Positions 1-64,000 of a stretch of DNA of 64,000 nt are shown here, piece after piece. The translations under genes were made by a program, and so were the position numbers. The stretch's first letter is position 1, and each line of letters opens with the position of its first letter. A model generated the notes under the pieces. That model searched no databases and was not told the origin of the DNA. It saw nothing but the letters and a program-made list of their open reading frames with translations. This stretch comes from Brevibacterium sp. JSBI002 (GTDB lineage Bacteria; Actinomycetota; Actinomycetes; Actinomycetales; Brevibacteriaceae): NCBI RefSeq assembly GCF_026013965.1, contig NZ_CP110341.1, forward strand, positions 2,170,001 through 2,234,000, read 5' to 3'.

Positions 1-918
1 GGTCACTCGGCATTCGTCGCCGATGTTGTCGTCGATGACGGCGCCGAAGATGATGTTCGCCTCGGGGTGCGCCGCTTCCTGGACCAGGCGTGCGGCCTCG
101 TTGACCTCGAAGAGCCCGAGGTCGCCGCCGCCGGTGATGCAGAAGAGCACTCCGTGGGCGCCGTCGATGCTGGCTTCCAGCAGCGGGGACGCGATCGCAG
201 ATTCGGCGGCCTGCACGGCACGGTCGTCGCCGGTTGCCGCACCGATGCCCATGAGCGCGGTCCCGGCATCCTGCATGACCGACTTGACGTCGGCGAAGTC
301 GAGGTTGATCAGACCCGGGACCGAGATGAGGTCGGTGATGCCCTGGACACCGGAGCGCAGGACCTCATCGGCGGAGCGGAATGCTTCGACGACGGAGACG
401 CTGCGATCGGAGATCGAGAGCAGACGGTCGTTGGGGATGACGATGAGGGTGTCGACCTCTTCGCGCAGCGCCGCGATTCCGGCTTCTGCCTGCGCGGAAC
501 GACGGCGTCCCTCGAAGGTGAAGGGGCGGGTCACGACGCCGATGGTCAGAGCGCCGAGCGACCGGGCCACGCGGGCCACGACCGGGGCGGCACCGGTTCC
601 CGTGCCGCCGCCTTCGCCGGCGGTGACGAAGACCATGTCCGCGCCCTCGAGGGCGTCGCGGATGGCGTCCTCGGAGGATTCGGCGGCCTTCTTGCCGATC
701 TCCGGATCTGCGCCGGCGCCGAGGCCTCGGGTCTGGTCACGGCCGATCTCGAGCTTGACATCGGCGTCGGAAAGGACGAGAGCCTGCGCGTCGGTGTTGA
801 TCGCGATGAACTCCACGCCGCGCAGGCCGACGTCGATCATCCTCTGTACAGCGTTGACACCGCCGCCGCCGGTTCCGGCAACTTTGATGTCCGCTCCGGA
901 TTGTGGGAATTCAGCCAA
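1..918 (-). CDS. ftsZ: Cell division protein FtsZ, N-terminal 306 residues (runs off the window)
   Basis: Tubulin-like GTPase that polymerises into the division ring. The protein reads from [13 protein letters not shown] and shows the nucleotide-binding [10 protein letters not shown] segment, the tubulin signature [12 protein letters not shown] near residue 100 and the [12 protein letters not shown] region. It is still open at base 1, where GDECRVT corresponds to the family's conserved end of the GTPase domain, so the C-terminal tail is missing. I chose a TTG start because GAGGAA lies 5 bases upstream and no ATG lies in frame there. It is the last dcw gene seen and, unlike the others, is separated from its upstream neighbour ftsQ by 270 bp, which suggests its own promoter. 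No ftsA precedes it, as usual in Actinobacteria. Confidence 0.97.
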
Positions 919-1034
919 GTCGGTTCCTCGTCTCAAGCGCTTGCGCTCCGCAGGGTCTGCGTGCGCATTCGGTCTGTGTTCTCTGCCCTGAGGCTATTGG
1001 GCGGGGCAATCTCACTGCAACCATTCTCGCCGGA

Positions 1035-1081
1035 GTGTCGGGGTTCGGCCAAACTTCACACCCGGTGTGTCGGGGCCAAAC
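1035..1081. repeat. Direct repeat and palindrome in the ftsQ-ftsZ intergenic region
   Basis: The 270 bp between ftsQ and ftsZ contain two copies of GTGTCGGGG followed closely by GGCCAAAC or GCCAAAC (1035-1054 and 1067-1081). Between them is the near-perfect palindrome CACACCCGGTGTG (1057-1069). The stretch lies upstream of the TTG start of ftsZ on its coding strand, so it could be an operator or promoter element for ftsZ. No clear -10/-35 pair was found, and no regulator can be named. Confidence 0.3.
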
Positions 1082-1188
1082 GGAGGCAATCGCGGCGGCT
1101 GGACCGTACAGGGCAGCTCACGGCGGCCCGGACCGGTCGCGGCGGAGTGTTCGAGACCGGTTCGGGCCGACGACTGGTCGGGCGGATC

Positions 1189-1944
1189 TCAGTCGGTCAC
1201 GGGCACCGAGGGCACGGAGACATCGATCTCGGTGCGTCCCTCGGCGGCCAACTGGGCGGCGGTGCGCACTTTGAGGCTGGAGTCCGAGGAATCGCCGAAG
1301 ACGACCGTGGCCTTCTGCTTTCCGGTGTCGAGCCGTCCCTTCAGGCTCATGGCGTCTTTGGCCTCGATCGTCACCAGCTGACGCCTGAGCTCCGGTCGCA
1401 GTTCGCCCATGAAGCGGATGACCGCGGAGACGGTCTCTCTGTCCGGCTGGTGTCCGCCGCCGCTGAGCACAGTGAGCTTCTTCGGTGCTGTGTCGACAGT
1501 GCCGAGGTCGACGGCTTCGGAGTCGTAGAGGCGATAGCCGGATTCGCCTCTGATGGCGATGACGGGCGTGCGGTCGGTGATCTCGATCTTCAGTGCTCGG
1601 GGGCCCGCGTAGTGGACTGAGGCCGCTTCGGTCTTCGGGAATTCCTTCAGCACGGCGTCCTCGACGCTGCCGGGGCGCACCTGAGGCAGCGGTCGGCCAC
1701 CCTGGTCGTCTAGCACGAAATCGCTGACCTTGTCGGTGTCGAGCAGTCGACTGCCGCTCACCTGCACCTTCTGCAGGGACAGCAGGGGTGAGAACCAACC
1801 GACGGCAACGAGGGCGATGAGGGCGGCCACGATGCCGATGGCGATGAGGCGTCGACGCCAGGTCCTGAGGCGGCGGGCCCGGATGACTCCGGTGAGGTCC
1901 GCGGTGGAGTTGTCACCGGTCCGGGCCGGGGGAAGCGGCACCAT
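1189..1944 (-). CDS. ftsQ: Cell division protein FtsQ (POTRA domain)
   Basis: Bitopic divisome protein that links FtsL/FtsB-type proteins and FtsW/FtsI at the septum. The 251-residue product has a short basic cytoplasmic N-terminus (RARRLRTWRRR), one membrane helix at about residues 34-53, then a POTRA domain opening with LLSLQKVQVSGSRLL. A beta domain follows (ITDRTPVIAIRGESGYRLYD). It lies 5 bp after murC, and GGAGG at the murC 3' end serves as its ribosome site with a rather long 10-base spacer. Length and position between murC and ftsZ are standard for Actinobacteria. Confidence 0.92.
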   Translation of the reverse strand: MVPLPPARTGDNSTADLTGVIRARRLRTWRRRLIAIGIVAALIALVAVGWFSPLLSLQKVQVSGSRLLDTDKVSDFVLDDQGGRPLPQVRPGSVEDAVLKEFPKTEAASVHYAGPRALKIEITDRTPVIAIRGESGYRLYDSEAVDLGTVDTAPKKLTVLSGGGHQPDRETVSAVIRFMGELRPELRRQLVTIEAKDAMSLKGRLDTGKQKATVVFGDSSDSSLKVRTAAQLAAEGRTEIDVSVPSVPVTD

Positions 1945-1949
1945 GGGCG

Positions 1950-3365
1950 TCAGCCCTCCAGCGCGCTCAGCAGCTCGGGCCCGAGGATGGTCACGTCACC
2001 GGCTCCGACAGTGAGCACGAGATCTCCGGGCTTCACGCGGGCGGCGACGAAGGGGACCGCCTCGGCGAAGGACTCCAGGAAGGTCACGTTCTCGTGTGGG
2101 ACCCGGTCGGCGATGAGCGCGCCGGTGACTCCGGGCACGGGGTCTTCGCGCGCGGGGAAGACATCGAGGACGACGACCTCATCGGCCAGCCCGAGGGCCT
2201 GTCCGAATTCCTCCCGGAATTCCATCGTCCGCGAGTACAGGTGGGGTTGGAAGACGGCCCAGACCCGTCCCCCGTCGGTGACGACTCCGCGGGCTGCGCT
2301 GAGCACTGCGCGCACCTCGGTCGGGTGATGGGCGTAGTCGTCGATGACGCGCACGCCGGCGGCGATTCCGCGTTCTTCGAATCGGCGCCGGGTGCCTCCG
2401 TAGCCGGCGAGACCCGTTGCCGCGCGTTCGACATCGGCGCCGAGGCTGTGCGCCACGGCGATGGCGGCGGTGGCGTTGAGTGCATTGTGCATTCCCGGCT
2501 GCCGCAGTTCGACTTGCAGCTCGCCGTCCCGGCCGGGCAGGTCGAGGACGAAGCTCGAGCCGATCCCGGAGTCGAGGTCACGCAGCACGATATCGGCATC
2601 CTCGGACGTGCCGTAGAGGACGACATCGGCTCCCTGGCTGCGGGAGTGCAGGGCGACGTCGTGGGAGCCGGGGTCGTCGGCGCAGGCGATGATCGTTCCG
2701 CCCCGGGTCTGGATGCCGTCGCAGAACTCGATGAAGGCTTCGCGCACCTTCTCCGGGGTTCCGTAGTGATCGAGGTGGTCGGCTTCGACGTTCGTGAGGA
2801 TGCCGATGGCCGGTTCGTAGAGGAGGAACGATCCGTCGGATTCGTCTGCTTCGGCGACGAAGACGTCTCCGGTGCCCAGATGGGCGTTCGTGCCCGTCGT
2901 CGACAGCACTCCCCCGATGACGAAGGACGGGTCGACTCCGCAGGCCTGCAGCGCCACGGTGGTCATCGACGTGGTCGTGGTCTTCCCGTGAGTGCCCGCC
3001 ACAGCCACGGCCCGCCGGTCGACCATGAGCGAAGCGAGTGCTCCGGAGCGATGGAGGATGCGCAGTCCCCGGCGCTGTGCTTCGACGAGTTCGGGGTTGT
3101 CCTTGCGGATGGCCGAGGAGATGACGAGGGTATCGGCCTCGCCGAGGTTGTCGGCCGAATGCCCGATCGTGACCGTGGCGCCCAGGGTCCGGAGAACGTC
3201 GACGACGTTGGATTCCTTCGCGTCCGAACCGGAGACGGTGACTCCGTTCATGACCATGATCCGGGCGATTCCGGACATTCCCGATCCGCCGATGCCGATG
3301 AAGTGGACGGCTCCGAGTTCGCCTACGGGAACGATGTTCGCGGGGCTCGTATTCGCAGAGGTCAT
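1950..3365 (-). CDS. murC: UDP-N-acetylmuramate--L-alanine ligase MurC
   Basis: ATP-dependent cytosolic ligase adding L-Ala to UDP-MurNAc, the first amino acid of the peptidoglycan stem. The 471-residue protein has the N-terminal Rossmann motif VHFIGIGGSGMSGIA, the ATP loop AGTHGKTTTT, and the ligase middle signature EADESDGSF. The YAHHPTEV segment typical of MurC follows. The start MTSANTSPANIV was picked because it lies 2 bp after the murG stop and begins just before the Rossmann strand. The frame stays open upstream inside murG, but that part has no MurC similarity. The order murG, murC, ftsQ indicates co-transcription. Confidence 0.96.
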   Translation of the reverse strand: MTSANTSPANIVPVGELGAVHFIGIGGSGMSGIARIMVMNGVTVSGSDAKESNVVDVLRTLGATVTIGHSADNLGEADTLVISSAIRKDNPELVEAQRRGLRILHRSGALASLMVDRRAVAVAGTHGKTTTTSMTTVALQACGVDPSFVIGGVLSTTGTNAHLGTGDVFVAEADESDGSFLLYEPAIGILTNVEADHLDHYGTPEKVREAFIEFCDGIQTRGGTIIACADDPGSHDVALHSRSQGADVVLYGTSEDADIVLRDLDSGIGSSFVLDLPGRDGELQVELRQPGMHNALNATAAIAVAHSLGADVERAATGLAGYGGTRRRFEERGIAAGVRVIDDYAHHPTEVRAVLSAARGVVTDGGRVWAVFQPHLYSRTMEFREEFGQALGLADEVVVLDVFPAREDPVPGVTGALIADRVPHENVTFLESFAEAVPFVAARVKPGDLVLTVGAGDVTILGPELLSALEG

Positions 3366-3367
3366 GA

Positions 3368-4468
3368 TCAGCCTTCCAGCGCGCGGTTGACGATGCCGGC
3401 CATGCGGGCCGCGGCATCGGTGGGGTAGTTGAGATGCAGAGCCGCCTGGCTCATCTGCGTCAGACGGGACTCGTCGGCCAGCAGCGGCAGAACGGTGTCG
3501 ACGACCGTCGACGGTGAGAATTCGGCATTGTCGACCATGAGCGAGGCACCGGCCGAGACGCTTCCGGAGGCGTTGAGGCGCTGTTCTCCGTTGCCGATCG
3601 CCAGGGGCACGTAGACTGCCGGGACTCCGGCGACGGTGGCTTCGGAGACCGTGGCGGCACCGGAGCGGGCGACGAGCAGATCGGCGACCGCATAGGCCCG
3701 ATGCATTCCGTCGACGTAGTCCACGACGTGGTAGTCCGGCAGTTCGGCCGCTGCCTCCCGCAGGGCCTCGCCCTTCCCGGCTCCAGTGATGTGGAGGACT
3801 TGGATGCCGGCCGCCTGGCACGCGGTCGCGGTGGCCAGGAACGCTTCGTTGATCTTCTGCGCACCGGAGGATCCGCCGGTCACGACGAGGACCGGACGGT
3901 CGTCGCGCAGCCCGAGATCGGCACGGAAGCCGGCACGCTGATCCTCGTCGCTGCGGTCGAGATCCGTGATCTCTGTGGGCATGGGCATGCCGACGAGGGT
4001 CGAATTGCGCAGCTCGGTGTCCGGGAAGGTGATCCCGACCCGCCCGGTGGTGGTCAGTCGGGCGCCGAGGCGGTTGGCCATTCCCGGCTTCGCATTGGCT
4101 TCGTGGACGATCAGCGGGATCTTCGCCTGTTTGGCGGCGAGGAAAGCCGGCGGGCAGACGTAGCCGCCGACGCCGACGACGGCATCGATGCTGCGGGAGG
4201 CGATGATCTGCTTGACGGCGGAGATGTTGCCGCGGAAGCGTCCCGGGAATTTCAGCAGGGCGGGACTGATCGACCGCGGCATGGGCACCTTGTCGATGGT
4301 GAGCAGTTCGAACCCGGAGCGTGGAACGATTTCGGCTTCGAGTCCGTCTGGGGTGCCCAACGCCACGACGTCCCAGTCGGGGTGCTGCCGGCGCAGCTCA
4401 CGGCCGATCGCCAGCATCGGCGAGATATGGCCGGTGGTGCCTCCACCGGCGAGGAGGATACTCGTCAT
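3368..4468 (-). CDS. murG: UDP-N-acetylglucosamine--undecaprenyl-PP-MurNAc-pentapeptide transferase MurG
   Basis: Peripheral membrane GT-B glycosyltransferase making lipid II from lipid I. The 366-residue product begins MTSILLAGGGTTGHISP, which contains the family's glycine-rich N-terminal loop. The second-domain motif is GGSSGAQKINEA and the UDP-GlcNAc-binding region is ARSGAATVSEATVAGVP. The start is fixed by AAGGAA five bases upstream and lies 1 bp after the ftsW stop; an earlier in-frame ATG overlaps ftsW and lacks a ribosome site. Confidence 0.96.
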   Translation of the reverse strand: MTSILLAGGGTTGHISPMLAIGRELRRQHPDWDVVALGTPDGLEAEIVPRSGFELLTIDKVPMPRSISPALLKFPGRFRGNISAVKQIIASRSIDAVVGVGGYVCPPAFLAAKQAKIPLIVHEANAKPGMANRLGARLTTTGRVGITFPDTELRNSTLVGMPMPTEITDLDRSDEDQRAGFRADLGLRDDRPVLVVTGGSSGAQKINEAFLATATACQAAGIQVLHITGAGKGEALREAAAELPDYHVVDYVDGMHRAYAVADLLVARSGAATVSEATVAGVPAVYVPLAIGNGEQRLNASGSVSAGASLMVDNAEFSPSTVVDTVLPLLADESRLTQMSQAALHLNYPTDAAARMAGIVNRALEG

Positions 4469-4469
4469 C

Positions 4470-6116
4470 TCATTTCCTTTTCTTGCGGGCAAGCACGGCG
4501 AGTGAGGATCGCAGGCGATCCTTGTTGGCGGCTATGGCCGCCTCGGCGCCCGGTTCGGTGCGAGCGAACGACAACACCACTCCCACGGCGAGGAGAGAGG
4601 CGATGATCGAGGAGCCGCCGTAGGACACGAACGGCAGCGGCAGACCGATGACCGGCAGCAGTCCGGTGACGACGCCGATATTGATTCCGGCCTGCCCGAT
4701 GATGAGTGCGAAGAAGCCGGCAGTGGCGACCTGGACCATGAGACTCTTCGAACGCATCACCACGCGTACCATGGCGAAGCCGAGGACGGCGAAGATGAGG
4801 ATGACGACGAGGGTGCCGACGAGGCCCAGCTCCTCTCCGATGATGGCGAAGATGAAGTCGTTGTGGGCTTCGGGCAGCCAGGACCATTTCTCACGGCTGG
4901 CGCCGAGCCCGACCCCCAGCCATCCGCCGGAGGCCAGCGAGAACAATCCGTGGTTGGACTGCCAGGCTTGGCCCATGGTGTCAGCGGCGCTCTGATCCGC
5001 GTGACCGGTGAGCATCGCCTGGATGCGGTCGAGCCGGTTCTGGGAGCTGAGCACGAAGAAGGTGACCGCCGCGGCCAGCACGCCGCCCAGGAGGATGAAG
5101 TACTTCGTCGGGAATCCGCCGACGAACAGGCACACGATGGCCATGGCCATGATGACGAGGCCGGTGCCAAGGTCGTTGCCGGCCACGACGAGTCCGGCGG
5201 CGCCGAGGACTCCGGGCACGACGGGGATCATGGCGTGGCCGAAGGTGGTCATCTTCCCCGCCTTCTGGGCGAGGATGAAGCCGAGCCACAGGGCGAGGGC
5301 GACCTTGAGGAACTCCGAGGGCTGGATCTGGAATCCGCCGAACCCGATCCAGTTCGCATTGCCCTTCGTCTCTTTGCCGAGCCCGGGGACGAAGACCGCC
5401 GCCTGCATGAGGAGTCCGCCGATGATGGCGAACCAGGCGATCCGCTTCCAGAACTGCAGCGGCATCCGGCTGGCGATGTACATGAGGACGAGACCGACCC
5501 CGGCGAACATCGCCTGCTTGTTGAAGTAGGCGAATGAGGAGCCTGCTCCCCCGTCGTAGGAGGTGATCGATGAGGCGGAGAGCACCATGACCAGGCCGAG
5601 TCCTGTGAGCAGGACGACGGAGGCGAGGATGAGGAAGTAGGTCGTCAGCGGGTGCGCGGAGAGGCTGGAGATGTCACCGCGCAGATGGGTCCATGCATTC
5701 TTGAGCACCGAGGCGGTCTTGTTCTTCCCCGCGGCCTTCGCAGGCTTCTTCGAGGCGGCCTTCCCAGCACTCTTCCCAACGGACTTCGCCGGTTTCTTCG
5801 CGGTCCCCGCCTTCGGCGCGGAGCCGCGTGTGGCAGATGTCGACGTGCCGGCTCCTCCCGGACGTCTGCCAGCGGTCGTCGTCGGCGCCGTCTTCGCGGC
5901 AGATGCCGTCTTCGAGCCAGTCGCTGTCTTCGCGGCAGACGCTGTGCCGGCAGACTTTGCGGTCCGCGCCTGCGAAGCGGTCTTCACGCTCGAGGACCTC
6001 GTCGTGGTCGTCGACCGTGAAGTCGTCGACACCGTCGGAGCGGATGCGGAGACAGAGGTCTTCGCAAGCTTGCGGCGGCGGCGTTCATCCGCCTTCGCGG
6101 TGGTCTGCCGTCCCAT
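4470..6116 (-). CDS. ftsW: Lipid II polymerase FtsW (SEDS family) with a long lysine/alanine-rich N-terminal tail
   Basis: SEDS glycosyltransferase that polymerises lipid II at the septum with FtsI. The membrane core starts near residue 155 (HPLTTYFLILAS) and shows SEDS landmarks such as IQPSEFLKVALALW, NDLGTGLV, LPEAHNDFIFAIIGEELG and LPFVSYGGSSI. Residues 1-145 are unusual: a charged Ser/Thr/Ala/Lys-rich segment ending in PAKSVGKSAGKAAS and KKPAKAAGKNK runs that resemble histone-H1 or mycobacterial HupB tails. The total of 548 residues exceeds the roughly 380-520 usual for the family. The start directly follows murD (1-bp gap) and no internal start with a good ribosome site was evident, so the tail appears to be translated. 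Confidence 0.95.
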   Translation of the reverse strand: MGRQTTAKADERRRRKLAKTSVSASAPTVSTTSRSTTTTRSSSVKTASQARTAKSAGTASAAKTATGSKTASAAKTAPTTTAGRRPGGAGTSTSATRGSAPKAGTAKKPAKSVGKSAGKAASKKPAKAAGKNKTASVLKNAWTHLRGDISSLSAHPLTTYFLILASVVLLTGLGLVMVLSASSITSYDGGAGSSFAYFNKQAMFAGVGLVLMYIASRMPLQFWKRIAWFAIIGGLLMQAAVFVPGLGKETKGNANWIGFGGFQIQPSEFLKVALALWLGFILAQKAGKMTTFGHAMIPVVPGVLGAAGLVVAGNDLGTGLVIMAMAIVCLFVGGFPTKYFILLGGVLAAAVTFFVLSSQNRLDRIQAMLTGHADQSAADTMGQAWQSNHGLFSLASGGWLGVGLGASREKWSWLPEAHNDFIFAIIGEELGLVGTLVVILIFAVLGFAMVRVVMRSKSLMVQVATAGFFALIIGQAGINIGVVTGLLPVIGLPLPFVSYGGSSIIASLLAVGVVLSFARTEPGAEAAIAANKDRLRSSLAVLARKKRK

Positions 6117-6117
6117 C

Positions 6118-7638
6118 TCAGTGCTCCAGGTGCGAGTTGACGGCCTCGGCGAAGAGTTCGCCGCGAGTGTTGTAGTTGAGGAACTGGTCCATGCTCGCAG
6201 CCGCCGGTGCCAGGAGAACGGTGTCTCCGGCTTCGGCCAACCGTGCGGCCTCGTCGACGGCGGCTGCGGCGACGGCCTCGCCGCGGCGCTTCGGGACTCC
6301 GGAGTCCACGGCCAGGGCGGGTTCGATCCGGACGACTTCGAGGTCGGGGATGGTCGCGGCGATGGCCTCTCGGTAGGCCGAATCGTCCGAGCCGATGAGC
6401 ACGAGTGCCTTCAGCCGTTCGCGGTGGTCGGAGAACAGCGAGGTGAAGTCGGCGCCTTTGGGCAGTCCGCCGGCGATCCAGATGATCGAGTCGAAGGCGG
6501 CCAGAGAGGCATTCGCCGCGTGGGTGTTCGTCGCTTTGGAATCGTCGACCCAGCGGATGCCGTCCGCCTCGGCGACGGTGACCATACGGTGGGCGCCGAG
6601 CGAATGGTTCTGCAGTCCCGCGGCGATCGCCTGACCGGGCACGTCGATGGCCCGGGCCAGGCAGGCTGCGGCCAGAGCGTTGGCGACCTGGTGCGGGGCG
6701 GGCCGCGAACCCGCGACCCCGGAGGCCGTCGCCACGTCGTCGAGCGAGGCGAGTTCGGCGGCCGATGAGTAGCGCTGCGGAATGAAGGCTCGGTCGACCA
6801 GCAGGTCCTCGACGACACCGAGCTCGCCGGGGCGAGGCACACCGGTGGTGAAGCCGATGGCCTTGGCCCCTTCGATGACGTCGGCGTCCTCGACCATGTG
6901 CAGAGTCACCTCGTCGGCGCAGTTGTATACGCAGGCGAGCTGCGCATTGTGGAAGATCTTCGCTTTGTCTGCCGCATAGGCCTCGGCGCTGCCGTGCCAG
7001 TCGAGGTGATCAGGAGCGATGTTGAGCACGGCTGCGGCGTCGGCGCTCATCGACTCCTGCCAGTGCAGTTGGAAGCTCGAGAGTTCGATCGCGAGGACCT
7101 CGAGCCCGGGTTCGAGCACGGCTTCGAGCAGCGGGGTGCCGATATTGCCGCAGGCCTTGGCCTTGAGCCCGGCGGCCAGCAGCATCGATTCGAGCATCGT
7201 CGTGGTCGTCGTCTTGCCGTTGGTGCCGGTGATGGCGAGCCATTTGGCGTCGTTGGTGCCGCGGATCCGCCACGCGAGTTCGACTTCGCCGATGACCGGG
7301 ATGCCGGCCTTCGCTGCGGCCGCGAGCACCGGCTGGTCCGGACGCCATCCGGGTGAGGTGACGACGAGGTCGAGTTCGCCCTCGGGCAGCGCTTCGACGT
7401 GTTCGGGACCCCGTCGGATGTCGACGTCGAAGACCTCGAGGATCTGCGCCTTCTCGCTCACATCGGCGGTGGCATCGCCGTCGATGACGATGACATCGGC
7501 TCCGCGTTCGCCGAGGTGGACGGCAGCGGGGAATCCCGTCACCCCGAGACCGGTGACGAGGATGCGCAGTCCTGCCAGGGATGAACTCGGCCCGTGCAGT
7601 GCGGCCGGGATCTCCTTGGTGGTCGGTTCATCAGCCAA
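6118..7638 (-). CDS. murD: UDP-N-acetylmuramoyl-L-alanine--D-glutamate ligase MurD
   Basis: Cytosolic Mur ligase adding D-Glu to UDP-MurNAc-L-Ala. The 506-residue protein shows [17 protein letters not shown] at the N-terminus, the ATP loop [14 protein letters not shown], the substrate region [16 protein letters not shown], and [13 protein letters not shown], a MurD hallmark. It appears to start at TTG (MADEPTTKE), 8 bp inside the 3' end of mraY, with GGTGG upstream. The frame has no better-placed ATG. The tight overlap suggests translational coupling to mraY. Confidence 0.95.
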
Positions 7639-8719
7639 TGCGCGCCACCCAATCGGCGTAGAACAGGCAGATTCCGGCGATGACGAAGAGTGCCGCGATG
7701 ATCCAGAACCTCACCACGATCGTCACTTCGGCCCAGCCCTTGAGTTCGAAGTGGTGCTGCAGGGGCGCCATGCGGAACACGCGTTTGCCGGTGGTCTTGA
7801 AGGAAGCGACCTGGATGATCACCGACAGGGTGATGATGACGAAGAGTCCGCCGAGGACGATGAGGAGCAGCTCGGTGCGCGACATGATCGCCAGTCCGGC
7901 GAAGGCACCGCCGATGGCCAGCGAACCGGTGTCGCCCATGAAGATCTTCGCCGGCGAGGTGTTGAACCACAGGAAGCCGAAGCAGGCCGCAGCCATGGCG
8001 CCGGCGACCATGGCGAGGTCGCGGGGGTCGCGCATGTAGTAGCAGGCGTTCGTGGCCTCGGACATGAGGTTGCAGTTCTGGGTCGACTGCCAGGTGCCGA
8101 TGACGACATAGGCGGCGAACACGACCACCGAGGCGCCGGCGGCCAGTCCGTCGAGACCGTCGGTGAGGTTCACCGCGTTCGAGACGGCGGTGACGATGAG
8201 GTTCGCCCAGATGACGAACAGGATGAGGCCGAGGATCGCCGAGCCGAAGGCGAGATCGAGGTTCGTGTCGCGGATGAACGACACCTTCGTCGACGCCGGG
8301 GTCTCGCCGAAGGAGTTCGGGAACTGCAGCGCGAACACGGCGAACGAGATTCCGACGAAGGCCTGGCCGATGAGCTTCGGCATCGGGCGCAGACCCAGTG
8401 ACCGCTGCTTCTTGATCTTGATGAAGTCGTCGAGGAATCCGACGACCGCCAGTCCCGCAGCCAGCCACAGCACGAGCAGGCCGGACGCCGTGGGCACGGA
8501 ACCGGTGAACAGGTGTCCGAGCAGGTAGGCGAGCACTGCGGCGCCGATGATGACGACTCCGCCCATGGTCGGGGTTCCGCGCTTCGTCGCGTGCGAGGTC
8601 GGACCGTCGTCACGGACGAACTGGCCGTACCCCTTCTTGACGAGCACCCGGATGAACAGCGGGGTCCCGACGAGGGCGAAGATGAGAGCCAGGCAGGCTG
8701 CGAGCAGTACGGCAATCAT
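7631..8719 (-). CDS. mraY: Phospho-N-acetylmuramoyl-pentapeptide transferase MraY
   Basis: Polytopic membrane enzyme transferring phospho-MurNAc-pentapeptide to undecaprenyl phosphate to form lipid I. The 362 residues match the family length. Catalytic landmarks are visible: GFLDDFIKI (metal-binding Asp pair), [13 protein letters not shown], and the MraY-specific QHHFELKGW near the C-terminus. About ten hydrophobic segments are apparent. The start ATG overlaps the murF stop by 4 bases, and the gene overlaps murD by 8 bp at its end. Confidence 0.97.
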
Positions 8720-10182
8720 TGGGCCCCCGATACTCCGGCGATTTCGTCTCCCAGGTAGCGCAGACCGGCGTCGCGGGAGGATTTGAACAGAACGATGTCG
8801 CCGGGAGCGAGTTCGGCGTTGAGCAAGTCCTTCGCCTCGGCCGCGGTGGCGACCCAGGCCGCCTCGTTGCCCCAGGAGCCTTCGAGGTTCGCGGCGTTGA
8901 AGATCGGCTTCGCGCCTTCTCCCACGACGATGGTGCGAGTGATGTTGAGGCGCACGACGAGTTCGCCGATGTCCGAGTGCGCGGACACCGATTCGGACCC
9001 GAGTTCGAGCATCTCGCCGAGCACGGCGAAGGTGCGTCGCGGGCTGGTCTCCTCATCACCGCGGCCCATCGAGGCCAGGGTCTTCAGCGAGGCCCGCATG
9101 GATTCGGGGTTCGCATTGTAGGCGTCGTTGAGCACGGTCACTCCCGAAGGCGAATCGATGAGCTCCATCCGCCAGCGGCTGGCCGCCGAGGAGGTCGACA
9201 GGGTGGTGACGATCGACCTGGCCGCGACGCCGCAGGCGTGCGCGATGGCGGCTGCCGCGAGAGCGTTGCCGACGTGGTGCTCGCCGATGAGTGCCAGACG
9301 CACATCGCGGGGCTCCTCACCGGGCAGGGTGAGGGTGAACGTCGGATGACCGGAGGAATCCGTGGACACCGAGGTGCCGCGCACGACGAGGTCGTCGCCG
9401 CCGACCCATTCGGGCAGGGACTCACGCTGTGAGAACCACAGGGTGGTGACATCTGGAGCGAGCACCTCGCGCATCGCCGACACGCGGGTGTCGTCGGCAT
9501 TGAGCACGGCGGTGGATCCGGCTGTCAGGGACTCGACGAGTTCGGCCTTGGCCCGTGCGGTGTTCTCGATCGAACCGAAGACTCCGGAGTGGGCGGTGCC
9601 CACGGCCAGTTCGACCGCGATGTCGGGGCGGATGAGGCTCGTCAGATAGGCGAGGTTGCCGATCGACCGAGCCCCCATCTCGAGGACGAGGAAACGGGTG
9701 GATTCGACCGCCCGCAGAGCCGTCAGCGGGACTCCGACCTCGTTGTTGTAGGAGTTCGGCGGCCACACGGTCTCCGCCTCACCCGAGAGCAGATCCGCGG
9801 CGAGGTCCTTCACCGTGGTCTTGCCGACGGATCCGGTGATCGCGATGACAGTGAGTTCGCCATCTGTGCGCAGGCCTTCGATGCTGTGCTTGGCCAGCTG
9901 GCCGAGCGCTTCGGTGGCATCGGCGACGACGACGACCGGCAGAGGTTCGTCGTCGATGGTGGGGACGGATTCGCCGATGATCAGGGCCGCTCCCGCCTCG
10001 ACGGCGGCGGCGGCGAATTCGATGCCGTCGAAGCTCTCGCCTCGGCGGGCGACGTAGATATCGCCGGGTCCGACTTCTCTCGAGTCGGTCACCACACCGG
10101 CGGTCAATGGGGTCTCGGGGTCGATGCCGTACAACTCGCCGCCCAGGGCGGTTGCGATTTCGGCTGCAGTCAGTCGCTTCAT
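8716..10182 (-). CDS. murF: UDP-N-acetylmuramoyl-tripeptide--D-alanyl-D-alanine ligase MurF
   Basis: Adds D-Ala-D-Ala to complete the UDP-MurNAc-pentapeptide. From [17 protein letters not shown] the product is 488 residues. It contains [13 protein letters not shown] at the uridine-binding N-terminal domain, the ATP loop [13 protein letters not shown], the [12 protein letters not shown] segment and [12 protein letters not shown], all characteristic of MurF. I chose the ATG 1 bp after the murE stop. The frame extends upstream through murE, but that extension has no Mur homology. Confidence 0.95.
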
Positions 10183-10183
10183 A

Positions 10184-11758
10184 TCATCTGTGAACTTTAC
10201 CTGGTTGTGCGCCGCCCAGTCGCATGGACAGCGCTGAGCGTGTCCTGGCCCGGTCGTCGAAATCGGTGACCGTGGTGCCCACGGTCTGGCCTGTCTCATG
10301 CCCCTTGCCCGCGATGAGCACGGTCGCCGAGGCGTCTGCTTCGGCAATCGCCTCATCGATGGCGGCACCGCGGTCGGGGACCTCGATGATCTTTTTCACA
10401 CGGGCCCGTCCCGCATCCACCTCGGCGTCGATTCCCTGCCTGATAGCGTCCCGGATCGTGTCGGGATCCTCGGTGCGCGGATTGTCGTCGGTGAGAACGA
10501 TCACATCGGCCTCACGCGCCGCTGCCTGGCCCATGCCGAAGCGTTTGCCGCGGTCGCGGTCGCCGCCGGCACCGAAGACGATGATGAGCTCATCGGAGTC
10601 GGCGTGGAGCGTCGCCAGCGCCTTCGCGATCGCGTCGGGGGTGTGCGAATAGTCGACGATGGCCCGCGGCAGGATCTCCGGGTGGGATTCGCCCAGCGCC
10701 CGCGGTCCGGAGACGTCGATGATCTCCATCCGTCCGGGCACCGTGGCCGCGAAGCTGCGACCGATCGCATCGATCTCTTCGGCACTGATGCCGGCCTCGA
10801 TGAGCATCGAGGCCGCCAGGGCCGTATTCGTGACGTTGAAATCGCCCGGCAGCGGTGAGCGGAGTCTGATGCTCTCACCGGCGCCGAGGTGGAGCACGAA
10901 GTCCGCTTCGCCCGGAGTGTGTTCGATGCGCCACTGGCTGCGTTCGTCGCGTCCCAGAGTGCGCACGGGCACCTGCGCGGCCTCTGTCATCCGCTCGCCC
11001 CATTCGTCTTCGACGACGATGACGGCCTTGTCGGAGAATGTGCGGGTGAACAGTTGGGCCTTCGCCTCGAAGTACTCCTCCATCGTGTTGTGGAAGTCGA
11101 GGTGATCCTGGGACAGATTCGTGAACCCTGCCACGCTGAAGTGGGCCCCGTCGACGCGGTGCTGGCTGAGCGCGTGGGAGGAGACCTCCATCGCACAGGT
11201 GTCGACCTCGGCCGCACGCATCTTCGCAAACAGGGCGTGCAGTTCGGGGGCTTCCGGAGTCGTGCGCACGCTGGGCACCGTATCGCCGGCGATGAGGATG
11301 GCGACCGTGCCGATGACGGCGGTGCGATGGCCCAGTGCCGCGAGCATCCCGTCGGCCAGATAGGTCGTCGTCGTCTTCCCGTTCGTTCCCGTGACTCCGA
11401 TGAGCTCCGGCACCGAGGTGGTCCCGTAGACGGCGGCGGAGACGAACCCGAGCACGGCGCGGGGTGCTTCGACGATGAGAGCTGTGACTCCGGCGAGCAG
11501 GTCCCGGTCCGCTTCGTCCGTGCTCAGCGCTTCGGTGATGAGCTGCCAGCCGGCGTCGTCGGTGAGGATGGCGTCGACCCCGCCGCGGATCAGCTCGGGG
11601 GCGAATTTCGCACCGTGGACGTTCGCTCCAGGCAGGGCAGCGTAGAGCTGACCCGGTGAGACCGCTCGCGAGTCGTGGGAGACTCCGGTGACCTCTGTGT
11701 CGGGGTCACCGTGGAGGGTGCCGGGTGCGATCGGCAGCAGCTGTGAAAAGCGCATCAT
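10184..11758 (-). CDS. murE: UDP-MurNAc-tripeptide ligase MurE, meso-diaminopimelate type
   Basis: Adds the third stem-peptide residue. The protein (about 524 residues) has GVSHDSRAVSPGQLYAAL, the ATP loop [16 protein letters not shown], and LTDDNPRTEDP. DNPR is the motif of enzymes specific for meso-diaminopimelate, so the wall is predicted to be mDAP-linked. Three ATGs compete (11764, 11758, 11755). I chose 11758, which forms the ATGA overlap with the ftsI stop seen elsewhere in this operon; the exact start is uncertain by two residues. Confidence 0.94.
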   Translation of the reverse strand: MMRFSQLLPIAPGTLHGDPDTEVTGVSHDSRAVSPGQLYAALPGANVHGAKFAPELIRGGVDAILTDDAGWQLITEALSTDEADRDLLAGVTALIVEAPRAVLGFVSAAVYGTTSVPELIGVTGTNGKTTTTYLADGMLAALGHRTAVIGTVAILIAGDTVPSVRTTPEAPELHALFAKMRAAEVDTCAMEVSSHALSQHRVDGAHFSVAGFTNLSQDHLDFHNTMEEYFEAKAQLFTRTFSDKAVIVVEDEWGERMTEAAQVPVRTLGRDERSQWRIEHTPGEADFVLHLGAGESIRLRSPLPGDFNVTNTALAASMLIEAGISAEEIDAIGRSFAATVPGRMEIIDVSGPRALGESHPEILPRAIVDYSHTPDAIAKALATLHADSDELIIVFGAGGDRDRGKRFGMGQAAAREADVIVLTDDNPRTEDPDTIRDAIRQGIDAEVDAGRARVKKIIEVPDRGAAIDEAIAEADASATVLIAGKGHETGQTVGTTVTDFDDRARTRSALSMRLGGAQPGKVHR

Positions 11759-13536
11759 TTCCATTCTCGAGCGGGCAGGTCGGGCTTCTGCGTCGACGGT
11801 GGGATCTTGAGATGCCGCATGGCGAAGCCCGCGACATCGGAGAAGACGGGGGCTGCGGCCTGTCCACCGTAGTAGCCGTTCCGAGGACGTTGCAATGTCA
11901 CGGAGATCGCGAGTTCGGGATCTTCGGCGGGCAGGACGCCGACGAAGGAGGCGGTGTATCCGTCATAGCCTCCGCCCTCGGCTGCCGGTGCCTGCGCGGT
12001 GCCGGTCTTTCCGGCGACTCTGTAGCCGGAGACCTGGGCGGACTTTCCTGTGCCTTCGGCGACGACGCCTTCGAGCATCCGCAGGGTCTCGTCGGCAGCT
12101 TTCTTGCTGACGACGCGTTCCTTCTCTCCTGCGGGGGTGGAGATGGTGCGTCCGTTCGGGGAGATCATTCCGTCGACGAGGCGGGAAGGCACGTGGACTC
12201 CCCCGTTGGCGATGGTGGAGATGACATCGGTCGTCTGGATCGCGTTCGCGGCCACACCCTGACCGAACATCACGGTGTACTTCGTGCGTCCGTCCCACTC
12301 CTCGTACGGATGCAGGATGCCCGAGGTCTCGGCGGGGAAGTCGATTCCCGAGCTGGTGCCGAAGCCGAACTTCTTCATGTATTCGTAGCGCTGGGCCTCG
12401 GTGAGTTCCTTGCCCGCCAGCACGGTGCCGGTGTTCGAGGACTCGGCGAGGATTCCGGCGAAGGTGAGCTTCTCATCGGGGTGCTCGTGGGAGTCGCGGA
12501 ACTCCTCGTCGTTCGGCGCCTTCCACTTGTCAGGGACGGTGAACTCCTGTTCGGGAGTGACGAGTCCCTTGTCGAGCAGCGCTGCGGCGGTGACCATCTT
12601 CGCGGTCGAACCGGGTTCGAACATGTCGGTGAAGATGCGCGATCCGCGGTCGGGGCCGTCGACCTTGCCCGGAGAGTTCGGGTCGACGGTGGGAGCATCC
12701 GCGGCGGTGATGATGCGTCCCGTCTTGATCTCCTTGATGACGATCGACGCGGATTCGGCTTCGTGCTTCTTCCTCTGCTCTTCGATCGCCTGCTGAGCGT
12801 AGTACTGCATCGCCGGGTCGATCGTCGTCTGCAGACCCTGGCCGTCGACGGCGTCCTTCATGTTGTTGTCGCCGAGCGGGATGATCTCTCCGCGTGCTCC
12901 GCGTTCGTACTGCTGCTGGCCGTCCTTGCCCGACAGCTGTTCGTCATAGGCCGATTCGAGACCGGCCTGGGCCGTGCCGTCGGAGCTGAGGAACCCGACG
13001 AGGTTGCCGGCGACGCCTCCGGCCGGGTACGAGCGCACCGAGTACTCCTCGGCGGAGATGCCGAGGACCTCGAGCTTCTTCACTGCACGCCAGGTCTCCG
13101 CGGTCAGCCCCTTGGCGACGGGGTTCCAGCGTTTGTCGCCGACGAGCTTCGGATAGAGCACACCGGGGTCGGTCTTCAGCGGCTTCGACAGCGCTTCGGC
13201 CGCGCCCCAGGCTCCGACGAGTTTGCCGTCGACTTCGTACTGGGCGACATTCTGCTGATCGACGACGAGCTGGTAGCGGGAGACGCTGTCGGCGAGCACG
13301 GTGCCGTCGGCAGCCAGGATCTGTCCGCGATCGGCAGGCAGAGTCCGGGTGACGAGTCGATTCGACAGCGCCTTCTCCGCCAGCTTCATCGAGTCCATAC
13401 CCTGGATCGAGACGAGGCGGACGGAGGTGATGAGGAGGACGAGGACCGACACCGCGGCGATGAAGCCCATCCGCCAACGCAGATTGGGGCCACCGCCCTT
13501 GCGCTTCTTCTTCAGTCGGGTCTTGGCTGAGCCCAT
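11755..13536 (-). CDS. ftsI: Septal peptidoglycan transpeptidase FtsI (class B penicillin-binding protein)
   Basis: Class B PBP that crosslinks septal peptidoglycan with FtsW. The 593-residue protein has a basic N-terminus, a single membrane anchor at about residues 25-45, the dimerisation domain with RTLPADRGQILAADG, and a transpeptidase domain. The three active-site motifs are visible: SxxK in FEPGSTAKMV, SxN in AESSNTGTV, and KTG in VAGKTGTAQAP. No PASTA domain follows. It lies 75 bp after ftsL and overlaps murE by 4 bp. Confidence 0.95.
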   Translation of the reverse strand: MGSAKTRLKKKRKGGGPNLRWRMGFIAAVSVLVLLITSVRLVSIQGMDSMKLAEKALSNRLVTRTLPADRGQILAADGTVLADSVSRYQLVVDQQNVAQYEVDGKLVGAWGAAEALSKPLKTDPGVLYPKLVGDKRWNPVAKGLTAETWRAVKKLEVLGISAEEYSVRSYPAGGVAGNLVGFLSSDGTAQAGLESAYDEQLSGKDGQQQYERGARGEIIPLGDNNMKDAVDGQGLQTTIDPAMQYYAQQAIEEQRKKHEAESASIVIKEIKTGRIITAADAPTVDPNSPGKVDGPDRGSRIFTDMFEPGSTAKMVTAAALLDKGLVTPEQEFTVPDKWKAPNDEEFRDSHEHPDEKLTFAGILAESSNTGTVLAGKELTEAQRYEYMKKFGFGTSSGIDFPAETSGILHPYEEWDGRTKYTVMFGQGVAANAIQTTDVISTIANGGVHVPSRLVDGMISPNGRTISTPAGEKERVVSKKAADETLRMLEGVVAEGTGKSAQVSGYRVAGKTGTAQAPAAEGGGYDGYTASFVGVLPAEDPELAISVTLQRPRNGYYGGQAAAPVFSDVAGFAMRHLKIPPSTQKPDLPAREWK

Positions 13537-13611
13537 AGCTGGAGTCCTCGGTCCTTGGTGTGGTCGGCGAATGTTTCGGTCAGGCCGTTCCCTGGTCCCG
13601 GTGAGCTCGGA

Positions 13612-14178
13612 CTACTTCGGCGCCTCCTGGCTGGGAGCCGCCACGTCCTGGCTCGGGCTGCCCCCGACGACCGGGAGCTTCTCATCCGATCGTAGATTGG
13701 GTCGGATGTCATCGCGTGTATCGGCGCGCGGGCCGGGCACGACTGTGGGCTCTTTCTCACCGCTGACGTCGATTCCGGGGGCGTCGATCATCTTCCCGGC
13801 CTCCGCGTCGAGGAATTCCGGTGAGGAATCACGGACGAGGCCGAGTTCTTCGGCGGCCAAGGCGATGTTCTGCGGGGACTCGCGGTACGAGTTGTCCTCG
13901 ACGAGGCGGTCCTTCTGCTCGGCCAGGGCTTCCTTCTCGCTCGTCAGCTGGTCGACCTTGTAGGAGGTGTTGGCGACGAAGATATTGAGCAGCAGCACGG
14001 CCACGAGGGTGGCCAGCAGGATCCCCACGCACAGCATGGAGAAGGGCAGACGGGACTTCGGCAGTTCGAACTTGAGCAGCCGCAGCTTGGCTCCGCCCTG
14101 CTGACCACCGGCCTCTTCGAGCCGGCGGGAGCGTTCGGTGAAGTGGGGCTGACCCGCGGTCGCCTGGGAATTCCTCAC
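13612..14178 (-). CDS. ftsL: FtsL-like septum protein
   Basis: Small bitopic divisome protein, identified by position between rsmH and ftsI and by architecture. A cytoplasmic region of about 45 residues is followed by a membrane helix (MLCVGILLATLVAVLLLNIF) and a coiled coil (VDQLTSEKEALAEQKDRLVE). Then comes ENIALAAEELGL-like sequence typical of the FtsL/DivIC superfamily. The C-terminal 60 residues are proline-rich and likely disordered. It starts at GTG in a GTGA overlap with the rsmH stop. At 188 residues it is longer than proteobacterial FtsL, as usual in Actinobacteria. Confidence 0.85.
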   Translation of the reverse strand: MRNSQATAGQPHFTERSRRLEEAGGQQGGAKLRLLKFELPKSRLPFSMLCVGILLATLVAVLLLNIFVANTSYKVDQLTSEKEALAEQKDRLVEDNSYRESPQNIALAAEELGLVRDSSPEFLDAEAGKMIDAPGIDVSGEKEPTVVPGPRADTRDDIRPNLRSDEKLPVVGGSPSQDVAAPSQEAPK

Positions 14179-15137
14179 GATCGTGCCTCCCTGGTCTTCT
14201 GCACTGCCCGCAGTCGGACGCTTGCCGCCCGCGGGTTGGTCTCTGCTTCTTGCTCATCAGCCATTTCGGCGCCCCGGATGATCTCGGTCAGCCAGGGCTG
14301 GTGCTCTTCGGGCACGACCGGCAGATCCGGCGGCGCCGAGGAGGTCGTGGCCGCTCGGAAGGTCTTCTTCACGATCGTGTCCTCCAATGACTGGTAGGAC
14401 TCGATGACGGCCACTCCCCCGATGTGCAGCGCTTCCAGTGCCGCCGGCAGTGCGGTACGCAGCACCCCGAGCTCGTCGTTGACCTCGATGCGCAGGGCCT
14501 GAAAGGTGCGTTTGGCGGGATGCGACTTCTTTTTCGTCTGCGGGATCACTCGGGAGAGCATGGCCGCGAGCTGGTCCGAGGTCTCCCACGGGGTGTCGAC
14601 TCGGTCGGTGACGATGATCTTCGCGATCTTGCCGGCCAGCTTCTCCTCTCCGTATTCGCGGAGGATGCGGCGCAGCTCGGATTCCGAGTAGGTGGCCAGC
14701 ACTTTCTCCGCCGTGAGCTCTTGGGTGCGGTCCATGCGCATGTCCAGGGGCGCCGGCCGGGAGTAGGAGAATCCGCGTTCGTCCTCGTCGAGCTGCAGTG
14801 AGGACACTCCCAGGTCGAGCAGGATCGCACTGATCTCTGAGATGCCGAGGTCGTCGAGGACGTCGGGCAGCTCGTCGTCGACTGCGTGGACGATATCGAT
14901 GCGGTCAGCGAAGCGAGCCAGGCGTTTCGTGGCGATGTCGATGGCCTGCAGATCACGGTCGATGCCGACGAGGTGGACATCGTCGAAGGCCGTGAGGACG
15001 GCTTCGGCGTGACCGCCCATTCCGAGTGTGCCGTCGACGACGACCGGGGTGAGTCCGGCCTCTCTGGCGGCTCCGACTCCGACGCCGATGAGTTCGACCA
15101 CGCGCGTCAGGAGCACCGGTACGTGCTGAGCTGTCAT
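14175..15137 (-). CDS. rsmH: 16S rRNA (cytosine-1402-N4)-methyltransferase RsmH
   Basis: SAM-dependent methyltransferase modifying 16S rRNA C1402, the second gene of most dcw clusters. The 320-residue product shows the SAM motif VVDGTLGMGGHAEAVL and the family signature LLDLGVSSLQLDEDERGFSY. Also present are RTFQALRIEVNDEL and VIESYQSLED. The start MTAQHVPVLL is set by AAGGA seven bases upstream; two earlier in-frame ATGs lack a ribosome site. It overlaps ftsL by 4 bp and lies 165 bp after mraZ. Confidence 0.96.
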   Translation of the reverse strand: MTAQHVPVLLTRVVELIGVGVGAAREAGLTPVVVDGTLGMGGHAEAVLTAFDDVHLVGIDRDLQAIDIATKRLARFADRIDIVHAVDDELPDVLDDLGISEISAILLDLGVSSLQLDEDERGFSYSRPAPLDMRMDRTQELTAEKVLATYSESELRRILREYGEEKLAGKIAKIIVTDRVDTPWETSDQLAAMLSRVIPQTKKKSHPAKRTFQALRIEVNDELGVLRTALPAALEALHIGGVAVIESYQSLEDTIVKKTFRAATTSSAPPDLPVVPEEHQPWLTEIIRGAEMADEQEAETNPRAASVRLRAVQKTREARS

Positions 15138-15247
15138 TCGTGGGTCCTTCATACGAGGGTGGTCGGGGTTGCGCTGCTGGAGCCAGAACCTTGACCGCCG
15201 TGGCCCTGCCACCGGGGAAGTGTGTCAGGACGTCCGAGCTTCGGAAA

Positions 15248-15262
15248 CGGGGAAGTTCCCCG
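15248..15262. repeat. 15-bp palindrome between mraZ and rsmH
   Basis: CGGGGAAGTTCCCCG is a perfect inverted repeat around one central base, in the 165-bp leader between the mraZ stop and the rsmH start. It has no loop long enough for a normal terminator and no following T run. A protein-binding site or weak attenuator is possible, but the sequence does not decide this. Confidence 0.3.
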
Positions 15263-15302
15263 AAACTCGAGCACGGCGGGCAAGGATCAAACCCGAGCAG
15301 AA

Positions 15303-15734
15303 TCAGATCACTCCGGGGATCACCTCCTCCTCGCGTTCGGCGAAGGCCTGCTGAGCGCCGACGAGGTAGTCCTCCCAGGTCGGTGCATCCCAGATCTCGA
15401 CCCGGTTGCCCATGCCGATCACTGCGACTTCCCGATCAAGTGATGCGTACTGCCGCAATATGTTCGGGACCGTGATGCGTCCCTGTTTGTCCGGTTGTTC
15501 CGCAGATGCCGCCGACAGGAACACACGCTGGTAATCGCGGGCTTCCTTATTCGTCTTCGGCGCATTCTGGATTCGCGCGTGCTCGGCTTCGAACTCCGTG
15601 GTGGGGAACAGGGTGAGGCAGTTCTCCTGGCCACGGGTCAGAACGAGTCCGGGCGACAGCTCCTCGCGGAACTTTGCGGGCAGGATGAGGCGACCTTTGT
15701 CGTCGAGCTTCTGCATATGAGTGCCCAAGAACAT
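15303..15734 (-). CDS. mraZ: Transcriptional regulator MraZ
   Basis: AbrB-like ring-forming DNA-binding protein that binds repeats upstream of its own operon. The 143-residue protein has the two SpoVT-like halves, MFLGTHMQKLDDKGRLILP and PDKQGRITVPNILRQYA, each with the DxKGR-type motif. An AAAGGGG ribosome site precedes the ATG. It is the first gene of the dcw cluster, and candidate MraZ boxes lie 40-65 bases upstream, so autoregulation is likely. Confidence 0.96.
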   Translation of the reverse strand: MFLGTHMQKLDDKGRLILPAKFREELSPGLVLTRGQENCLTLFPTTEFEAEHARIQNAPKTNKEARDYQRVFLSAASAEQPDKQGRITVPNILRQYASLDREVAVIGMGNRVEIWDAPTWEDYLVGAQQAFAEREEEVIPGVI

Positions 15735-15774
15735 GTCGTCTCACCCCTTTCGAAACCCATCGGCTCCGATAGCA

Positions 15775-15799
15775 ACCACAGTACTCCACTTCCCTCCAC
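15775..15799 (-). promoter_or_regulatory. Candidate MraZ box upstream of mraZ (three GTGG-type direct repeats)
   Basis: On the minus strand the sequence reads GTGGA-N5-GTGGA-N5-GTGGT, exactly 10 bp apart (repeats at 15795-15799, 15785-15789 and 15775-15779). This is the geometry known for E. coli MraZ, which binds three GTGGG repeats with 5-bp spacers in front of mraZ. The site lies 41-65 bases upstream of the mraZ ATG. Assignment rests on spacing, orientation and position. Confidence 0.7.
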
Positions 15800-15858
15800 A
15801 GATTCCAGCTCTTCGCCCTATCGATGCTCCGGATCCATCGTTTTCCCAGGTCAGATAG

Positions 15859-16118
15859 GTGGAGGAAAGTGGGGAAAATTTCTCGAGAGCGCGTCGCGGG
15901 AGTGTCGGACGCGGGAAGAACGGCGGGCCCGCGAAGGCGGTGGGCCGCCTCGGCGAGGACGATGAGGACGGCACAGAAGCGCGAGAATCCGGGGATCACG
16001 GGCGAGACCCGCGCCGAGGTGGAGGCGAGTGGGGAGGAAAGTGGAGGGTCCGCGTGGAGGAAAGTGGGGAGAGTGGTGGGGAGTGGGGTGGGGCGCCTCG
16101 GGGAGGGCGTGGGAGTGG
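15859..16118 (+). promoter_or_regulatory. Plus-strand GTGG(A/G)-N5-GTGGG repeat modules between mraZ and moxR
   Basis: The 449-bp divergent intergenic region carries further GTGG repeats, now on the strand of the moxR operon. Pairs with an exact 10-bp period begin at 15859/15869, 16019/16029, 16054/16064 and 16073/16083. Extra GTGG copies occur at 16041, 16076, 16088, 16109 and 16115. The 15-base module GTGGAGGAAAGTGGG occurs identically at 15859 and 16054. The module fits the MraZ binding pattern and ends about 65 bases before the moxR start. The dense purine run is also G-quadruplex prone. Function is inferred. Confidence 0.5.
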
Positions 16119-16183
16119 GGAGGAGAAGGCAGTGACGAAGCTGAAAGAAACTCGTGTGGCTGGGGTGCGGGCTTTAAGGGACA

Positions 16184-17182
16184 ATGGAGGGTATGTCGAC
16201 CAGCCAAGAAGGTACACAGACCAATTCCGTGATCGGCGCCGAACACATCGAGTGGGTGCAGAATCTGACCTCGCGGGCACGCACCGCGATGAACTCGGTG
16301 CTCGAGGGCAAGGATGAGGCCGTCGGGCTCTCGCTCATCGCACTGCTCGCCGGCGGACACGTCCTCCTCGAAGACGTCCCCGGCGTCGGCAAGACCCTGT
16401 TGGCCCGTGCCATGGGCAAGGTCGTCGACGGTTCCGTACGCCGCATCCAGTTCACTCCGGACCTGCTGCCCACCGACGTCGTGGGCGTGAACCTGTTCAA
16501 CCAGGAGACTCGTCACTTCGAGTTCCGACAGGGACCGGTGTTCGCGAACATCGTCATCGCCGACGAGATCAACCGCGCGTCTCCGAAGACGCAGTCGGCG
16601 ATGCTCGAGTGCATGGCGGAGGGCCAGGCGACGATCGACGGGCAGACCTATCCGATGCCCACGCCGTTCATCGTCGTCGCCACTCAGAACCCGATCGACA
16701 TGGAGGGCACCTACGCTCTGCCCGAGGCCCAGCGCGACCGCTTCCTCACCCGCATCTCTCTGGGATATCCGGCAACGTCCGATGAGGTCGATCTGCTGGA
16801 CAACCAGATCCAGAACGATCCCCTCGAGACCGCTGCCGCGGTGACGAACCTCGAACAGATCACTCAGGCCCGCACCATCGTCCGCCATGTCTCCGCGAGC
16901 AGGCAGCTGCGCGAGTACATCGTGGCGATCCTCCACGCCACCCGCAACGATCAGGCGATCCTGCTCGGCAGCTCCCCGCGCGGCGGCGTCCATCTGCTGC
17001 GGGCGGCGAAGGCTCGCGCGGCCCTGTCGGGTCGCACCTTCGTCACCCCCGACGATGTGCAGGCCCTGGCCCCGTACATCCTCGCCCACCGCATCATCCC
17101 CCGCGACGGAGACGACGCAGACCTGGCTGCCGACCTGATCGGTCGGGTGCTGTCTCGCGTGCCCGTCTCGGCGAACCAGTGA
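16184..17182 (+). CDS. MoxR-family AAA+ ATPase
   Basis: AAA+ chaperone-like ATPase, normally paired with DUF58 and transglutaminase or VWA proteins. The 332-residue protein shows Walker A EDVPGVGKTLLARA, Walker B IVIADEINRASPKTQSAML, sensor region ATQNPIDMEGTYALPEAQ and the arginine-containing DRFLTRI. The first ATG has AAGGG four bases upstream. A second ATG three codons later has GGAGG only two bases before it, too close for good use. It leads a tight plus-strand operon with the next two genes and is divergent from mraZ. Confidence 0.93.
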   Translation: MEGMSTSQEGTQTNSVIGAEHIEWVQNLTSRARTAMNSVLEGKDEAVGLSLIALLAGGHVLLEDVPGVGKTLLARAMGKVVDGSVRRIQFTPDLLPTDVVGVNLFNQETRHFEFRQGPVFANIVIADEINRASPKTQSAMLECMAEGQATIDGQTYPMPTPFIVVATQNPIDMEGTYALPEAQRDRFLTRISLGYPATSDEVDLLDNQIQNDPLETAAAVTNLEQITQARTIVRHVSASRQLREYIVAILHATRNDQAILLGSSPRGGVHLLRAAKARAALSGRTFVTPDDVQALAPYILAHRIIPRDGDDADLAADLIGRVLSRVPVSANQ

Positions 17183-17186
17183 CCGC

Positions 17187-18446
17187 ATGCGACTGAGCAC
17201 TTCGGGCATCATCTTCGTCCTGGCCGGGGCGGCCCTGATCATCACGGCCTACCGCTTCGCGCTGCCCGGCCTGCTGCCGGCCGGTCTGCTGCTGCTCGGC
17301 CTGGTCCTGCTCTCGGCGCTGCTCATCCTGTGGGGCACCCGTCGGGTGTCGATCGCGATGAGCACGAACCTCCACGAAGTGGCGCTGTCTCCTTCGGGAG
17401 ACCGCTACCCGCTGGCCGCCGAAGGCAAAGAGGTCGAAGTCCAGGCGCGCGTGACCAATATCGGCCAGCTCGCGATTCCCGCCGCGACGATCGATTTCAC
17501 TCCGGCCGAGGGATTCGGCGACTCCACCTCCGGTGATGTTCCGGCTCTGGCCCACGGGGCATCGCAGACAGTGCTGACGTCGTTCACCCCCAATCGCCGC
17601 GGTGTCTCCGGAATCGACTCGGTCCTCATCACCGTGTTCGGCCCCTTCGGCCTGGTGAAGATGAAGAAGAAGGTCCACGGGGCCTTCCCCGTGGCCGTAT
17701 CCGTGCCGATCCTGCCCGCGCGCATCCCGCAGGATTCGTCGATCCGGCCCGCCCGCCTCGACGACGGGAAGGTCCGCACCGGTCATACCACTCGGGACTT
17801 CCACACACGTGAGTACGTGCCCGGCGATGACCTCCGGCACGTGCATTGGCCTTCGACGGCGAAGTCCGGCGAGCTCATGGTCCGACACGAAGCCGATGAG
17901 GAGACGCTCCATTCGCTCATCCTCATCGACCTCGTCGCCGATGAGGGCGCCGAGGAGCCGAGTGATCTCGAGATCGAGTTCCTGCTGGCCGCGGCGACCG
18001 CGGCCGGAACCGCGTTCCTCAAGGCCGACTACGAGGTCAACGTCGTCGCTCCCGGACACCAGATCAGATTCAAAGGAGCCCGCGAGATCGACAAGCTGCG
18101 TCTGCTCTCCGCCCTTGTGCGCCCGGGCCGGGTCGAACTGCCCTCGCACGACAACCCCAACCACATCGTCATCTGCTCCGTCGGCGATCAGCGCGGGCAG
18201 GAACTCGCCTCGCACTTCTCCCGCCGCGTGCCGGTGACTCTGCGCACCCTCAGCGAGATCGACGATCTGACGATGCTCGGTCTCAGCGAGGACCTGCCGG
18301 AGTCGTGGACGACGTTCGAGTCCAAGCGCTCTCGCAGCGGCACCGGACGGACCTCGGCCGAGCCCGGACCGGGAACTGCCGGCGCCGGCAGCGCGTCCGC
18401 GGCCCCGGGTGGCGCGAGCTCGACTCCGCAGGGGGTGCGCCGATGA
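17187..18446 (+). CDS. DUF58 domain membrane protein
   Basis: Predicted membrane protein of the DUF58 family that typically accompanies MoxR. Two hydrophobic helices occupy residues 8-25 and 28-48. An extracytoplasmic-type beta region follows, then the DUF58 core with YVPGDDLRHVHWPSTAKSGELMVR near residue 210 and a VWA-like LILIDLVADEG strand. It begins 4 bp after moxR and overlaps the next gene in ATGA. The C-terminal 40 residues are low complexity (Gly/Ala/Ser/Pro). The molecular role of the family is not established. Confidence 0.88.
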   Translation: MRLSTSGIIFVLAGAALIITAYRFALPGLLPAGLLLLGLVLLSALLILWGTRRVSIAMSTNLHEVALSPSGDRYPLAAEGKEVEVQARVTNIGQLAIPAATIDFTPAEGFGDSTSGDVPALAHGASQTVLTSFTPNRRGVSGIDSVLITVFGPFGLVKMKKKVHGAFPVAVSVPILPARIPQDSSIRPARLDDGKVRTGHTTRDFHTREYVPGDDLRHVHWPSTAKSGELMVRHEADEETLHSLILIDLVADEGAEEPSDLEIEFLLAAATAAGTAFLKADYEVNVVAPGHQIRFKGAREIDKLRLLSALVRPGRVELPSHDNPNHIVICSVGDQRGQELASHFSRRVPVTLRTLSEIDDLTMLGLSEDLPESWTTFESKRSRSGTGRTSAEPGPGTAGAGSASAAPGGASSTPQGVRR

Positions 18447-20974
18447 GTCTGAATACTCCTGACACACGTCCGCGCGGAGCCGATTCCGAGTCTGCGGCGA
18501 ACGACTATTCGGCACCCGTGTCGACGGGCGATGAGCGTCCCAGCACGGGTTGGCTCGAGGCGATCGTCGTCTTCGTCGCCATGGCCCTGACCGTTGTCGC
18601 CGTATCGGCGGTCTTCAAGGACTTCGCCTGGGTCTCGCCCGTCCTGGTCGCCGTCGCCGTCGTCGTCATCGTCGGCGCCGTGTTCCGCACCGTTCCGGCA
18701 CTGCGCTCGACCGGAACCGCGGTCATCGCCCAGTGTGTGGCCGGTCTCATCGCGGTCTTCATCGTCTGTGCCGGGGATTCGCTGCTGCTCGGGTTCATCC
18801 CGACCGGTGAGTCCTTCGGAACGGTGATCGATCTGCCCTCCGAGGGGGTCAGCGACCTCTACGCGACCGCTCCCCCGGCGGCGAGCACACCGGGCTTCAT
18901 CGCGATGCTCACGATCGCCTTCACCCTCATCACGATCCTCATCGACGGCCTCGTCTCGGATCTGCGGGCGCCGAAGGTCGGCGGTGTGCTGCTGCTGGTG
19001 CTGTGGATGATCCCCGTCTACTTCGCCGCGCAGGAGGTGAAGTGGTGGCACATCGTCGCGATCCTCGCGGCGTTCCTGCTGCTCATGCTCAGCCCCTATC
19101 TGCCCGCGACCCGGTGGCGCGGAGGCATGACGGCGATCCTCGCCGGAGCTCTGGCTCTGGCGATCGGCATCGGCCTGCCCATTCTGCTGCCCCCGGTGCC
19201 CACCCTGCCCGACCGGGCGTCGAAGGGCCAGGGCGACCTGACGGTGACGAACCCATTCCTCAACCTGCGCCAGAACCTCGGTGACCGGGATGACACGACG
19301 CTGTTCAGCTACCAGACGACGGACGAGGACGCGGATCCGATCCGGTTGACCTCGATCGACGACTTCGACGGTGAGAACTGGGCACCGAGCCCGTTCAGCC
19401 TCGATCCGTTCGCGATCGCCGCCGACGGAATGCCATGGCCCGCGGGGATGCCGCGGGACAAGAACTTCAAGGAGCAGACGATCAGCGTCGCCGTCGGCGA
19501 CAACTACGACCAGCAGTACCTGCCGTCTCCGTATGCTCCGCAGCAGCCGAAGGATCTGAGTCGTCGGTGGATCTTCGACGAGAAGACCCTGACGGTCGTC
19601 GGCAACGGTGAGAAGACCGGTGGACTGCAGTATTCGATGGACTATCTGTCCCCGAATCCCGACGTCGAGGATCTGCAGTCGGCGACTCCGGTGTCCGAGA
19701 GCGACTTCGAGACCGAACTCGCCGTCCCCGATTCCCTGCCGACCAGCGTGAAGGAGACCGCAGAGCGGGTCACCGCCGATGCGGATAACCAGTGGGAGGC
19801 CGCAGTCATGCTGCAGGCGTACTTCCGCGGCGGCGACTTCGAGTATTCGCTCGATGCCCCCGAACGGGCCAGCGGCGACGCGATCTCGGACTTCCTGGCC
19901 GATAAGCAGGGCTACTGCGTCCAGTTCTCCTCGGCCATGACGATCATGGCCCGGACGATGGGAATTCCGGCCCGCATCGGCGTCGGATACGCCGGCGGGG
20001 ACGAAGCCGAGAACGGCATCGACGTGAGCATGCAGGATTCGCATGCCTGGCCGGAACTCTACTTCGAAGGTGCCGGTTGGGTCCGCTTCGAACCCACCCC
20101 CGGCGGTCCCGCCGGCGATCCGCCGAAGTGGACCCTCGCCGATGGCGCCGACCAGCAGGAGGAGGGCGACGAGTCGGAGTCTGCGAGCCCGAGCGAAGAG
20201 CCGACCGAATCTGCTTCGCCGACCGGTGGCTCCGAGGAACCCACCGAGGAGGGGACGAGCACTCAGGCCGCAGAGCCGGTTGGTTCGAACTTCGGCACTG
20301 TCTTCGGCATCGCAGCCATCGTGCTCGTCCTGCTGCTGCTCGCCGCACTGCCCGCGATCTGGCGTTCGATCCTGCGCTCGCGCCGGACGAAGGATCCGCA
20401 GAACCTCGAGGCAGTGTGGACAGAGGTCCGTGCTCTGGCCACCGACTACGGGCAGAGCTTGGATTCGAGCCGGACCCTGCGCTTCAACGAGCTCGTGCTC
20501 GCCGGTGCCGTCCCAGCGGCCGGAGCTGCCGGTGCCGCCGGCGGTGGTGGCACCGAGGCTGCGGATGCCGCGAGCTCGACCGATGCGGATGCTGGCCCCA
20601 CGGCACCGGAGATCGATGCGGACACCGGCGAACCGATCCGAAAGTCCGCCGCCGAGGCGGCTGCCGGTTCCGGTGCCGCCGGTGAGAATGCAGCCGGTTC
20701 CTCGACGTTCGATCGTTCGGACGAACGGTTGCGGCGCTTGAGCAGTCCGGCCCCGTCACGTCCGTCCGAGTCGGGTCGTGATGACTCTGCGCTCGGAGCG
20801 TTCGTCGATGCCCTCGAAGCTCAGCGCTACGGTGCCGCTCCCGAGTCGCTCGATGACTCGGAGGTAAGTGCGCTCGTCGACGAGGTGAGGACGGACCTGT
20901 CGGAGAGGGCCACGCCGGGCAGTCGGATCTCTGCGAAGATCTGGCCGGCCAGCCTGTTCAATCGTCCGAAATGA
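18443..20974 (+). CDS. Multi-pass transglutaminase-like protein (TgpA family)
   Basis: The 843-residue membrane protein completes the MoxR-DUF58-transglutaminase operon. About six hydrophobic segments lie in the first 250 residues. An extracytoplasmic transglutaminase core follows with catalytic Cys in KQGYCVQFSSAMTIMAR, His in DSHAWPELYFEG and a downstream Asp/Glu region. Then come a Ser/Glu-rich linker, another membrane helix near residue 620 (TVFGIAAIVLVLLLLAALPA) and a cytoplasmic tail. The start is the ATGA overlap with the DUF58 gene. Family members are thought to act at the cell envelope; the substrate here is unknown. Confidence 0.88.
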   Translation: MSLNTPDTRPRGADSESAANDYSAPVSTGDERPSTGWLEAIVVFVAMALTVVAVSAVFKDFAWVSPVLVAVAVVVIVGAVFRTVPALRSTGTAVIAQCVAGLIAVFIVCAGDSLLLGFIPTGESFGTVIDLPSEGVSDLYATAPPAASTPGFIAMLTIAFTLITILIDGLVSDLRAPKVGGVLLLVLWMIPVYFAAQEVKWWHIVAILAAFLLLMLSPYLPATRWRGGMTAILAGALALAIGIGLPILLPPVPTLPDRASKGQGDLTVTNPFLNLRQNLGDRDDTTLFSYQTTDEDADPIRLTSIDDFDGENWAPSPFSLDPFAIAADGMPWPAGMPRDKNFKEQTISVAVGDNYDQQYLPSPYAPQQPKDLSRRWIFDEKTLTVVGNGEKTGGLQYSMDYLSPNPDVEDLQSATPVSESDFETELAVPDSLPTSVKETAERVTADADNQWEAAVMLQAYFRGGDFEYSLDAPERASGDAISDFLADKQGYCVQFSSAMTIMARTMGIPARIGVGYAGGDEAENGIDVSMQDSHAWPELYFEGAGWVRFEPTPGGPAGDPPKWTLADGADQQEEGDESESASPSEEPTESASPTGGSEEPTEEGTSTQAAEPVGSNFGTVFGIAAIVLVLLLLAALPAIWRSILRSRRTKDPQNLEAVWTEVRALATDYGQSLDSSRTLRFNELVLAGAVPAAGAAGAAGGGGTEAADAASSTDADAGPTAPEIDADTGEPIRKSAAEAAAGSGAAGENAAGSSTFDRSDERLRRLSSPAPSRPSESGRDDSALGAFVDALEAQRYGAAPESLDDSEVSALVDEVRTDLSERATPGSRISAKIWPASLFNRPK

Positions 20975-21021
20975 CGAGGAGCTGACGATCCAGGCCGGTA
21001 CCTGACGGTCCTGATCGATGT

Positions 21022-21055
21022 GCGAAGAGGCGGTCCTGCGGGGCCGCCTCTTCGC
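21022..21055. terminator. Hairpin after the transglutaminase gene, between convergent genes
   Basis: GCGAAGAGGCGG (21022-21033) and CCGCCTCTTCGC (21044-21055) form a perfect 12-bp stem with a 10-base loop. It lies about 50 bases after the transglutaminase stop and 40 bases after the stop of the converging DUF218 gene. It can therefore end both transcripts. No strong T run follows on either side. Confidence 0.65.
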
Positions 21056-21063
21056 TGTCTCGC

Positions 21064-21105
21064 AGAGTCTGGGCGCTCAGTGCGAGAGTCTGGGACCTCA
21101 GCGCC
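21064..21105. repeat. Two degenerate 21-bp tandem repeats overlapping the DUF218 gene stop
   Basis: AGAGTCTGGG(C/A)(G/C)CTCAG(T/C)GC occurs twice with a period of 21 bases (starting at 21064 and 21085). The second copy contains the reverse-strand stop codon of the DUF218 gene (TCA at 21098) and the first contains the same TCAG 21 bases further downstream. Comparable 21-bp units flank other 3' ends in this window. Confidence 0.5.
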
Positions 21106-21829
21106 CTGCCGCGCGTTTCGAGTCCTCTCGATCGAGTGCACGCAGGGCGAGCAGGCCGCGCACGGCGGCGATGGGCTTCACCAGCGGCTGTTCACCGAAT
21201 CGGTAGTCTCCCCCGCGGACCAACCGCCTGGCCAGGTCCGGGCGCATCTGCCACAGGTGGTCACGGGCTTTCTCGGCATGGTGGGAGTTCGAGACGATGC
21301 TGATCGTCGTGGCCGGGGTGAGCTCGCGATCGATGATGGGGATCGCGTTGGCTATGTTCTCCCACGTCGTTGTGCTCTGCTCCTCCAGCACAGCTCGGCC
21401 GGTGTAGCCGAGTTCGTCCCGGGCGAAGCGTTCGAGGATGAGGGCCTCCGGTGTTCGTCCTGTGACGGCGCCTCCGCAGAAGATGAGGAGAGTCGACCGG
21501 GCTGCCGGAACGATCGACCGCAGACCCGCGCGGACCCGGAACCGGTTGATTCCGTTCGGTCGCTGACCGCGGTTGGCATATCCGAGGACGATGATGATCT
21601 GGTCGCTGTCGGCTGTGGTCTCGTCTCTGCCTGCCGCGGTCAGGGCCCGAACGCCTGGAATCGACCGTCGATCGCTCCGTGGTCGCCGGCCACCAGAGGC
21701 ATCACAGGCTCCCAGCCGACGGCGGCTCGATCGCCAGTGCGCTGCCTCGGCGAAGGCGGAGCCGCCGGCAAAGACAGCAAGGGCAGAACCGGCGAGTACG
21801 CGGACCGGCATTGAAAAAGGCACCCTCAT
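21098..21829 (-). CDS. DUF218 (YdcF/SanA-like) protein
   Basis: Predicted envelope-associated protein of the DUF218 family; some members act in wall or vancomycin-sensitivity pathways, and the catalytic role is unsettled. The 243-residue product has an N-terminal hydrophobic segment (VRVLAGSALAVFAGGSAFA) that may be a signal or anchor. The DUF218 core reads IIIVLGYANRG, STLLIFCGGAV, LEEQSTTTWENIANA and SIVSNSHHAEKA. The start may be the ATG used here or the one six codons later, both with modest ribosome sites. It follows the DUF3040 gene by 31 bp and probably shares its transcript. Confidence 0.82.
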   Translation of the reverse strand: MRVPFSMPVRVLAGSALAVFAGGSAFAEAAHWRSSRRRLGACDASGGRRPRSDRRSIPGVRALTAAGRDETTADSDQIIIVLGYANRGQRPNGINRFRVRAGLRSIVPAARSTLLIFCGGAVTGRTPEALILERFARDELGYTGRAVLEEQSTTTWENIANAIPIIDRELTPATTISIVSNSHHAEKARDHLWQMRPDLARRLVRGGDYRFGEQPLVKPIAAVRGLLALRALDREDSKRAAGR

Positions 21830-21860
21830 GTCGAGAGTGCCTTGATCGCAGAGAGCAGGA

Positions 21861-22268
21861 TCATTCGCCGCGCTGGCGCTTCTCCCACCGGTCTTCCATT
21901 CGGCTCATGAATCCGGAGTTGCCCTTGGACTCGGTCTTCGCTCCGGAGGTCCGGGAGTCCGTCTGAGTGGTGTGCACATGGCCGGGACGGCTGAACGCCC
22001 AGTACATTCCGGTGACCATGAGGCCGAAGCCGACGACGCCGAGGGCGATCCACCAGGCGGAGTTGGAGACGAGCGAGATCGCGAGGATCGTCGCGGCCAG
22101 TCCGGCGAGAGCGATGAGGATGCCGAGGACGAAGCGCTTGGCGGAGAACCCGGGCCCCGTGGCCGCGGCCTGGGTTTCCGAGATATTCCGGGCAAAACGA
22201 GGGTCTTCACTGCGCAGCTGCTTCTCCAGTTGATCCAACAGCTGCTGTTCGTGATCGGAGAGTGGCAT
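21861..22268 (-). CDS. DUF3040 membrane protein
   Basis: Small actinobacterial membrane protein of 135 residues. The N-terminal MPLSDHEQQLLDQLEKQL is the diagnostic DUF3040 opening, followed by DPRFARN. Two adjacent membrane helices (VLGILIALAGLAATILAISLV and WIALGVVGFGLMVTGMYWAF) and a charged C-terminal tail come next. In mycobacteria a DUF3040 gene also lies near the dcw cluster. The function is not known. GGGGG lies at ribosome-site distance. Confidence 0.88.
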   Translation of the reverse strand: MPLSDHEQQLLDQLEKQLRSEDPRFARNISETQAAATGPGFSAKRFVLGILIALAGLAATILAISLVSNSAWWIALGVVGFGLMVTGMYWAFSRPGHVHTTQTDSRTSGAKTESKGNSGFMSRMEDRWEKRQRGE

Positions 22269-22305
22269 CTCGAACCCCCGTTTCGCTACTCAAGTCTTTC
22301 CCACA

Positions 22306-22311
22306 ATCATA
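22306..22311 (-). promoter_or_regulatory. -10 element for the DUF3040 transcript
   Basis: On the minus strand TATGAT lies 37 bases before the DUF3040 ATG, at the right distance for a short leader. No convincing TTGACA-like -35 is seen 16-18 bases further upstream. It is called from the -10 match alone. Confidence 0.4.
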
Positions 22312-22397
22312 GTCTCTGAGGCTTGAAAAAACATCTCCGGGGGCCGTCAGGAGCAGGATTCCCACGGGGTCTTCAGACTGTGCTCCCGCTCACCCGG

Positions 22398-22438
22398 TCT
22401 CAGGCCTCGGGACGCTTGCGCAGAAGTGAGGCCTGAGA
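22398..22438. terminator. dinB: Inverted repeat spanning the dinB stop
   Basis: TCTCAGGCCTC (22398-22408) and GAGGCCTGAGA (22428-22438) are perfect 11-bp arms separated by 19 bases. The distal arm contains the dinB stop codon and the proximal one lies in its last codons. The hairpin could aid transcription termination or transcript stability; no T run follows. Confidence 0.4.
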
Positions 22439-23635
22439 GATCGCTTCGCTGCCGAATCGCCGCCTCACCTCGTCGAGGGCGACCTCGGCTTCACGTCCGG
22501 AATGAACTGGTTCGTCCAAGGTGGCCTGCCGCCCGGTGACGGCGAAATCGCTGAGGCCGGCGGCGCGGACGCCGAGCAGCCTGACTCCCTGGGGACGCTG
22601 CTCACGCAGCTTGCGCAGGGCCGGCCGCAGCGCCTCGTACATCTCCCGGGCCAGATCAGTCGGTGCCGACAGAGTCACAGACCTCGACAGAGTCGTGAAA
22701 TCGCCGAGGCGGTACTTCAGTCCGAGGCTTGTGACGACCTTTCCCTCCGCACGGACTCGGTAGGCTACCTTGTCGGCGAGGCGCAGCAGTTCGTGCTCGA
22801 GCACGGCGATGTCCCAGATGTCCTCGCCGAAGGTGTTCTCCGCACTGATCGAGTGCTCCTTGGCCTGGTGGTCGAAACCGGACGAGTCCTGACCGTGGGC
22901 AGCTCGCCACAGCTGATGGCCGTGCGCACCGAAGACACGTGCGGCCCAATCCTCGTCGACTGCGGCGAGGTCGCCGATGAGGCGGATTCCGTAGCGGAAG
23001 AACCCCTCCTGAGTCTTCTCCCCCACGCCGGGCAGCGCTTCGATCGGCATCGGGTCGAGGAACTCCTGGGTCGCGGCCGCGGGCACGAGCAGCTGACCGT
23101 TCGGCTTCGCCCTGGTCGAGGCGAGTTTGGCCACGACGCGGCTGACGGCGATGCCGACCGAGGCGCTCAGACCGGTGCGCTCCTGGATCTGGGCGCGCAG
23201 CTGCGTGGTGATCTCCACCGGAGAGCCGAGCCGGCGCACGGCTCCGGAGACGTCGATATAGGCTTCGTCGACGCTGACCTGCCGCACATCGGGGGTCACC
23301 CTGGCGACGAGATCGAAGACTTGGCGGGAGTACGAGGAATACAAGCCGTGGGACGGCGGGATCACCTCGGCGACGGGGCACAGGTTCATGGCCCGCGACA
23401 TCGGCATCGCCGCATGCACACCGAACTCGCGGGCTTCATAGCTGGCCGAGACGACGACTCCGCGTCCGCTGCGTCCGCCGACAATGACCGGGCGGCCGAC
23501 GAGGTGCGGGCGGCTGAGCAGCTCGACGGAGACGAAGAACGAGTCCATGTCGAGGTGGAGCATGGTGGCACCGGTGTCGTCCGTGCCCAGACGGCTCAGA
23601 TCACCTCCGGATCGCGCCAGCTGCTTCCGACTCAT
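22400..23635 (-). CDS. dinB: DNA polymerase IV (Y-family)
   Basis: Error-prone translesion polymerase. The 411-residue protein has the catalytic palm motifs LHLDMDSFFVSVELL and RQVSVDEAYIDVSG. The YSSYSRQVFDL segment, the GIAVSRVVAKLASTRAKPNG fingers region, the helix-hairpin-helix PIEALPGVGEKT and a little-finger domain follow. The start at MSRKQLARSGG has GAGGGG six bases upstream; the frame extends further upstream over the divergent lipoprotein gene without homology. No SOS box was seen in front of it. Confidence 0.93.
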   Translation of the reverse strand: MSRKQLARSGGDLSRLGTDDTGATMLHLDMDSFFVSVELLSRPHLVGRPVIVGGRSGRGVVVSASYEAREFGVHAAMPMSRAMNLCPVAEVIPPSHGLYSSYSRQVFDLVARVTPDVRQVSVDEAYIDVSGAVRRLGSPVEITTQLRAQIQERTGLSASVGIAVSRVVAKLASTRAKPNGQLLVPAAATQEFLDPMPIEALPGVGEKTQEGFFRYGIRLIGDLAAVDEDWAARVFGAHGHQLWRAAHGQDSSGFDHQAKEHSISAENTFGEDIWDIAVLEHELLRLADKVAYRVRAEGKVVTSLGLKYRLGDFTTLSRSVTLSAPTDLAREMYEALRPALRKLREQRPQGVRLLGVRAAGLSDFAVTGRQATLDEPVHSGREAEVALDEVRRRFGSEAISQASLLRKRPEA

Positions 23636-23695
23636 CGCCTGCCCCTCGCCTTCGTTCCTTTCGGCTCCGCCGAACAGTCCAGGTACTCTTGAAGC

Positions 23696-24241
23696 ATGGT
23701 ATCGCGCACCGCTGTCATAACACTGCCCATCGTTGCCGCGTTCGCTCTCGCGGGCTGCTCGGGAAACGGTGGAGACAAGGCCGAATCGACCCCTTCGGCT
23801 TCTCAGGAGGCCTCGGCTTCCGCGTCCCCGTCCGAGGACCAGACCGCCTCGTCCGAAGCATCGACCGAGGCCACGGGCTCGGACCCCGACACATCGAACG
23901 ATGTGAAGGATCTGCCCGAATACATCAAGGCGTACCCGGATTCCGAGGTGCTCTCGGCTTCGATCGTCAAGGCTCACAACGACAAGGACAAGAAGCTGCC
24001 CGAGCAGGTCAGTCTCGTCGTCACGGCGAAGGCCGATGCCAAGGACATCTTCGAGTTCTACGAGAAGGAGCTCGGCAAGGCGGACTTCGAACGCCTCGGC
24101 GATGAGGTGAAGACGAAGAGCGCCCGCGTGGTCAACTTCAAGCACAAGGACAATGACAGCGTCCTCGTCGTCACGGTCGCCGAGGATTCGGAGGACAAAG
24201 CGAATTCGATCGTGTCCGTCGGCGGAAACATCAGTTCATGA
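23696..24241 (+). CDS. Predicted lipoprotein of unknown function
   Basis: A 181-residue exported protein with a signal peptide and lipobox AFALAGC, cysteine near residue 20, so it is probably lipid-anchored. A Ser/Ala/Glu-rich linker follows (residues 25-70). Then comes a compact domain with PEYIKAYPDSEVLSAS, SLVVTAKADAKDIFEFYEK and a series of predicted beta strands ending in VSVGGNIS. I do not recognise the domain. In mycobacteria the corresponding position near idsA holds a lipoprotein gene (LppM), but this sequence does not clearly resemble it. The stop overlaps the next gene in ATGA. Confidence 0.75.
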   Translation: MVSRTAVITLPIVAAFALAGCSGNGGDKAESTPSASQEASASASPSEDQTASSEASTEATGSDPDTSNDVKDLPEYIKAYPDSEVLSASIVKAHNDKDKKLPEQVSLVVTAKADAKDIFEFYEKELGKADFERLGDEVKTKSARVVNFKHKDNDSVLVVTVAEDSEDKANSIVSVGGNISS

Positions 24242-25560
24242 CCTCGCGCAGATCAAGGTTGACCGGCGACTCCCCTGAGTCCGCCCCGTCCGACTCCCCT
24301 GAGTCCGCCCCGTCCACCGCGCCCGCCTCGTCCGACGCTCCCAGCTCGGCCGACGCCTTTCCCATCCTCGTCGAGTCCCTCGACTCTCCCGAGTCCATAG
24401 CCGCTGAGGTGTCCGCCCAGCTGGAGGCCTTCCTCGCTGAGAAGGCTGCCGAATTCGAGGCTATCTCACCCGATGCGACAGCGATCGGCGATGCGCTCAT
24501 CGAGTTCACCCGCGGCGGCAAGAGGGTCCGTCCCGTCCTGCTGTGGTGGGGCTTCCAGCTCGCTGGCGGTGACCTCCGCGCCGGCGTGGCAGGCGGGACC
24601 GCAGCCGACCGGGCAACCGGCTCTGCAGCCGACGTCACCGTCGGTCTGGCTCAGGCAGCCGGTTCGCTCGAGCTGCTCCACGCCGCCGCGCTCATCCATG
24701 ATGATGTCATCGACAATTCGGACACCCGTCGCGGCCGTCCGGCCCTGCACCGACAGTTCGAGGCCCGACACCAACGCTTCGGCTTCCATGGCGACGGCGC
24801 GTCCTTCGGCGTCTCCGCCTCCATCGTCATCGGCGATATCTGCCTGGCGCTGAGCGAGGAGCTCTTCGAACGTTCCCAGGAGACCCTGGGCAACGGCCGC
24901 ACGGCCCTCGAACTGCGGGGAACCGTGCGCCGCGATGTCATGGTCGGCCAGTACCTCGACGTGCTCGCCGAGGTCATACCTCTTGGCGACGACCGGATCG
25001 CCGACCGCGCATGGGAGGTGCTCAGCTATAAGTCCGCGAAGTATTCGGTCGAACAGCCGCTCCTCCTCGGCGCGGCCCTGGCTGGTGCGGACTCCGAACA
25101 GCTGCAGGAGATCTCCGCTTTCGGCCTTCCGCTCGGACAGGCGTTCCAGCTGCGCGACGATGTGCTCGGCATCGCCGGTGACCCCGCGGCCACCGGCAAA
25201 CCCGCCGGCGACGATATCCGCGAGGGCAAGCGGACCGTGCTCATCGCCGAGACCGCGGCCCGGATCTCGGCGGATCAGCTCGAGATCCTCGCCGCACGAT
25301 TGGGCGATCCGGATCTCAGCGACACCGAGGTGGCCGATTGCGTTGACATGATCACGGACTCGGGCGGACTCGCCGCCGTCGAATCCTTCATCGCGGACAA
25401 GCATGCCCACGCAGCGACGATCGTCGATACGTGGGCAGAAGGTGCCGCAGGTGCAGCATCAGCGGAACGGTCGGCCGCCTCGGCGCAGGTGCGCATCGGG
25501 TCGGCCGCGCAGGAGCGGCTCAAGGGATTCGCGAAAGCCCTGAGCTACCGCTCCAGCTGA
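24238..25560 (+). CDS. Polyprenyl diphosphate synthase (IdsA-type trans-prenyltransferase)
   Basis: Elongates isoprenyl diphosphates for quinones, carotenoids or lipid carriers. The 440-residue protein contains GGKRVRPVLLWWGF, the first aspartate-rich motif in HDDVIDNSDTRRGRPALH, the KSAKYSVEQPLLLGAAL segment and the second motif FQLRDDVLGIAGD. This is standard for FPP/GGPP-type synthases. An N-terminal extension of about 45 residues is Ser/Pro/Ala-rich and holds a small tandem repeat. The neighbourhood (Rv2175c-like gene, pknL-like kinase, aroG) matches the mycobacterial idsA2 locus. Chain length cannot be told from sequence alone. Confidence 0.9.
   Translation: MTSRRSRLTGDSPESAPSDSPESAPSTAPASSDAPSSADAFPILVESLDSPESIAAEVSAQLEAFLAEKAAEFEAISPDATAIGDALIEFTRGGKRVRPVLLWWGFQLAGGDLRAGVAGGTAADRATGSAADVTVGLAQAAGSLELLHAAALIHDDVIDNSDTRRGRPALHRQFEARHQRFGFHGDGASFGVSASIVIGDICLALSEELFERSQETLGNGRTALELRGTVRRDVMVGQYLDVLAEVIPLGDDRIADRAWEVLSYKSAKYSVEQPLLLGAALAGADSEQLQEISAFGLPLGQAFQLRDDVLGIAGDPAATGKPAGDDIREGKRTVLIAETAARISADQLEILAARLGDPDLSDTEVADCVDMITDSGGLAAVESFIADKHAHAATIVDTWAEGAAGAASAERSAASAQVRIGSAAQERLKGFAKALSYRSS
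24268..24315 (+). repeat. 24-bp perfect tandem duplication in the synthase N-terminus
   Basis: The 24-base unit beginning GACTCCCCTGAGTCC occurs twice head to tail (24268-24291 and 24292-24315). It encodes DSPESAPS twice, in frame, in the disordered N-terminal extension. The perfect identity suggests recent slippage. Confidence 0.85.
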
Positions 25561-25650
25561 ATCCGTCAGACCGCTTCAGGCGTACCCGACGGATCAGTTC
25601 GCTCACGGCGCTTACGGCTGAAAGCGCTCACTCTGCGCGGGAAGCCCAGA

Positions 25651-26001
25651 TCAGAACGCGAGGGCCTGAGCGCGGCGACGCACTTCCTTCTTGTTGCCGG
25701 CGCGAAGCAGGTCGATGGGTCGGCCGGGCAGGGACTCGTCGTGAGTGAAGAGCCACACGATGGCTTCTTCGTAGTCGAATCCGGCGTCATAGAGGGTGTG
25801 CAGGGTGCCCTTGAGCGGTTTGACGACCTCGCCGTCGACGAAGAAGGCCAACGGAACCCGCAGAACCTTCGGATTGCCGATCTTGATTCCGCAGATGGCG
25901 CCGTCTTCGAGCAGCCTCCGCACTTGGGAGATGCCGAGCCCGGTGAGCTCTGCGATGTCGGGCAGCGGGGCCCAGTCCTGGACGAGTTCTTCGGTATTCA
26001 C
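25651..26001 (-). CDS. Rv2175c-like winged-helix DNA-binding protein
   Basis: The 116-residue protein resembles the mycobacterial Rv2175c family, a DNA-binding substrate of kinase PknL. The N-terminal helix-turn-helix reads PLPDIAELTGLGISQVRRLLEDG. The C-terminal part LKGTLHTLYDAGFDYEEAIVWLF, then GRPIDLLRAGNKKEVRRRAQA, matches the family's end. The GTG start was chosen by length and homology. GAGG lies too close to serve as ribosome site, whereas TACGCT seven bases upstream looks like a -10 element, so the message may be leaderless. It converges with idsA and is divergent from the LysM gene. Confidence 0.85.
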   Translation of the reverse strand: MNTEELVQDWAPLPDIAELTGLGISQVRRLLEDGAICGIKIGNPKVLRVPLAFFVDGEVVKPLKGTLHTLYDAGFDYEEAIVWLFTHDESLPGRPIDLLRAGNKKEVRRRAQALAF

Positions 26002-26130
26002 GCCCTCAAGCGTAGCAATATTCGGCAGAAACACCCCGCCATGCGGTGCCGAATGCTCGGGTCGAGCCCGCCTACTCGTTAGGCTGGAGACCGTAGCTTC
26101 CCCACTCGACATGAAGTCAACAGGTGACAG

Positions 26131-27270
26131 ATGACACGACCGCGACGGCACAGGCCCGTCACCGCCGCTCCTGACATCCGCGCCGCATCGAAGGTGAATT
26201 CGACCGGTCCGATCCCAGGAGCCGAACGGGTCGACCCCGAAAACGACTCCCCCACCGAGATGGCTCCCACCATCGAATCCCCCGACGATCAGTCCGATGA
26301 CGCCGTCGAGTACACATCCGACCGTCGCTCCGCTGACGAAGACGCAGCCACCTCGAGCACCGGTCCGCAGTGGATCTCGGGCACCGCGAGTGCCACCGTT
26401 CCCGTCACCCACGGCGGCCGCACGTACAAGGTCAAGCAGGGCGACACCCTCTATGGTGTGGCCAGCAAGCACGGCGTCTCCGTGCCTGCGCTGGCAGAAC
26501 TCAACCGCATCTCGCCGCGCCAGAACCTCCACCAGGGTCAGGTCCTGTCCCTGCCGGAGAAGAACGATCTACCCGATGACGATCCCTCACACGTCGTCGC
26601 GCCCGGTGAGACCCTGCAGGGAATCGCGGCGCGGCATGGAATCTCGCCGGCGACCCTGCGGCAGGCCAACGCCATGGGCGATGACTCGTTCATCATGGTC
26701 GGCGAACTCCTCCTGCTGCGTCCGTCGAAGGCCCGCCCGCGTCGCACAGCCCCCGAAGCGCCACGTGACATCCCCCGCGTCGCCGCCAGCGCGCAGGTCG
26801 AGGGCATCCGCCCCTCGGTGCTCCACGCGGCGCGACTGAACAAATACACCCTGCTGCACCGCCGCCATCCGGCCCCGGCTCAGGCGAAGCTGCTCGTCGC
26901 CTCACTGGCTGTCGAACTCGGCGCAGATCCCGCCCTCATGCAGGCCGTCGCCGCCGCGGAATCCGGATTCCAGCACACGACGGTCTCGGCCGGCAACGCG
27001 ATCGGAATCATGCAGGTCACTCCCCGATCCGGTCGCTGGGCGTCCGATATCGTCGGTCGCGGACTCGACCTGCTCGACATCGAAGACAATATCGTCGCTG
27101 GCACTGTCATCCTCGGCTGGCTCATCGAAACCGCCGAATCGGACAACGAAGCCATCGCCGGCTACTACCAGGACCTGCGCTCGGTTCGCGTCGACGGGCT
27201 TCTGCCGGAGACGAAGGCCTTCGTCCGCGCCGTCCAGCTGCAGCGTGCGCGTTCGGAGGAGGCCCTGTGA
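26131..27270 (+). CDS. LysM and lytic-transglycosylase domain protein
   Basis: The 379-residue protein carries two LysM peptidoglycan-binding repeats (YKVKQGDTLYGVASKHGVS near residue 98 and HVVAPGETLQGIAARHGIS near residue 153). A C-terminal goose-lysozyme/SLT-like domain follows with the catalytic Glu in AVAAAESGFQHTT and GIMQVTPRSG. It should bind and cleave peptidoglycan glycan strands. Oddly, the N-terminal 75 residues are hydrophilic, with no visible signal peptide or membrane helix. It overlaps the kinase gene in GTGA, so the two are likely co-expressed. Confidence 0.88.
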   Translation: MTRPRRHRPVTAAPDIRAASKVNSTGPIPGAERVDPENDSPTEMAPTIESPDDQSDDAVEYTSDRRSADEDAATSSTGPQWISGTASATVPVTHGGRTYKVKQGDTLYGVASKHGVSVPALAELNRISPRQNLHQGQVLSLPEKNDLPDDDPSHVVAPGETLQGIAARHGISPATLRQANAMGDDSFIMVGELLLLRPSKARPRRTAPEAPRDIPRVAASAQVEGIRPSVLHAARLNKYTLLHRRHPAPAQAKLLVASLAVELGADPALMQAVAAAESGFQHTTVSAGNAIGIMQVTPRSGRWASDIVGRGLDLLDIEDNIVAGTVILGWLIETAESDNEAIAGYYQDLRSVRVDGLLPETKAFVRAVQLQRARSEEAL

Positions 27271-29522
27271 CCGCGCGCCGAGACCCCCTCATCGGCACGG
27301 TGCTCAATGACCGCTACCGCATCGATGCCAAGATCGCCCGCGGCGGTATGGCCATGGTCTACCGCGGCACGGACCTGCGACTCGACCGAGAGATCGCGAT
27401 CAAGGTCATGCACGAGCACCTCATCTCCGATGACACCTTCGTCGAACGCTTCCGTCGGGAGGCCATCAACGCCGGTCGGCTCACCCACCCGAACCTCGTG
27501 GCCATCCACGATCAGGCGCGCGACGGCGACATCGTCTACCTCGTCATGGAATACCTGCCGTCGGTGACGCTGCGCCGCGAGCTCAAGCACCGCGGAACCT
27601 TCACGCCCAGACAGGCGATCGTCGTCCTCGATGCGATCCTCGCCGCGCTCGAGGCCGTGCACTCGACCGGGATCATCCACCGGGATCTCAAACCCGACAA
27701 TGTGCTGCTGGGCACCGACGGTCAGGTCAAGCTCGCCGACTTCGGACTGGCCCGTGCCGTGACCACGGCGACGACGACCAAGACCCTCATCGGCACGGTC
27801 GGCTATGTTGCACCCGAGCTCGTCACCCGAGCCGGAGCCGATGCCCGCACCGATCTGTACACGGTCGGCATCATGTTCTACGAGATGCTCACCGGTGCTC
27901 AGCCGTATACCGACGACGTACCGATCCAGGTCGCGTACCGTCACGTCCACGACACGGTTCCGCCGCCGTCGGACGTCGTCACCCGCCTGAGTCCGCGCTT
28001 GGACGCACTCGTGCTGTGGGCGACGTCGAAGGACCCCGAAGACCGCCCTGCCGATGCCGCCGAATTCCGTCTGGCCCTGGCCGAAGCACGTGCGGAGATG
28101 TCCGAGGCCGATCTCGACCTCGGAGATCCGCAGATCGCCACCGGTGAGCACTCCCCCGCGCTCACCGCGAGCATCGACCTCGGCGAAGAGGTGCCGAAGG
28201 AGAAGCGCTCCCGCACCGACGAGATCCCGTATCTCGAAGGCGAAGAGGACGACACCGAGGCGGACACCCGTGCGGCCGGTCCCGACAATGCCGATGACGA
28301 CGAGTCCTCCGCCGAGGAGGCTTCCCACGACGATGCCGACGGGGTCGACGGCACCGAGTCGGACGACTCTGATCCTGACGATGACGCCGACTCCGATGAC
28401 TCAGGTCGTGGCGATCACGACCACGCGGACGGTGCTGACGGCGCGGCCGCCGTCGCTGCGGCCGGAGTCGGAGTAGCCGGTGCCGCGGTTGCCGGTGCCG
28501 GTGCCGCCTCGGAATCCCCCGACGCAGACACGACAAGCGCCGATTCCGCAGGCGCTGCCGACGCCGCTGCAGACTCGGACGCTTCGGACGACTCCTCTGA
28601 CCGAGCGGACGCCGACGACGAACCGGAGTCGCAGCATTCGGATTCCGACCGCAACGATAAGGCCGCGGTCGTCGCCGGCTCCGCCGCAGCCTCGGCGGTG
28701 GCCTCTCCCGCCCGACGTCGCCGACGTCGCGTCCTCACGGGACTCGTCGCCGTGGTCGCCGTCCTCGCTCTGGTCGCCTGGTTCGTGGTGGCGAACCTGC
28801 CCACACCGAAATCCATCGTCCCCGGTGAGTTGGCCGGCAAGCCCGTCGGGGAAGTCACCTCGCAGCTGGAGGACAACGACCTCAACGCCGAGCCCAAAGA
28901 GGTCTTCGACGACAAGGTTCCCGCCGGGACTGTCATCGGCACCGAACCCGTCAGTGGTGCGGAGCTGGCCCCCGACTCTTCCGTCACCGTCGTCGTGTCC
29001 AAGGGAGAAGAGAAGTTCGCGGTCCCGAAACTCGAAGGAACGAGCCGCGCCGAAGCTGAAGCTGCGCTGAAGAAGGTCAACCTCAAGGTCGGCAAGGTCG
29101 AAGAGAAGTACAGCGACACTGTCACCAAGGACACCGTCATCTCGGCATCGCAGAAGGCAGGGACGAAACTGTCGAAAGGCGAGAAGATCGACCTCGTCGT
29201 GTCCAAAGGCGTCGCGCCGATCCCGGTTCCCAACGTCGAGGGGCTGACCTTCGACGCCGCCTATGCGACCCTGGCCAAGCGTGGATTCCGCGTCGGCAAG
29301 GACGAGGTGTTCTCCGACGACGTCCCCAAGGGCAAGGTCGTCTCGCAGTTCCCGAAGAGCACCGAGGCTAAGCCCGCGAACTCGCTCATCATCGTCCGCG
29401 TGTCCAAGGGCAAGGAGAAGAAGGAAGACTCCGGCTCGAAGGAAGACAAGAAAGACGAGAAGGACGACTCCAAGGACAAGAAGTCTGACGACGATAAAAA
29501 GGACGACGACAAAGACAATTAG
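27267..29522 (+). CDS. pknL: PknL-like Ser/Thr protein kinase with PASTA domains
   Basis: Transmembrane Hanks-type kinase of 751 residues. The kinase domain (about 1-275) shows GGMAMVYRGTD, the lysine in IAIKVMHEH, catalytic HRDLKPDNVLL, DFGLARA and an activation loop rich in Thr (TTATTTKTLIGT). An acidic Asp/Ser/Ala linker of about 200 residues precedes the membrane helix (about 489-510). Three PASTA repeats follow outside, beginning PKSIVPGELAGK, KFAVPKLEGTS and PIPVPNVEGLT. A Lys/Asp tail closes the protein. Co-location with idsA, the Rv2175c-like gene and aroG supports the PknL assignment. It probably couples wall sensing to the upstream LysM hydrolase and the Rv2175c-like protein. Confidence 0.9.
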   Translation: MTARRDPLIGTVLNDRYRIDAKIARGGMAMVYRGTDLRLDREIAIKVMHEHLISDDTFVERFRREAINAGRLTHPNLVAIHDQARDGDIVYLVMEYLPSVTLRRELKHRGTFTPRQAIVVLDAILAALEAVHSTGIIHRDLKPDNVLLGTDGQVKLADFGLARAVTTATTTKTLIGTVGYVAPELVTRAGADARTDLYTVGIMFYEMLTGAQPYTDDVPIQVAYRHVHDTVPPPSDVVTRLSPRLDALVLWATSKDPEDRPADAAEFRLALAEARAEMSEADLDLGDPQIATGEHSPALTASIDLGEEVPKEKRSRTDEIPYLEGEEDDTEADTRAAGPDNADDDESSAEEASHDDADGVDGTESDDSDPDDDADSDDSGRGDHDHADGADGAAAVAAAGVGVAGAAVAGAGAASESPDADTTSADSAGAADAAADSDASDDSSDRADADDEPESQHSDSDRNDKAAVVAGSAAASAVASPARRRRRRVLTGLVAVVAVLALVAWFVVANLPTPKSIVPGELAGKPVGEVTSQLEDNDLNAEPKEVFDDKVPAGTVIGTEPVSGAELAPDSSVTVVVSKGEEKFAVPKLEGTSRAEAEAALKKVNLKVGKVEEKYSDTVTKDTVISASQKAGTKLSKGEKIDLVVSKGVAPIPVPNVEGLTFDAAYATLAKRGFRVGKDEVFSDDVPKGKVVSQFPKSTEAKPANSLIIVRVSKGKEKKEDSGSKEDKKDEKDDSKDKKSDDDKKDDDKDN

Positions 29523-29545
29523 GACTCGCCCATCAGCCACGTTGG

Positions 29546-29612
29546 TCGGTCAGGCACCACTGTCGGTCGGGCACCAGGGTCGGTCAGGCGAAGGTGTTCC
29601 CGTCGGTCAGAC
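29546..29612. repeat. Four short degenerate repeats TCGGTC(A/G)G(G/A)C
   Basis: Between the kinase stop and the terminator the decamer TCGGTCAGGC or a one-base variant recurs at 29546, 29563, 29580 and 29603, with periods of 17, 17 and 23 bases. The first two units also share ACCA after the decamer. No coding frame explains it; the role is unknown. Confidence 0.5.
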
Positions 29613-29614
29613 GA

Positions 29615-29660
29615 CAGAGCCGGGGGCTCCGCAGAATCTTCTGCGGAGCCCCCGGCTCTG
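29615..29660. terminator. Bidirectional terminator between pknL and aroG
   Basis: A near-perfect 22-bp inverted repeat (arms 29615-29636 and 29639-29660, centred on GAATCTTC) lies between the convergent kinase and DAHP synthase genes. It is 92 bases after the kinase stop and 13 bases beyond the aroG stop. The stem starts CAGAGCCGGGGGC. The length and position make it a strong shared transcription terminator. Confidence 0.88.
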
Positions 29661-29673
29661 TCAGTTGTGGCGG

Positions 29674-31068
29674 TTACTGCCGGCGAGTGAGGTACTCGGC
29701 GACCTGGAACGCCATCTCCAGCGACTGATCGTGGTTGAGGCGCGGGTCGACGAGGGTCTCGTAACGGCGACGCAGGCCCTCGTCGTCGATCTCGGTGGCC
29801 CCGCCCATGATCTCGGTGACGTCATCGCCGGTGAGTTCGATGTGCAGTCCACCGGGGATCGTGCCCGCATCGCGGTGGGCGTTGAAGAATCCCTCGACCT
29901 CGGCCATCACATCTTCGAAGCGGCGGGTCTTGTACCCGGTGTTCGAGGTGATCGTATTGCCGTGCATCGGGTCGCAGACCCATGTCACATGCGGCAGACG
30001 GTCGCCGACGCCTTTGAGCAGAGCAGGCAGCGACTCACCGATCTGACCGGCACCCATGCGGGTGACGAAGGTCAGGCGGCCGGGCTCGGCGTCCGGGTCG
30101 AGCTTCTCGGCCAGGGCCAGGGCGTCATCAGACGTAGCAGTGGGGCCGAGCTTGACGCCGATGGGGTTGCGCACCTTGGACAGGAAGTCGACATGGGCAC
30201 CGTCGATCTCGCGGGTGCGTTCGCCGATCCACAGGAAGTGGCCGGACACGTCGTAGGCTTCACCGGTGCGTGAGTCGATACGAGTCAGTGCACGTTCGTA
30301 TTCGAGCAGCAGCGCCTCGTGGGCGGCGTAGAACTCGGTGGTCTTGAGCGCATCGAAGTCGGCTCCGCAGGCATCCATGAAGCGGATGGCACGGTCGATC
30401 TCGGCAGCGGTCTGCTCGTAGCGCTGGTAGCCGGGGTTCGATGCGAGGAAACCGCGGTTCCAATCGTGGACGAAACGCAGATCGGCGAAGCCGCCCTGGG
30501 TGAACGCACGGATGAGGTTCAGCGTGGAAGCGGAGATGTGGTACGCCTTGAGCAGACGCTCGGGTTCGTGGCGGCGGGATTCCTCGGTGAACTCGTAGCC
30601 GTTGACGATGTCGCCGCGGAACGACGGCAGGGTGACTCCGTCACGGGTCTCCATGTCGGCGGAGCGCGGCTTCGCGAACTGACCGGCCATGCGGCCGATC
30701 TTCACCACGGGCATCGATCCGCCGTAGGTGAGCACGGCCGCCATCTGCAGAACCGTCTGCACACGAGCCCGGATCTTGTCCGCCTGGGCTCCGTCGAAGG
30801 ATTCGGCGCAGTCGCCGCCGGCGAGGACGAAGGCTTCTCCGCGCGAAGCTGCGGCGATCCGCTGCTTGAGCACATCGGCTTCACCGGCGAAGACCAGCGG
30901 AGGTGAGTTGCGCAGATCGGTGAGCACCTCGTCGAGCGCGGCACTGTCGAGATACGTCGGCTGCTGCTTCGGATCCATCTCTCGCCAGTCGTCGAGACCG
31001 CGGAGATTGTCGTGGCCGGCAGCGGCGATTTCTCTGTTGGACAAGACCGGATCGGTGTGGAGACTCAA
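29674..31068 (-). CDS. aroG: Class II 3-deoxy-7-phosphoheptulonate (DAHP) synthase
   Basis: First enzyme of the shikimate pathway, condensing phosphoenolpyruvate and erythrose 4-phosphate. From MSLHTDPVLSNRE the protein is 464 residues, the size of the plant/mycobacterial class II enzymes. It contains FVLAGGDCAESFDG, the KIGRMAGQFAKPRS segment, GEAYDVSGHFLWIGERTR and WVCDPMHGNT. I chose a TTG start 11 bp after the nuclease stop; the frame continues upstream into that gene without homology. The position next to the kinase matches the mycobacterial order. Confidence 0.94.
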   Translation of the reverse strand: MSLHTDPVLSNREIAAAGHDNLRGLDDWREMDPKQQPTYLDSAALDEVLTDLRNSPPLVFAGEADVLKQRIAAASRGEAFVLAGGDCAESFDGAQADKIRARVQTVLQMAAVLTYGGSMPVVKIGRMAGQFAKPRSADMETRDGVTLPSFRGDIVNGYEFTEESRRHEPERLLKAYHISASTLNLIRAFTQGGFADLRFVHDWNRGFLASNPGYQRYEQTAAEIDRAIRFMDACGADFDALKTTEFYAAHEALLLEYERALTRIDSRTGEAYDVSGHFLWIGERTREIDGAHVDFLSKVRNPIGVKLGPTATSDDALALAEKLDPDAEPGRLTFVTRMGAGQIGESLPALLKGVGDRLPHVTWVCDPMHGNTITSNTGYKTRRFEDVMAEVEGFFNAHRDAGTIPGGLHIELTGDDVTEIMGGATEIDDEGLRRRYETLVDPRLNHDQSLEMAFQVAEYLTRRQ

Positions 31069-31078
31069 TGTTTCACTT

Positions 31079-31564
31079 TCATGGGTTTTCGGTACCGGTC
31101 TCGAAGTCCTCGGCCGACACATTGTCGAGGAAGTCTCTGAACTGTGCGACTTCCTCTTCATCGGCCTCGGGAGCTTCGATTCCGGACTCTTCAAGCAATT
31201 GTGTTTCGACGAACACGGGGCAGTCGGCTGTCAGCGCCAGAGTCACCGCGTCCGAAGGGCGCGCGGAGATCGACTTCCCGTCATTCGTGTGCAGCTCTGC
31301 CAGGAAGATCTGACCGTCCTTGCCGGTGATCGTCACATCCTGCAGCTCGGCCCCGTACTTCTCGAGGACGTCGAGGAGCAGAGCATGTGACATGGGGCGC
31401 GGCGGGGTCAGTCCCCGCTGCGCGATCGAGAGCGCATTGGCCTCGATCGCACCGACCCAGATCGGCAGATAGTAAGCAGGTTCGCTGGCCTTGAGCAGCA
31501 GAATCGGTTGGTTGGCGGGCATTTCGATGCGGACGCCGACAACCTCGACTTCGACTTTTGACAT
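31079..31564 (-). CDS. Bifunctional nuclease family protein (DUF151)
   Basis: The 161-residue protein has the DUF151 core LPIWVGAIEANALSIAQRG, HALLLDVLEKYGAEL and SARPSDAVTLALTADCPVFV. Plant members have DNase/RNase activity; the bacterial role is not settled. The acidic tail (EADEEEVAQFRDFL) is usual. GGGGGA precedes the ATG. In many actinobacteria this gene follows gcvH, garA and a MerR gene; here it follows the FHA gene directly with a 10-bp gap. Confidence 0.9.
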   Translation of the reverse strand: MSKVEVEVVGVRIEMPANQPILLLKASEPAYYLPIWVGAIEANALSIAQRGLTPPRPMSHALLLDVLEKYGAELQDVTITGKDGQIFLAELHTNDGKSISARPSDAVTLALTADCPVFVETQLLEESGIEAPEADEEEVAQFRDFLDNVSAEDFETGTENP

Positions 31565-31574
31565 TATCCCCCGG

Positions 31575-32681
31575 TCAGGAGCGCGGACGCTGCTGGAAGA
31601 TCATTCGGAACTTGCCGATCTGCACATCGGCTCCGTTCTGCAGTTCGATGGAGTCGATGAGCTGACGACCCACATAGGTGCCGTTGAGCGAGCCCGTGTC
31701 GCGCAGAGTGAACCCGCTGGGTGTGCGGATGAACTCGGCATGCTTACGCGAGACGGTGACGTCATCGAGGAAGATATCGGCGTTCGGGCTGCGGCCCACA
31801 GTGACCACGTCCGTGTCGAGCAGGATCTGCGAACCGGAGTCCGGTCCGGAGACCACGACGAGCAGAGCATCGGCATCCTGCAGACCGTCGAGGTCGGGAA
31901 CCGGGTGGATCTCACCGGTGTGCGGATCCAGGATTCCCTGGAACTGCTGGCTGCCCGAATCGTTCATCGCGTCCTGTCCGCCGTTCCTCGGCGCGCCCTG
32001 CGGCTGACCGGACTGAGGCTGACCGTACTGGCCGGGGCCGGGCTGGCTGCCCTGCTGCTGATTGGGATCGAACTGGCCGTACTGGCCGGCCCCGTTCGAA
32101 CCGTACTGCTGCTGGCCGCCCTGCTGCGGATAGTTCTGCTGCTGACCTTGGCTGCCCTGAGGCTGCGCGAACTGGCCGGCACCATTGGAGCCGTACTGCT
32201 GCTGACCCTGGCCGCTCTGCGGCTGGCCGTAGTTCTGCGGCGGATACTGATTCTGCTGAGGCTGATACTGCGGTTGCCCCTGGCTGCCCTGACCCTGTCC
32301 GGCATACGGCTGATTCGCCGGCTGCGACGCACCATAGTTCTGTCCGCCCTGCGGGGCACCGCCGACCTGCTGACCGTTGCTGTACTGCTGGCCGCCGTGA
32401 GGCGTGCCACCGTAGTTCTGGCCGCCCTGCGGCGTTCCGCCGTGGTTCTGGCCGTTGCCGTACTGCGGTGCCTGCGGGGCGCCGTCGGCAGGCTGCTGAC
32501 CGTAGGGAGGAGTGTTCCCCTGACCGTTCTGGTCGACCTGAGGATTCATCCGAGTCGCCGACTCGTCAGCGCCGTTGCCGTTTCCGGCTCCGAACGGGAA
32601 CTTCTTCGACTGCGGGACCTGTCCGTTGTCATACCAGGGCTGCGAGGGGGTCGGACGATTCTGATCGTGGTTCTGCGACAT
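31575..32681 (-). CDS. FHA domain protein (GarA/OdhI-like) with a Gln/Gly/Asn-rich N-terminus
   Basis: C-terminal FHA domain (about residues 275-365) with the phosphothreonine-binding residues in TVGRSPNADIFLDDVTVSRKHAEF and GSLNGTYVG. This closely follows the GarA/OdhI pattern that controls 2-oxoglutarate metabolism. Residues 50-235 are an extreme low-complexity Gln/Gly/Asn/Tyr/Pro region with units such as QQQYGSNGAGQ repeated, which looks prion-like and disordered. The ETTS phosphorylation motif of mycobacterial GarA is not visible. The ATG overlaps the gcvH stop by one base (TAATG), so the two are translationally coupled. Confidence 0.88.
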   Translation of the reverse strand: MSQNHDQNRPTPSQPWYDNGQVPQSKKFPFGAGNGNGADESATRMNPQVDQNGQGNTPPYGQQPADGAPQAPQYGNGQNHGGTPQGGQNYGGTPHGGQQYSNGQQVGGAPQGGQNYGASQPANQPYAGQGQGSQGQPQYQPQQNQYPPQNYGQPQSGQGQQQYGSNGAGQFAQPQGSQGQQQNYPQQGGQQQYGSNGAGQYGQFDPNQQQGSQPGPGQYGQPQSGQPQGAPRNGGQDAMNDSGSQQFQGILDPHTGEIHPVPDLDGLQDADALLVVVSGPDSGSQILLDTDVVTVGRSPNADIFLDDVTVSRKHAEFIRTPSGFTLRDTGSLNGTYVGRQLIDSIELQNGADVQIGKFRMIFQQRPRS

Positions 32682-33085
32682 TACGGCTCCTCGCTCTGAA
32701 TGAGCTCTTTGTACGCTTCGCTGTCCATCAGCGATTCGAGCTGTGCGGGGTCACTGAGTTCGACGAGGTACATCCACCCGTCTTCGAAGGGAGACGAGTT
32801 CACGGTCTCCGGTGAATCGTCGAGTGAGTCGTTGACCTCTGTGACGGTCCCCGACACAGGTGCGATCAGGTCGGAGACACTCTTCGTGCTCTCGACTTCG
32901 CCGCAGGACTCCCCTGCGGTGACCGAATCCCCGGTTTCAGGCAGGTCGACATAGACGACGTCACCCAGCTGTTCCTGGGCGAAATCAGTGATACCCACAC
33001 GGACTACTGCGTTGTCTTCCGTGGTCGCAACCCACTCGTGGTCGCGCGAGTACCGCAAAGACACTGGATAATCCAGATCTGCCAT
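32681..33085 (-). CDS. gcvH: Glycine cleavage system H protein
   Basis: Lipoyl carrier of the glycine cleavage system. The 134-residue product has RYSRDHEWV at the N-terminus, QLGDVVYVDLPETGD, and the lipoylated lysine in VESTKSVSDLIAPVSG. GAGGAG five bases upstream fixes the ATG start. It begins a minus-strand operon gcvH - FHA - nuclease - aroG. No glycine riboswitch is seen in the short leader. Confidence 0.95.
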   Translation of the reverse strand: MADLDYPVSLRYSRDHEWVATTEDNAVVRVGITDFAQEQLGDVVYVDLPETGDSVTAGESCGEVESTKSVSDLIAPVSGTVTEVNDSLDDSPETVNSSPFEDGWMYLVELSDPAQLESLMDSEAYKELIQSEEP

Positions 33086-33114
33086 GTCGACTCCTCTAGT
33101 TTGTCGGTGTACCA

Positions 33115-33120
33115 AGCATA
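33115..33120 (-). promoter_or_regulatory. gcvH: -10 element for gcvH
   Basis: On the minus strand TATGCT lies 29 bases before the gcvH ATG, giving a leader of roughly 22 bases that holds the ribosome site. The -35 region is not convincing. Called from -10 match and spacing. Confidence 0.4.
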
Positions 33121-33254
33121 GCCGCCTGGGCCACCTTCATAACAATCACGAAACGGAAATGTTACTGAGTCACCCTGTCAGGCATCTGCACGTCCCGGTT
33201 CTTCGGTATCTACCTGGGATGATACCTGTTTTTCGAAGGTCACGGAACGCGGTT

Positions 33255-33282
33255 TTGGCAGTTGGCCACTGATCGGTATAAG
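33255..33282 (+). promoter_or_regulatory. Promoter of the tRNA-Pro gene
   Basis: TTGGCA (33255-33260) and TATAAG (33277-33282) are 16 bases apart, and the mature tRNA starts 33 bases after the -10 element. Both hexamers are close to the housekeeping consensus. Confidence 0.7.
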
Positions 33283-33315
33283 CTAGTTCTCGTTGCCCAC
33301 GAGGGAGTACGGTAA

Positions 33316-33392
33316 CGGGCTATGGCGCAGCTTGGTAGCGCGCTTCACTGGGGGTGAAGAGGTCGTGGGTTCAAATCCCGCTAGCCCGACCA
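33316..33392 (+). tRNA. tRNA-Pro, anticodon GGG
   Basis: The 77-base cloverleaf has an acceptor stem CGGGCTA / TAGCCCG, a D loop with AGCTTGGTAGC, and the anticodon arm CTTCA-CTGGGGG-TGAAG with GGG at the anticodon positions. A variable loop and T arm GTGGG-TTCAAAT-CCCGC follow. A is the discriminator and CCA is encoded. It decodes CCC/CCU proline codons. Confidence 0.96.
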
Positions 33393-33418
33393 CCGGGGTC
33401 ACCACCCGCCTTCAATAG

Positions 33419-33461
33419 AATGTGTCGCCACTTCGCTGAGACGAAGGAGCGGCACATTTTT
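33419..33461 (+). terminator. Rho-independent terminator after tRNA-Pro
   Basis: AATGTGTCGC pairs with GCGGCACATT, and inside it CTTCG pairs with CGAAG, giving a long stem with one two-base mismatch. Five T residues follow (33457-33461). It lies 27 bases after the tRNA CCA end. Confidence 0.8.
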
Positions 33462-33581
33462 CGTTGCCCGCAGCTATGAGACCCGCGTTGCGGCGTCGCC
33501 TATCCAGCTCAGGTCAGGAGACTCAATTCGAGCCAGGGAACATCCCCCAGTCCGAGCCAGGGAACTTCCCGCCCACATCCG

Positions 33582-34754
33582 TCAAGCCCGATGCACGTCC
33601 AAGCGGTCTGCAAAGACCACAGTCACGAGTCCGACGAGCACGAGGATGCCGAGTCCCCACCGCAGTCCCGCTCCCGTGGCGACGACCCCGACCAGCGGAC
33701 TCGTCCCGAGGTATCCCACCCGCATCAGCCAGTTCACCAGAGTCACTCCCCCGGCACGGCCGACCCCGGGCAGACGACCTGCCGCTCCGAGTGCGCCGGG
33801 CACGAGCGTCGCTGAGCCGAATCCGAGTGCTCCCATCGCAACGAGCAGCAGACCGGGTTCTTGGGCTGCGATGACGCCGACTCCGCCGACGGCGATGAGT
33901 CCGCCCCCGAGGCGGGCGATCCGACCGACCCCGAACCTCATCACGAGCACGTCCCCGCTGAATCGTCCGAAGCATTGGCTGCCGATGACGACGCTGAAGG
34001 CGATCCCCGCCGAGGCGGCCGGAAATCCCGCGAATTCGACCGCGGCCAGCCCCGCCCAGTTGTTCGCAATGTCTTCAACCGTGGCCCCGCAGATCGCGAC
34101 GATCGCCAAGGGCAGCGCAGCCCAGAGGACCATCCGTTTCGATCGCCCCACGGCTCCGTCTCCGCTACGGCATTCAGGTGCGGCGTCGGAATCGGCGACC
34201 CGCCTGGGCGAGGCATAGTCTCCGATCAGTCGGCGCCCCACGATCGTGATGACCACGGCCGCGACGCCGATGAGCCCCAGCCATATTCGCATGTCGGCAC
34301 CGGAGCTGGCGGCCGCAGTTGCGGCGGCTCCGCTGAGCAGACCGCCGAGGCTCCACAGCGCATGCATCGACGACAGGATCGTGCGTCCGGCCCGCTCCTG
34401 GACGGAGATGCCGACGACGTTCTGCGCGACATCGACGATCGCATCGCAGCATCCCAACAGGAGCAGGCAGATCGCCATCATCACGCCGTTGACCGACCAC
34501 GCCGTCGCCGAAGCGGCCACACCGAGCAACACCGTCCCGCCGATGACGACGCGGTGGGCTCCGAATCGGGCGATGAGAGCGGCGGGCAGAGCCGAGGACA
34601 GCAGCGATCCGACAGCGAAGCAGGCGACGACGAGGCCGAACTGCCAGGAGCTCAATCCGAGTCGGTCGACGAGCAGCGGATACCACGGCAGGAGGGCGGC
34701 GAAGACGGCGCCGTTGCCGGTGAAGTAGAGGCCGACCCCGGCCGCGGCCCTCAT
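33582..34754 (-). CDS. MFS transporter
   Basis: A 390-residue major facilitator permease with about 12 hydrophobic segments. The loop 2-3 region reads LPAALIARFGAHRVVIGG and the family-like SMHALWSLGGLLSGA occurs in helix 4/5. The substrate cannot be told. It starts inside the 3' end of the upstream antiporter gene (4-bp overlap), so both are co-transcribed. The C-terminal end stops in DRLDVHRA. Some similarly organised permeases belong to FucP/YbjJ-like groups, but I would not name one. Confidence 0.82.
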   Translation of the reverse strand: MRAAAGVGLYFTGNGAVFAALLPWYPLLVDRLGLSSWQFGLVVACFAVGSLLSSALPAALIARFGAHRVVIGGTVLLGVAASATAWSVNGVMMAICLLLLGCCDAIVDVAQNVVGISVQERAGRTILSSMHALWSLGGLLSGAAATAAASSGADMRIWLGLIGVAAVVITIVGRRLIGDYASPRRVADSDAAPECRSGDGAVGRSKRMVLWAALPLAIVAICGATVEDIANNWAGLAAVEFAGFPAASAGIAFSVVIGSQCFGRFSGDVLVMRFGVGRIARLGGGLIAVGGVGVIAAQEPGLLLVAMGALGFGSATLVPGALGAAGRLPGVGRAGGVTLVNWLMRVGYLGTSPLVGVVATGAGLRWGLGILVLVGLVTVVFADRLDVHRA

Positions 34755-36142
34755 TCTGCCTTCACGGCTTTCGCCGCGCGCAGGTCACGCCCGGCCTGCC
34801 CGAGGATCACGAGCGCGACCAGGACTCCGAGCAGAATCCACCACAGTGAACCGGTCATGAAGATGAGCGCCATCGAGGCGAGGATCGGCGCCAGACGGCG
34901 CAGCGACCACCACACGTAGCCGCCGAAGCTCGGCATCGCCACGTACGCCGATTCTGCGACGGACTTGACCATGAAGTTCGGTCCGTTGCCGATATACGTG
35001 ATAGCTCCACCCATGACGGCGCCGAGCGAGACCGCGATGAGCAGCGTTTCGGGCACTCCCGCCACCTTCGGTTCGCCCGGCACCTGGGCCGCCATCTCGA
35101 AGAAGGTGACATAGGTCGGAGCATTGTCGAGGACGGAGGAGAGGCCTCCGGTGAAGATGAACAGGGAGATCTCGCCCAGCGGGATCTTGTGGGCGACCTG
35201 CCCAAGGTACTGCAGGGCGGGCATCATCGTGAGGAAGATGCCGATGAAGAGCGATCCGACCTCGAGGATCGGCGTCCAGGTGAACTTGTTGAGGTTGAAT
35301 CGAGCACCGCGGTCACCGCTGAGGAACGACGCCACCGCGGAGCCGAGCATGACGAGCTCACGCCACGGCACGAAGTCCGAGGCGCTCGCATGTCCTGTTT
35401 CGATCGCATGCATGTCGACCGAGGGGATGAACGCGACGGCCACGATGATGATCGCGAGGAACAACAGACCGCTGGCGCCGCGCAGACCGAGCTTCGTCGC
35501 ATAGTCGGCATCTTTGGCCAGCGCCTCGGCCGGTTCCTTCGCGTACATCTTTGAGTCGAGGGTGAAGTAGCTGATCAGCAGCAGAGCGTTGACGAACAGC
35601 CAGTACGGCCAGAGCCCGAATGTCCATTCGAAGGGCACGCCGCGCAGCATGCCGAGGAACAGCGGCGGGTCGCCCAGAGGCGTGAGCAGACCGCCGCAGT
35701 TCGCGACGATGAAGATCGTGTAGATGACGGTGTGGGTGCGGTGCCTGCGGTCTTGGTTCGTGTTGAGGATCGGGCGGATGAGCAGCATCGCCGCACCCGT
35801 GGTGCCGATGAATGAGGCGAGCACGCCGCCGACGGCGAGGAAGATCGTATTGTTCCGAGGTGTCGCCTTGATGTCGCCGACGAGGAAGATCCCGCCCGAG
35901 GCGACGAAGAGGCTGCCGATGAGCATGATGAATTGGAAGTACTCGAGCAGCGCGTGGATGACGGTCGTCGTCTCTCCACTGAGCAGGAACCACACGGCGA
36001 TCGGCACACCGAGGATGAGCGCGACGATGAGCTTGACGAGGTTGCGATCCCAGATCTTCTCCGTGGCCGGAATGAGCGGGAGCACCGCGATGCACACGAG
36101 CAGCAGAACGAACGGAATGATGCTCCACCAGGCCACGACCAT
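34751..36142 (-). CDS. Ion-transporter superfamily permease (Na+/H+ antiporter or CitMHS-like)
   Basis: The 463-residue protein has roughly 12 membrane segments. Signatures of the IT/ArsB-NhaD superfamily are present: SFIGTTGAAMLLIRPIL, NCGGLLTPLGDPPLFLGML in the first half and SSVLDNAPTYVTFFEMA in the second half. The GDPPLFLGM segment resembles proteins annotated as sodium:proton antiporters or putative citrate transporters; I cannot decide between ion exchange and carboxylate transport. AAAGGAG precedes the ATG. A palindrome GACGAGCaggCTCGTC lies about 20-35 bases upstream in the leader. Confidence 0.82.
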   Translation of the reverse strand: MVVAWWSIIPFVLLLVCIAVLPLIPATEKIWDRNLVKLIVALILGVPIAVWFLLSGETTTVIHALLEYFQFIMLIGSLFVASGGIFLVGDIKATPRNNTIFLAVGGVLASFIGTTGAAMLLIRPILNTNQDRRHRTHTVIYTIFIVANCGGLLTPLGDPPLFLGMLRGVPFEWTFGLWPYWLFVNALLLISYFTLDSKMYAKEPAEALAKDADYATKLGLRGASGLLFLAIIIVAVAFIPSVDMHAIETGHASASDFVPWRELVMLGSAVASFLSGDRGARFNLNKFTWTPILEVGSLFIGIFLTMMPALQYLGQVAHKIPLGEISLFIFTGGLSSVLDNAPTYVTFFEMAAQVPGEPKVAGVPETLLIAVSLGAVMGGAITYIGNGPNFMVKSVAESAYVAMPSFGGYVWWSLRRLAPILASMALIFMTGSLWWILLGVLVALVILGQAGRDLRAAKAVKAE

Positions 36143-36294
36143 CCGGGACTCCTTTACTCACTCTTGACGAGCAGGCTCGTCCAGTCGACGTTGACGCTGT
36201 CTTACTCTACTGAACTCGCACAGCGCATCGGGCCATGGTCGGACACACGGACTCAGCTTGCCGAATGGACACAGTGAGCCGCGGGCGAGGATCA

Positions 36295-36392
36295 TCAATT
36301 TCGCCGAGGCGGCCCGTCAGTCGGCAGGGGTGCCGGTAAGTCAGCAGGGGTGCCGATCAGTTCGCCGAAGCAGCCGGTCAGTTCGCCGAGGC
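36295..36392. repeat. Degenerate tandem units starting TCAG at the 3' end of the VTT gene
   Basis: Units beginning TCA(A/G)T or TCAG start at 36295, 36317, 36341, 36357 and 36378. The copies at 36357 and 36378 share TCAGTTCGCCGA(A/G)GC with a 21-base period. Those at 36317 and 36341 share GCAGGGGTGCCG. The unit at 36378 contains the stop codon and last codons of the VTT gene (minus strand), so the array looks like decayed copies of a gene end. Confidence 0.5.
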
Positions 36393-36881
36393 GGAGGTCG
36401 ACTCCTCGGCGGGAGTGCGATCCTTGCGCAGTCCGATGAGAAGACCGCCGATCGCGACGACGAAGACGAGGCCGAGCCCGACGGTGAGTCCCGGTTCGGC
36501 TTGGTAGGCCTTGGCCACTGCTTTGAAGCCGAGGAACCCGACGGTCGAGTAGATGAGTGCCCACAGCGATCCGCCGACGGCGAGCGCCGGGACGTAGCGG
36601 CGGTAGCGCATCCCCGTGGTTCCGGCAGCCAGATTGACCACTGACTGCAGTCCGACGGTGAGGAAGCTCAGAGCCACGACGGGCGCCCCGAAGCGGTCGA
36701 TGGTGTCTTCGGCACGCCGGTACTTAGGTCCGGCCATGATCTTCTCGACCCGGTGGAACTTGCGGATTCCCTTGCGGGCGAAACGGCCGAGGAGGAAGGT
36801 GCCGCCGGCGCGGACGACGATGATGCCGAACATGATCAGCCATGTCACTGCGATCGGAAACGACCAGTCGAGCGGGTTCAT
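36378..36881 (-). CDS. Small VTT/DedA-type membrane protein
   Basis: The 167-residue protein has four hydrophobic segments and the VTT (DedA/SNARE-associated) pattern. This is an N-terminal re-entrant-like VVRAGGTFLLGRFARKG, then FGAPVVALSFLTVGLQSVVNLAAG, MRYRRYVPALAVGGSLWALIY and a last helix near GLGLVFVVAIGGLLIGL. It is shorter than typical DedA proteins (about 200). Some DedA proteins are lipid scramblases; the role here is unproven. A DtxR-like iron box overlaps its promoter, suggesting iron-dependent expression. Confidence 0.75.
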   Translation of the reverse strand: MNPLDWSFPIAVTWLIMFGIIVVRAGGTFLLGRFARKGIRKFHRVEKIMAGPKYRRAEDTIDRFGAPVVALSFLTVGLQSVVNLAAGTTGMRYRRYVPALAVGGSLWALIYSTVGFLGFKAVAKAYQAEPGLTVGLGLVFVVAIGGLLIGLRKDRTPAEESTSASAN

Positions 36882-36954
36882 CGTCGGGGCGCACTCCTCT
36901 CTCTGGGCATTCCGCTGTGCGGACGCACTGCGGCTTCACGGATCGGTCGCTCCC

Positions 36955-36985
36955 ATCATAGCCCCATTAGGTTAGGTTTCCCTCA
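36955..36985 (-). promoter_or_regulatory. DtxR/IdeR-like iron box overlapping the promoter of the VTT gene
   Basis: TTAGGTTAGGTTTCCCTCA (36967-36985) matches the DtxR/IdeR consensus TTAGGTTAGGCTAACCTAA at 15 of 19 positions, with the left half perfect. On the minus strand a -10 element TATGAT lies at 36960-36955, six bases downstream of the box, so a bound repressor would cover the promoter. The VTT start codon is about 75 bases further. Assigned by motif and position only. Confidence 0.6.
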
Positions 36986-37033
36986 CAGGGCGGCCGGTCG
37001 AGACCGATCTCACCCACCGAGGCGGTGAACCGC

Positions 37034-38248
37034 TCAGACGAGCCCACCATCGAGGTAGACCGCGTTGACCCGGTTCTCGATTCCGCGGACGTCGGCGGTG
37101 CGCAGGTCGCCGTCCACGACGACGAGGTCGGCCAGTCCGCCCTCGCTGATTCGGCCGACCCGATCGTCTTCGAGCAGGCGGGCGGCCACGGAGGTTCCGG
37201 CGGCGAGCGCCTCCGTCGTGGACAGTCCCACCTCGGCCAGCAGGCTGATCTCTTCGAGGTTCTCCCCGTGCGGTCCGACTCCGGCATCGGTGCCCAGCGC
37301 GATCGGTATTCCTGCTTCGTTGGCCCGGCCGATCGACTCCTGGTGGGCGTCGACGACGCGACGGGCCTTGTCCACGACGGAGGCGGGCAGTCCGGCACCG
37401 GCGTCGGCGGCTTTGATGACGGCCTGCGGGGCCTGCAGGGTCGGGACGAGGTAGGTGCCGTGCTCACACATGAGGTCGATGGCTTCGTCGTCGAGATAGA
37501 TTCCGTGTTCGATCGAACGCACCCCGGCGCGCACGGCGTTCTTGATTCCCGGTGCGCCCTGCGCGTGGGACATCACATGCGCGCCTTGGGCGGCCGCCTC
37601 GGCGACGATGACGGCGATCTCGGCTTCGGTGAACTGGGAGTGGCGCGGATCGTCGCGTGGGGAGAGCACTCCCCCGGTCGAGCAGATCTTGATGTGGTCG
37701 GCCCCGGCCCGCAGCAATTCGCGGGTCTTCTTCTGCACCTCTTCGAGTCCGTCGGCGACGCCCGAGGGCCGGCCGGGGTGCGGGGCCAGGAAAGGAGACT
37801 CCGCCCCGGAGACGAGGTGGAAGTCTCCGTGGCCACCGGTCTGGGACATGATGTTGACGGCGATCGTCAGCCGCGGCCCGCACACCACACCGGTCTCCAC
37901 GGCCACCTTCGCACCGAGGTCGGTGCCTCCGGCATCGCGCACGGTCGTGACTCCGCCCTTGAGGGTGGCCTCCATATTCTTCACGGAGTCATAGAACTGG
38001 AGCGAGAACGGGTCGTGGAAGTTCGAGGTGGCTGCCGCTCCGCTGCTCGTGAGGTGGACGTGACAGTCGATGACTCCGGGGATGATCGTCTTCCCCGTGC
38101 AGTCGATGTGGTCGTCTCCGGCGTTGTGCGAACCCTGCCCTCCTTCCGCCACCGAGGCGATCCGTCCGCCGTCGATGACGACGTCCCGGGTGCCAGGCAG
38201 GAAGCGGGTTCCGTCGAAGACCGTGGCGTGGGTGAGAACTGTGACCAT
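37034..38248 (-). CDS. Metal-dependent amidohydrolase, prolidase-like
   Basis: TIM-barrel amidohydrolase of 404 residues. Metal ligands are visible: HxH in GVIDCHVHLTSSG, a bridging Lys in GADHIKICSTGG, His in HVMSHAQG, His in SIEHGIYLDDE and Asp in ALGTDAGVG. This arrangement matches the Xaa-Pro dipeptidase/N-acyl-amino-acid hydrolase group (imidazolonepropionase-like family). I chose the ATG with GAGGAG seven bases upstream; an ATG five codons earlier lacks one. It is divergent from the Pls-like synthetase with a 256-bp gap. Confidence 0.88.
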   Translation of the reverse strand: MVTVLTHATVFDGTRFLPGTRDVVIDGGRIASVAEGGQGSHNAGDDHIDCTGKTIIPGVIDCHVHLTSSGAAATSNFHDPFSLQFYDSVKNMEATLKGGVTTVRDAGGTDLGAKVAVETGVVCGPRLTIAVNIMSQTGGHGDFHLVSGAESPFLAPHPGRPSGVADGLEEVQKKTRELLRAGADHIKICSTGGVLSPRDDPRHSQFTEAEIAVIVAEAAAQGAHVMSHAQGAPGIKNAVRAGVRSIEHGIYLDDEAIDLMCEHGTYLVPTLQAPQAVIKAADAGAGLPASVVDKARRVVDAHQESIGRANEAGIPIALGTDAGVGPHGENLEEISLLAEVGLSTTEALAAGTSVAARLLEDDRVGRISEGGLADLVVVDGDLRTADVRGIENRVNAVYLDGGLV

Positions 38249-38504
38249 GGGCGTGCTCCTCATCGTTGAAAATCAGCTGGTCGACCGTGGATGGCCGTCT
38301 CCTCACATCTATCACGGACGACCGCTTCGTGACGATCAGTGCGGTGACTGGGAGAACGGTGGCTTAAGATCAGACATCGGAACCGGAATGCGCACAGTTC
38401 GCGCCCCGACCCGTGTTCACGTCCGCGACACCTTCTTGGGTTATGGTCACCGGCGGCGCCGGTCGGCCCGGCGCCGATCAGCTCCCGAACGACCCGGAAG
38501 ACAC

Positions 38505-41500
38505 GTGAGAGAATACGCACCGCAGTTCCCGTCCCCCGTACGGCCCCGTGAGGACCGCACCCTCATCGACGTCCTCCTCGAGTCGGCCGCCGCGCATCCC
38601 GATCAGCCGGCCCTCGACGACGGCGCACGGGTGCTCAGTTACTCGGAGCTCATCACCGCGATCCGCGATCTCGCGCTGAAGATGGCCGAAGCCGGGATCG
38701 GTCCCGGTGACAAGGTCGGCGTCCGTGTCCCCTCAGGATCGGTGGATCTGTATCTGGCGATCCTCGCCACGCTCATGCTCGGCGCGGCCTACGTTCCCGT
38801 CGACGTCGACGACCCGGATGAGCGGGCGCGCACCGTGTTCACCGAGGCGGCCGTGACCGGAGTGGTGACCGCCGGACCACACATCGAGTCCCGCACCGAC
38901 CGTGGCCCTCTCGACCGTTCCGAGCTGCGGTCCCCCACTCCCGATGACGACTGCTGGGTGATCTTCACCTCCGGGTCGACGGGCACTCCGAAGGGCGTTG
39001 CCGTCACCCACTGTTCGGCAGCGGCATTCGTCGACGCCGAGGCAGCCCTGTTCTGCGTCGAGGAGCCGCTGGGTCCCGGCGATCGCGTCCTCGCCGGACT
39101 GTCCGTGGCCTTCGACGCCAGCTGCGAGGAGATGTGGCTGGCGTGGCGGAACGGCGCGTGCCTGGTCCCCGCCCCGCGTGCGCTGGTGAAGTCCGGGATG
39201 GATCTGGGCCCCTGGCTGTCGTCGCGGCAGATCACCGTCGTCTCGACCGTTCCGACCCTGGCCGCGTTGTGGCCGGCGGAGAGTCTCGACAATGTCCGTC
39301 TCCTCATCTTCGGCGGCGAGGCGTGTCCGCCCGAGCTGGGGCGCCGGCTCAGCGATGACGACCGCGAGGTGTGGAACACCTACGGGCCCACCGAGGCGAC
39401 GGTCGTCGCCTGTGCCGCCATGCTCGACGGATCCGAACCGGTGCGCATCGGCCTGCCGCTCAAGGGCTGGGACCTGGCCGTCGTCGATGCCGAGGGCACG
39501 CCCGTCGCCGAAGGTGAGACCGGTGAGCTCATCATCGGCGGAGTCGGACTGGCCCGCTATCTCGATCCGGCCAAGGACGCCGAGAAGTTCGCTCCCATGC
39601 CGAGTCTCGGCTGGGAGCGGGCGTACCGATCTGGAGATCTCGTCATCAATGATCCGGCAGGGCTGATCTTCGTCGGCCGCGCCGACGAGCAGATCAAGCT
39701 CGGAGGCAGGCGCATCGAGCTCGGCGAGATCGATGCTGCACTGCAGGCCCTGCCCGGTGTCGAAGGTGCCGCCGCGGCGGTGAAGAAGACCGCAGCCGGT
39801 ACAGACGTCCTCATCGGCTACCTGGCCCCCGGTGCGGGTTCGGGCGAGGCCGATCTTCCCGCCTGGGAGGCCCGACTGCGTGACGAACTGCCGGCCGCGC
39901 TCGTTCCCCGTCTGGCTCTCGTCGAGGACCTGCCCACGAAGACCTCGGGCAAGGTCGATCGCAATGCTCTGCCCTGGCCGCTCGATGACGGCGCCGATGC
40001 GGCCGGGTCCGATGAGGTCTTCGACGCGGACACGGAATGGGTTGCCGAGCAGTGGGCCGCGGTCCTCGGTGCCCGGCCGGGCAGAGATTCGGACTTCTTC
40101 ACCGCCGGCGGCGGTTCCCTGGGCGCGGCGCAGCTCGTCTCCCGGCTCCGCACCCGCCATCCCAGCGTCACCGTCGGCGATATCTACGCCCATCCTCGCT
40201 TCGGCGCCCTGTCCAGGCTCTGCCGCGGCGAAGAAGGGTCCGGCATCGGACCGACGGGACCCAAGCGCACGATCACACGGACCTCCCGGGGGATGCAGGC
40301 CTTCCAGGTTCTGCTCGGGATTCCGGTGCACATCCTCGGCGGGGTCCGATGGGTGGTGCTGGCGATGCTGGCGGCCAATATCGGGGTCGGACTCGGCGCG
40401 GATCTGCCGCTGACTCCGTGGCCGGTCGTCGCCGTCCTCTTCCTCGTCTTCGTCACCGCCTGGGGACGGATGCTCATCTCAGCCGGAGCAGCGCGTCTGC
40501 TCATGATCGGAATCCGGCCCGGGGACTATCCGCGCTCGGGCTGGGTGCACAAACGGCTGTGGCTGGCCGAGCACATCGCCGATCTCGCTGCGGCAGTCTC
40601 GGTGGCGAGCGCACCCTGGGTGACCTGGTATGCGAAGCTGCTGGGCAACCGCATCGGGCCCGATGCCGATCTGCACTCGGTGCCGCCGGTGACCGGTTTC
40701 CTCACCCTCGGCGAGGGTGCGGCGGTCGAACCCGAGGTCGATCTCAAGGGCTGGTGGGTCGACGGCGATCTGCTGCGCATCGGACGAATCGACATCAGTC
40801 GCAATGCCACGATCGGCGCCCGGTCGACGCTCATGCCCGGCGCCGAGGTGGGGGTCGGCGCCCTTGTCGAAGCCGGATCCGCAGTGACCGGTCGGGTTCG
40901 GAAGAACCAGATCTACTCGGGTTCGCCGGCCGTTCGCGTCGGGAAGGCGAAGAAGTCCTGGCCCGCTCCCCCGCCCAGGCGGCGTCTGCCGTTCCTGTTC
41001 TATGCCGTCGGCTCCCAGATCAATGCGCTTCTGCCGTATCTCTCTGTGGTACCGGGCGTCGCCTTGATGCTCGCCGTCTCCGGGATCGAGGTCGTTGAGT
41101 CACCCTGGCTGCTGGTGGCGTGGTCACCGGTGGTGGCCTGTCTGTGGTTCTTCACCACTGCACTGTTCATCCTCATCGCTGTGCGGCTCCTGGCGATCGG
41201 CATGGAGGAGGGAGAGTTCCCCGTCCGCTCGGCCCGCGGTTACCGGGTGTGGGCGACGGAGCGGCTGCTCGACATGGCGCGGGACCTGCTGTTCCCCCTC
41301 TACGCTTCGATGCTCACCCCGTGGTGGCTGCGCCTCCTCGGCGCGAAGGTAGGGCCGGGCACTGAGATCTCCACGGTCGTCTTCGTACCGAAGATGACGA
41401 CGATCGCGGCCGGTGCCTTCCTCGCCGATGACACGATGGTCGCCAGCTACGAGCTCGGCCATGGCTGGATGCGGGCCGGCCGAGCGAAGGTCGGCAAACG

Positions 41501-42458
41501 TGCCTTCCTCGGCAACTCGGGAATCGCCTCTCCCGGTCGCAGGGTGCCGAAGAACTCCCTCGTGGCGGTGCTCTCGGCGGCTCCGGCGAAGGCGAAGAAG
41601 GGATCGTCGTGGCTCGGCTCTCCCCCGGTGCAGCTGCGCCGCGCCGCCGTGGAATCCGACGAGTCGCTCACCTATGCCCCGACCTTCGGGGTCAAGGCCG
41701 CTCGTGCCTTCTGGGAGACCCTCCGGATCTCCTCGATCATCGCCGGCGGTGTGCTCATCACCGCTGTCGTGCTCACCATCTGGTTCCTCCTCGGTCTGCC
41801 TGGCGGGGTGGCCGCTCAGTCGACGACGTTCATCGCCTCCGTGCTGCTGGCCCTGCTCACCTCGGGGATCGTCATGATGGCCGCCGGTGCCGTGGCGGCG
41901 GGACTGGCCGTGGCCGCGAAATGGATCCTCGCCGGACCGATCCGGCCCGGGGAGCATCCTCTGTGGTCGTCATTCATCTGGCGCAACGAGGTCGCCGACT
42001 GCTTCGTCGAACTCGTGGCCGCCCCCTGGTTCGCCCGGAACGCCGTGGGCACTCCTGCCATCGTGTGGTACCTGCGGGCGATGGGTGCGAAGATCGGTCA
42101 CGGCGTATGGTGCGAGTCCTACTGGCTGCCGGAGGCCGACCTCGTCGATCTCGGGGACAACTCGACGGTCAACCGCGGCTGTGTGGTCCAGACTCACCTG
42201 TTCCATGATCGGGTGATGAGCCTCGATACCGTTCAGCTCGATCCCGGTGCCACTTTGGGGCCCAACAGCGTCATCCTCCCAGCCTCCACCCTGGGCGAGA
42301 ACGCCACGGTGGGAGCGACGTCGCTGGTCATGCGCGGCGAGTTCGTGCCGGCCCATGCCTACTTCAGCGGCAATCCTGTCATACCCTGGGTGGATGCCCC
42401 AGAACTTCCCGCGCTCGAAGAAGACGGCCTCCATGAAGCAGGCCGATCGCATGCTTGA
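38505..42458 (+). CDS. Membrane NRPS of the Pls/PosA type (candidate poly-amino-acid synthetase)
   Basis: The 1317-residue protein has an adenylation domain (about 25-510) with FTSGSTGTPKGVAVTH, NTYGPTEATV, YRSGDLV and KTSGKVDR. A peptidyl-carrier domain follows, with the pantetheine serine in GGGSLGAAQL near residue 537. The C-terminal 700 residues have three pairs of membrane helices alternating with three hexapeptide-repeat domains (around 767, 951 and 1212-1285). This is the layout and size of epsilon-poly-L-lysine synthetase (Pls) of Streptomyces. The A domain has FDASCEEMW, with an acidic residue in the pocket that would suit a basic amino acid. A GTG start follows GGAAG. The 3' end overlaps the M1 peptidase gene. 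Confidence 0.85.
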   Translation: MREYAPQFPSPVRPREDRTLIDVLLESAAAHPDQPALDDGARVLSYSELITAIRDLALKMAEAGIGPGDKVGVRVPSGSVDLYLAILATLMLGAAYVPVDVDDPDERARTVFTEAAVTGVVTAGPHIESRTDRGPLDRSELRSPTPDDDCWVIFTSGSTGTPKGVAVTHCSAAAFVDAEAALFCVEEPLGPGDRVLAGLSVAFDASCEEMWLAWRNGACLVPAPRALVKSGMDLGPWLSSRQITVVSTVPTLAALWPAESLDNVRLLIFGGEACPPELGRRLSDDDREVWNTYGPTEATVVACAAMLDGSEPVRIGLPLKGWDLAVVDAEGTPVAEGETGELIIGGVGLARYLDPAKDAEKFAPMPSLGWERAYRSGDLVINDPAGLIFVGRADEQIKLGGRRIELGEIDAALQALPGVEGAAAAVKKTAAGTDVLIGYLAPGAGSGEADLPAWEARLRDELPAALVPRLALVEDLPTKTSGKVDRNALPWPLDDGADAAGSDEVFDADTEWVAEQWAAVLGARPGRDSDFFTAGGGSLGAAQLVSRLRTRHPSVTVGDIYAHPRFGALSRLCRGEEGSGIGPTGPKRTITRTSRGMQAFQVLLGIPVHILGGVRWVVLAMLAANIGVGLGADLPLTPWPVVAVLFLVFVTAWGRMLISAGAARLLMIGIRPGDYPRSGWVHKRLWLAEHIADLAAAVSVASAPWVTWYAKLLGNRIGPDADLHSVPPVTGFLTLGEGAAVEPEVDLKGWWVDGDLLRIGRIDISRNATIGARSTLMPGAEVGVGALVEAGSAVTGRVRKNQIYSGSPAVRVGKAKKSWPAPPPRRRLPFLFYAVGSQINALLPYLSVVPGVALMLAVSGIEVVESPWLLVAWSPVVACLWFFTTALFILIAVRLLAIGMEEGEFPVRSARGYRVWATERLLDMARDLLFPLYASMLTPWWLRLLGAKVGPGTEISTVVFVPKMTTIAAGAFLADDTMVASYELGHGWMRAGRAKVGKRAFLGNSGIASPGRRVPKNSLVAVLSAAPAKAKKGSSWLGSPPVQLRRAAVESDESLTYAPTFGVKAARAFWETLRISSIIAGGVLITAVVLTIWFLLGLPGGVAAQSTTFIASVLLALLTSGIVMMAAGAVAAGLAVAAKWILAGPIRPGEHPLWSSFIWRNEVADCFVELVAAPWFARNAVGTPAIVWYLRAMGAKIGHGVWCESYWLPEADLVDLGDNSTVNRGCVVQTHLFHDRVMSLDTVQLDPGATLGPNSVILPASTLGENATVGATSLVMRGEFVPAHAYFSGNPVIPWVDAPELPALEEDGLHEAGRSHA

Positions 42459-43914
42459 TTCCTATACCCAAGGCGTCGGCAACGCCGACCTTCGCATCGA
42501 CCACTACGATCTCGACCTCGACTACCGAATCGGTCCGAACCGTCTCTCGGCCAGGGCGGTACTCAAAGGTCGAGTGCTCACGGACACCTCGTCGATCGTC
42601 CTCGACCTCACGGGCCTGCGGGTGACCAAGGCCAGCGTCAACGGCAAGAAGGTCCGCTTCTCCGCGCAAGGGAAGAAGCTGCGACTGACCACCCCTGCGC
42701 TGAAGAGCGACAAGCCGGTGGTCATCGACATCAGCTACACGGGCAATCCGGAACCGGCGATCGGCACCTGGGGCGATGTCGGTTGGGAGGAGCTCGAAGA
42801 CGGGGTGCTCGTGGCCGGTCAGCCCGTCGGTGCCTCGACCTGGTTCCCGTGCAATGACCATCCGTCGAACAAATCCCAGTACAGGATCTCGGTGCTCGTC
42901 GAGTCCGAGTACACGGTGGTGTCCAATGGGTCGCTGACGAAGAAGACCCGCAAGGCCGGACGGACCCGCTGGACGTATGAGTCGGCGACTCCCTTGGCGA
43001 CCTACTTGGCGACGGTGCAGATCGGTCGCTACAAATACGGGCAGATCCCGTTGAGTTCCGGAACCTCGGGGTTCGGTGCTGCGATGCGGGGCGCGGCGAA
43101 GGATGCCGTTGCCGGCTCGGCCAGAGATGCCCTCTCCAGCGCCGTCCGAGGAGTCACCGGCCCTGCCGGCAAGGACGTGTCTGTTCACGATTCGTCGGGC
43201 AAGCGTACAAGGCACAGCCGGACCGAGTCCCCTGTTCCCCTCGGCGTCTACGCCGACGATCATTGGGATGTGGCCGTCGAGCGCCTCGGCGTCCAGCACG
43301 GAATGATGAATCTGTTCATCGAACGCTTCGGCCCGTACCCGTTCGACGTCTACGACGTGGTCGTGACCGATGATGTGCTCGAGATCCCGCTCGAGTCGCA
43401 GCCGCTGTCCGTGCTCGGGCCCAATCATCTTGGGCCCGAGTGGGAGGCCGAACGTCTCGTCGCCCACGAGATGGCCCACCAGTGGTTCGGGAACTCGCTC
43501 ACGCCGTCCCGGTGGAAGGACATCTGGCTCAACGAGGGCTTCGCCTGCTATGCAGAGTGGCTGTGGTCGGAGGAGTCCGGGCGTGCGAGTGCCGATGAGC
43601 GTGCGCGGCAGTGGTGGGACGAGCTGTCCGCTCAGCCGCAGGACATCATGCTCGGTGATCCGGGAGGGCCGGACATGTTCGACGACCGCGTGTACAAGCG
43701 CGGCGCACTCTGTCTGCATGCCCTGCGCCTCGAACTCGGCGATCCAGATTTCTTCACCGCAGTCGGCGAGTGGACGAAGCGGTACCGTCATTCGTCGGTG
43801 AGCACCGGGGAGTTCATCCGCTGCGTCTCGGAGGCGGCAGCCCGTGACATCGCCGAGGTGGTCCGCCCCTGGCTCGAGGAGCTGGAGCTCCCGAAGCTGC
43901 CGGAGCTTCAGTAA
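42433..43914 (+). CDS. M1-family zinc metallopeptidase
   Basis: The 493-residue peptidase has the gluzincin site HEMAHQWFGNSLTPS followed by NEGFACYAEW, which supplies the third zinc ligand. An N-terminal beta domain reads IDHYDLDLDYRIGPNRL. The exopeptidase GxMEN motif is not obvious in its usual place; IPLESQPLSV is at that position. It lacks the large C-terminal helical domain of PepN. The start is uncertain among ATGs at 42394, 42433 and 42451. All overlap the upstream synthetase gene, so translation is coupled. No signal peptide is seen. A role in trimming the product of the synthetase is an attractive inference. Confidence 0.87.
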   Translation: MKQADRMLDSYTQGVGNADLRIDHYDLDLDYRIGPNRLSARAVLKGRVLTDTSSIVLDLTGLRVTKASVNGKKVRFSAQGKKLRLTTPALKSDKPVVIDISYTGNPEPAIGTWGDVGWEELEDGVLVAGQPVGASTWFPCNDHPSNKSQYRISVLVESEYTVVSNGSLTKKTRKAGRTRWTYESATPLATYLATVQIGRYKYGQIPLSSGTSGFGAAMRGAAKDAVAGSARDALSSAVRGVTGPAGKDVSVHDSSGKRTRHSRTESPVPLGVYADDHWDVAVERLGVQHGMMNLFIERFGPYPFDVYDVVVTDDVLEIPLESQPLSVLGPNHLGPEWEAERLVAHEMAHQWFGNSLTPSRWKDIWLNEGFACYAEWLWSEESGRASADERARQWWDELSAQPQDIMLGDPGGPDMFDDRVYKRGALCLHALRLELGDPDFFTAVGEWTKRYRHSSVSTGEFIRCVSEAAARDIAEVVRPWLEELELPKLPELQ

Positions 43915-44021
43915 GGGCCTGGCTGCGCCTCAGCAGGGTTCGGCCGCGCCTCGGCTGGGACTGGCACGCTTCAGCCGAGACCGGACGCTCCTCGGCCGAG
44001 TTCGCCCGTGCTTTTCTCTCA
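43908..44021. repeat. Five degenerate ~21-bp tandem units between two convergent genes, with hairpin
   Basis: Units start at 43908, 43930, 43951, 43971 and 43992 (lengths 22, 21, 20, 21, 27) and lead into the GNAT stop at 44019. Each opens TC(A/G)G, mostly TC(A/G)GC(C/T/A), and contains GG...GCC. Within it CTCGGCTG (43950-43957) and CAGCCGAG (43972-43979) form an 8-bp stem that could serve as terminator for either convergent gene. The last unit contains the reverse-strand stop of the GNAT gene. Confidence 0.55.
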
Positions 44022-44903
44022 GCCGAGCTTGCGAACGAGCACGTCCGAGTCGCCGTTGCGTCCGACGGACACGAATCCGTGGTCGGCGTAGAGTTTCGCC
44101 GCCCCATTGCCGTCTTCGACGGACAGGCTGACCGCGGGGAAGCCGCTCATCCGCGCCAGAGCACAGACCGTGTCGAGAAGGGCGCCGCCGATTCCCTGCC
44201 CCTGGTGGTCGGGCAGCACTGCCATCGAGAGTTCAGGGATGTCGGCCGCCACCCAGCCATATCCGGTGAAAGGCATCTGGTCATCCGTAGGCGTCAGATC
44301 GGCGGCCGTGGTCGATGCGGTACCCTCGTCTGCTCCACCAACCGCGGGGCTTTCTCCGGCTGACTCGGCGTAATCAGCGCCCTTCACAGCCCGTGAATCG
44401 TGCTCGACTTCGTCTGCCGCATCCTCGGGCACAACTTCGCTGCGGACGACCTCGTTGCCGGTCTTATCCAGGGCGGCGGCGAAGTCTTCGCCCACCCGCT
44501 CATCGGCTTTGCCGACAACGTCGTCGATATTCGCCAGTCGCACCCAGGCGAGGCCGACGATCGGTGACTGCGCATCGGCTTCGGCATGCGCGGCGACGGC
44601 GATGTCTCCCTCGCGTCCCCAGCCGCGGTAGTAGAAGACGGCGTCGCTGCGGTATCGGAGGTCCTCGAGTTCGATTCGGGCCCTGTCCATCGACCAGTTG
44701 AAGCACAGGTCGAGGAACGGCAGGAAGGTCTCGTCATCGGTCTCGGCCGGGAGCGGACGGATCCGTCCGCGCAGGGAGGCGGCGGCCGCCTCGGCGGTGG
44801 TGTCCTGCGAATCAGCTGTGGGGTTTTGCGAATCGGCGGTGGTGTCCTGCGAATCTGCGGAAATGTTCTGCGAATCATGAGCGTCAGTGTGTGCAGCGTT
44901 CAT
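44019..44903 (-). CDS. GNAT-family N-acetyltransferase with repeat tail and acidic insertion
   Basis: The 294-residue protein ends in a GNAT fold: ISELSMAVLPDHQGQGIGGALLDTVC (acetyl-CoA P-loop) and GFPAVSLSVEDGNGAAKLYADHGF. The N-terminal 30 residues consist of four heptads DSQ(N/D)xxA. A segment of about 60 acidic residues interrupts the domain between VGLAWVRLANIDD and FTGYGWVAADI. The ATG was chosen with AAGGA five bases upstream, in a 4-bp ATGA overlap with the MATE stop, so both are co-translated. The substrate is unknown. Confidence 0.82.
   Translation of the reverse strand: MNAAHTDAHDSQNISADSQDTTADSQNPTADSQDTTAEAAAASLRGRIRPLPAETDDETFLPFLDLCFNWSMDRARIELEDLRYRSDAVFYYRGWGREGDIAVAAHAEADAQSPIVGLAWVRLANIDDVVGKADERVGEDFAAALDKTGNEVVRSEVVPEDAADEVEHDSRAVKGADYAESAGESPAVGGADEGTASTTAADLTPTDDQMPFTGYGWVAADIPELSMAVLPDHQGQGIGGALLDTVCALARMSGFPAVSLSVEDGNGAAKLYADHGFVSVGRNGDSDVLVRKLG
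44806..44889 (-). repeat. Four 21-bp tandem repeats encoding DSQ heptads
   Basis: TGCGAATC recurs at 44806, 44827, 44848 and 44869, exactly 21 bases apart, with similar flanks. It encodes four in-frame heptapeptides of the form DSQ(N/D)xxA at the N-terminus of the acetyltransferase. The period equals that of the intergenic repeats at the other end of the same gene. Confidence 0.8.
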
Positions 44904-46216
44904 GAGATTCCTTTCTCGACGGCGCGTTCGATCCACGCCCGGTTACGTACTCGCCAGCCCAGTGTCAGGGCGCGGAAACCGACGAATCCGATGCAGAAGC
45001 CGGCCCAGAGCCCGGGTGCTCCCGGCCAGATGTTGATGATCGGAATGAGCAGAATCGCGTATCCGATCACAGCGACCAATTGTGCCAGAGCCAGATACTT
45101 CGCGTCCTCAGCTCCCATGAGCACTCCGTCGAGGACGAAGACGTACCCGGCGATCGGCATGCTCAGGGCGAGGACCGGCAGGAGCGCGGCCAGGGCCGTG
45201 ACCACCGCCGGGTCGGAGGCGAAGGCGCGGGGGATGATTCCGGAACCTGCGAACAGGACGACACCGACGACGATGCCGAAGACGATCCCCCACAAGCACA
45301 GGCGACGGTTGATCGCGGCAACCGCCTCGGTGTTCTTCGCCCCCAGCTCGAGGCCGATCATCGCCTGGCCCGCGATGGCCAAGGAATCGAGGGCGAGCGC
45401 AAGGGCGAAGAAGATGCTCTGAGCGACCTGGATCGCGGCGAGGTCCGTCGTGCCCATTGCGGTGGCCAGGAAGACGAGGAGGATGAGGGCCGCGCGCAGC
45501 GAGGCGTTGCGCACCAACAGCCATCCGGAGGTCTTCGCCGAGGTGAACACGCCTGTCCAGTCAGGGCGGATGCTGGCGTGGAGGCGACGCGCCGCGCGGA
45601 TGGAGATGGTGAGGTAGACCGCGCACATTCCGGCCTGCGCGATGACCGTGCCCATCGCCGATCCCGCGACTCCCATGTCGAGGCCGTAGATGAAGATGGC
45701 ATTGAGGCCGATATTGGCGATGCAGCCGGCGGCGGCGACGACCAGCGGGGTCTTCGTGTCCTGGAGTCCGCGCAGCAGTCCGGTGGCCGCGATGACCATG
45801 AGCATGAATGGCAAGCCCCACCATGAGATCGCCAGATAGGAGTGTGCTCCCGCGGTGATGGTCGGATCCGGGCCGAACGCTTCGACCGCCGTATTCAGAA
45901 GGGGCAGTCCGATGATAATGAGCAGGACGGAGGTTCCCAGTGCCAGCCAGATTCCGTCGAATCCGGCCGTGATCGCGCCCGGCCGGTCCCCAGATCCCAT
46001 CCGTTTCGCCACCCGCGGTGTGGTGGCATAGGCAAGGAAGATCATCAGACCGAGCACCGTCTGCAGGATCGTCGAGGCGATCGCCAGCGATCCCAGAGCA
46101 CCGGCACCGAGGTGGCCGACCATGGCCGTGTCAGTGAGCAGGAAAATGGGTTCGGCGATCAGGGCTCCGAGTGCGGGAAGGGCCAAACGGAGAATGTCTT
46201 TGTCGATCGCTGCCAC
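44900..46216 (-). CDS. MATE-family (DinF-like) multidrug/toxin exporter
   Basis: The 438-residue protein has 12 predicted membrane helices in two homologous halves. It has the MATE opening LALPALGALIAEPIFLLTDTAMVGHLG, GLLRGLQDTKTPLVVAAAGCIANIGLN and second-half IGLELGAKNTEAVAAINRR. It is a cation-coupled exporter family. It is upstream of and overlapping the GNAT gene. Being near the Pls-like synthetase, it might export a cationic product, but it lies on the other strand and this is speculation. Confidence 0.9.
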   Translation of the reverse strand: MAAIDKDILRLALPALGALIAEPIFLLTDTAMVGHLGAGALGSLAIASTILQTVLGLMIFLAYATTPRVAKRMGSGDRPGAITAGFDGIWLALGTSVLLIIIGLPLLNTAVEAFGPDPTITAGAHSYLAISWWGLPFMLMVIAATGLLRGLQDTKTPLVVAAAGCIANIGLNAIFIYGLDMGVAGSAMGTVIAQAGMCAVYLTISIRAARRLHASIRPDWTGVFTSAKTSGWLLVRNASLRAALILLVFLATAMGTTDLAAIQVAQSIFFALALALDSLAIAGQAMIGLELGAKNTEAVAAINRRLCLWGIVFGIVVGVVLFAGSGIIPRAFASDPAVVTALAALLPVLALSMPIAGYVFVLDGVLMGAEDAKYLALAQLVAVIGYAILLIPIINIWPGAPGLWAGFCIGFVGFRALTLGWRVRNRAWIERAVEKGIS

Positions 46217-46557
46217 GTCCCCGATTCTAGCGAACCGGTCTCGCTGGGCCCGAGTGCCGAGGATCGCCCCTGCGCGAACGGGGGCCTCCAGGTTTCCAGG
46301 TTCCGAGGATCGCCCCTTCGCGAAGGCGGGCTCACCTCGATCGCACTGTCGTGTCAGTGCCGAACTGTAGAGTCAGAGGACAAACAGATCAGTCTCGATT
46401 ATTTTGATAGCGAATTGGTTTTGATCTATCCTATTAGATTTTCTGTTCTATTTGTAATCGCATTGTTACATCAATTTATAGCGACAGATCATATAATTGA
46501 GATAGGCGACTTTCCTGGTGACTGGCTTCCACAGAGGCGTGGAGAGGTGAGAGACCG
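46217..46557 (+). promoter_or_regulatory. Intergenic region with an AT-rich stretch and -10 element before the HNH gene
   Basis: This 341-bp gap first carries two copies of CCGAGGATCGCCCC (46258 and 46306). Each is followed by a T/G-rich CGCGAA core. Then an AT-rich stretch (about 46381-46510) stands out sharply from the GC-rich surroundings. A perfect TATAAT lies at 46492-46497, 60 bases before the ATG. A TTGTTA at 46463 is too far to be an ideal -35. The AT-rich composition suggests a strong promoter or a transferred segment. Confidence 0.5.
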
Positions 46558-49476
46558 ATGAAGAACATCGGAGACAGCGACGGACGGGTATTCGGCCTGC
46601 CCGCCGCTCCCCCTGCGGAGGCGGAAGGCCGAACTCTGTCCCAGTTCCGCCGCGCTCATGGACTTCGCGTGGAGGTCGCCGAGGATTACGAACTCGTCGA
46701 CCTGCTGGATGCCTATACGCGGAGCAGCCTCGCGCAGGTCAATTCCCTTATCGCCACCAGTCATGTCGTGGCGCAGGACGTCGCCTACGCTCTCGGGCTC
46801 AAGGACGGTCAGCTCGACGCGGTCTACGAGTTCGCGTCGTTCACGGAAACGTCGACCCGTTACTCCTCTCCAGAATCACGCAGCACAATTGCCGCTCGCC
46901 ACGAGAGGAAGGCTCAAACCGAAGCAGCCGACAGCAGCCCCGTCACGCGCCAAGGCATCAGCGCCGAAGCCATCGACCAGAAGACCTGCGCCGTCGACAT
47001 TCCTTCCGAGGATCTCTTCTCCACTCGCAGGACCTGGACCAACAGAGAGAATCTGGCATGGACCCAGGCTGTGGCTCAGGTCGAAGCGGAATCTGGAACG
47101 GAAATCGGCGTCAGCGCCGGTCCGAAGAAGGACCGCGCCGCCGGTCGCCGCCTCCGCCGAGTCCGGAAGTTGGCCGAAGAGCTCTTGTCCGACCCCGCAC
47201 TGCTGCCGGACTTTCCCGGTTTTGACCCGGAACTGACTTTCTTCACATGGCTGCGCGGCAGCATCGAGCCGACCGAAGCAGGCGTGTACTCAAGTCTCCT
47301 CGGCACGACCACGAGCAAGTCGCTTCAACACATGACCTCGTCGATGACGCTGGCACATGGTCTTCCGCGGTTCCTCAAGCGCTGCCTGGCTGGAGACTTC
47401 ACGATCGAATATGTCGACTGTGTGACTCGTGCATGCCGCGACCTGCACTTCAAGCATTTGCCTGCGATGGACGACTACCTGGCGCACAGGCGCGCCGACA
47501 TCACGATTGAGACTTTCAAGCGCTCGCTCGCCCTGCACATTGCAGTGCTTCAACCGAGTGAGGATACGTTGAAGAGTGTTTCGCTGCGTCGCCGAGTTGA
47601 CTTCTGCACCGGTGACGACGGAACTGCCTACCTCACGCTGACCGGTCCCGCCCCGGAGCTTCAGGCCTGCTTCAGGAGGCTCGATGCTTTCGCTCGTGCA
47701 GTGCATAAGAACAATACAAGTGCGTTCTCGAGCCAGCTCAAGGCAGGTGACTGCTTTGAGGAGGAGCGTTCGGTCTCCGCTCTGATGTTCGACATCCTCA
47801 CGCGCACCCGTCCTCAGCTGAAGCTGCGCATCATCAGCACGAACGAGGCAGACGGCTCGTCAACGAGCTCCGACTTCTCCCTCGACGGCCTCTTCGCCGG
47901 CCCCGAGGGCATCCCGATGCACGAAGGCGAGGCCCTGCTCGACTACATCGAGCGGGTATTCGACGATATGGACACGAACGGTGACGAGGCACCGCCGCAG
48001 ACTGCGTCGGCCGATTCGGGAGCCACAGCAGAGAGCGTACCCAGCCCCAAGGCGCCGATCACTCCGGCAGGACGCACTTTCGAGTCCCGGCTGCTCGAGG
48101 CCATCCTCAGCAGCAACAGCACGACCAATCACAACACGGCCGATTCGCTCTCGGCCCTCATCGGCTCGCGTGCGGACGGAGCCCGCCCCGCCGCCGAGGG
48201 CACCGCTGCTGCAGCAGCCGGCGCTGTCGACGCGTTCGGCAAGCCCATCCTCGATGCCGGCGAGCGCCGCATCAGCTTCGAATTCCTCCTGGATATGCCG
48301 ACCAGCGAGTATTGGCTGGCGAATCAGGCGAGCACATTTATCACTGTTCCTCTGCTGACGCTGCTCAGCCAATTCCAGTCGGAAGACGGCAGTCCTCCGC
48401 TGCCGCCCACGGATCCCCCGGGTGCACCACCGGCGAGCAGCGAACCCTCAGGTGCACCGCCGCCGACGACGGACGCCTCAGCTCCCCCACTTCCCCCCGA
48501 GTCACCAACACCCCCGATCACCCCAACAGCGCAGCCCACAGGCCCTGACGTACCGCTAACCTCAAGTGAGGTGTGTGATCTGGCGGGCATGCTTCCAAAC
48601 GGGTCGCCGATCCCTGCCGACATGGCACGACGAGTCGCCGGCTACTCCACCACGTGGACCAGGCTGCTCACCGACCCGGCGTCCGGAACACCTGTCGACG
48701 CGAAGGCAACGTCCTACGCGATTCCCAACAGCGTGCGCAAAACTCTCGTCGCCCAGTTCGTGACGTGCACATTCCCCGGGTGCACACAGCCCGCTGAAGT
48801 GACAGAGGTCGACCATATTGATCCGTTCAATCACTCCGACCCGACCCAAGGTGGCCTCACCCGCTTCGGAAATCTCCACTGCCTGTGCAAGGCCCACCAC
48901 CTGCAGAAGACCAACGGCAATTTCGACGTGCGGATGACCGAGCCCGGCCACCTGGAGTACGTCTTCCGCCAGGGTGTCACCGCGGAGGTCATCTCCCCGG
49001 ACAACCCCATCAGCGTCGAACATGCCCGGCTGTTCCTCGAACGATTCGGCAGTGGCCTGTCCCGACAGGACCGAGCAGTCACACCGGAGCAGTCGAGCGC
49101 TGAGGATCTGCTTGAACACGAGTATGTTCCGGGGCCCGAGCGCGATTCTGACATCGAGCGAGAACCTGACGTTGGCCGTGGATCTGACGCGGAGCCGCCT
49201 AGTGCTCACGCTGAGCCATCTATTGCTGACGGCGGTAGGGCAGATGCGGACCACCCTGTTCCCGGCGACCGGAAACAGGCGAGGGAATGCCCGGAACCAG
49301 CGGCAGCTGCCGGAACCCCCGGCTGGAGAGAACTCGTTGCCGGGGATCTCTACACATTCACACCGAAGCCTGCGACGTGCACCCCCGATCAAGCATCTGG
49401 CGCCGGGCAAGCGGACGAGGACAACTCCGAGCTGCGCGACTGGTTCTGGGACTCGGGCGAACCTCCGCCGTTCTGA
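46558..49476 (+). CDS. DUF222 / HNH endonuclease domain protein (13E12 family)
   Basis: The 972-residue protein belongs to the actinobacterial 13E12-type family. The N-terminal DUF222 region spans about residues 40-460 (RRVDFCTGDDGTAYLTLTG near its end). A Pro/Ser-rich linker (about 610-660) and the C-terminal HNH domain near residues 735-790 follow: CTFPGCTQPAEVTEVDHI, then GGLTRFGNLHCLCKAHH. It is much longer than usual family members (400-550), because of linker insertions and an acidic C-terminal tail. GAGAGGTGAG precedes the ATG. Such genes are often multicopy and associated with mobile DNA; the biological role is unknown. Confidence 0.9.
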   Translation: MKNIGDSDGRVFGLPAAPPAEAEGRTLSQFRRAHGLRVEVAEDYELVDLLDAYTRSSLAQVNSLIATSHVVAQDVAYALGLKDGQLDAVYEFASFTETSTRYSSPESRSTIAARHERKAQTEAADSSPVTRQGISAEAIDQKTCAVDIPSEDLFSTRRTWTNRENLAWTQAVAQVEAESGTEIGVSAGPKKDRAAGRRLRRVRKLAEELLSDPALLPDFPGFDPELTFFTWLRGSIEPTEAGVYSSLLGTTTSKSLQHMTSSMTLAHGLPRFLKRCLAGDFTIEYVDCVTRACRDLHFKHLPAMDDYLAHRRADITIETFKRSLALHIAVLQPSEDTLKSVSLRRRVDFCTGDDGTAYLTLTGPAPELQACFRRLDAFARAVHKNNTSAFSSQLKAGDCFEEERSVSALMFDILTRTRPQLKLRIISTNEADGSSTSSDFSLDGLFAGPEGIPMHEGEALLDYIERVFDDMDTNGDEAPPQTASADSGATAESVPSPKAPITPAGRTFESRLLEAILSSNSTTNHNTADSLSALIGSRADGARPAAEGTAAAAAGAVDAFGKPILDAGERRISFEFLLDMPTSEYWLANQASTFITVPLLTLLSQFQSEDGSPPLPPTDPPGAPPASSEPSGAPPPTTDASAPPLPPESPTPPITPTAQPTGPDVPLTSSEVCDLAGMLPNGSPIPADMARRVAGYSTTWTRLLTDPASGTPVDAKATSYAIPNSVRKTLVAQFVTCTFPGCTQPAEVTEVDHIDPFNHSDPTQGGLTRFGNLHCLCKAHHLQKTNGNFDVRMTEPGHLEYVFRQGVTAEVISPDNPISVEHARLFLERFGSGLSRQDRAVTPEQSSAEDLLEHEYVPGPERDSDIEREPDVGRGSDAEPPSAHAEPSIADGGRADADHPVPGDRKQARECPEPAAAAGTPGWRELVAGDLYTFTPKPATCTPDQASGAGQADEDNSELRDWFWDSGEPPPF

Positions 49477-49565
49477 GGCGGCATTCATCCGGCGAGACGA
49501 GGAGCACCGCTTCACCCGGGCCTCACAGTGACGAAGATCCACCTCACGTGTTTGTCAGACACAAC

Positions 49566-49615
49566 GAAGGCCGACGCCACTCGGATCAGAATCGATCCGA
49601 GTACCGTCGGCCTTC
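49566..49615. terminator. Terminator between the HNH gene and the thiolase gene
   Basis: GAAGGCCGACG and CGTCGGCCTTC form an 11-bp outer stem (49566-49576, 49605-49615). Inside, ACTCGGATC pairs with GATCCGAGT, with a two-base mismatch between and a short loop. It sits between the convergent HNH and thiolase genes, about 90 bases after the first stop and 50 after the second, so it probably serves both. Confidence 0.8.
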
Positions 49616-49667
49616 TCAGCTCAGCGGCATAGTTTCATTGTTCCGGCTCAACGGCTGGCTGAAACCC

Positions 49668-50867
49668 TCAGCAGACTTCGAACAGTGCGGCAGCGCCCTG
49701 CCCGCCGCCGATGCACATCGTGACGACGGCGTACTTCACTCCGCGGCGACGTCCTTCGATGAGTGCGTGTCCGACGAGACGAGCGCCGGTCATCCCATAA
49801 GGATGCCCGACGGAGATGCCACCGCCGTCGACGTTGTACTTCTCCGGGTCGATGCCAAGCCGATCACGGCAGTACAGTGCCTGCACGGCGAACGCTTCGT
49901 TGAGTTCCCACAGGCCGATATCGTCGATCGACAGACCATGGGTCTTCAGGAGCTTCGGAATGGCGAAGACGGGACCGATGCCCATTTCGTCCGGCTCGCA
50001 ACCGGCCACAGCCATACCGCGATAGATGCCCAGCGGTTCGAGTCCGCGTCGGCTGGCCTCATCGCCCGACATGACCACCGAAGCGGATGCTCCGTCGGAG
50101 AGCTGAGAGGCGTTGCCGGCGGTGATGCTCGGAACCTTCGATGCGACACCAGGCTCGAGCACGGGGTTGAGTCCGGCCAAGCTCTCAAGAGTCGTCGACG
50201 GGCGGTTTCCCTCGTCGGCTTCGAGCAGCACATCCTGACGCGAGGTCTCCTTCGTCTCCTTGTCGACGACGACCTTCGTCGTCGGCAGGGGCACGATCTC
50301 GTCATCGAACCGTCCGGCTTCCTGAGCGGCGGCCGTACGCTGCTGCGAGGACATAGAGTACTCGTCCTGAGCCTCACGGCTGACACCGTAGCGTTCGGCA
50401 ACGACCTCGGCGGTGGCCAGCATCGGGTAGTAGATGCCCGGAATGCGTTCTTCAAGCCACGGATCCTTGGCCCGGAACGTATTCATCTTGTCGTTCTGGA
50501 CCAACGACACCGACTCCACGCCACCGCCGACGGCGATCTCCTGGCCGTCGAAGAGGACCTGCTTCGCCGCGGTCGCAATGCCCATCAGCCCGGACGCACA
50601 CTGCCTGTCGATCGACATTCCCGGAACCGTCACAGGAAGGCCGGCTCGCAGCGCTGCCTGACGAGCGACATTCGTACCTTGGCTGCCCTGCTGGAGGGCG
50701 GCACCGAAGACGACATCCTCGACCTCTCCGCCTTCCAGACTGGCACGCTCCACGGCGTGCTTGATGGCGTGGCCGGCCAGCTCCTGAGCCTGGGTGTCGT
50801 TGAACGCACCACGGTAGGCCTTGCCGATCGGCGTGCGCGCCGTCGACACAATGACTGCTTCTCTCAT
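49668..50867 (-). CDS. Acetyl-CoA acetyltransferase / 3-ketoacyl-CoA thiolase
   Basis: Thiolase of 399 residues. The acylated cysteine is in MSIDRQCASGLMG near residue 90. The histidine site is GGGISVGHPYGMTGAR, and the second cysteine CIGGGQGAAALFE lies near the C-terminus. WELNEAFAVQ is also typical. The ATG start has AGGTGA five bases upstream. It lies 51 bp after the SDR gene, suggesting a two-gene catabolic unit in beta-oxidation or aromatic-ring degradation; the chain-length preference is unknown. Confidence 0.93.
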   Translation of the reverse strand: MREAVIVSTARTPIGKAYRGAFNDTQAQELAGHAIKHAVERASLEGGEVEDVVFGAALQQGSQGTNVARQAALRAGLPVTVPGMSIDRQCASGLMGIATAAKQVLFDGQEIAVGGGVESVSLVQNDKMNTFRAKDPWLEERIPGIYYPMLATAEVVAERYGVSREAQDEYSMSSQQRTAAAQEAGRFDDEIVPLPTTKVVVDKETKETSRQDVLLEADEGNRPSTTLESLAGLNPVLEPGVASKVPSITAGNASQLSDGASASVVMSGDEASRRGLEPLGIYRGMAVAGCEPDEMGIGPVFAIPKLLKTHGLSIDDIGLWELNEAFAVQALYCRDRLGIDPEKYNVDGGGISVGHPYGMTGARLVGHALIEGRRRGVKYAVVTMCIGGGQGAAALFEVC

Positions 50868-50918
50868 GGGACTCACCTTTCGAAGATGTTCGTGAACTTG
50901 TCGTGAGGACGGTGGCGA

Positions 50919-51660
50919 TCAGTCCTTCGGACCGCCAGCGACGTAGATGACCTGACCGGAGACGAACCCGGCACCCTCGGAGGCGAGGAACGACGCGGTG
51001 TGGGCGATGTCCTCGGGCTTGCCCGATCGTGCCACGGGAATCTGCTGGACCGAGGCTTCGACGAATTCCTCGAAGCCCATACCTACGCGCTCGGCGGTGG
51101 CCTTGGTCATGTCGGTTTCGATGAAGCCGGGAGCGATGGCGTTCGCGGTGATGCCGAACTTGCCGAGCTCGATCGCCCAGGTCTTCGTGATTCCCTGGAT
51201 ACCGGCCTTGGCGGCTGAGTAGTTCGTCTGTCCGCGGTTGCCTGCGCAGAGGTGGAGGACATCGAGATGATGCGGCCGAACTTCTCTTCGACCATGTACG
51301 ACTGCACGGCCCGAGCCATGAGGAACGCTCCCCCGAGGTGGACGGAGAGAACCTTGTTGAACTCCTCGTGAGTCATTTTGAACAGGAGGTTGTCACGCAG
51401 GATCCCTGCGTTGTTGACCAGAACGGTCGGCGCGCGAGGGTCTCGGCGACCTGCTTGACCGCAGCGTTGACCGAGTCCTCATCAGAGACATCGGCTTCGA
51501 GGCCGAGCGCTTCGCCGCCGGCTTCCTTGATGGCGGCAACGGTCTCATCGGTGGGGCCCATATCAAGAACGGCGACCTTGAGTCCGTCGGCTCCGAGTCG
51601 CTTGGCGATGGCGGCTCCGATGCCGCGGCCCCCACCTGTGACGATTGCTGTACGAGTCAT
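50919..51660 (-). pseudogene. SDR-family dehydrogenase (FabG-like), two apparent -1 frameshifts
   Basis: The sequence encodes a 3-oxoacyl-ACP reductase/3-hydroxyacyl-CoA dehydrogenase-like SDR split over three frames. Frame 1 has TRTAIVTGGGRGIGAAIAKR. After a lost base near 51430-51440 the frame must shift to give PTVLVNNAGILRDNLLFK. After another near 51238-51243 it shifts again to give NYSAAKAGIQGITK, including the catalytic Tyr and Lys. Both lesions remove one G (C on the plus strand) from short G/C runs. Restoring both gives exactly 247 codons plus a stop. AGGAG seven bases before the ATG supports the start. Either a young pseudogene or sequencing error. Confidence 0.85.
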
Positions 51661-52107
51661 GAACAAGCTCCTAAAGATGATGTTGCGTCATTGCCGTGGC
51701 GAACCGAGTGTTCGGCTGCGGTTCGTGGCTGCACCGGAACCGATGTGACACAGCTCTCCCATGCAGCTAAGGCCACTGTAGACCAATTCCGTTACTGAAC
51801 GATTGTTTGCTCACCTTTCAGACATATAGCCGGGTCCAGCGCCTCAAAATCTCGACGCCGTTCTGCGAAGCTCCGCTCGCAAGCACCCCGACCTCGCCTT
51901 ATGCTCTCCGCGCCTGGGTCAGCCCCGAAGATTATCGAACGTTCAAAAATCTAACCCAAAACCATTGACTTCACCAGGGTGATTTGGAATTGTTCACATC
52001 AGTCGAAGTCCATTACGGATTGCCGACGACTCCGAGCACCGTCACTGACGACGGCTCGGGCAACGTGTGGAGCAAACGTGTTCCAAGAGCTTTTCAAAGG
52101 AGAAAAG
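51661..52107. promoter_or_regulatory. Divergent regulatory region between the SDR/thiolase and ABC-importer genes
   Basis: This 447-bp gap has no credible gene. It holds the perfect palindrome GAACGTTC (51937-51944, extended TCGAACGTTCAA) and a related imperfect site TGAACGATTGTTTG (51796-51809), which look like TetR-type operator half-sites. TTGACT at 51965 could be a -35 for the importer, but the -10 is unclear. Composition is less GC-rich than the flanks. A common regulator of both divergent units is an inference. Confidence 0.35.
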
Positions 52108-53322
52108 ATGAACTCTATCTCGCGAAGTCGCCGCCGCAGACTCTCGGCAGCCGCAGTTTTGGGAGCAATCGCATTGACTGCCACAGCCTGCGGAGGCGGT
52201 GGTGGCTCGGGTGAGGGCGACACGGTCGTCATCGGCTATACCGGACCGCTCAGCGGAGGTGGCGCTGCGTACGGCGAGAATGTGAAGATCGGTCTCGAAA
52301 TGGCCATCGACGATCTCAATGCAGACGGCGTAGAGGTCGACGGCAATCCCGTGACTCTGGAGTTGAAGTCCCTCGACGACAAATACGCACCATCCACCGC
52401 CGCTAGCAATGCTCAACGATTAGCAGATCAGGACAAGGCGCCGGTCGTCGTCTCCCCGAACGCCGGAGCCATCAAGGCGATTCAGCAGATCAACAGCGGC
52501 AGGTCGAACTTCCTCATCTCCGCCTACACCTCTGACCCGGCAATCGTGCAGGCCGACAACCCTCTGACGATGATGATTCCTCCGAACTTCGAGTCCTATG
52601 CCGAGGAATTCTCCGAAACTGCCATGGAGCACGGAGGCAAGAAGCTCGCTCTGCTCGGAACTCAGAGTGAGTACGGACAACAGTGGACCAAGTCGATCAA
52701 GGATGCGTGGAGTGAGGCCGGTGGGAAGATCGGAGGCGACAACAGCGTCGACTACGCCACCGTGTCCGACTTTGCGGGCCCCGTCTCGAAAGCCCTGTCA
52801 GAGAAGCCCGATGCCATCTTCGTCGGCGGACCTTCCCAACCGACAGCGCTGATCATGGAGGAAGCTCGAAAGCAGGGCTTCAAGGGCAGCTTCCTCGTCA
52901 TGGACCAGGCGAAATTGGATGAAATGGCCACGGTGACGAAGCTCGACAATCTCAAGAATTCGGTCGGAGTCCTGCCGGTCTCCGAATATGAGGATCCCGG
53001 TACCGAGGACTTCCTGAAGAAATTTGCCGAGAAGGCCGGAGAGAAGAAGGTTCCGACCAGTGAAACGGCGCTGAACTATCAGGGTATTGCGATCATCGCG
53101 AAGGCGATGGAGACTGCGGGGACAACCGACGATCCCGAGAAGATTCGCGAAGCCATCAGTGAGGCACTGCCTGAGGTCGATGACAAGTACAAGGTCAATG
53201 GCTTCCCCGACGAGATCACGGAGCAGGGTCACCTCCTCAATCCCAACCTGGAAGCAACCTTCCTCAACGAGGACGGCGAATACACCAAGGTGCCGATCAA
53301 ACAGGTATCCGACGACAAGTAA
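52108..53322 (+). CDS. Branched-chain-type ABC substrate-binding lipoprotein
   Basis: The 404-residue Leu/Ile/Val-binding-like periplasmic protein (Peripla_BP_6) captures the substrate for the following importer. A signal peptide with lipobox TATAC places Cys near residue 28, followed by a Gly/Ser linker. The mature domain shows VVIGYTGPLSGGGAAYGENVKIGLEMAIDDLNA and PVVVSPNAGAIKAI. KKLALLGTQSEYGQQW and DAIFVGGPSQPTALI also fit the family. AAAGGAG precedes the ATG. Association with thiolase and SDR genes suggests an organic acid or aromatic substrate rather than leucine. Confidence 0.9.
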   Translation: MNSISRSRRRRLSAAAVLGAIALTATACGGGGGSGEGDTVVIGYTGPLSGGGAAYGENVKIGLEMAIDDLNADGVEVDGNPVTLELKSLDDKYAPSTAASNAQRLADQDKAPVVVSPNAGAIKAIQQINSGRSNFLISAYTSDPAIVQADNPLTMMIPPNFESYAEEFSETAMEHGGKKLALLGTQSEYGQQWTKSIKDAWSEAGGKIGGDNSVDYATVSDFAGPVSKALSEKPDAIFVGGPSQPTALIMEEARKQGFKGSFLVMDQAKLDEMATVTKLDNLKNSVGVLPVSEYEDPGTEDFLKKFAEKAGEKKVPTSETALNYQGIAIIAKAMETAGTTDDPEKIREAISEALPEVDDKYKVNGFPDEITEQGHLLNPNLEATFLNEDGEYTKVPIKQVSDDK

Positions 53323-53406
53323 TCTCCGTCAGCGGCCATTCTGAAGGTGAGGCGCATCGATGCGCCTCACCGGGCCGCTCTCATGCCTGCAGAGGACCCG
53401 AAAATC

Positions 53407-54273
53407 ATGACCCTCTTCATCCAGCAACTCTTCAATGGCCTTGCACTGGGCGGTGTCTACTGTCTTGCTGCCATCGGTCTGACATTGGTGTTCGGAGTGC
53501 TGCGCATTCCCAACCTGGCACACGGTGCGCTGTATATGCTCGGTGCTTACATCACCTATTTCTTCCTCACAACGGTCGGCGTTCCCTATATCGCCGCGAT
53601 CGGCATCGCGGCGATCATGCTCTTCGTCGTCGGTGTTGGGCTCGAACGCCTCGTATTCCACCCCTTGCGCAACTCCCCGCATACCCACCACATGATCGCG
53701 GCCGTCGGTGCGATGTTCTTCTTCCAAGCCCTGGCTCAAGCGATCTGGGGTGCTGACTTCCGACGCATGGACACACCCATCACCGGCGAACTGCGCATCC
53801 TCGGTGCCGAGATCTCTGCTCAGCGGATCGTCATCATCGTCACTGCGGTGATCGTCTTGGCGCTGTTGGCGCTGTTCATCAAGCGGTCCATCCACGGCCA
53901 GACGATCGAAGCGATCGAACAGGACCGCGTCGGTGCATCGCTGGTCGGCATCAACCCGTCGATGGTATCGATGCTGACGCTGGGGCTGTCCGCCCTGCTG
54001 GCCACAATCGCGGCGGGCCTCGTCGCACCGATCAATCTCCTGTCTCCGACGATGGGCGATGCGCTCAACCTCAAAGTGTTCGCCATCATCATCCTCGGTG
54101 GTCTGGGTTCGATTCCGGGCGCCATCGTCGGCGGATTCGCACTCGCCATCGCAGAGACGATGACGGCGACCTACATCTCCTCAGCTGTCGGAGAGGCCGT
54201 GGCATTCGTCGTTCTCGTCGCTGTGCTGGCCATCAAACCGAACGGACTGTTCACGAAGGCGGTGCAGCGATGA
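53407..54273 (+). CDS. livH: Branched-chain-type ABC permease, LivH-like
   Basis: The 288-residue membrane permease has about eight helices and shows LivH landmarks: LFIQQLFNGLALGGVYCLAAIGLTLVFGVLR, NLAHGALYMLGAY and AIEQDRVGASLVGINPSMV. KVFAIIILGGLGSIPGAIVGG is also present. The ATG used gives the family's usual N-terminus; GAGG lies 11 bases upstream. A longer start 8 codons earlier has no ribosome site. It overlaps livM by 4 bp. Confidence 0.92.
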   Translation: MTLFIQQLFNGLALGGVYCLAAIGLTLVFGVLRIPNLAHGALYMLGAYITYFFLTTVGVPYIAAIGIAAIMLFVVGVGLERLVFHPLRNSPHTHHMIAAVGAMFFFQALAQAIWGADFRRMDTPITGELRILGAEISAQRIVIIVTAVIVLALLALFIKRSIHGQTIEAIEQDRVGASLVGINPSMVSMLTLGLSALLATIAAGLVAPINLLSPTMGDALNLKVFAIIILGGLGSIPGAIVGGFALAIAETMTATYISSAVGEAVAFVVLVAVLAIKPNGLFTKAVQR

Positions 54274-55319
54274 GCTCAATGAAGAATCCTCGGATCATCG
54301 GCACCATCGCCGTCATCGTCCTGCTCGGCCTCACACCCCTGGCGTTTGCGCAGGAGAACTACACGATGCGAGTGATCACCGTCGGCATGTGCGCGGCGAT
54401 CGCTGTCTACGGTCTCAACATCATCCTCGGCTTCACGGGACAGCTGAACCTCGCCCAAGGAGGGTTCTTCGGCATCGGCGCCTACGGAGTCGGGCTGCTC
54501 ACCACCGATTACGACTGGAGCTTCTGGACCGCATTCGTCGCAACCGTCATCGGAACTGCGGTCATCGGCTACCTCTGCGGGCTGATCGCCCTGCGCACGA
54601 AGGATGAGTACTTCGCCATCTTCACCATGGCCATCGGCTTCATCATCTTCCTCGTCATCAGCCGTTGGGAGTCCGTCACTCACGCACATTCCGGCGTCAA
54701 CAACGTGAAATTCCCCGAAGGCGGAGGACTCATCGATTTCGAATCTCCGGTTGCGATGTTCTACCTGGTCTTCGCCACCCTGCTCGTGTGCATCTACACG
54801 ACGTACGCGATTCGGCGCTCGAGTGTGGGTCGCACGCTGCTGAGCATCAGGACGAGCGAAGATCTGGCGGATGCGATAGGTGTGCGCGTCGGATTCAGCA
54901 AACAGCTCGCATTCGCCGCCTCGGCTGTCCTCGGAGGAATCGGCGGCGGGCTCTACGCAACTGTGGTCGGATTCATCGGCCCCCATGCGGCATCGATCGA
55001 CAAGACCTTCGAATTCCTTATGTTCATCCTCGTCGGAGGCATGGGCACTGTCGCAGGTCCGCTGCTTGGAACCATGATCGTGACATTCCTGTTCGAACTC
55101 TTCCAGGACTTCCAGGCCTATCGATTCATCGTGCTGGGACCCATCATCGTCGCCCTCGTGATCTTCGCACCGCGGGGAATCGTCGGATACCTCGGCGGAT
55201 TCGTCGACAAACGCAATCGACGACGAAGGAGTGCAGAGGCCCGCGGTTCAGAACACAACGAGTCCTCACGATCGGATTCAGCCGCCTCAGTCGGCACCAA
55301 CTCCGAGGAGGAGAAATGA
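54270..55319 (+). CDS. livM: Branched-chain-type ABC permease, LivM-like
   Basis: The second permease subunit, 349 residues. It shows AVYGLNIILGFTGQLNLAQGGFFGIGAYG, the EAA-like loop RTSEDLADAIGVRVGFSKQLAFAASAVLGG and LVGGMGTVAGPLLG. The 40-residue C-terminal tail is charged and Ser/Glu-rich, longer than usual. It overlaps both neighbours by 4 bp, so the operon is translationally coupled. Confidence 0.92.
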   Translation: MSSMKNPRIIGTIAVIVLLGLTPLAFAQENYTMRVITVGMCAAIAVYGLNIILGFTGQLNLAQGGFFGIGAYGVGLLTTDYDWSFWTAFVATVIGTAVIGYLCGLIALRTKDEYFAIFTMAIGFIIFLVISRWESVTHAHSGVNNVKFPEGGGLIDFESPVAMFYLVFATLLVCIYTTYAIRRSSVGRTLLSIRTSEDLADAIGVRVGFSKQLAFAASAVLGGIGGGLYATVVGFIGPHAASIDKTFEFLMFILVGGMGTVAGPLLGTMIVTFLFELFQDFQAYRFIVLGPIIVALVIFAPRGIVGYLGGFVDKRNRRRRSAEARGSEHNESSRSDSAASVGTNSEEEK

Positions 55320-56088
55320 CGCTGCTCGAAATTCGCGGTCTCGGTAAGCGCTTCGGCGGGCTCGATGCGGTCAAGGACGTCAGTCTGGACGTCGAGGCAG
55401 GTCAGATCACCGCAGTCATCGGTCCCAATGGAGCAGGCAAATCAACGCTGTTCAACCTTGTCCATGGTTTCTATCGGCCCACAGCCGGGACCATCAGCTT
55501 CAAAGGCGAGGACATCACTCATTCGTCTCCACACCGGACTGTAGCCGGCGGCATTGCCCGCACATTCCAGACAACGAACCTGTTCGATGACAGCACTCTG
55601 TTGGAAAACGTCTTGGCTGGTCGAATCGTCCGTTCGAAATCCAACGTCTTCGACGCGGTCTTCCACACGCCTCGGCACCGTCGTGAATCACGCATCAACG
55701 AAGGCAAGGCGATGGAATCTCTTGAGTTCTGCGGCGTCGCGGAATATCGGCACGATCTCGCGTCCAATGTTCCGCAGGAGGTGCAGAAGCGCACCGCAGT
55801 GGCCATGGCGCTGGCCACGGAGCCCGAGCTGCTGCTGCTCGACGAACCGCCGGCGGCATCCCCGAAGAGGAGACTGTCGATTTCGGCGACCTCATTCGGT
55901 CGTTGCCACAGCGAGGCGTCTCCGTCCTCCTCGTCGAACACAAGATGACGATGATCATGGATCTCGCGGACACGATCCTCGTCCTCGACCACGGGCAGAA
56001 GCTGGCCCTCGGCGCACCTGCGGAGATCCAATCGAATCCGGATGTCATCCGCGCCTATCTCGGTTCGACTGCACAGGAGGAGAACTGA
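55316..56088 (+). pseudogene. livG: Branched-chain-type ABC ATPase, LivG-like, one apparent -1 frameshift
   Basis: ATPase subunit reading well from MTLLEIRGLGKRFGG through Walker A IGPNGAGKSTLFNLV to Walker B LLLLDEP. The frame is then lost at about 55849-55855 (CCGCCGGCGG). Adding one base restores AGGIPEEETVDFGDLIRS and the end LPQRGVSVLLVEHKMTMIMDLA, up to an in-frame stop, 257 residues in total. GAGGAGGAG precedes the ATG. The signature region reads NVPQEVQKRTAVAMAL rather than the usual LSxGxQ form. Loss would disable the importer unless it is an assembly error. Confidence 0.85.
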
Positions 56089-56792
56089 TGCTCACTCTCG
56101 ACAATGTCAGCACCGGGTACGATGCCACCGATGTGCTCCATGGGGTGAGCATCACGGCGAATCCAGGAGAGCTCACCGTGGTCCTCGGTGCGAACGGATC
56201 CGGCAAGACGACTCTCTTCAAGACCATCAGCGGACTCATGCGTGTTCGTGCCGGGTCGATCGCCTATGAGGGCCGTCAGCTTCATCGAGCTCGCCCGAAT
56301 GCCATCGTCAAGGCCGGTATCGCGCACTGCCCCGAAGGTCGCCACCTGTTCGGCAAGATGTCGGTGGAGAAGAATCTGCGTCTGGGGTCTTATCCTCACC
56401 GGAACAAGTCGCGAACCGAAGAGATCTACGCTGACGTCCTCGATATGTTTCCTATCCTCAAGGAGAAGGCGAAGCAGCCGGCAGGCTCCCTGTCCGGCGG
56501 ACAGCAGCAGATGGTCGCAATCGGCCGGGCATTGATGTCGGATCCGAGCCTGCTGATCCTGGATGAGCCGTCGATGGGCCTGGCTCCCATCGTCGTCGAG
56601 CAGGTCCTTGAGTCAGTCGCTCAGATCAATCGAAACGGCATCGGCGTCCTGCTCAGCGAGCAGAACGCGAAGGCATCACTGGCGATCGCCCACAGAGGAT
56701 ACGTCCTTGCGGAGGGGCGGATCGTCCTCGCTGATGATGCTTCCCGGCTGCTCGACAACCCCGAAGTGCAGGCCGCCTACCTCGGTCTCTGA
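56088..56792 (+). CDS. livF: Branched-chain-type ABC ATPase, LivF-like
   Basis: The 234-residue second ATPase of the importer. Walker A is LGANGSGKTTLFKTI, the ABC signature SGGQQQMVAIGRALM and Walker B LLILDEPSMGLAP; the H-loop region follows. Unlike livG it is intact. The ATG overlaps the livG stop by one base (TGATG). It closes the operon and is followed by a hairpin terminator. Confidence 0.93.
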   Translation: MLTLDNVSTGYDATDVLHGVSITANPGELTVVLGANGSGKTTLFKTISGLMRVRAGSIAYEGRQLHRARPNAIVKAGIAHCPEGRHLFGKMSVEKNLRLGSYPHRNKSRTEEIYADVLDMFPILKEKAKQPAGSLSGGQQQMVAIGRALMSDPSLLILDEPSMGLAPIVVEQVLESVAQINRNGIGVLLSEQNAKASLAIAHRGYVLAEGRIVLADDASRLLDNPEVQAAYLGL

Positions 56793-56837
56793 CAAGTGAA
56801 CGCCACCCATTCCTTCAGGGAGGCAGCGCAGAACAAG

Positions 56838-56874
56838 AATCTCGCCGAGGCGGCTTGGCCACCTCGGCGAGATT
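56838..56874. terminator. Terminator after the ABC importer operon
   Basis: AATCTCGCCGAGG (56838-56850) and CCTCGGCGAGATT (56862-56874) form a perfect 13-bp stem with an 11-base loop, about 45 bases after the livF stop. TTCGTTG follows, a weak T tract. It may also serve the converging YciO gene. Confidence 0.78.
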
Positions 56875-57022
56875 TCGTTGAGTTATTCTGCCAGATCGTT
56901 GAGACCCTCGGTCACGCTCGTTCAGTGCGGCGGGTTCATCAAGACCGACTTCCATTCCGTCTGACTCATCACGGTCAGAATTCAGCCAGCCGGACACATC
57001 ATTGGAGACGTTGCCCGCTGTC

Positions 57023-57649
57023 TCACTCGTCTTGGAACCGGGAGACGTCCCCGGCTCCGACGCGAGCCACCTCGGGATACCGTCCGGTGAAGTCGATGAC
57101 CGAGGTCGGCACGACTCCGGGGACACCGGACTCGATGACGATGTCGAGGTCATTGCCGAGCTGGTCCATGACATCCTCGGCGTGGGTCAGCGGATCCTCA
57201 TCGCCGGGCAGCAGCAGCGTCGAGGACAGGATCGGCTCCCCCATCGCCTCGACGAGGGCGAGTGCCGTGACATTCTGCGGAATCCGAGCGCCGACGGAAT
57301 GCTTCTTCGGGTGCATCATCCGGCGCGGAACCTCCTTCGTCGCCTTCATGATGAACGTGTACGGCCCCGGCGTCATCGATTTGATGGCGCGGAAATCGGA
57401 ATTGTCGACGATGACGAACTGACCCAGCTGAGCGAAGTCATGGCACATCAGCGTGAAGTGGTGCTTCGAACCGAGGTGCCGGATGCGGGTGATCCGCTCG
57501 ATGCCTTCCTTGTTGTCCAAAGCGCAGCCGAGGGCATAACAGGAATCCGTGGGATAGGCGATCAGGCCACCGTTCCTGAGTGATTCAGCGGCCTTCTCGA
57601 TCAGTCGGTCCTGCGGGTTCTCCGGATGGATATTCAGTAGTGTCGCCAT
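57023..57649 (-). CDS. YciO/YrdC/Sua5-family protein
   Basis: The 208-residue protein has the YrdC fold with GGLIAYPTDSCYALGCALDN, RIRHLGSKHHFTLMC and GPYTFIMKATKEVPRRM. The closing segment is LSSTLLLPGDEDPLT. This is the YciO subgroup rather than the Sua5/TsaC enzyme that makes threonylcarbamoyl-AMP; several KxR/SxN positions differ from TsaC. The role is therefore uncertain. No good ribosome site precedes the ATG, and TAGCAT lies five bases upstream, so a leaderless message is possible. Confidence 0.87.
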   Translation of the reverse strand: MATLLNIHPENPQDRLIEKAAESLRNGGLIAYPTDSCYALGCALDNKEGIERITRIRHLGSKHHFTLMCHDFAQLGQFVIVDNSDFRAIKSMTPGPYTFIMKATKEVPRRMMHPKKHSVGARIPQNVTALALVEAMGEPILSSTLLLPGDEDPLTHAEDVMDQLGNDLDIVIESGVPGVVPTSVIDFTGRYPEVARVGAGDVSRFQDE

Positions 57650-57729
57650 ACTTCATGCTAACCACTCAGCCGTCACAGTGCGAGGGGTTGACAGGCAGCC
57701 GACTCATCAGCCCGAACCCGCGGGACACG

Positions 57730-59040
57730 TCAGGCCGAGGTCACCGGTTTCTTCAGGCCTTTGACCAGCTCGGCTCGACCAGTGCGCGGATCGGAGGCGA
57801 GCAGGATATTGACCCACCTGGCCCTCGGATCCGCGTCGACCAGCAGAGCCTTGATCAGCAGGGTCGCCGGCAGCGCCAGCAGAGCGCCGAGCCAACCGAG
57901 GACCCACACCCAGAACAGCAGAGACAGGAACGAGATCAGCGGAGTCACACCCACCGACTCACCCGTGAACTTCGGTTGGATGATCGACTGAATGACGAAG
58001 TTGAGCACGCTGTAGGCAATGACCACCCACAGTGCCGACTGCCATCCGCTGTCGACCAGGGCCAGCACAGCGGGCGGGAGAAGACCGATGACGAAGCCGA
58101 TGTTCGGGATGTAGTTCGTCAGGAATGCAAGCACTCCCCACACCCAGATGAGCGGGACGTCGATGATCGCCAAGGCGATGACGTCGAGGAATGCGACGAT
58201 GAGACCGAACACCGTGGCCACCACCCAGTATCGGCGCACGCCGACCGCGAAGTCGCCGATCGACGCGGACAGCGAAGGCTTCACATCAAGCAGCATCACC
58301 ATCCGCTTATCGATGCCCATCGAGTCCATCGCCACGAAGAACACCGCCATGATCACCGTGGTCAGCAGGCCCGCAACCGATGACAGATTCGTCAGCAGCG
58401 GGTAGACGGCGTCGAGGACGGAACGGACGTCGAAGCCCGAGAGCTGCTGCTGGATCACCGAGGAGGTCACCCCGATGTCAGACAGCAGCGCCAAGGTGCT
58501 CTGGTAGGTGGCCACGAGCTCGTTGCTGTAGCTGGGGATGAGGATGACGAGCTCGGCAACCGACCATGCAGTGAGTCCGAAGAACGCGAAGATCATACAC
58601 AGCACGAGCACGACCGAGATACACGCCCCGATCGCCCGCGGCACCTTGATCCTAGTGAGCAGCCGCTGCACCGGGTAGACGACGATATAGAAGTTGAGCG
58701 CGAGGAACACCGGAGCCACGATGTCCTGGAGGCCGCGGAAGAACATCAGCGCGTACGCCAGCCCTGCCAGCGTCACCGCGATCATCAGCGCTCGCGCCGG
58801 CGGCCGCGCGTGCCAGGGCCGTGCCTCGCGTGCTGCGCCGGAGGCGGCGTATCCGACCTTCCCCGACGCAGAGTCAGCGTGTGCAGACTCCGAGTCCGCC
58901 ACAGGGCCCGTGGGCCCGGACGACGAACCGGCTACCGGTGTTGAGGACGGCGCAGGCTCGGCTGGGCGCGCGGCATCGCCGGCTGATCCGGCCGCACCGT
59001 CAGCGGCGCCCGACGCCTTCGCCTGCTCGTCCTCGTTCAT
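57730..59040 (-). CDS. AI-2E transporter family (PerM/YhhT-like) membrane protein
   Basis: The 436-residue permease-like protein has an N-terminal 75-residue disordered Ala/Ser/Pro-rich region, then about eight membrane helices. The family core reads YIPNIGFVIGLLPPAVLALV and FTGESVGVTPLISFLSLLFWVWVLGWLGALLALP near the C-terminus. Family members export autoinducer-2-like molecules or exchange ions; the substrate is not predictable. It starts directly at the der stop with no gap. Confidence 0.88.
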   Translation of the reverse strand: MNEDEQAKASGAADGAAGSAGDAARPAEPAPSSTPVAGSSSGPTGPVADSESAHADSASGKVGYAASGAAREARPWHARPPARALMIAVTLAGLAYALMFFRGLQDIVAPVFLALNFYIVVYPVQRLLTRIKVPRAIGACISVVLVLCMIFAFFGLTAWSVAELVILIPSYSNELVATYQSTLALLSDIGVTSSVIQQQLSGFDVRSVLDAVYPLLTNLSSVAGLLTTVIMAVFFVAMDSMGIDKRMVMLLDVKPSLSASIGDFAVGVRRYWVVATVFGLIVAFLDVIALAIIDVPLIWVWGVLAFLTNYIPNIGFVIGLLPPAVLALVDSGWQSALWVVIAYSVLNFVIQSIIQPKFTGESVGVTPLISFLSLLFWVWVLGWLGALLALPATLLIKALLVDADPRARWVNILLASDPRTGRAELVKGLKKPVTSA

Positions 59041-60552
59041 TCAGCGTCCCCGACGCTTCTCACGGATGCGCATCGACACCTCGATGGGAGTGCCCTTGAA
59101 TCCGAAGGTCTCGCGCAGTCGGCGGATGATGAACCGGCGGTAACCGGGATCGAGGAAGCCTGTGGTGAAGAGCACGAACTTCGGCGGACGCGACTGCGCC
59201 TGAGTGCCGAAGAGAATGCGCGGCTGCTTACCTCCGCGCACCGGGTGCGGGTTGGCCGCGACGAGCTCACCGAGGAATGCGTTGAGTCGTCCCGTCGGAA
59301 TGCGAGTGTCCCAGCCTTCGAGAGCGGTCTCCATCGCCGGCACGAGCTTCTCCGCATGACGTCCGGTCTTCGCCGAGATGTTCACGCGCGGTGCCCATGC
59401 CACATGGCCGAGATCCCGTTCGATCTCCCGCTCCAGATAGAAACGACGTTCGTCATCGAGCAGATCCCACTTGTTGAACGCCAGCACCACGGCACGTCCC
59501 GCCTCGACGGCGGTCGTGACGATGCGGACGTCCTGCTCGCTCAGCGGATCCTGGACCTCCATGAGGACGAGAGCCACCTCGGCGCGTTCGAGCGCGGTCT
59601 GCGTGCGCAGCGCAGCATAGAAGTCGGCACCGCTGGCCTGATGGGCACGACGGCGGATACCGGCAGTGTCGACGAAGCGCCACTGCTTCCCGCCGAGCTC
59701 GATGAGTTCGTCGACGGGGTCACGAGTGGTTCCGGCGACATTGTCGACGAGCACCCGGTCGGTACCGATGAGCTGGTTGAGCAGGGAGGACTTGCCGACG
59801 TTCGGGCGACCGACGAGGGCCACACGACGCGGTCCGCCTTCTTCGACACGGGTGTCGACGGCCGAGACCTCGGGCAGGATCGTGAGCACTTCGTCGAGCA
59901 GGTCGGCGACTCCCCGACCGTGCAGCGCCGAGACGGTCCATGGCTGGCCGAGGCCCAAGCCCCAGAGTTCGGCGGCCATGAGCTCGCCGCGCTCGTCGTC
60001 GACCTTGTTCGCAGCGAGGAGCACCGGCTTCTTCTTCCGGCGCAGCATCTTCACGACCATCTCATCGGTCGAAGTCGGGCCGGTCGTGGCATCGACGACG
60101 AGGAGCACGGCATCGGCCATGTCCACGGCGACCTCGGACTGGATCGCGATCCGCGAGGCCATGCCCTTCGAGTCCTGGTCCCAACCGCCGGTGTCGACGA
60201 GGGTGAATTCCTTCGTGTTCCACTCCGCCCGGTAGCTCACGCGGTCACGGGTGACTCCCGGAACGTCCTCGACGACGGCTTCACGGCGGCCGAGGATGCG
60301 GTTGACCAGCGTCGACTTGCCGACGTTGGGGCGACCGACGACGGCCAGCACCGGGGCGGCGCCGAGGGCCTCGTCTTCGTCGTCGTCGAAGCCGTAGGCA
60401 TGCAGCAGCGCACGGTCCTCGTCTTCGAGCTCATAGCTTTCGAGCCCGGCCTCGAGCGCGGTCGCCCGCTGCTCGGCCTCCTCGTCGCTGATGCTCTCGA
60501 CACGGTCGACGAGGTCGTCGTCGGGTGTCTCATGGAATTCGGATTCGCTCAT
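59041..60552 (-). CDS. der: Ribosome biogenesis GTPase Der (EngA)
   Basis: Double-GTPase needed for 50S subunit assembly. The 503-residue protein has two G domains, [19 protein letters not shown] with DTGGWD near residue 70 and [18 protein letters not shown] with [11 protein letters not shown]-terminal KH-like domain includes [20 protein letters not shown]. An acidic N-terminal extension of about 65 residues precedes the first G domain. It overlaps cmk by 4 bp (ATGA), the usual actinobacterial cmk-der arrangement. Confidence 0.97.
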
Positions 60553-61208
60553 TGTGAGTCCTTCACCAGTTGCAGCACCGTCTCGACCACCTGGTCGAAG
60601 TCGATGTCGCTGGTATCGAGTGTGTACACTCCGTCGGCGGCCTCTAAGAAGCTCGTCGTGGCGGAGTCCTTGGCGTCACGGCCCGTGACGAGGTCTTGGG
60701 TGGCGGCGATCGCCTCGGCGTCGGCATTGCCGTGCACTTCCTTCGCCCGGCGGGCCACGCGGACCTCGTCGCGGGCGGTCATGAGGATCCGCACGTCGGC
60801 GTCGGGGGCCACCACGGTGGTGATATCCCGGCCCTCGACGACGATGCCCTCGGGTGCGGCGGCGATATAGGCCCGCTGCATGTCGATGAGCTCCTCGCGG
60901 GCGTCGATGACGCCGGAGACCGTCTGCACGTTCGCCGACACGTCCTCACCCCGGATGTCCTCGGTGACGTCGATGTCGTCGACGGAGACGAAGAATTCGT
61001 CGGGGCTGAGCGAGATCTCCAGATCCGCCCCGCGCACCTGCTCGAGCACGTCGACGGGGTCGGTGACTCCGCGATTGAGGCACAGCCACGCCATCGCCCG
61101 GTACATCGCACCGGTGTCCAGGTACTGGTAGCCCAGCCGACGCGCCACCTCCTTGGCGGTGCTCGACTTGCCCACTCCGGACGGTCCGTCAATGGCTACG
61201 ACGCTCAT
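60549..61208 (-). CDS. cmk: Cytidylate kinase
   Basis: Phosphorylates CMP/dCMP. The 219-residue product starts [19 protein letters not shown], containing the P-loop, followed by [13 protein letters not shown] and [17 protein letters not shown]. The C-terminal [18 protein letters not shown] is standard. AAGGA lies six bases upstream of the ATG. The frame extends upstream through tyrA without homology. It overlaps tyrA by 4 bp. Confidence 0.96.
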
Positions 61209-62293
61209 GCAGTTCCTTCTTTCTCGATGGCGGATTCGGGGATCTGCCATCCCTTCGACAGCAATCCGATCTCCAGCTCCTGCTGGATGGCCGGGACCAC
61301 GGACACGTCGACCATGCCCAGCTTCCGACCGGAGGCGTGATCCATCCGGAAGTCCTCGACATTGACGCCGAGGTCGCCGATGTCCTTGAACAGCCGGGCC
61401 AGCATTCCGGGCGTATCCGGAACCAGGATCGTGACAACAGCATAGGTGGTCGGCGGCTGCCCGTGCTTGCCGGGAATCCGGTCGTGTCCCTCGTTGCCCA
61501 AAGCGATCGCCTTGGCGAGCAGCCCCGTCGACCCGGGTCCGAGTTCGAGTGCGCCGATGACCTCGTCGAGCTCGGTGCGCAGATCGACGAGGACCGAGCG
61601 GACCTCTTCGGCGTTCCCGGTCAGGATCTGCGTCCACAGACCCGGGTCCGAGGCGGCGATGCGGGTGACATCGCGCAGTCCCTGCCCTGCCAGCGAGATC
61701 TCCTCCAGAGGTGCGTGCCGCAGCTGGGAGGCGACCAGGGAGGACACGATCTGCGGCACATGCGAGACCTTGGCAACCGCGGCATCGTGGATGCGCGGAT
61801 CCAGGTGGAGCACCGAGGCGCCCGTGTCCTCGGCCATGGCGATGACCTCGCCGAGGCGGTCGGCCGGGGTTTCCTCATCCGAGCAGATCACCCAGGGCCG
61901 GGCCGTGAACAGGTCCGACTGGGCGGCGATCGCCCCGGACTTCTCGCGTCCGGCCATGGGATGGCATCCGATATAGCGATCAAGCTGAGGTCCGGTGACC
62001 AATTCGCGCACCGCCTCGAGGAGGCGGGTCTTGACGCTGGCGACGTCGGTGACCGTGGCGTTCGGGTAGTCCTCGAGCGCCGAGGCGATGACCCGTGCGG
62101 CGACGTCGGGCGGAGTGGCCACGACGACGATGTCCGGGTGTTCGGGTGAACTGACCTGACCGGCACCGAGATCCGCGGCGAGCTGCTGTGCGGTCGGTGA
62201 GGTGTCTTCGAGGGTCACCTGATGGCCCTTCGCGCTCAGCGCCAGCCCCAGGCTGGCACCGAGCAGGCCGGTGCCGATGATGTGGACTCTCAC
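61205..62293 (-). CDS. tyrA: Prephenate dehydrogenase with ACT domain
   Basis: NAD(P)-dependent enzyme of tyrosine synthesis. The 362-residue protein has a Rossmann fold (VHIIGTGLLGASLGLALSAK), the catalytic-site segment GCHPMAGREKSGA and KVSHVPQIVSSLVA. A C-terminal ACT domain (YAVVTILVPDTPGMLARLFKDI), probably for Tyr feedback, follows. It starts at GTG in a GTGA overlap with the pseudouridine synthase gene. It complements the aroG at 29.7 kb in the aromatic pathway. Confidence 0.94.
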   Translation of the reverse strand: MRVHIIGTGLLGASLGLALSAKGHQVTLEDTSPTAQQLAADLGAGQVSSPEHPDIVVVATPPDVAARVIASALEDYPNATVTDVASVKTRLLEAVRELVTGPQLDRYIGCHPMAGREKSGAIAAQSDLFTARPWVICSDEETPADRLGEVIAMAEDTGASVLHLDPRIHDAAVAKVSHVPQIVSSLVASQLRHAPLEEISLAGQGLRDVTRIAASDPGLWTQILTGNAEEVRSVLVDLRTELDEVIGALELGPGSTGLLAKAIALGNEGHDRIPGKHGQPPTTYAVVTILVPDTPGMLARLFKDIGDLGVNVEDFRMDHASGRKLGMVDVSVVPAIQQELEIGLLSKGWQIPESAIEKEGTA

Positions 62294-63150
62294 AGACCGA
62301 CGGCCTCGAACAGTGCGCCGACCTCATCGGAGCGCAGCGGGCGGATCTTGCCCTGCTTCTGCTCGTCGAGGACGATCGGTCCGAACTTCAGCCGCACGAG
62401 GCGCTCCACCGGGTGGCCGATCTCGGCGAGCAGGCGGCGTACGACGCGGTTGCGGCCGGAATGGAGGGTGAGTTCGACGACGGACTTGCCCGGGGTCGAA
62501 TCGACGAGCTTGAAGTCGTCGACCTTGACGAAGCCGTCTTCGAGGTCGATTCCCGCCTTGAGGATGGCACCGGCGTCCTTCGCCAGCTGCCCCTTGACCT
62601 TTGCGAGGTAGGTCTTCGGGATCTCGTAGCGCGGATGGGCCAGGCGGTTGCTCAGCTCCCCGTCGTTGGTGAGCAGGATGATGCCCTCGGTCTCGGTGTC
62701 GAGACGGCCGACGTGGAAGAGGCGCTCGGTGTTGCTGCGCACATAGTCGGCCAGGCAGGGGCGACCCTCGGGGTCGCTCATGGTCGACACGACTCCCGCG
62801 GGCTTGTTGAGCACGAGGTAGACCTTCTTGGTCTGTGTCGAAATTCTCACTGTGTCCACGTACACAGATTGTGTTTCGGGGTCGATACGGGTGCCCAGTT
62901 CGGTGACGATGGACCCGTCGACCTCGACACGGCCGTCGGCGATGAGCTGCTCACAGGCACGGCGCGATCCCAGACCCGCCTCGGCGAGCACCTTCTGCAG
63001 CCGCACACCCCCACTGACGTGGGCGTCTGATTTCTGACCGGCTCCCGAACCGCCCTTGTTGGAGGCCTGATTCGCCGTCGCTGCGCGCTGTTTTCGGCTG
63101 GGTCGGTTCTGGCGCCCGCCGGGGGCGCGGTGATCACGGTAGGGACTCAT
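62290..63150 (-). CDS. rluB: rRNA pseudouridine synthase (RluB/RsuA family)
   Basis: The 286-residue protein has an N-terminal basic low-complexity region of about 45 residues. An S4 RNA-binding domain (VRLQKVLAEAGLGSRRACEQLI) follows. The catalytic domain holds the active Asp in HVGRLDTETEGIILLTNDGEL. NRVVRRLLAEIGHPVERLVRL closes the family pattern. It likely modifies 23S rRNA. It lies 17 bp after scpB and overlaps tyrA, matching the usual scpA-scpB-rluB order. Confidence 0.94.
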   Translation of the reverse strand: MSPYRDHRAPGGRQNRPSRKQRAATANQASNKGGSGAGQKSDAHVSGGVRLQKVLAEAGLGSRRACEQLIADGRVEVDGSIVTELGTRIDPETQSVYVDTVRISTQTKKVYLVLNKPAGVVSTMSDPEGRPCLADYVRSNTERLFHVGRLDTETEGIILLTNDGELSNRLAHPRYEIPKTYLAKVKGQLAKDAGAILKAGIDLEDGFVKVDDFKLVDSTPGKSVVELTLHSGRNRVVRRLLAEIGHPVERLVRLKFGPIVLDEQKQGKIRPLRSDEVGALFEAVGL

Positions 63151-63167
63151 ACTTCCATTCTCTCAAA

Positions 63168-63821
63168 TCAATCAGCGACTCGTGACATCTCGGCGGCCGA
63201 ATCGGAATCGTCGTCGAGATCGTCGTCGAGGGCGCCGTCGATTTCGGCGAGCACTTCGGTGTCCTGCGAGCCGAGTTCGGCGACGTCGGCGTCTTCGGGC
63301 AGGTAGGGGGCGATATCGGGCAGATCGTCGATCGCGTTCATGCCCATCGTGTCGAGGAACTGCGGCGTGGTGGCATAGAGCAGCGCCGAGGTGGACGCCT
63401 CCTTGCCGGCTTCGACGATGAGTCCGCGCAGCAGCAGGGTGCGGATGACGCCGTCGACGCTGACTCCGCGGATGGCTGCGATGCGGGGCCGGGAGATCGG
63501 CTGCCGGTAGGCGATGACTGCCAGAGTCTCGAGCGCGGCTTGGGAGAGCTTCGCACTCTGCCCGGCGGTGAGGAAGTCCTTGACGACTTCGTGGTAGTCG
63601 CCGCGGGAGAAGATGCGGAAGCCGCCGGCGACATGGCGGATCTCGAATCCGCGCTGCCGGTGGTGCTCGTCTCCGTCATAGTCGGCTTTCAGCGTCTGGA
63701 TGGCTTCCAGCACGGTGTCCTCATCGAGGCCGAGGGAACCGGCGAGGTCGGCGGCGGACACGGCCGAATCGGTGATCATGAGTACGGCTTCGATACCGGC
63801 GAGGATCTCATCGTCGATCAT
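63168..63821 (-). CDS. scpB: Segregation and condensation protein ScpB
   Basis: Kleisin-partner winged-helix subunit of the SMC-ScpAB condensin. The 217-residue protein shows IEAVLMITDSAVSAADLAG and the second winged helix SQAALETLAVIAYRQPISRPRIAAIRGVSVDG with RTLLLRGLI. LLYATTPQFLDTMGM follows. The C-terminal 45 residues are acidic and not conserved. It overlaps scpA in ATGA. Confidence 0.95.
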   Translation of the reverse strand: MIDDEILAGIEAVLMITDSAVSAADLAGSLGLDEDTVLEAIQTLKADYDGDEHHRQRGFEIRHVAGGFRIFSRGDYHEVVKDFLTAGQSAKLSQAALETLAVIAYRQPISRPRIAAIRGVSVDGVIRTLLLRGLIVEAGKEASTSALLYATTPQFLDTMGMNAIDDLPDIAPYLPEDADVAELGSQDTEVLAEIDGALDDDLDDDSDSAAEMSRVAD

Positions 63822-64000
63822 GTTTGTTCCCCTTCTGCTTCGTCTCCGCTCCAGTCGCCCTCGGTGCGCAGGTCGACTCCGTCTTCGTTCATCTCGGTGC
63901 GGTGGATGAGCAGCCGTCCCAGAGGTTCGGGCTGGTCGAAGTCGCAGAGGCCGACCTTGAACAGTTCGAGCAGAGCGAGGAACCTCGCCACGACGACCAG
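63818..64000 (-). CDS. scpA: Segregation and condensation protein ScpA, C-terminal 60 residues (partial)
   Basis: The visible end reads LVVVARFLALLELFKVGL then FDQPEPLGRLLIH, the conserved C-terminal winged helix of ScpA that binds the SMC cap. An acidic tail of about 25 residues follows, ending in the ATGA overlap with scpB. The gene continues beyond base 64000. Confidence 0.9.
   Translation of the reverse strand: MVVVARFLALLELFKVGLCDFDQPEPLGRLLIHRTEMNEDGVDLRTEGDWSGDEAEGEQT

Follow-up and report, generated by a model that had tools for sequence, protein, structure and literature searches.

Brevibacterium sp. JSBI002 encodes what is, by the sequence tests we ran, an epsilon-poly-L-lysine synthetase (Pls) proper, and the end of its gene overlaps the start of a gene for a two-domain M1 zinc peptidase that shows no export leader. 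Both lie in a 64,000-nucleotide stretch of DNA that was analysed as a whole (the window; positions 2170001-2234000 of a 3.74 Mb chromosome assembled as one contig). We consider it probable that Pls makes epsilon-poly-L-lysine (epsilon-PL) at the membrane and that the leaderless, cytosolic peptidase clears the polymer that stays inside the cell.

The synthetase and its place in the Pls/PosA family

The original prediction of a 1317-residue protein with adenylation, carrier and three membrane/hexapeptide units, close in length to Streptomyces Pls, agrees with its reading frame, domains and membrane regions (Table 1), and the annotated Streptomyces pls CDS of 3960 nt encodes 1319 aa. Pfam (E values up to 0.01) returned AMP-binding (6.9e-60), PP-binding (3.6e-8) and two hexapeptide families only (Hexapep, 3.1e-6, at 27.1 bits against a cut-off of 27; Hexapep_2, 0.00025, under its cut-off), with no classical condensation or thioesterase domain. 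The NCBIfam Pls/PosA model, TIGR02353, matched at 641 bits (cut-off 423), and its layout agrees with the three hydropathy regions, read as membrane pairs with a C domain after each one. For the C domains, the comparison with solved structures covered mainly C2, whose predicted model resembles left-handed beta-helix acyltransferases. Within the C3 motif, H1231, D1235 and R1236 were found in 96/96 aligned synthetases and H1234 in all 90 from the Pls clade, the remaining six having Glu. Because the A domain of epsilon-poly-L-lysine synthase (7wew) tops the solved-structure matches (643 bits, the next 382), the Pls-like observations are not due to chance. The A domain shares 63-65% identity with its counterparts in three Streptomyces members of the Pls clade (L009, L014, L092). 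Proteins at least 97% identical to the whole synthetase came, where a genus was given, from Brevibacterium.

Table 1. Features of the synthetase and peptidase genes (positions in the window; residue numbers of the respective protein).
Feature	Position	Strand	Basis or remark
pls, epsilon-poly-L-lysine synthetase-type membrane NRPS, 1317 aa	38505..42458	+	GTG start; Pfam, NCBIfam, structure match, pocket, tree
Adenylation domain, residues 17-494	38553..39986	+	Range from 7wew structure match
Nine pocket residues, D204 A205 E208 S247 I268 G270 T292 V300 V301	39114..39407	+	Alignment
Tenth pocket residue, K483	39951-39953	+	Alignment
Carrier (PP-binding) domain, residues 511-572; serine in GGGSL (535-539)	40035..40220	+	Pfam
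Membrane pair 1, residues 602-663, then C1	40308..40493	+	Hydropathy
Membrane pair 2, residues 839-904, then C2	41019..41216	+	Hydropathy
Membrane pair 3, residues 1068-1146, then C3	41706..41942	+	Hydropathy
C3 motif QTHLFHDR, residues 1229-1236	42189..42212	+	Alignment
Two-domain M1 zinc peptidase, PldII-like, no leader, 487 aa	42451..43914	+	ATG start; 8 nt overlap with pls end
Ala/Gly-rich low-confidence stretch, peptidase residues 204-254	43060..43212	+	Predicted model, pLDDT <50
E315 within IPLESQ	43393..43395	+	Alignment; Glu in 72/72 rows
Zinc site HEMAH-18-E, residues 339-362	43465..43536	+	Alignment

NCBIfam covers the whole Pls/PosA family with one name, and a synthetase of the PosA or poly-diaminobutyrate type, making another cationic polymer, would share it; the delta-poly-L-ornithine synthetase PosA of Acinetobacter baumannii (PMC10522769) indeed has the same domain layout and TIGR02353 match. 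We nevertheless regard this alternative as extremely unlikely and rejected it on the pocket code and the tree. The pocket was read from an alignment of 96 synthetases (the window's, 77 from the best 80 loci of other genera, eight from plasmid loci and ten close protein matches; L038, L052 and L054 were too short and were left out). Its ten residues, DAESIGTVVK, are identical at 10/10 positions to those of the annotated Streptomyces pls (L092) and of the Streptomyces Pls rows compared, and are common to 89/96 rows; a Kocuria row (L067) reads DAESIGTVIK, and the six non-Pls rows have six different codes. As a control, the same alignment columns were read for A. baumannii and reproduced the published PosA code, DMEHNGTVSK. 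Alanine at pocket position 2 has been tied to lysine, with methionine in PosA and phenylalanine in PDAP/PDAB synthetases (PMC10522769), and the window's synthetase has alanine there. The acidic pocket residue foreseen in its FDASCEEMW motif is the first Glu, E208, at position 3. Over the whole protein, identity to Streptomyces Pls is about 51% (L009, L014, L092; 51.2% to the annotated pls), that to A. baumannii PosA is 31.7%, and that to an enzyme whose gene lies next to those for diaminobutyrate transaminase and aspartate kinase is 32.0%.

The tree, of 48 rows, placed the synthetase inside a 42-row Pls clade (SH-aLRT 100) and left out PosA, the diaminobutyrate-type row and four further rows; it was made by a quick method and long branches were flagged among these outside rows, but the pocket evidence is independent of them. 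Inside the clade, the Streptomyces producers form a set of nine (91) and the window's synthetase belongs to a separate set of 33 (99). What had been called Pls-like can thus be sharpened to Pls, and a place in a distinct PosA branch is excluded.

Association of pls with an M1 peptidase gene

The overlapping M1 zinc peptidase gene was also correctly foreseen. Its product matches the Pfam families for Peptidase_M1 (5.3e-28) and its N-domain (2.7e-17). The M1 fold and the HExxH-18-E zinc site are both present, and H339, E340, H343 and E362 are invariant in 72/72 aligned rows. We take E315 to be at the site of the Glu in the M1 GAMEN motif. Residues 204-254 are read, from the predicted model, as a disordered insert. 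The peptidase is 39.0% and 41.4% identical to the Streptomyces peptidases of L009 and L092, respectively. Its fold, which omits the C-terminal domains found in larger M1 enzymes, is also that of the two-domain M1 peptidase of Deinococcus radiodurans (PDB 6a8z and relatives), to which the protein is 31% identical across the aligned region.

The substrate of a peptidase cannot be read from its sequence alone, and the genome also holds two longer M1 genes, so this one might be an ordinary housekeeping aminopeptidase that neighbours pls by chance. We find this very unlikely, and the co-occurrence of the two genes led us to reject it. A synthetase above the family cut-off was found in 44/57 Brevibacterium genomes. 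Of the 44, 43 also have a close M1 (best E <1e-60; elsewhere only longer M1 genes match, at 1e-13 to 1e-18), and none of the other 13 has one. Related genomes are not independent and adjacent genes can be lost together, so that the Fisher test of this co-occurrence overstates the association. In all 43 genomes with both, the pair is adjacent, the M1 gene starting 51 to 351 bases downstream of where the family match ends. In G054, which has a synthetase but no close M1, the synthetase is diverged and its pocket reads DAESIGTVIK. Three of the 57 genomes are less than 90% complete (G013, G049, G051), and one of them, G049, is among the 13 without either gene. We also considered an operon with other neighbours and rejected it: in 16 Brevibacterium regions chosen around the pair (one of them, L165, only 4.6 kb long), an amidohydrolase was present in 8, a GNAT gene in 9 and a MatE gene in 12, and none of the six other neighbour genes tested was found in the best 80 loci of other genera (E 1e-10).

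The peptidase gene, by contrast, follows pls on the same strand in 69 of these best 80 loci, drawn by a genome scan from at least 592 confirmed relatives. Three of the other 11 end at a contig edge, and eight have downstream sequence without an M1 gene, which extends for more than 5 kb in six and for only 2.3 and 0.6 kb in L031 and L051. A four-base overlap is possible in 47 of 71 pairs (those of the 69 loci and of two plasmid loci), an upper count because the script picks the start codon nearest to the place that would give such an overlap. Of five Streptomyces/Kitasatospora genomes with an M1-less pls locus, four (L018, L019, L021, L060) have a second canonical Pls beside an M1 gene elsewhere; L031 is from the same strain as L018. 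The fifth, S. rimosus (L014), gave weaker M1 matches only; for the two best of these (L170, L171), the 10 kb covered contained no Pls, and the same was true of the M1 gene found in Kocuria (L067). That a peptidase gene lies beside pls in other organisms, as the original prediction had it, is seen at the annotated Streptomyces pls locus and in published descriptions (PMC8117764, PMC9223678). No M1 peptidase is named among the seven annotated features of the A. baumannii posA stretch.

Location of the peptidase and a proposed mechanism

A twin-arginine-like leader was found in nine of the 72 pls-linked peptidases, all from Streptomyces (12-residue hydrophobic means 1.47-1.88), and none was found in the other 63, the window's included, by a crude hydropathy rule with a threshold of 1.0 (highest value 0.99, in L049). 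Three of these 63 leaderless peptidases are themselves from Streptomyces (L035, L042, L048). Calls were made from the start codon nearest to the pls stop, which for L009 gives 467 residues, the length implied by the 1404 bp pldII of S. albulus (PMC9223678). Upstream of the window's peptidase, no in-frame hydrophobic run was found as far as 42247 (best 12-residue mean 0.61). The nine leader-bearing peptidases form one group (100/100; midpoint root) in a set of 24 whose other members lack a leader, four of them (L147-L150) scored by eye. Because the nine nest among otherwise leaderless rows, it is simpler to suppose that the leader was acquired in Streptomyces.

The peptidase of the window thus seems, from its sequence, to stay in the cell, a reading that departs from the studied case. 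Streptomyces PldII has been placed outside the membrane, and PldII-repressed strains are described as less tolerant of epsilon-PL (PMC9223678). Since the two peptidases are homologous and sit in the same place beside pls, the Brevibacterium enzyme could be exported without a recognisable leader, or be active at the outer face, and shield the cell against polymer it has secreted, the role proposed for PldII. We think this unlikely, as the window's peptidase has no leader and its upstream frame reaches only 0.61, as against 1.47-1.88 in the nine Streptomyces rows.

The reading we prefer is that of a peptidase acting inside the cell. Pls would activate L-lysine as the adenylate and load it onto the carrier domain; the lysines would be joined through the side-chain amine in the membrane-anchored beta-helix domains C1-C3, and the chain would be passed outward, steps that the literature describes for Pls. 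Since both the A domain and the carrier domain have to lie in the cytosol and the membrane helices are paired, C1-C3 should face the cytosol, and a leaderless peptidase would therefore meet the polymer only inside. It would cleave epsilon-PL at the inner face of the membrane, whether leaked, stalled or re-entered. In epsilon-PL, the acyl residue of each amide bond carries a free alpha-amine, the group that the conserved Glu of the M1 enzyme would recognise; because every such bond offers this amine to an open-cleft aminopeptidase, internal cutting is possible, and the open two-domain enzyme could cut many bonds rather than one end only. Such internal cutting would agree with PldII having been described as an endo-type aminopeptidase (PMC9223678).

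The role of the peptidase in setting chain length is disputed: loss of both Pld and PldII is reviewed as changing neither production nor chain length (PMC8506220), whereas CRISPRi repression of PldII is reported to give longer polymer (PMC9223678). Of the synthesis and trimming unit in the original prediction, the Pls-type synthetase with its adjacent peptidase therefore stands, but trimming is not established, given this conflict and the absence of a leader, which makes processing of secreted polymer less likely here. As a tentative extension, an intracellular polymer cycle, in which Pls and a cytosolic peptidase serve clearance or the storage of lysine and charge, might be the common actinobacterial form, and the exported PldII of Streptomyces producers, the basis of today's self-protection model, a late change tied to secretion of an antimicrobial polymer.

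Relation to known systems and significance

The closest studied parallel, Pls/PldII of S. albulus, shares with the window the synthetase layout, a gene order with overlapping ends and a homologous M1 peptidase; the leader, in contrast, is a feature of the Streptomyces group. The same kind of gene pair occurs in another genus, as the pls operon of Corynebacterium variabile also includes a peptidase gene, and expression of this pls in S. coelicolor led to epsilon-PL (PMC8117764). The same source reports Pls homologues in 14/15 Brevibacterium isolates from cheese and skin, so that Pls is already published for the genus. Because C. variabile itself gave no polymer in culture (PMC8117764), the window's pair may, by analogy, be silent as well; we found no report of polymer measurement in Brevibacterium in the literature consulted. 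What we add is that the two genes are conserved together within the genus and that the peptidases differ in their leader. Neither point was found in the literature consulted, and either may be published. The consulted portion of PMC8117764 has no discussion of where the coryneform peptidase acts or of conservation of the pair in Brevibacterium, and a limited search found no report on a signal peptide of PldII in the context of poly-L-lysine. Searches for a poly-lysine synthetase together with M1, and for Rhodococcus, Mycobacterium and Nocardia, likewise found no match.

The presence of a pls/peptidase pair in Brevibacterium was to be expected in a genus already reported to have Pls. What these polymers do for the bacteria that make them has been described as unclear (PMC9606270), and the peptidase has been seen as self-protection of the cell from the polymer it secretes. 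Should the peptidase be intracellular in most relatives, it would serve either turnover of the polymer within the cell or protection from leakage, and what is described for Streptomyces would not be general. Brevibacterium would offer a non-filamentous host for this question of location.

Other synthetases and their pocket codes

Three Brevibacterium genomes carry diverged synthetases that share 45-46% identity with that of the window; their pocket code reads either DAESIGTVIK or DAESIGSVIK. The 8 kb region containing each of these genes gave no match to an M1 peptidase. In two of these genomes (G053 and G044), the diverged synthetase is a second copy, the usual synthetase also being there. 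Another Brevibacterium genome, G008, has a synthetase with a diaminobutyrate-like code (DFECLSVVTK) as well as Pls. The code of a plasmid-borne Streptomyces relative, DSECYGGVTK, is identical to that of a Bdellovibrionales homologue for which PMC10522769 describes modest L-arginine activity.

Features of the synthetases and of the surroundings of the pair
Feature	Location	Strand	Remark
Diverged synthetase, G054	L132 882-5306
Diverged synthetase, G053	L133 2467-6672
Diverged synthetase, G044	L134 2593-6939		in-frame stop interrupts copy
Synthetase, G008	L135 2401-6975
Streptomyces plasmid relative	L098 3848-7867
Peptidase Ala/Gly-rich stretch	window 43060-43212
MatE transporter gene	window 44900-46216	-	downstream of pair
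972-residue open frame	window 46558-49476	+	near pair
C3 motif QTHLFHDR	window 42189-42212		96-row alignment

Peptidase and neighboring genes

The peptidase is longer in the window (487 residues) than in many relatives (∼435), and an Ala/Gly-rich stretch within it has low confidence in the predicted model. A MatE gene lies near the pair in 12 of 16 Brevibacterium regions, which were chosen around the pair, and in 0 of 80 loci of other genera (the best 80 of at least 592 confirmed synthetase relatives) at E 1e-10. The 972-residue frame had no match in a Pfam search at 1e-5.

A residue of the third C domain

All 90 rows of the Pls clade have His at residue 1234, within the C3 motif, where the other six rows have Glu; judged from this alignment, His at this position is possibly a mark of the lysine type.
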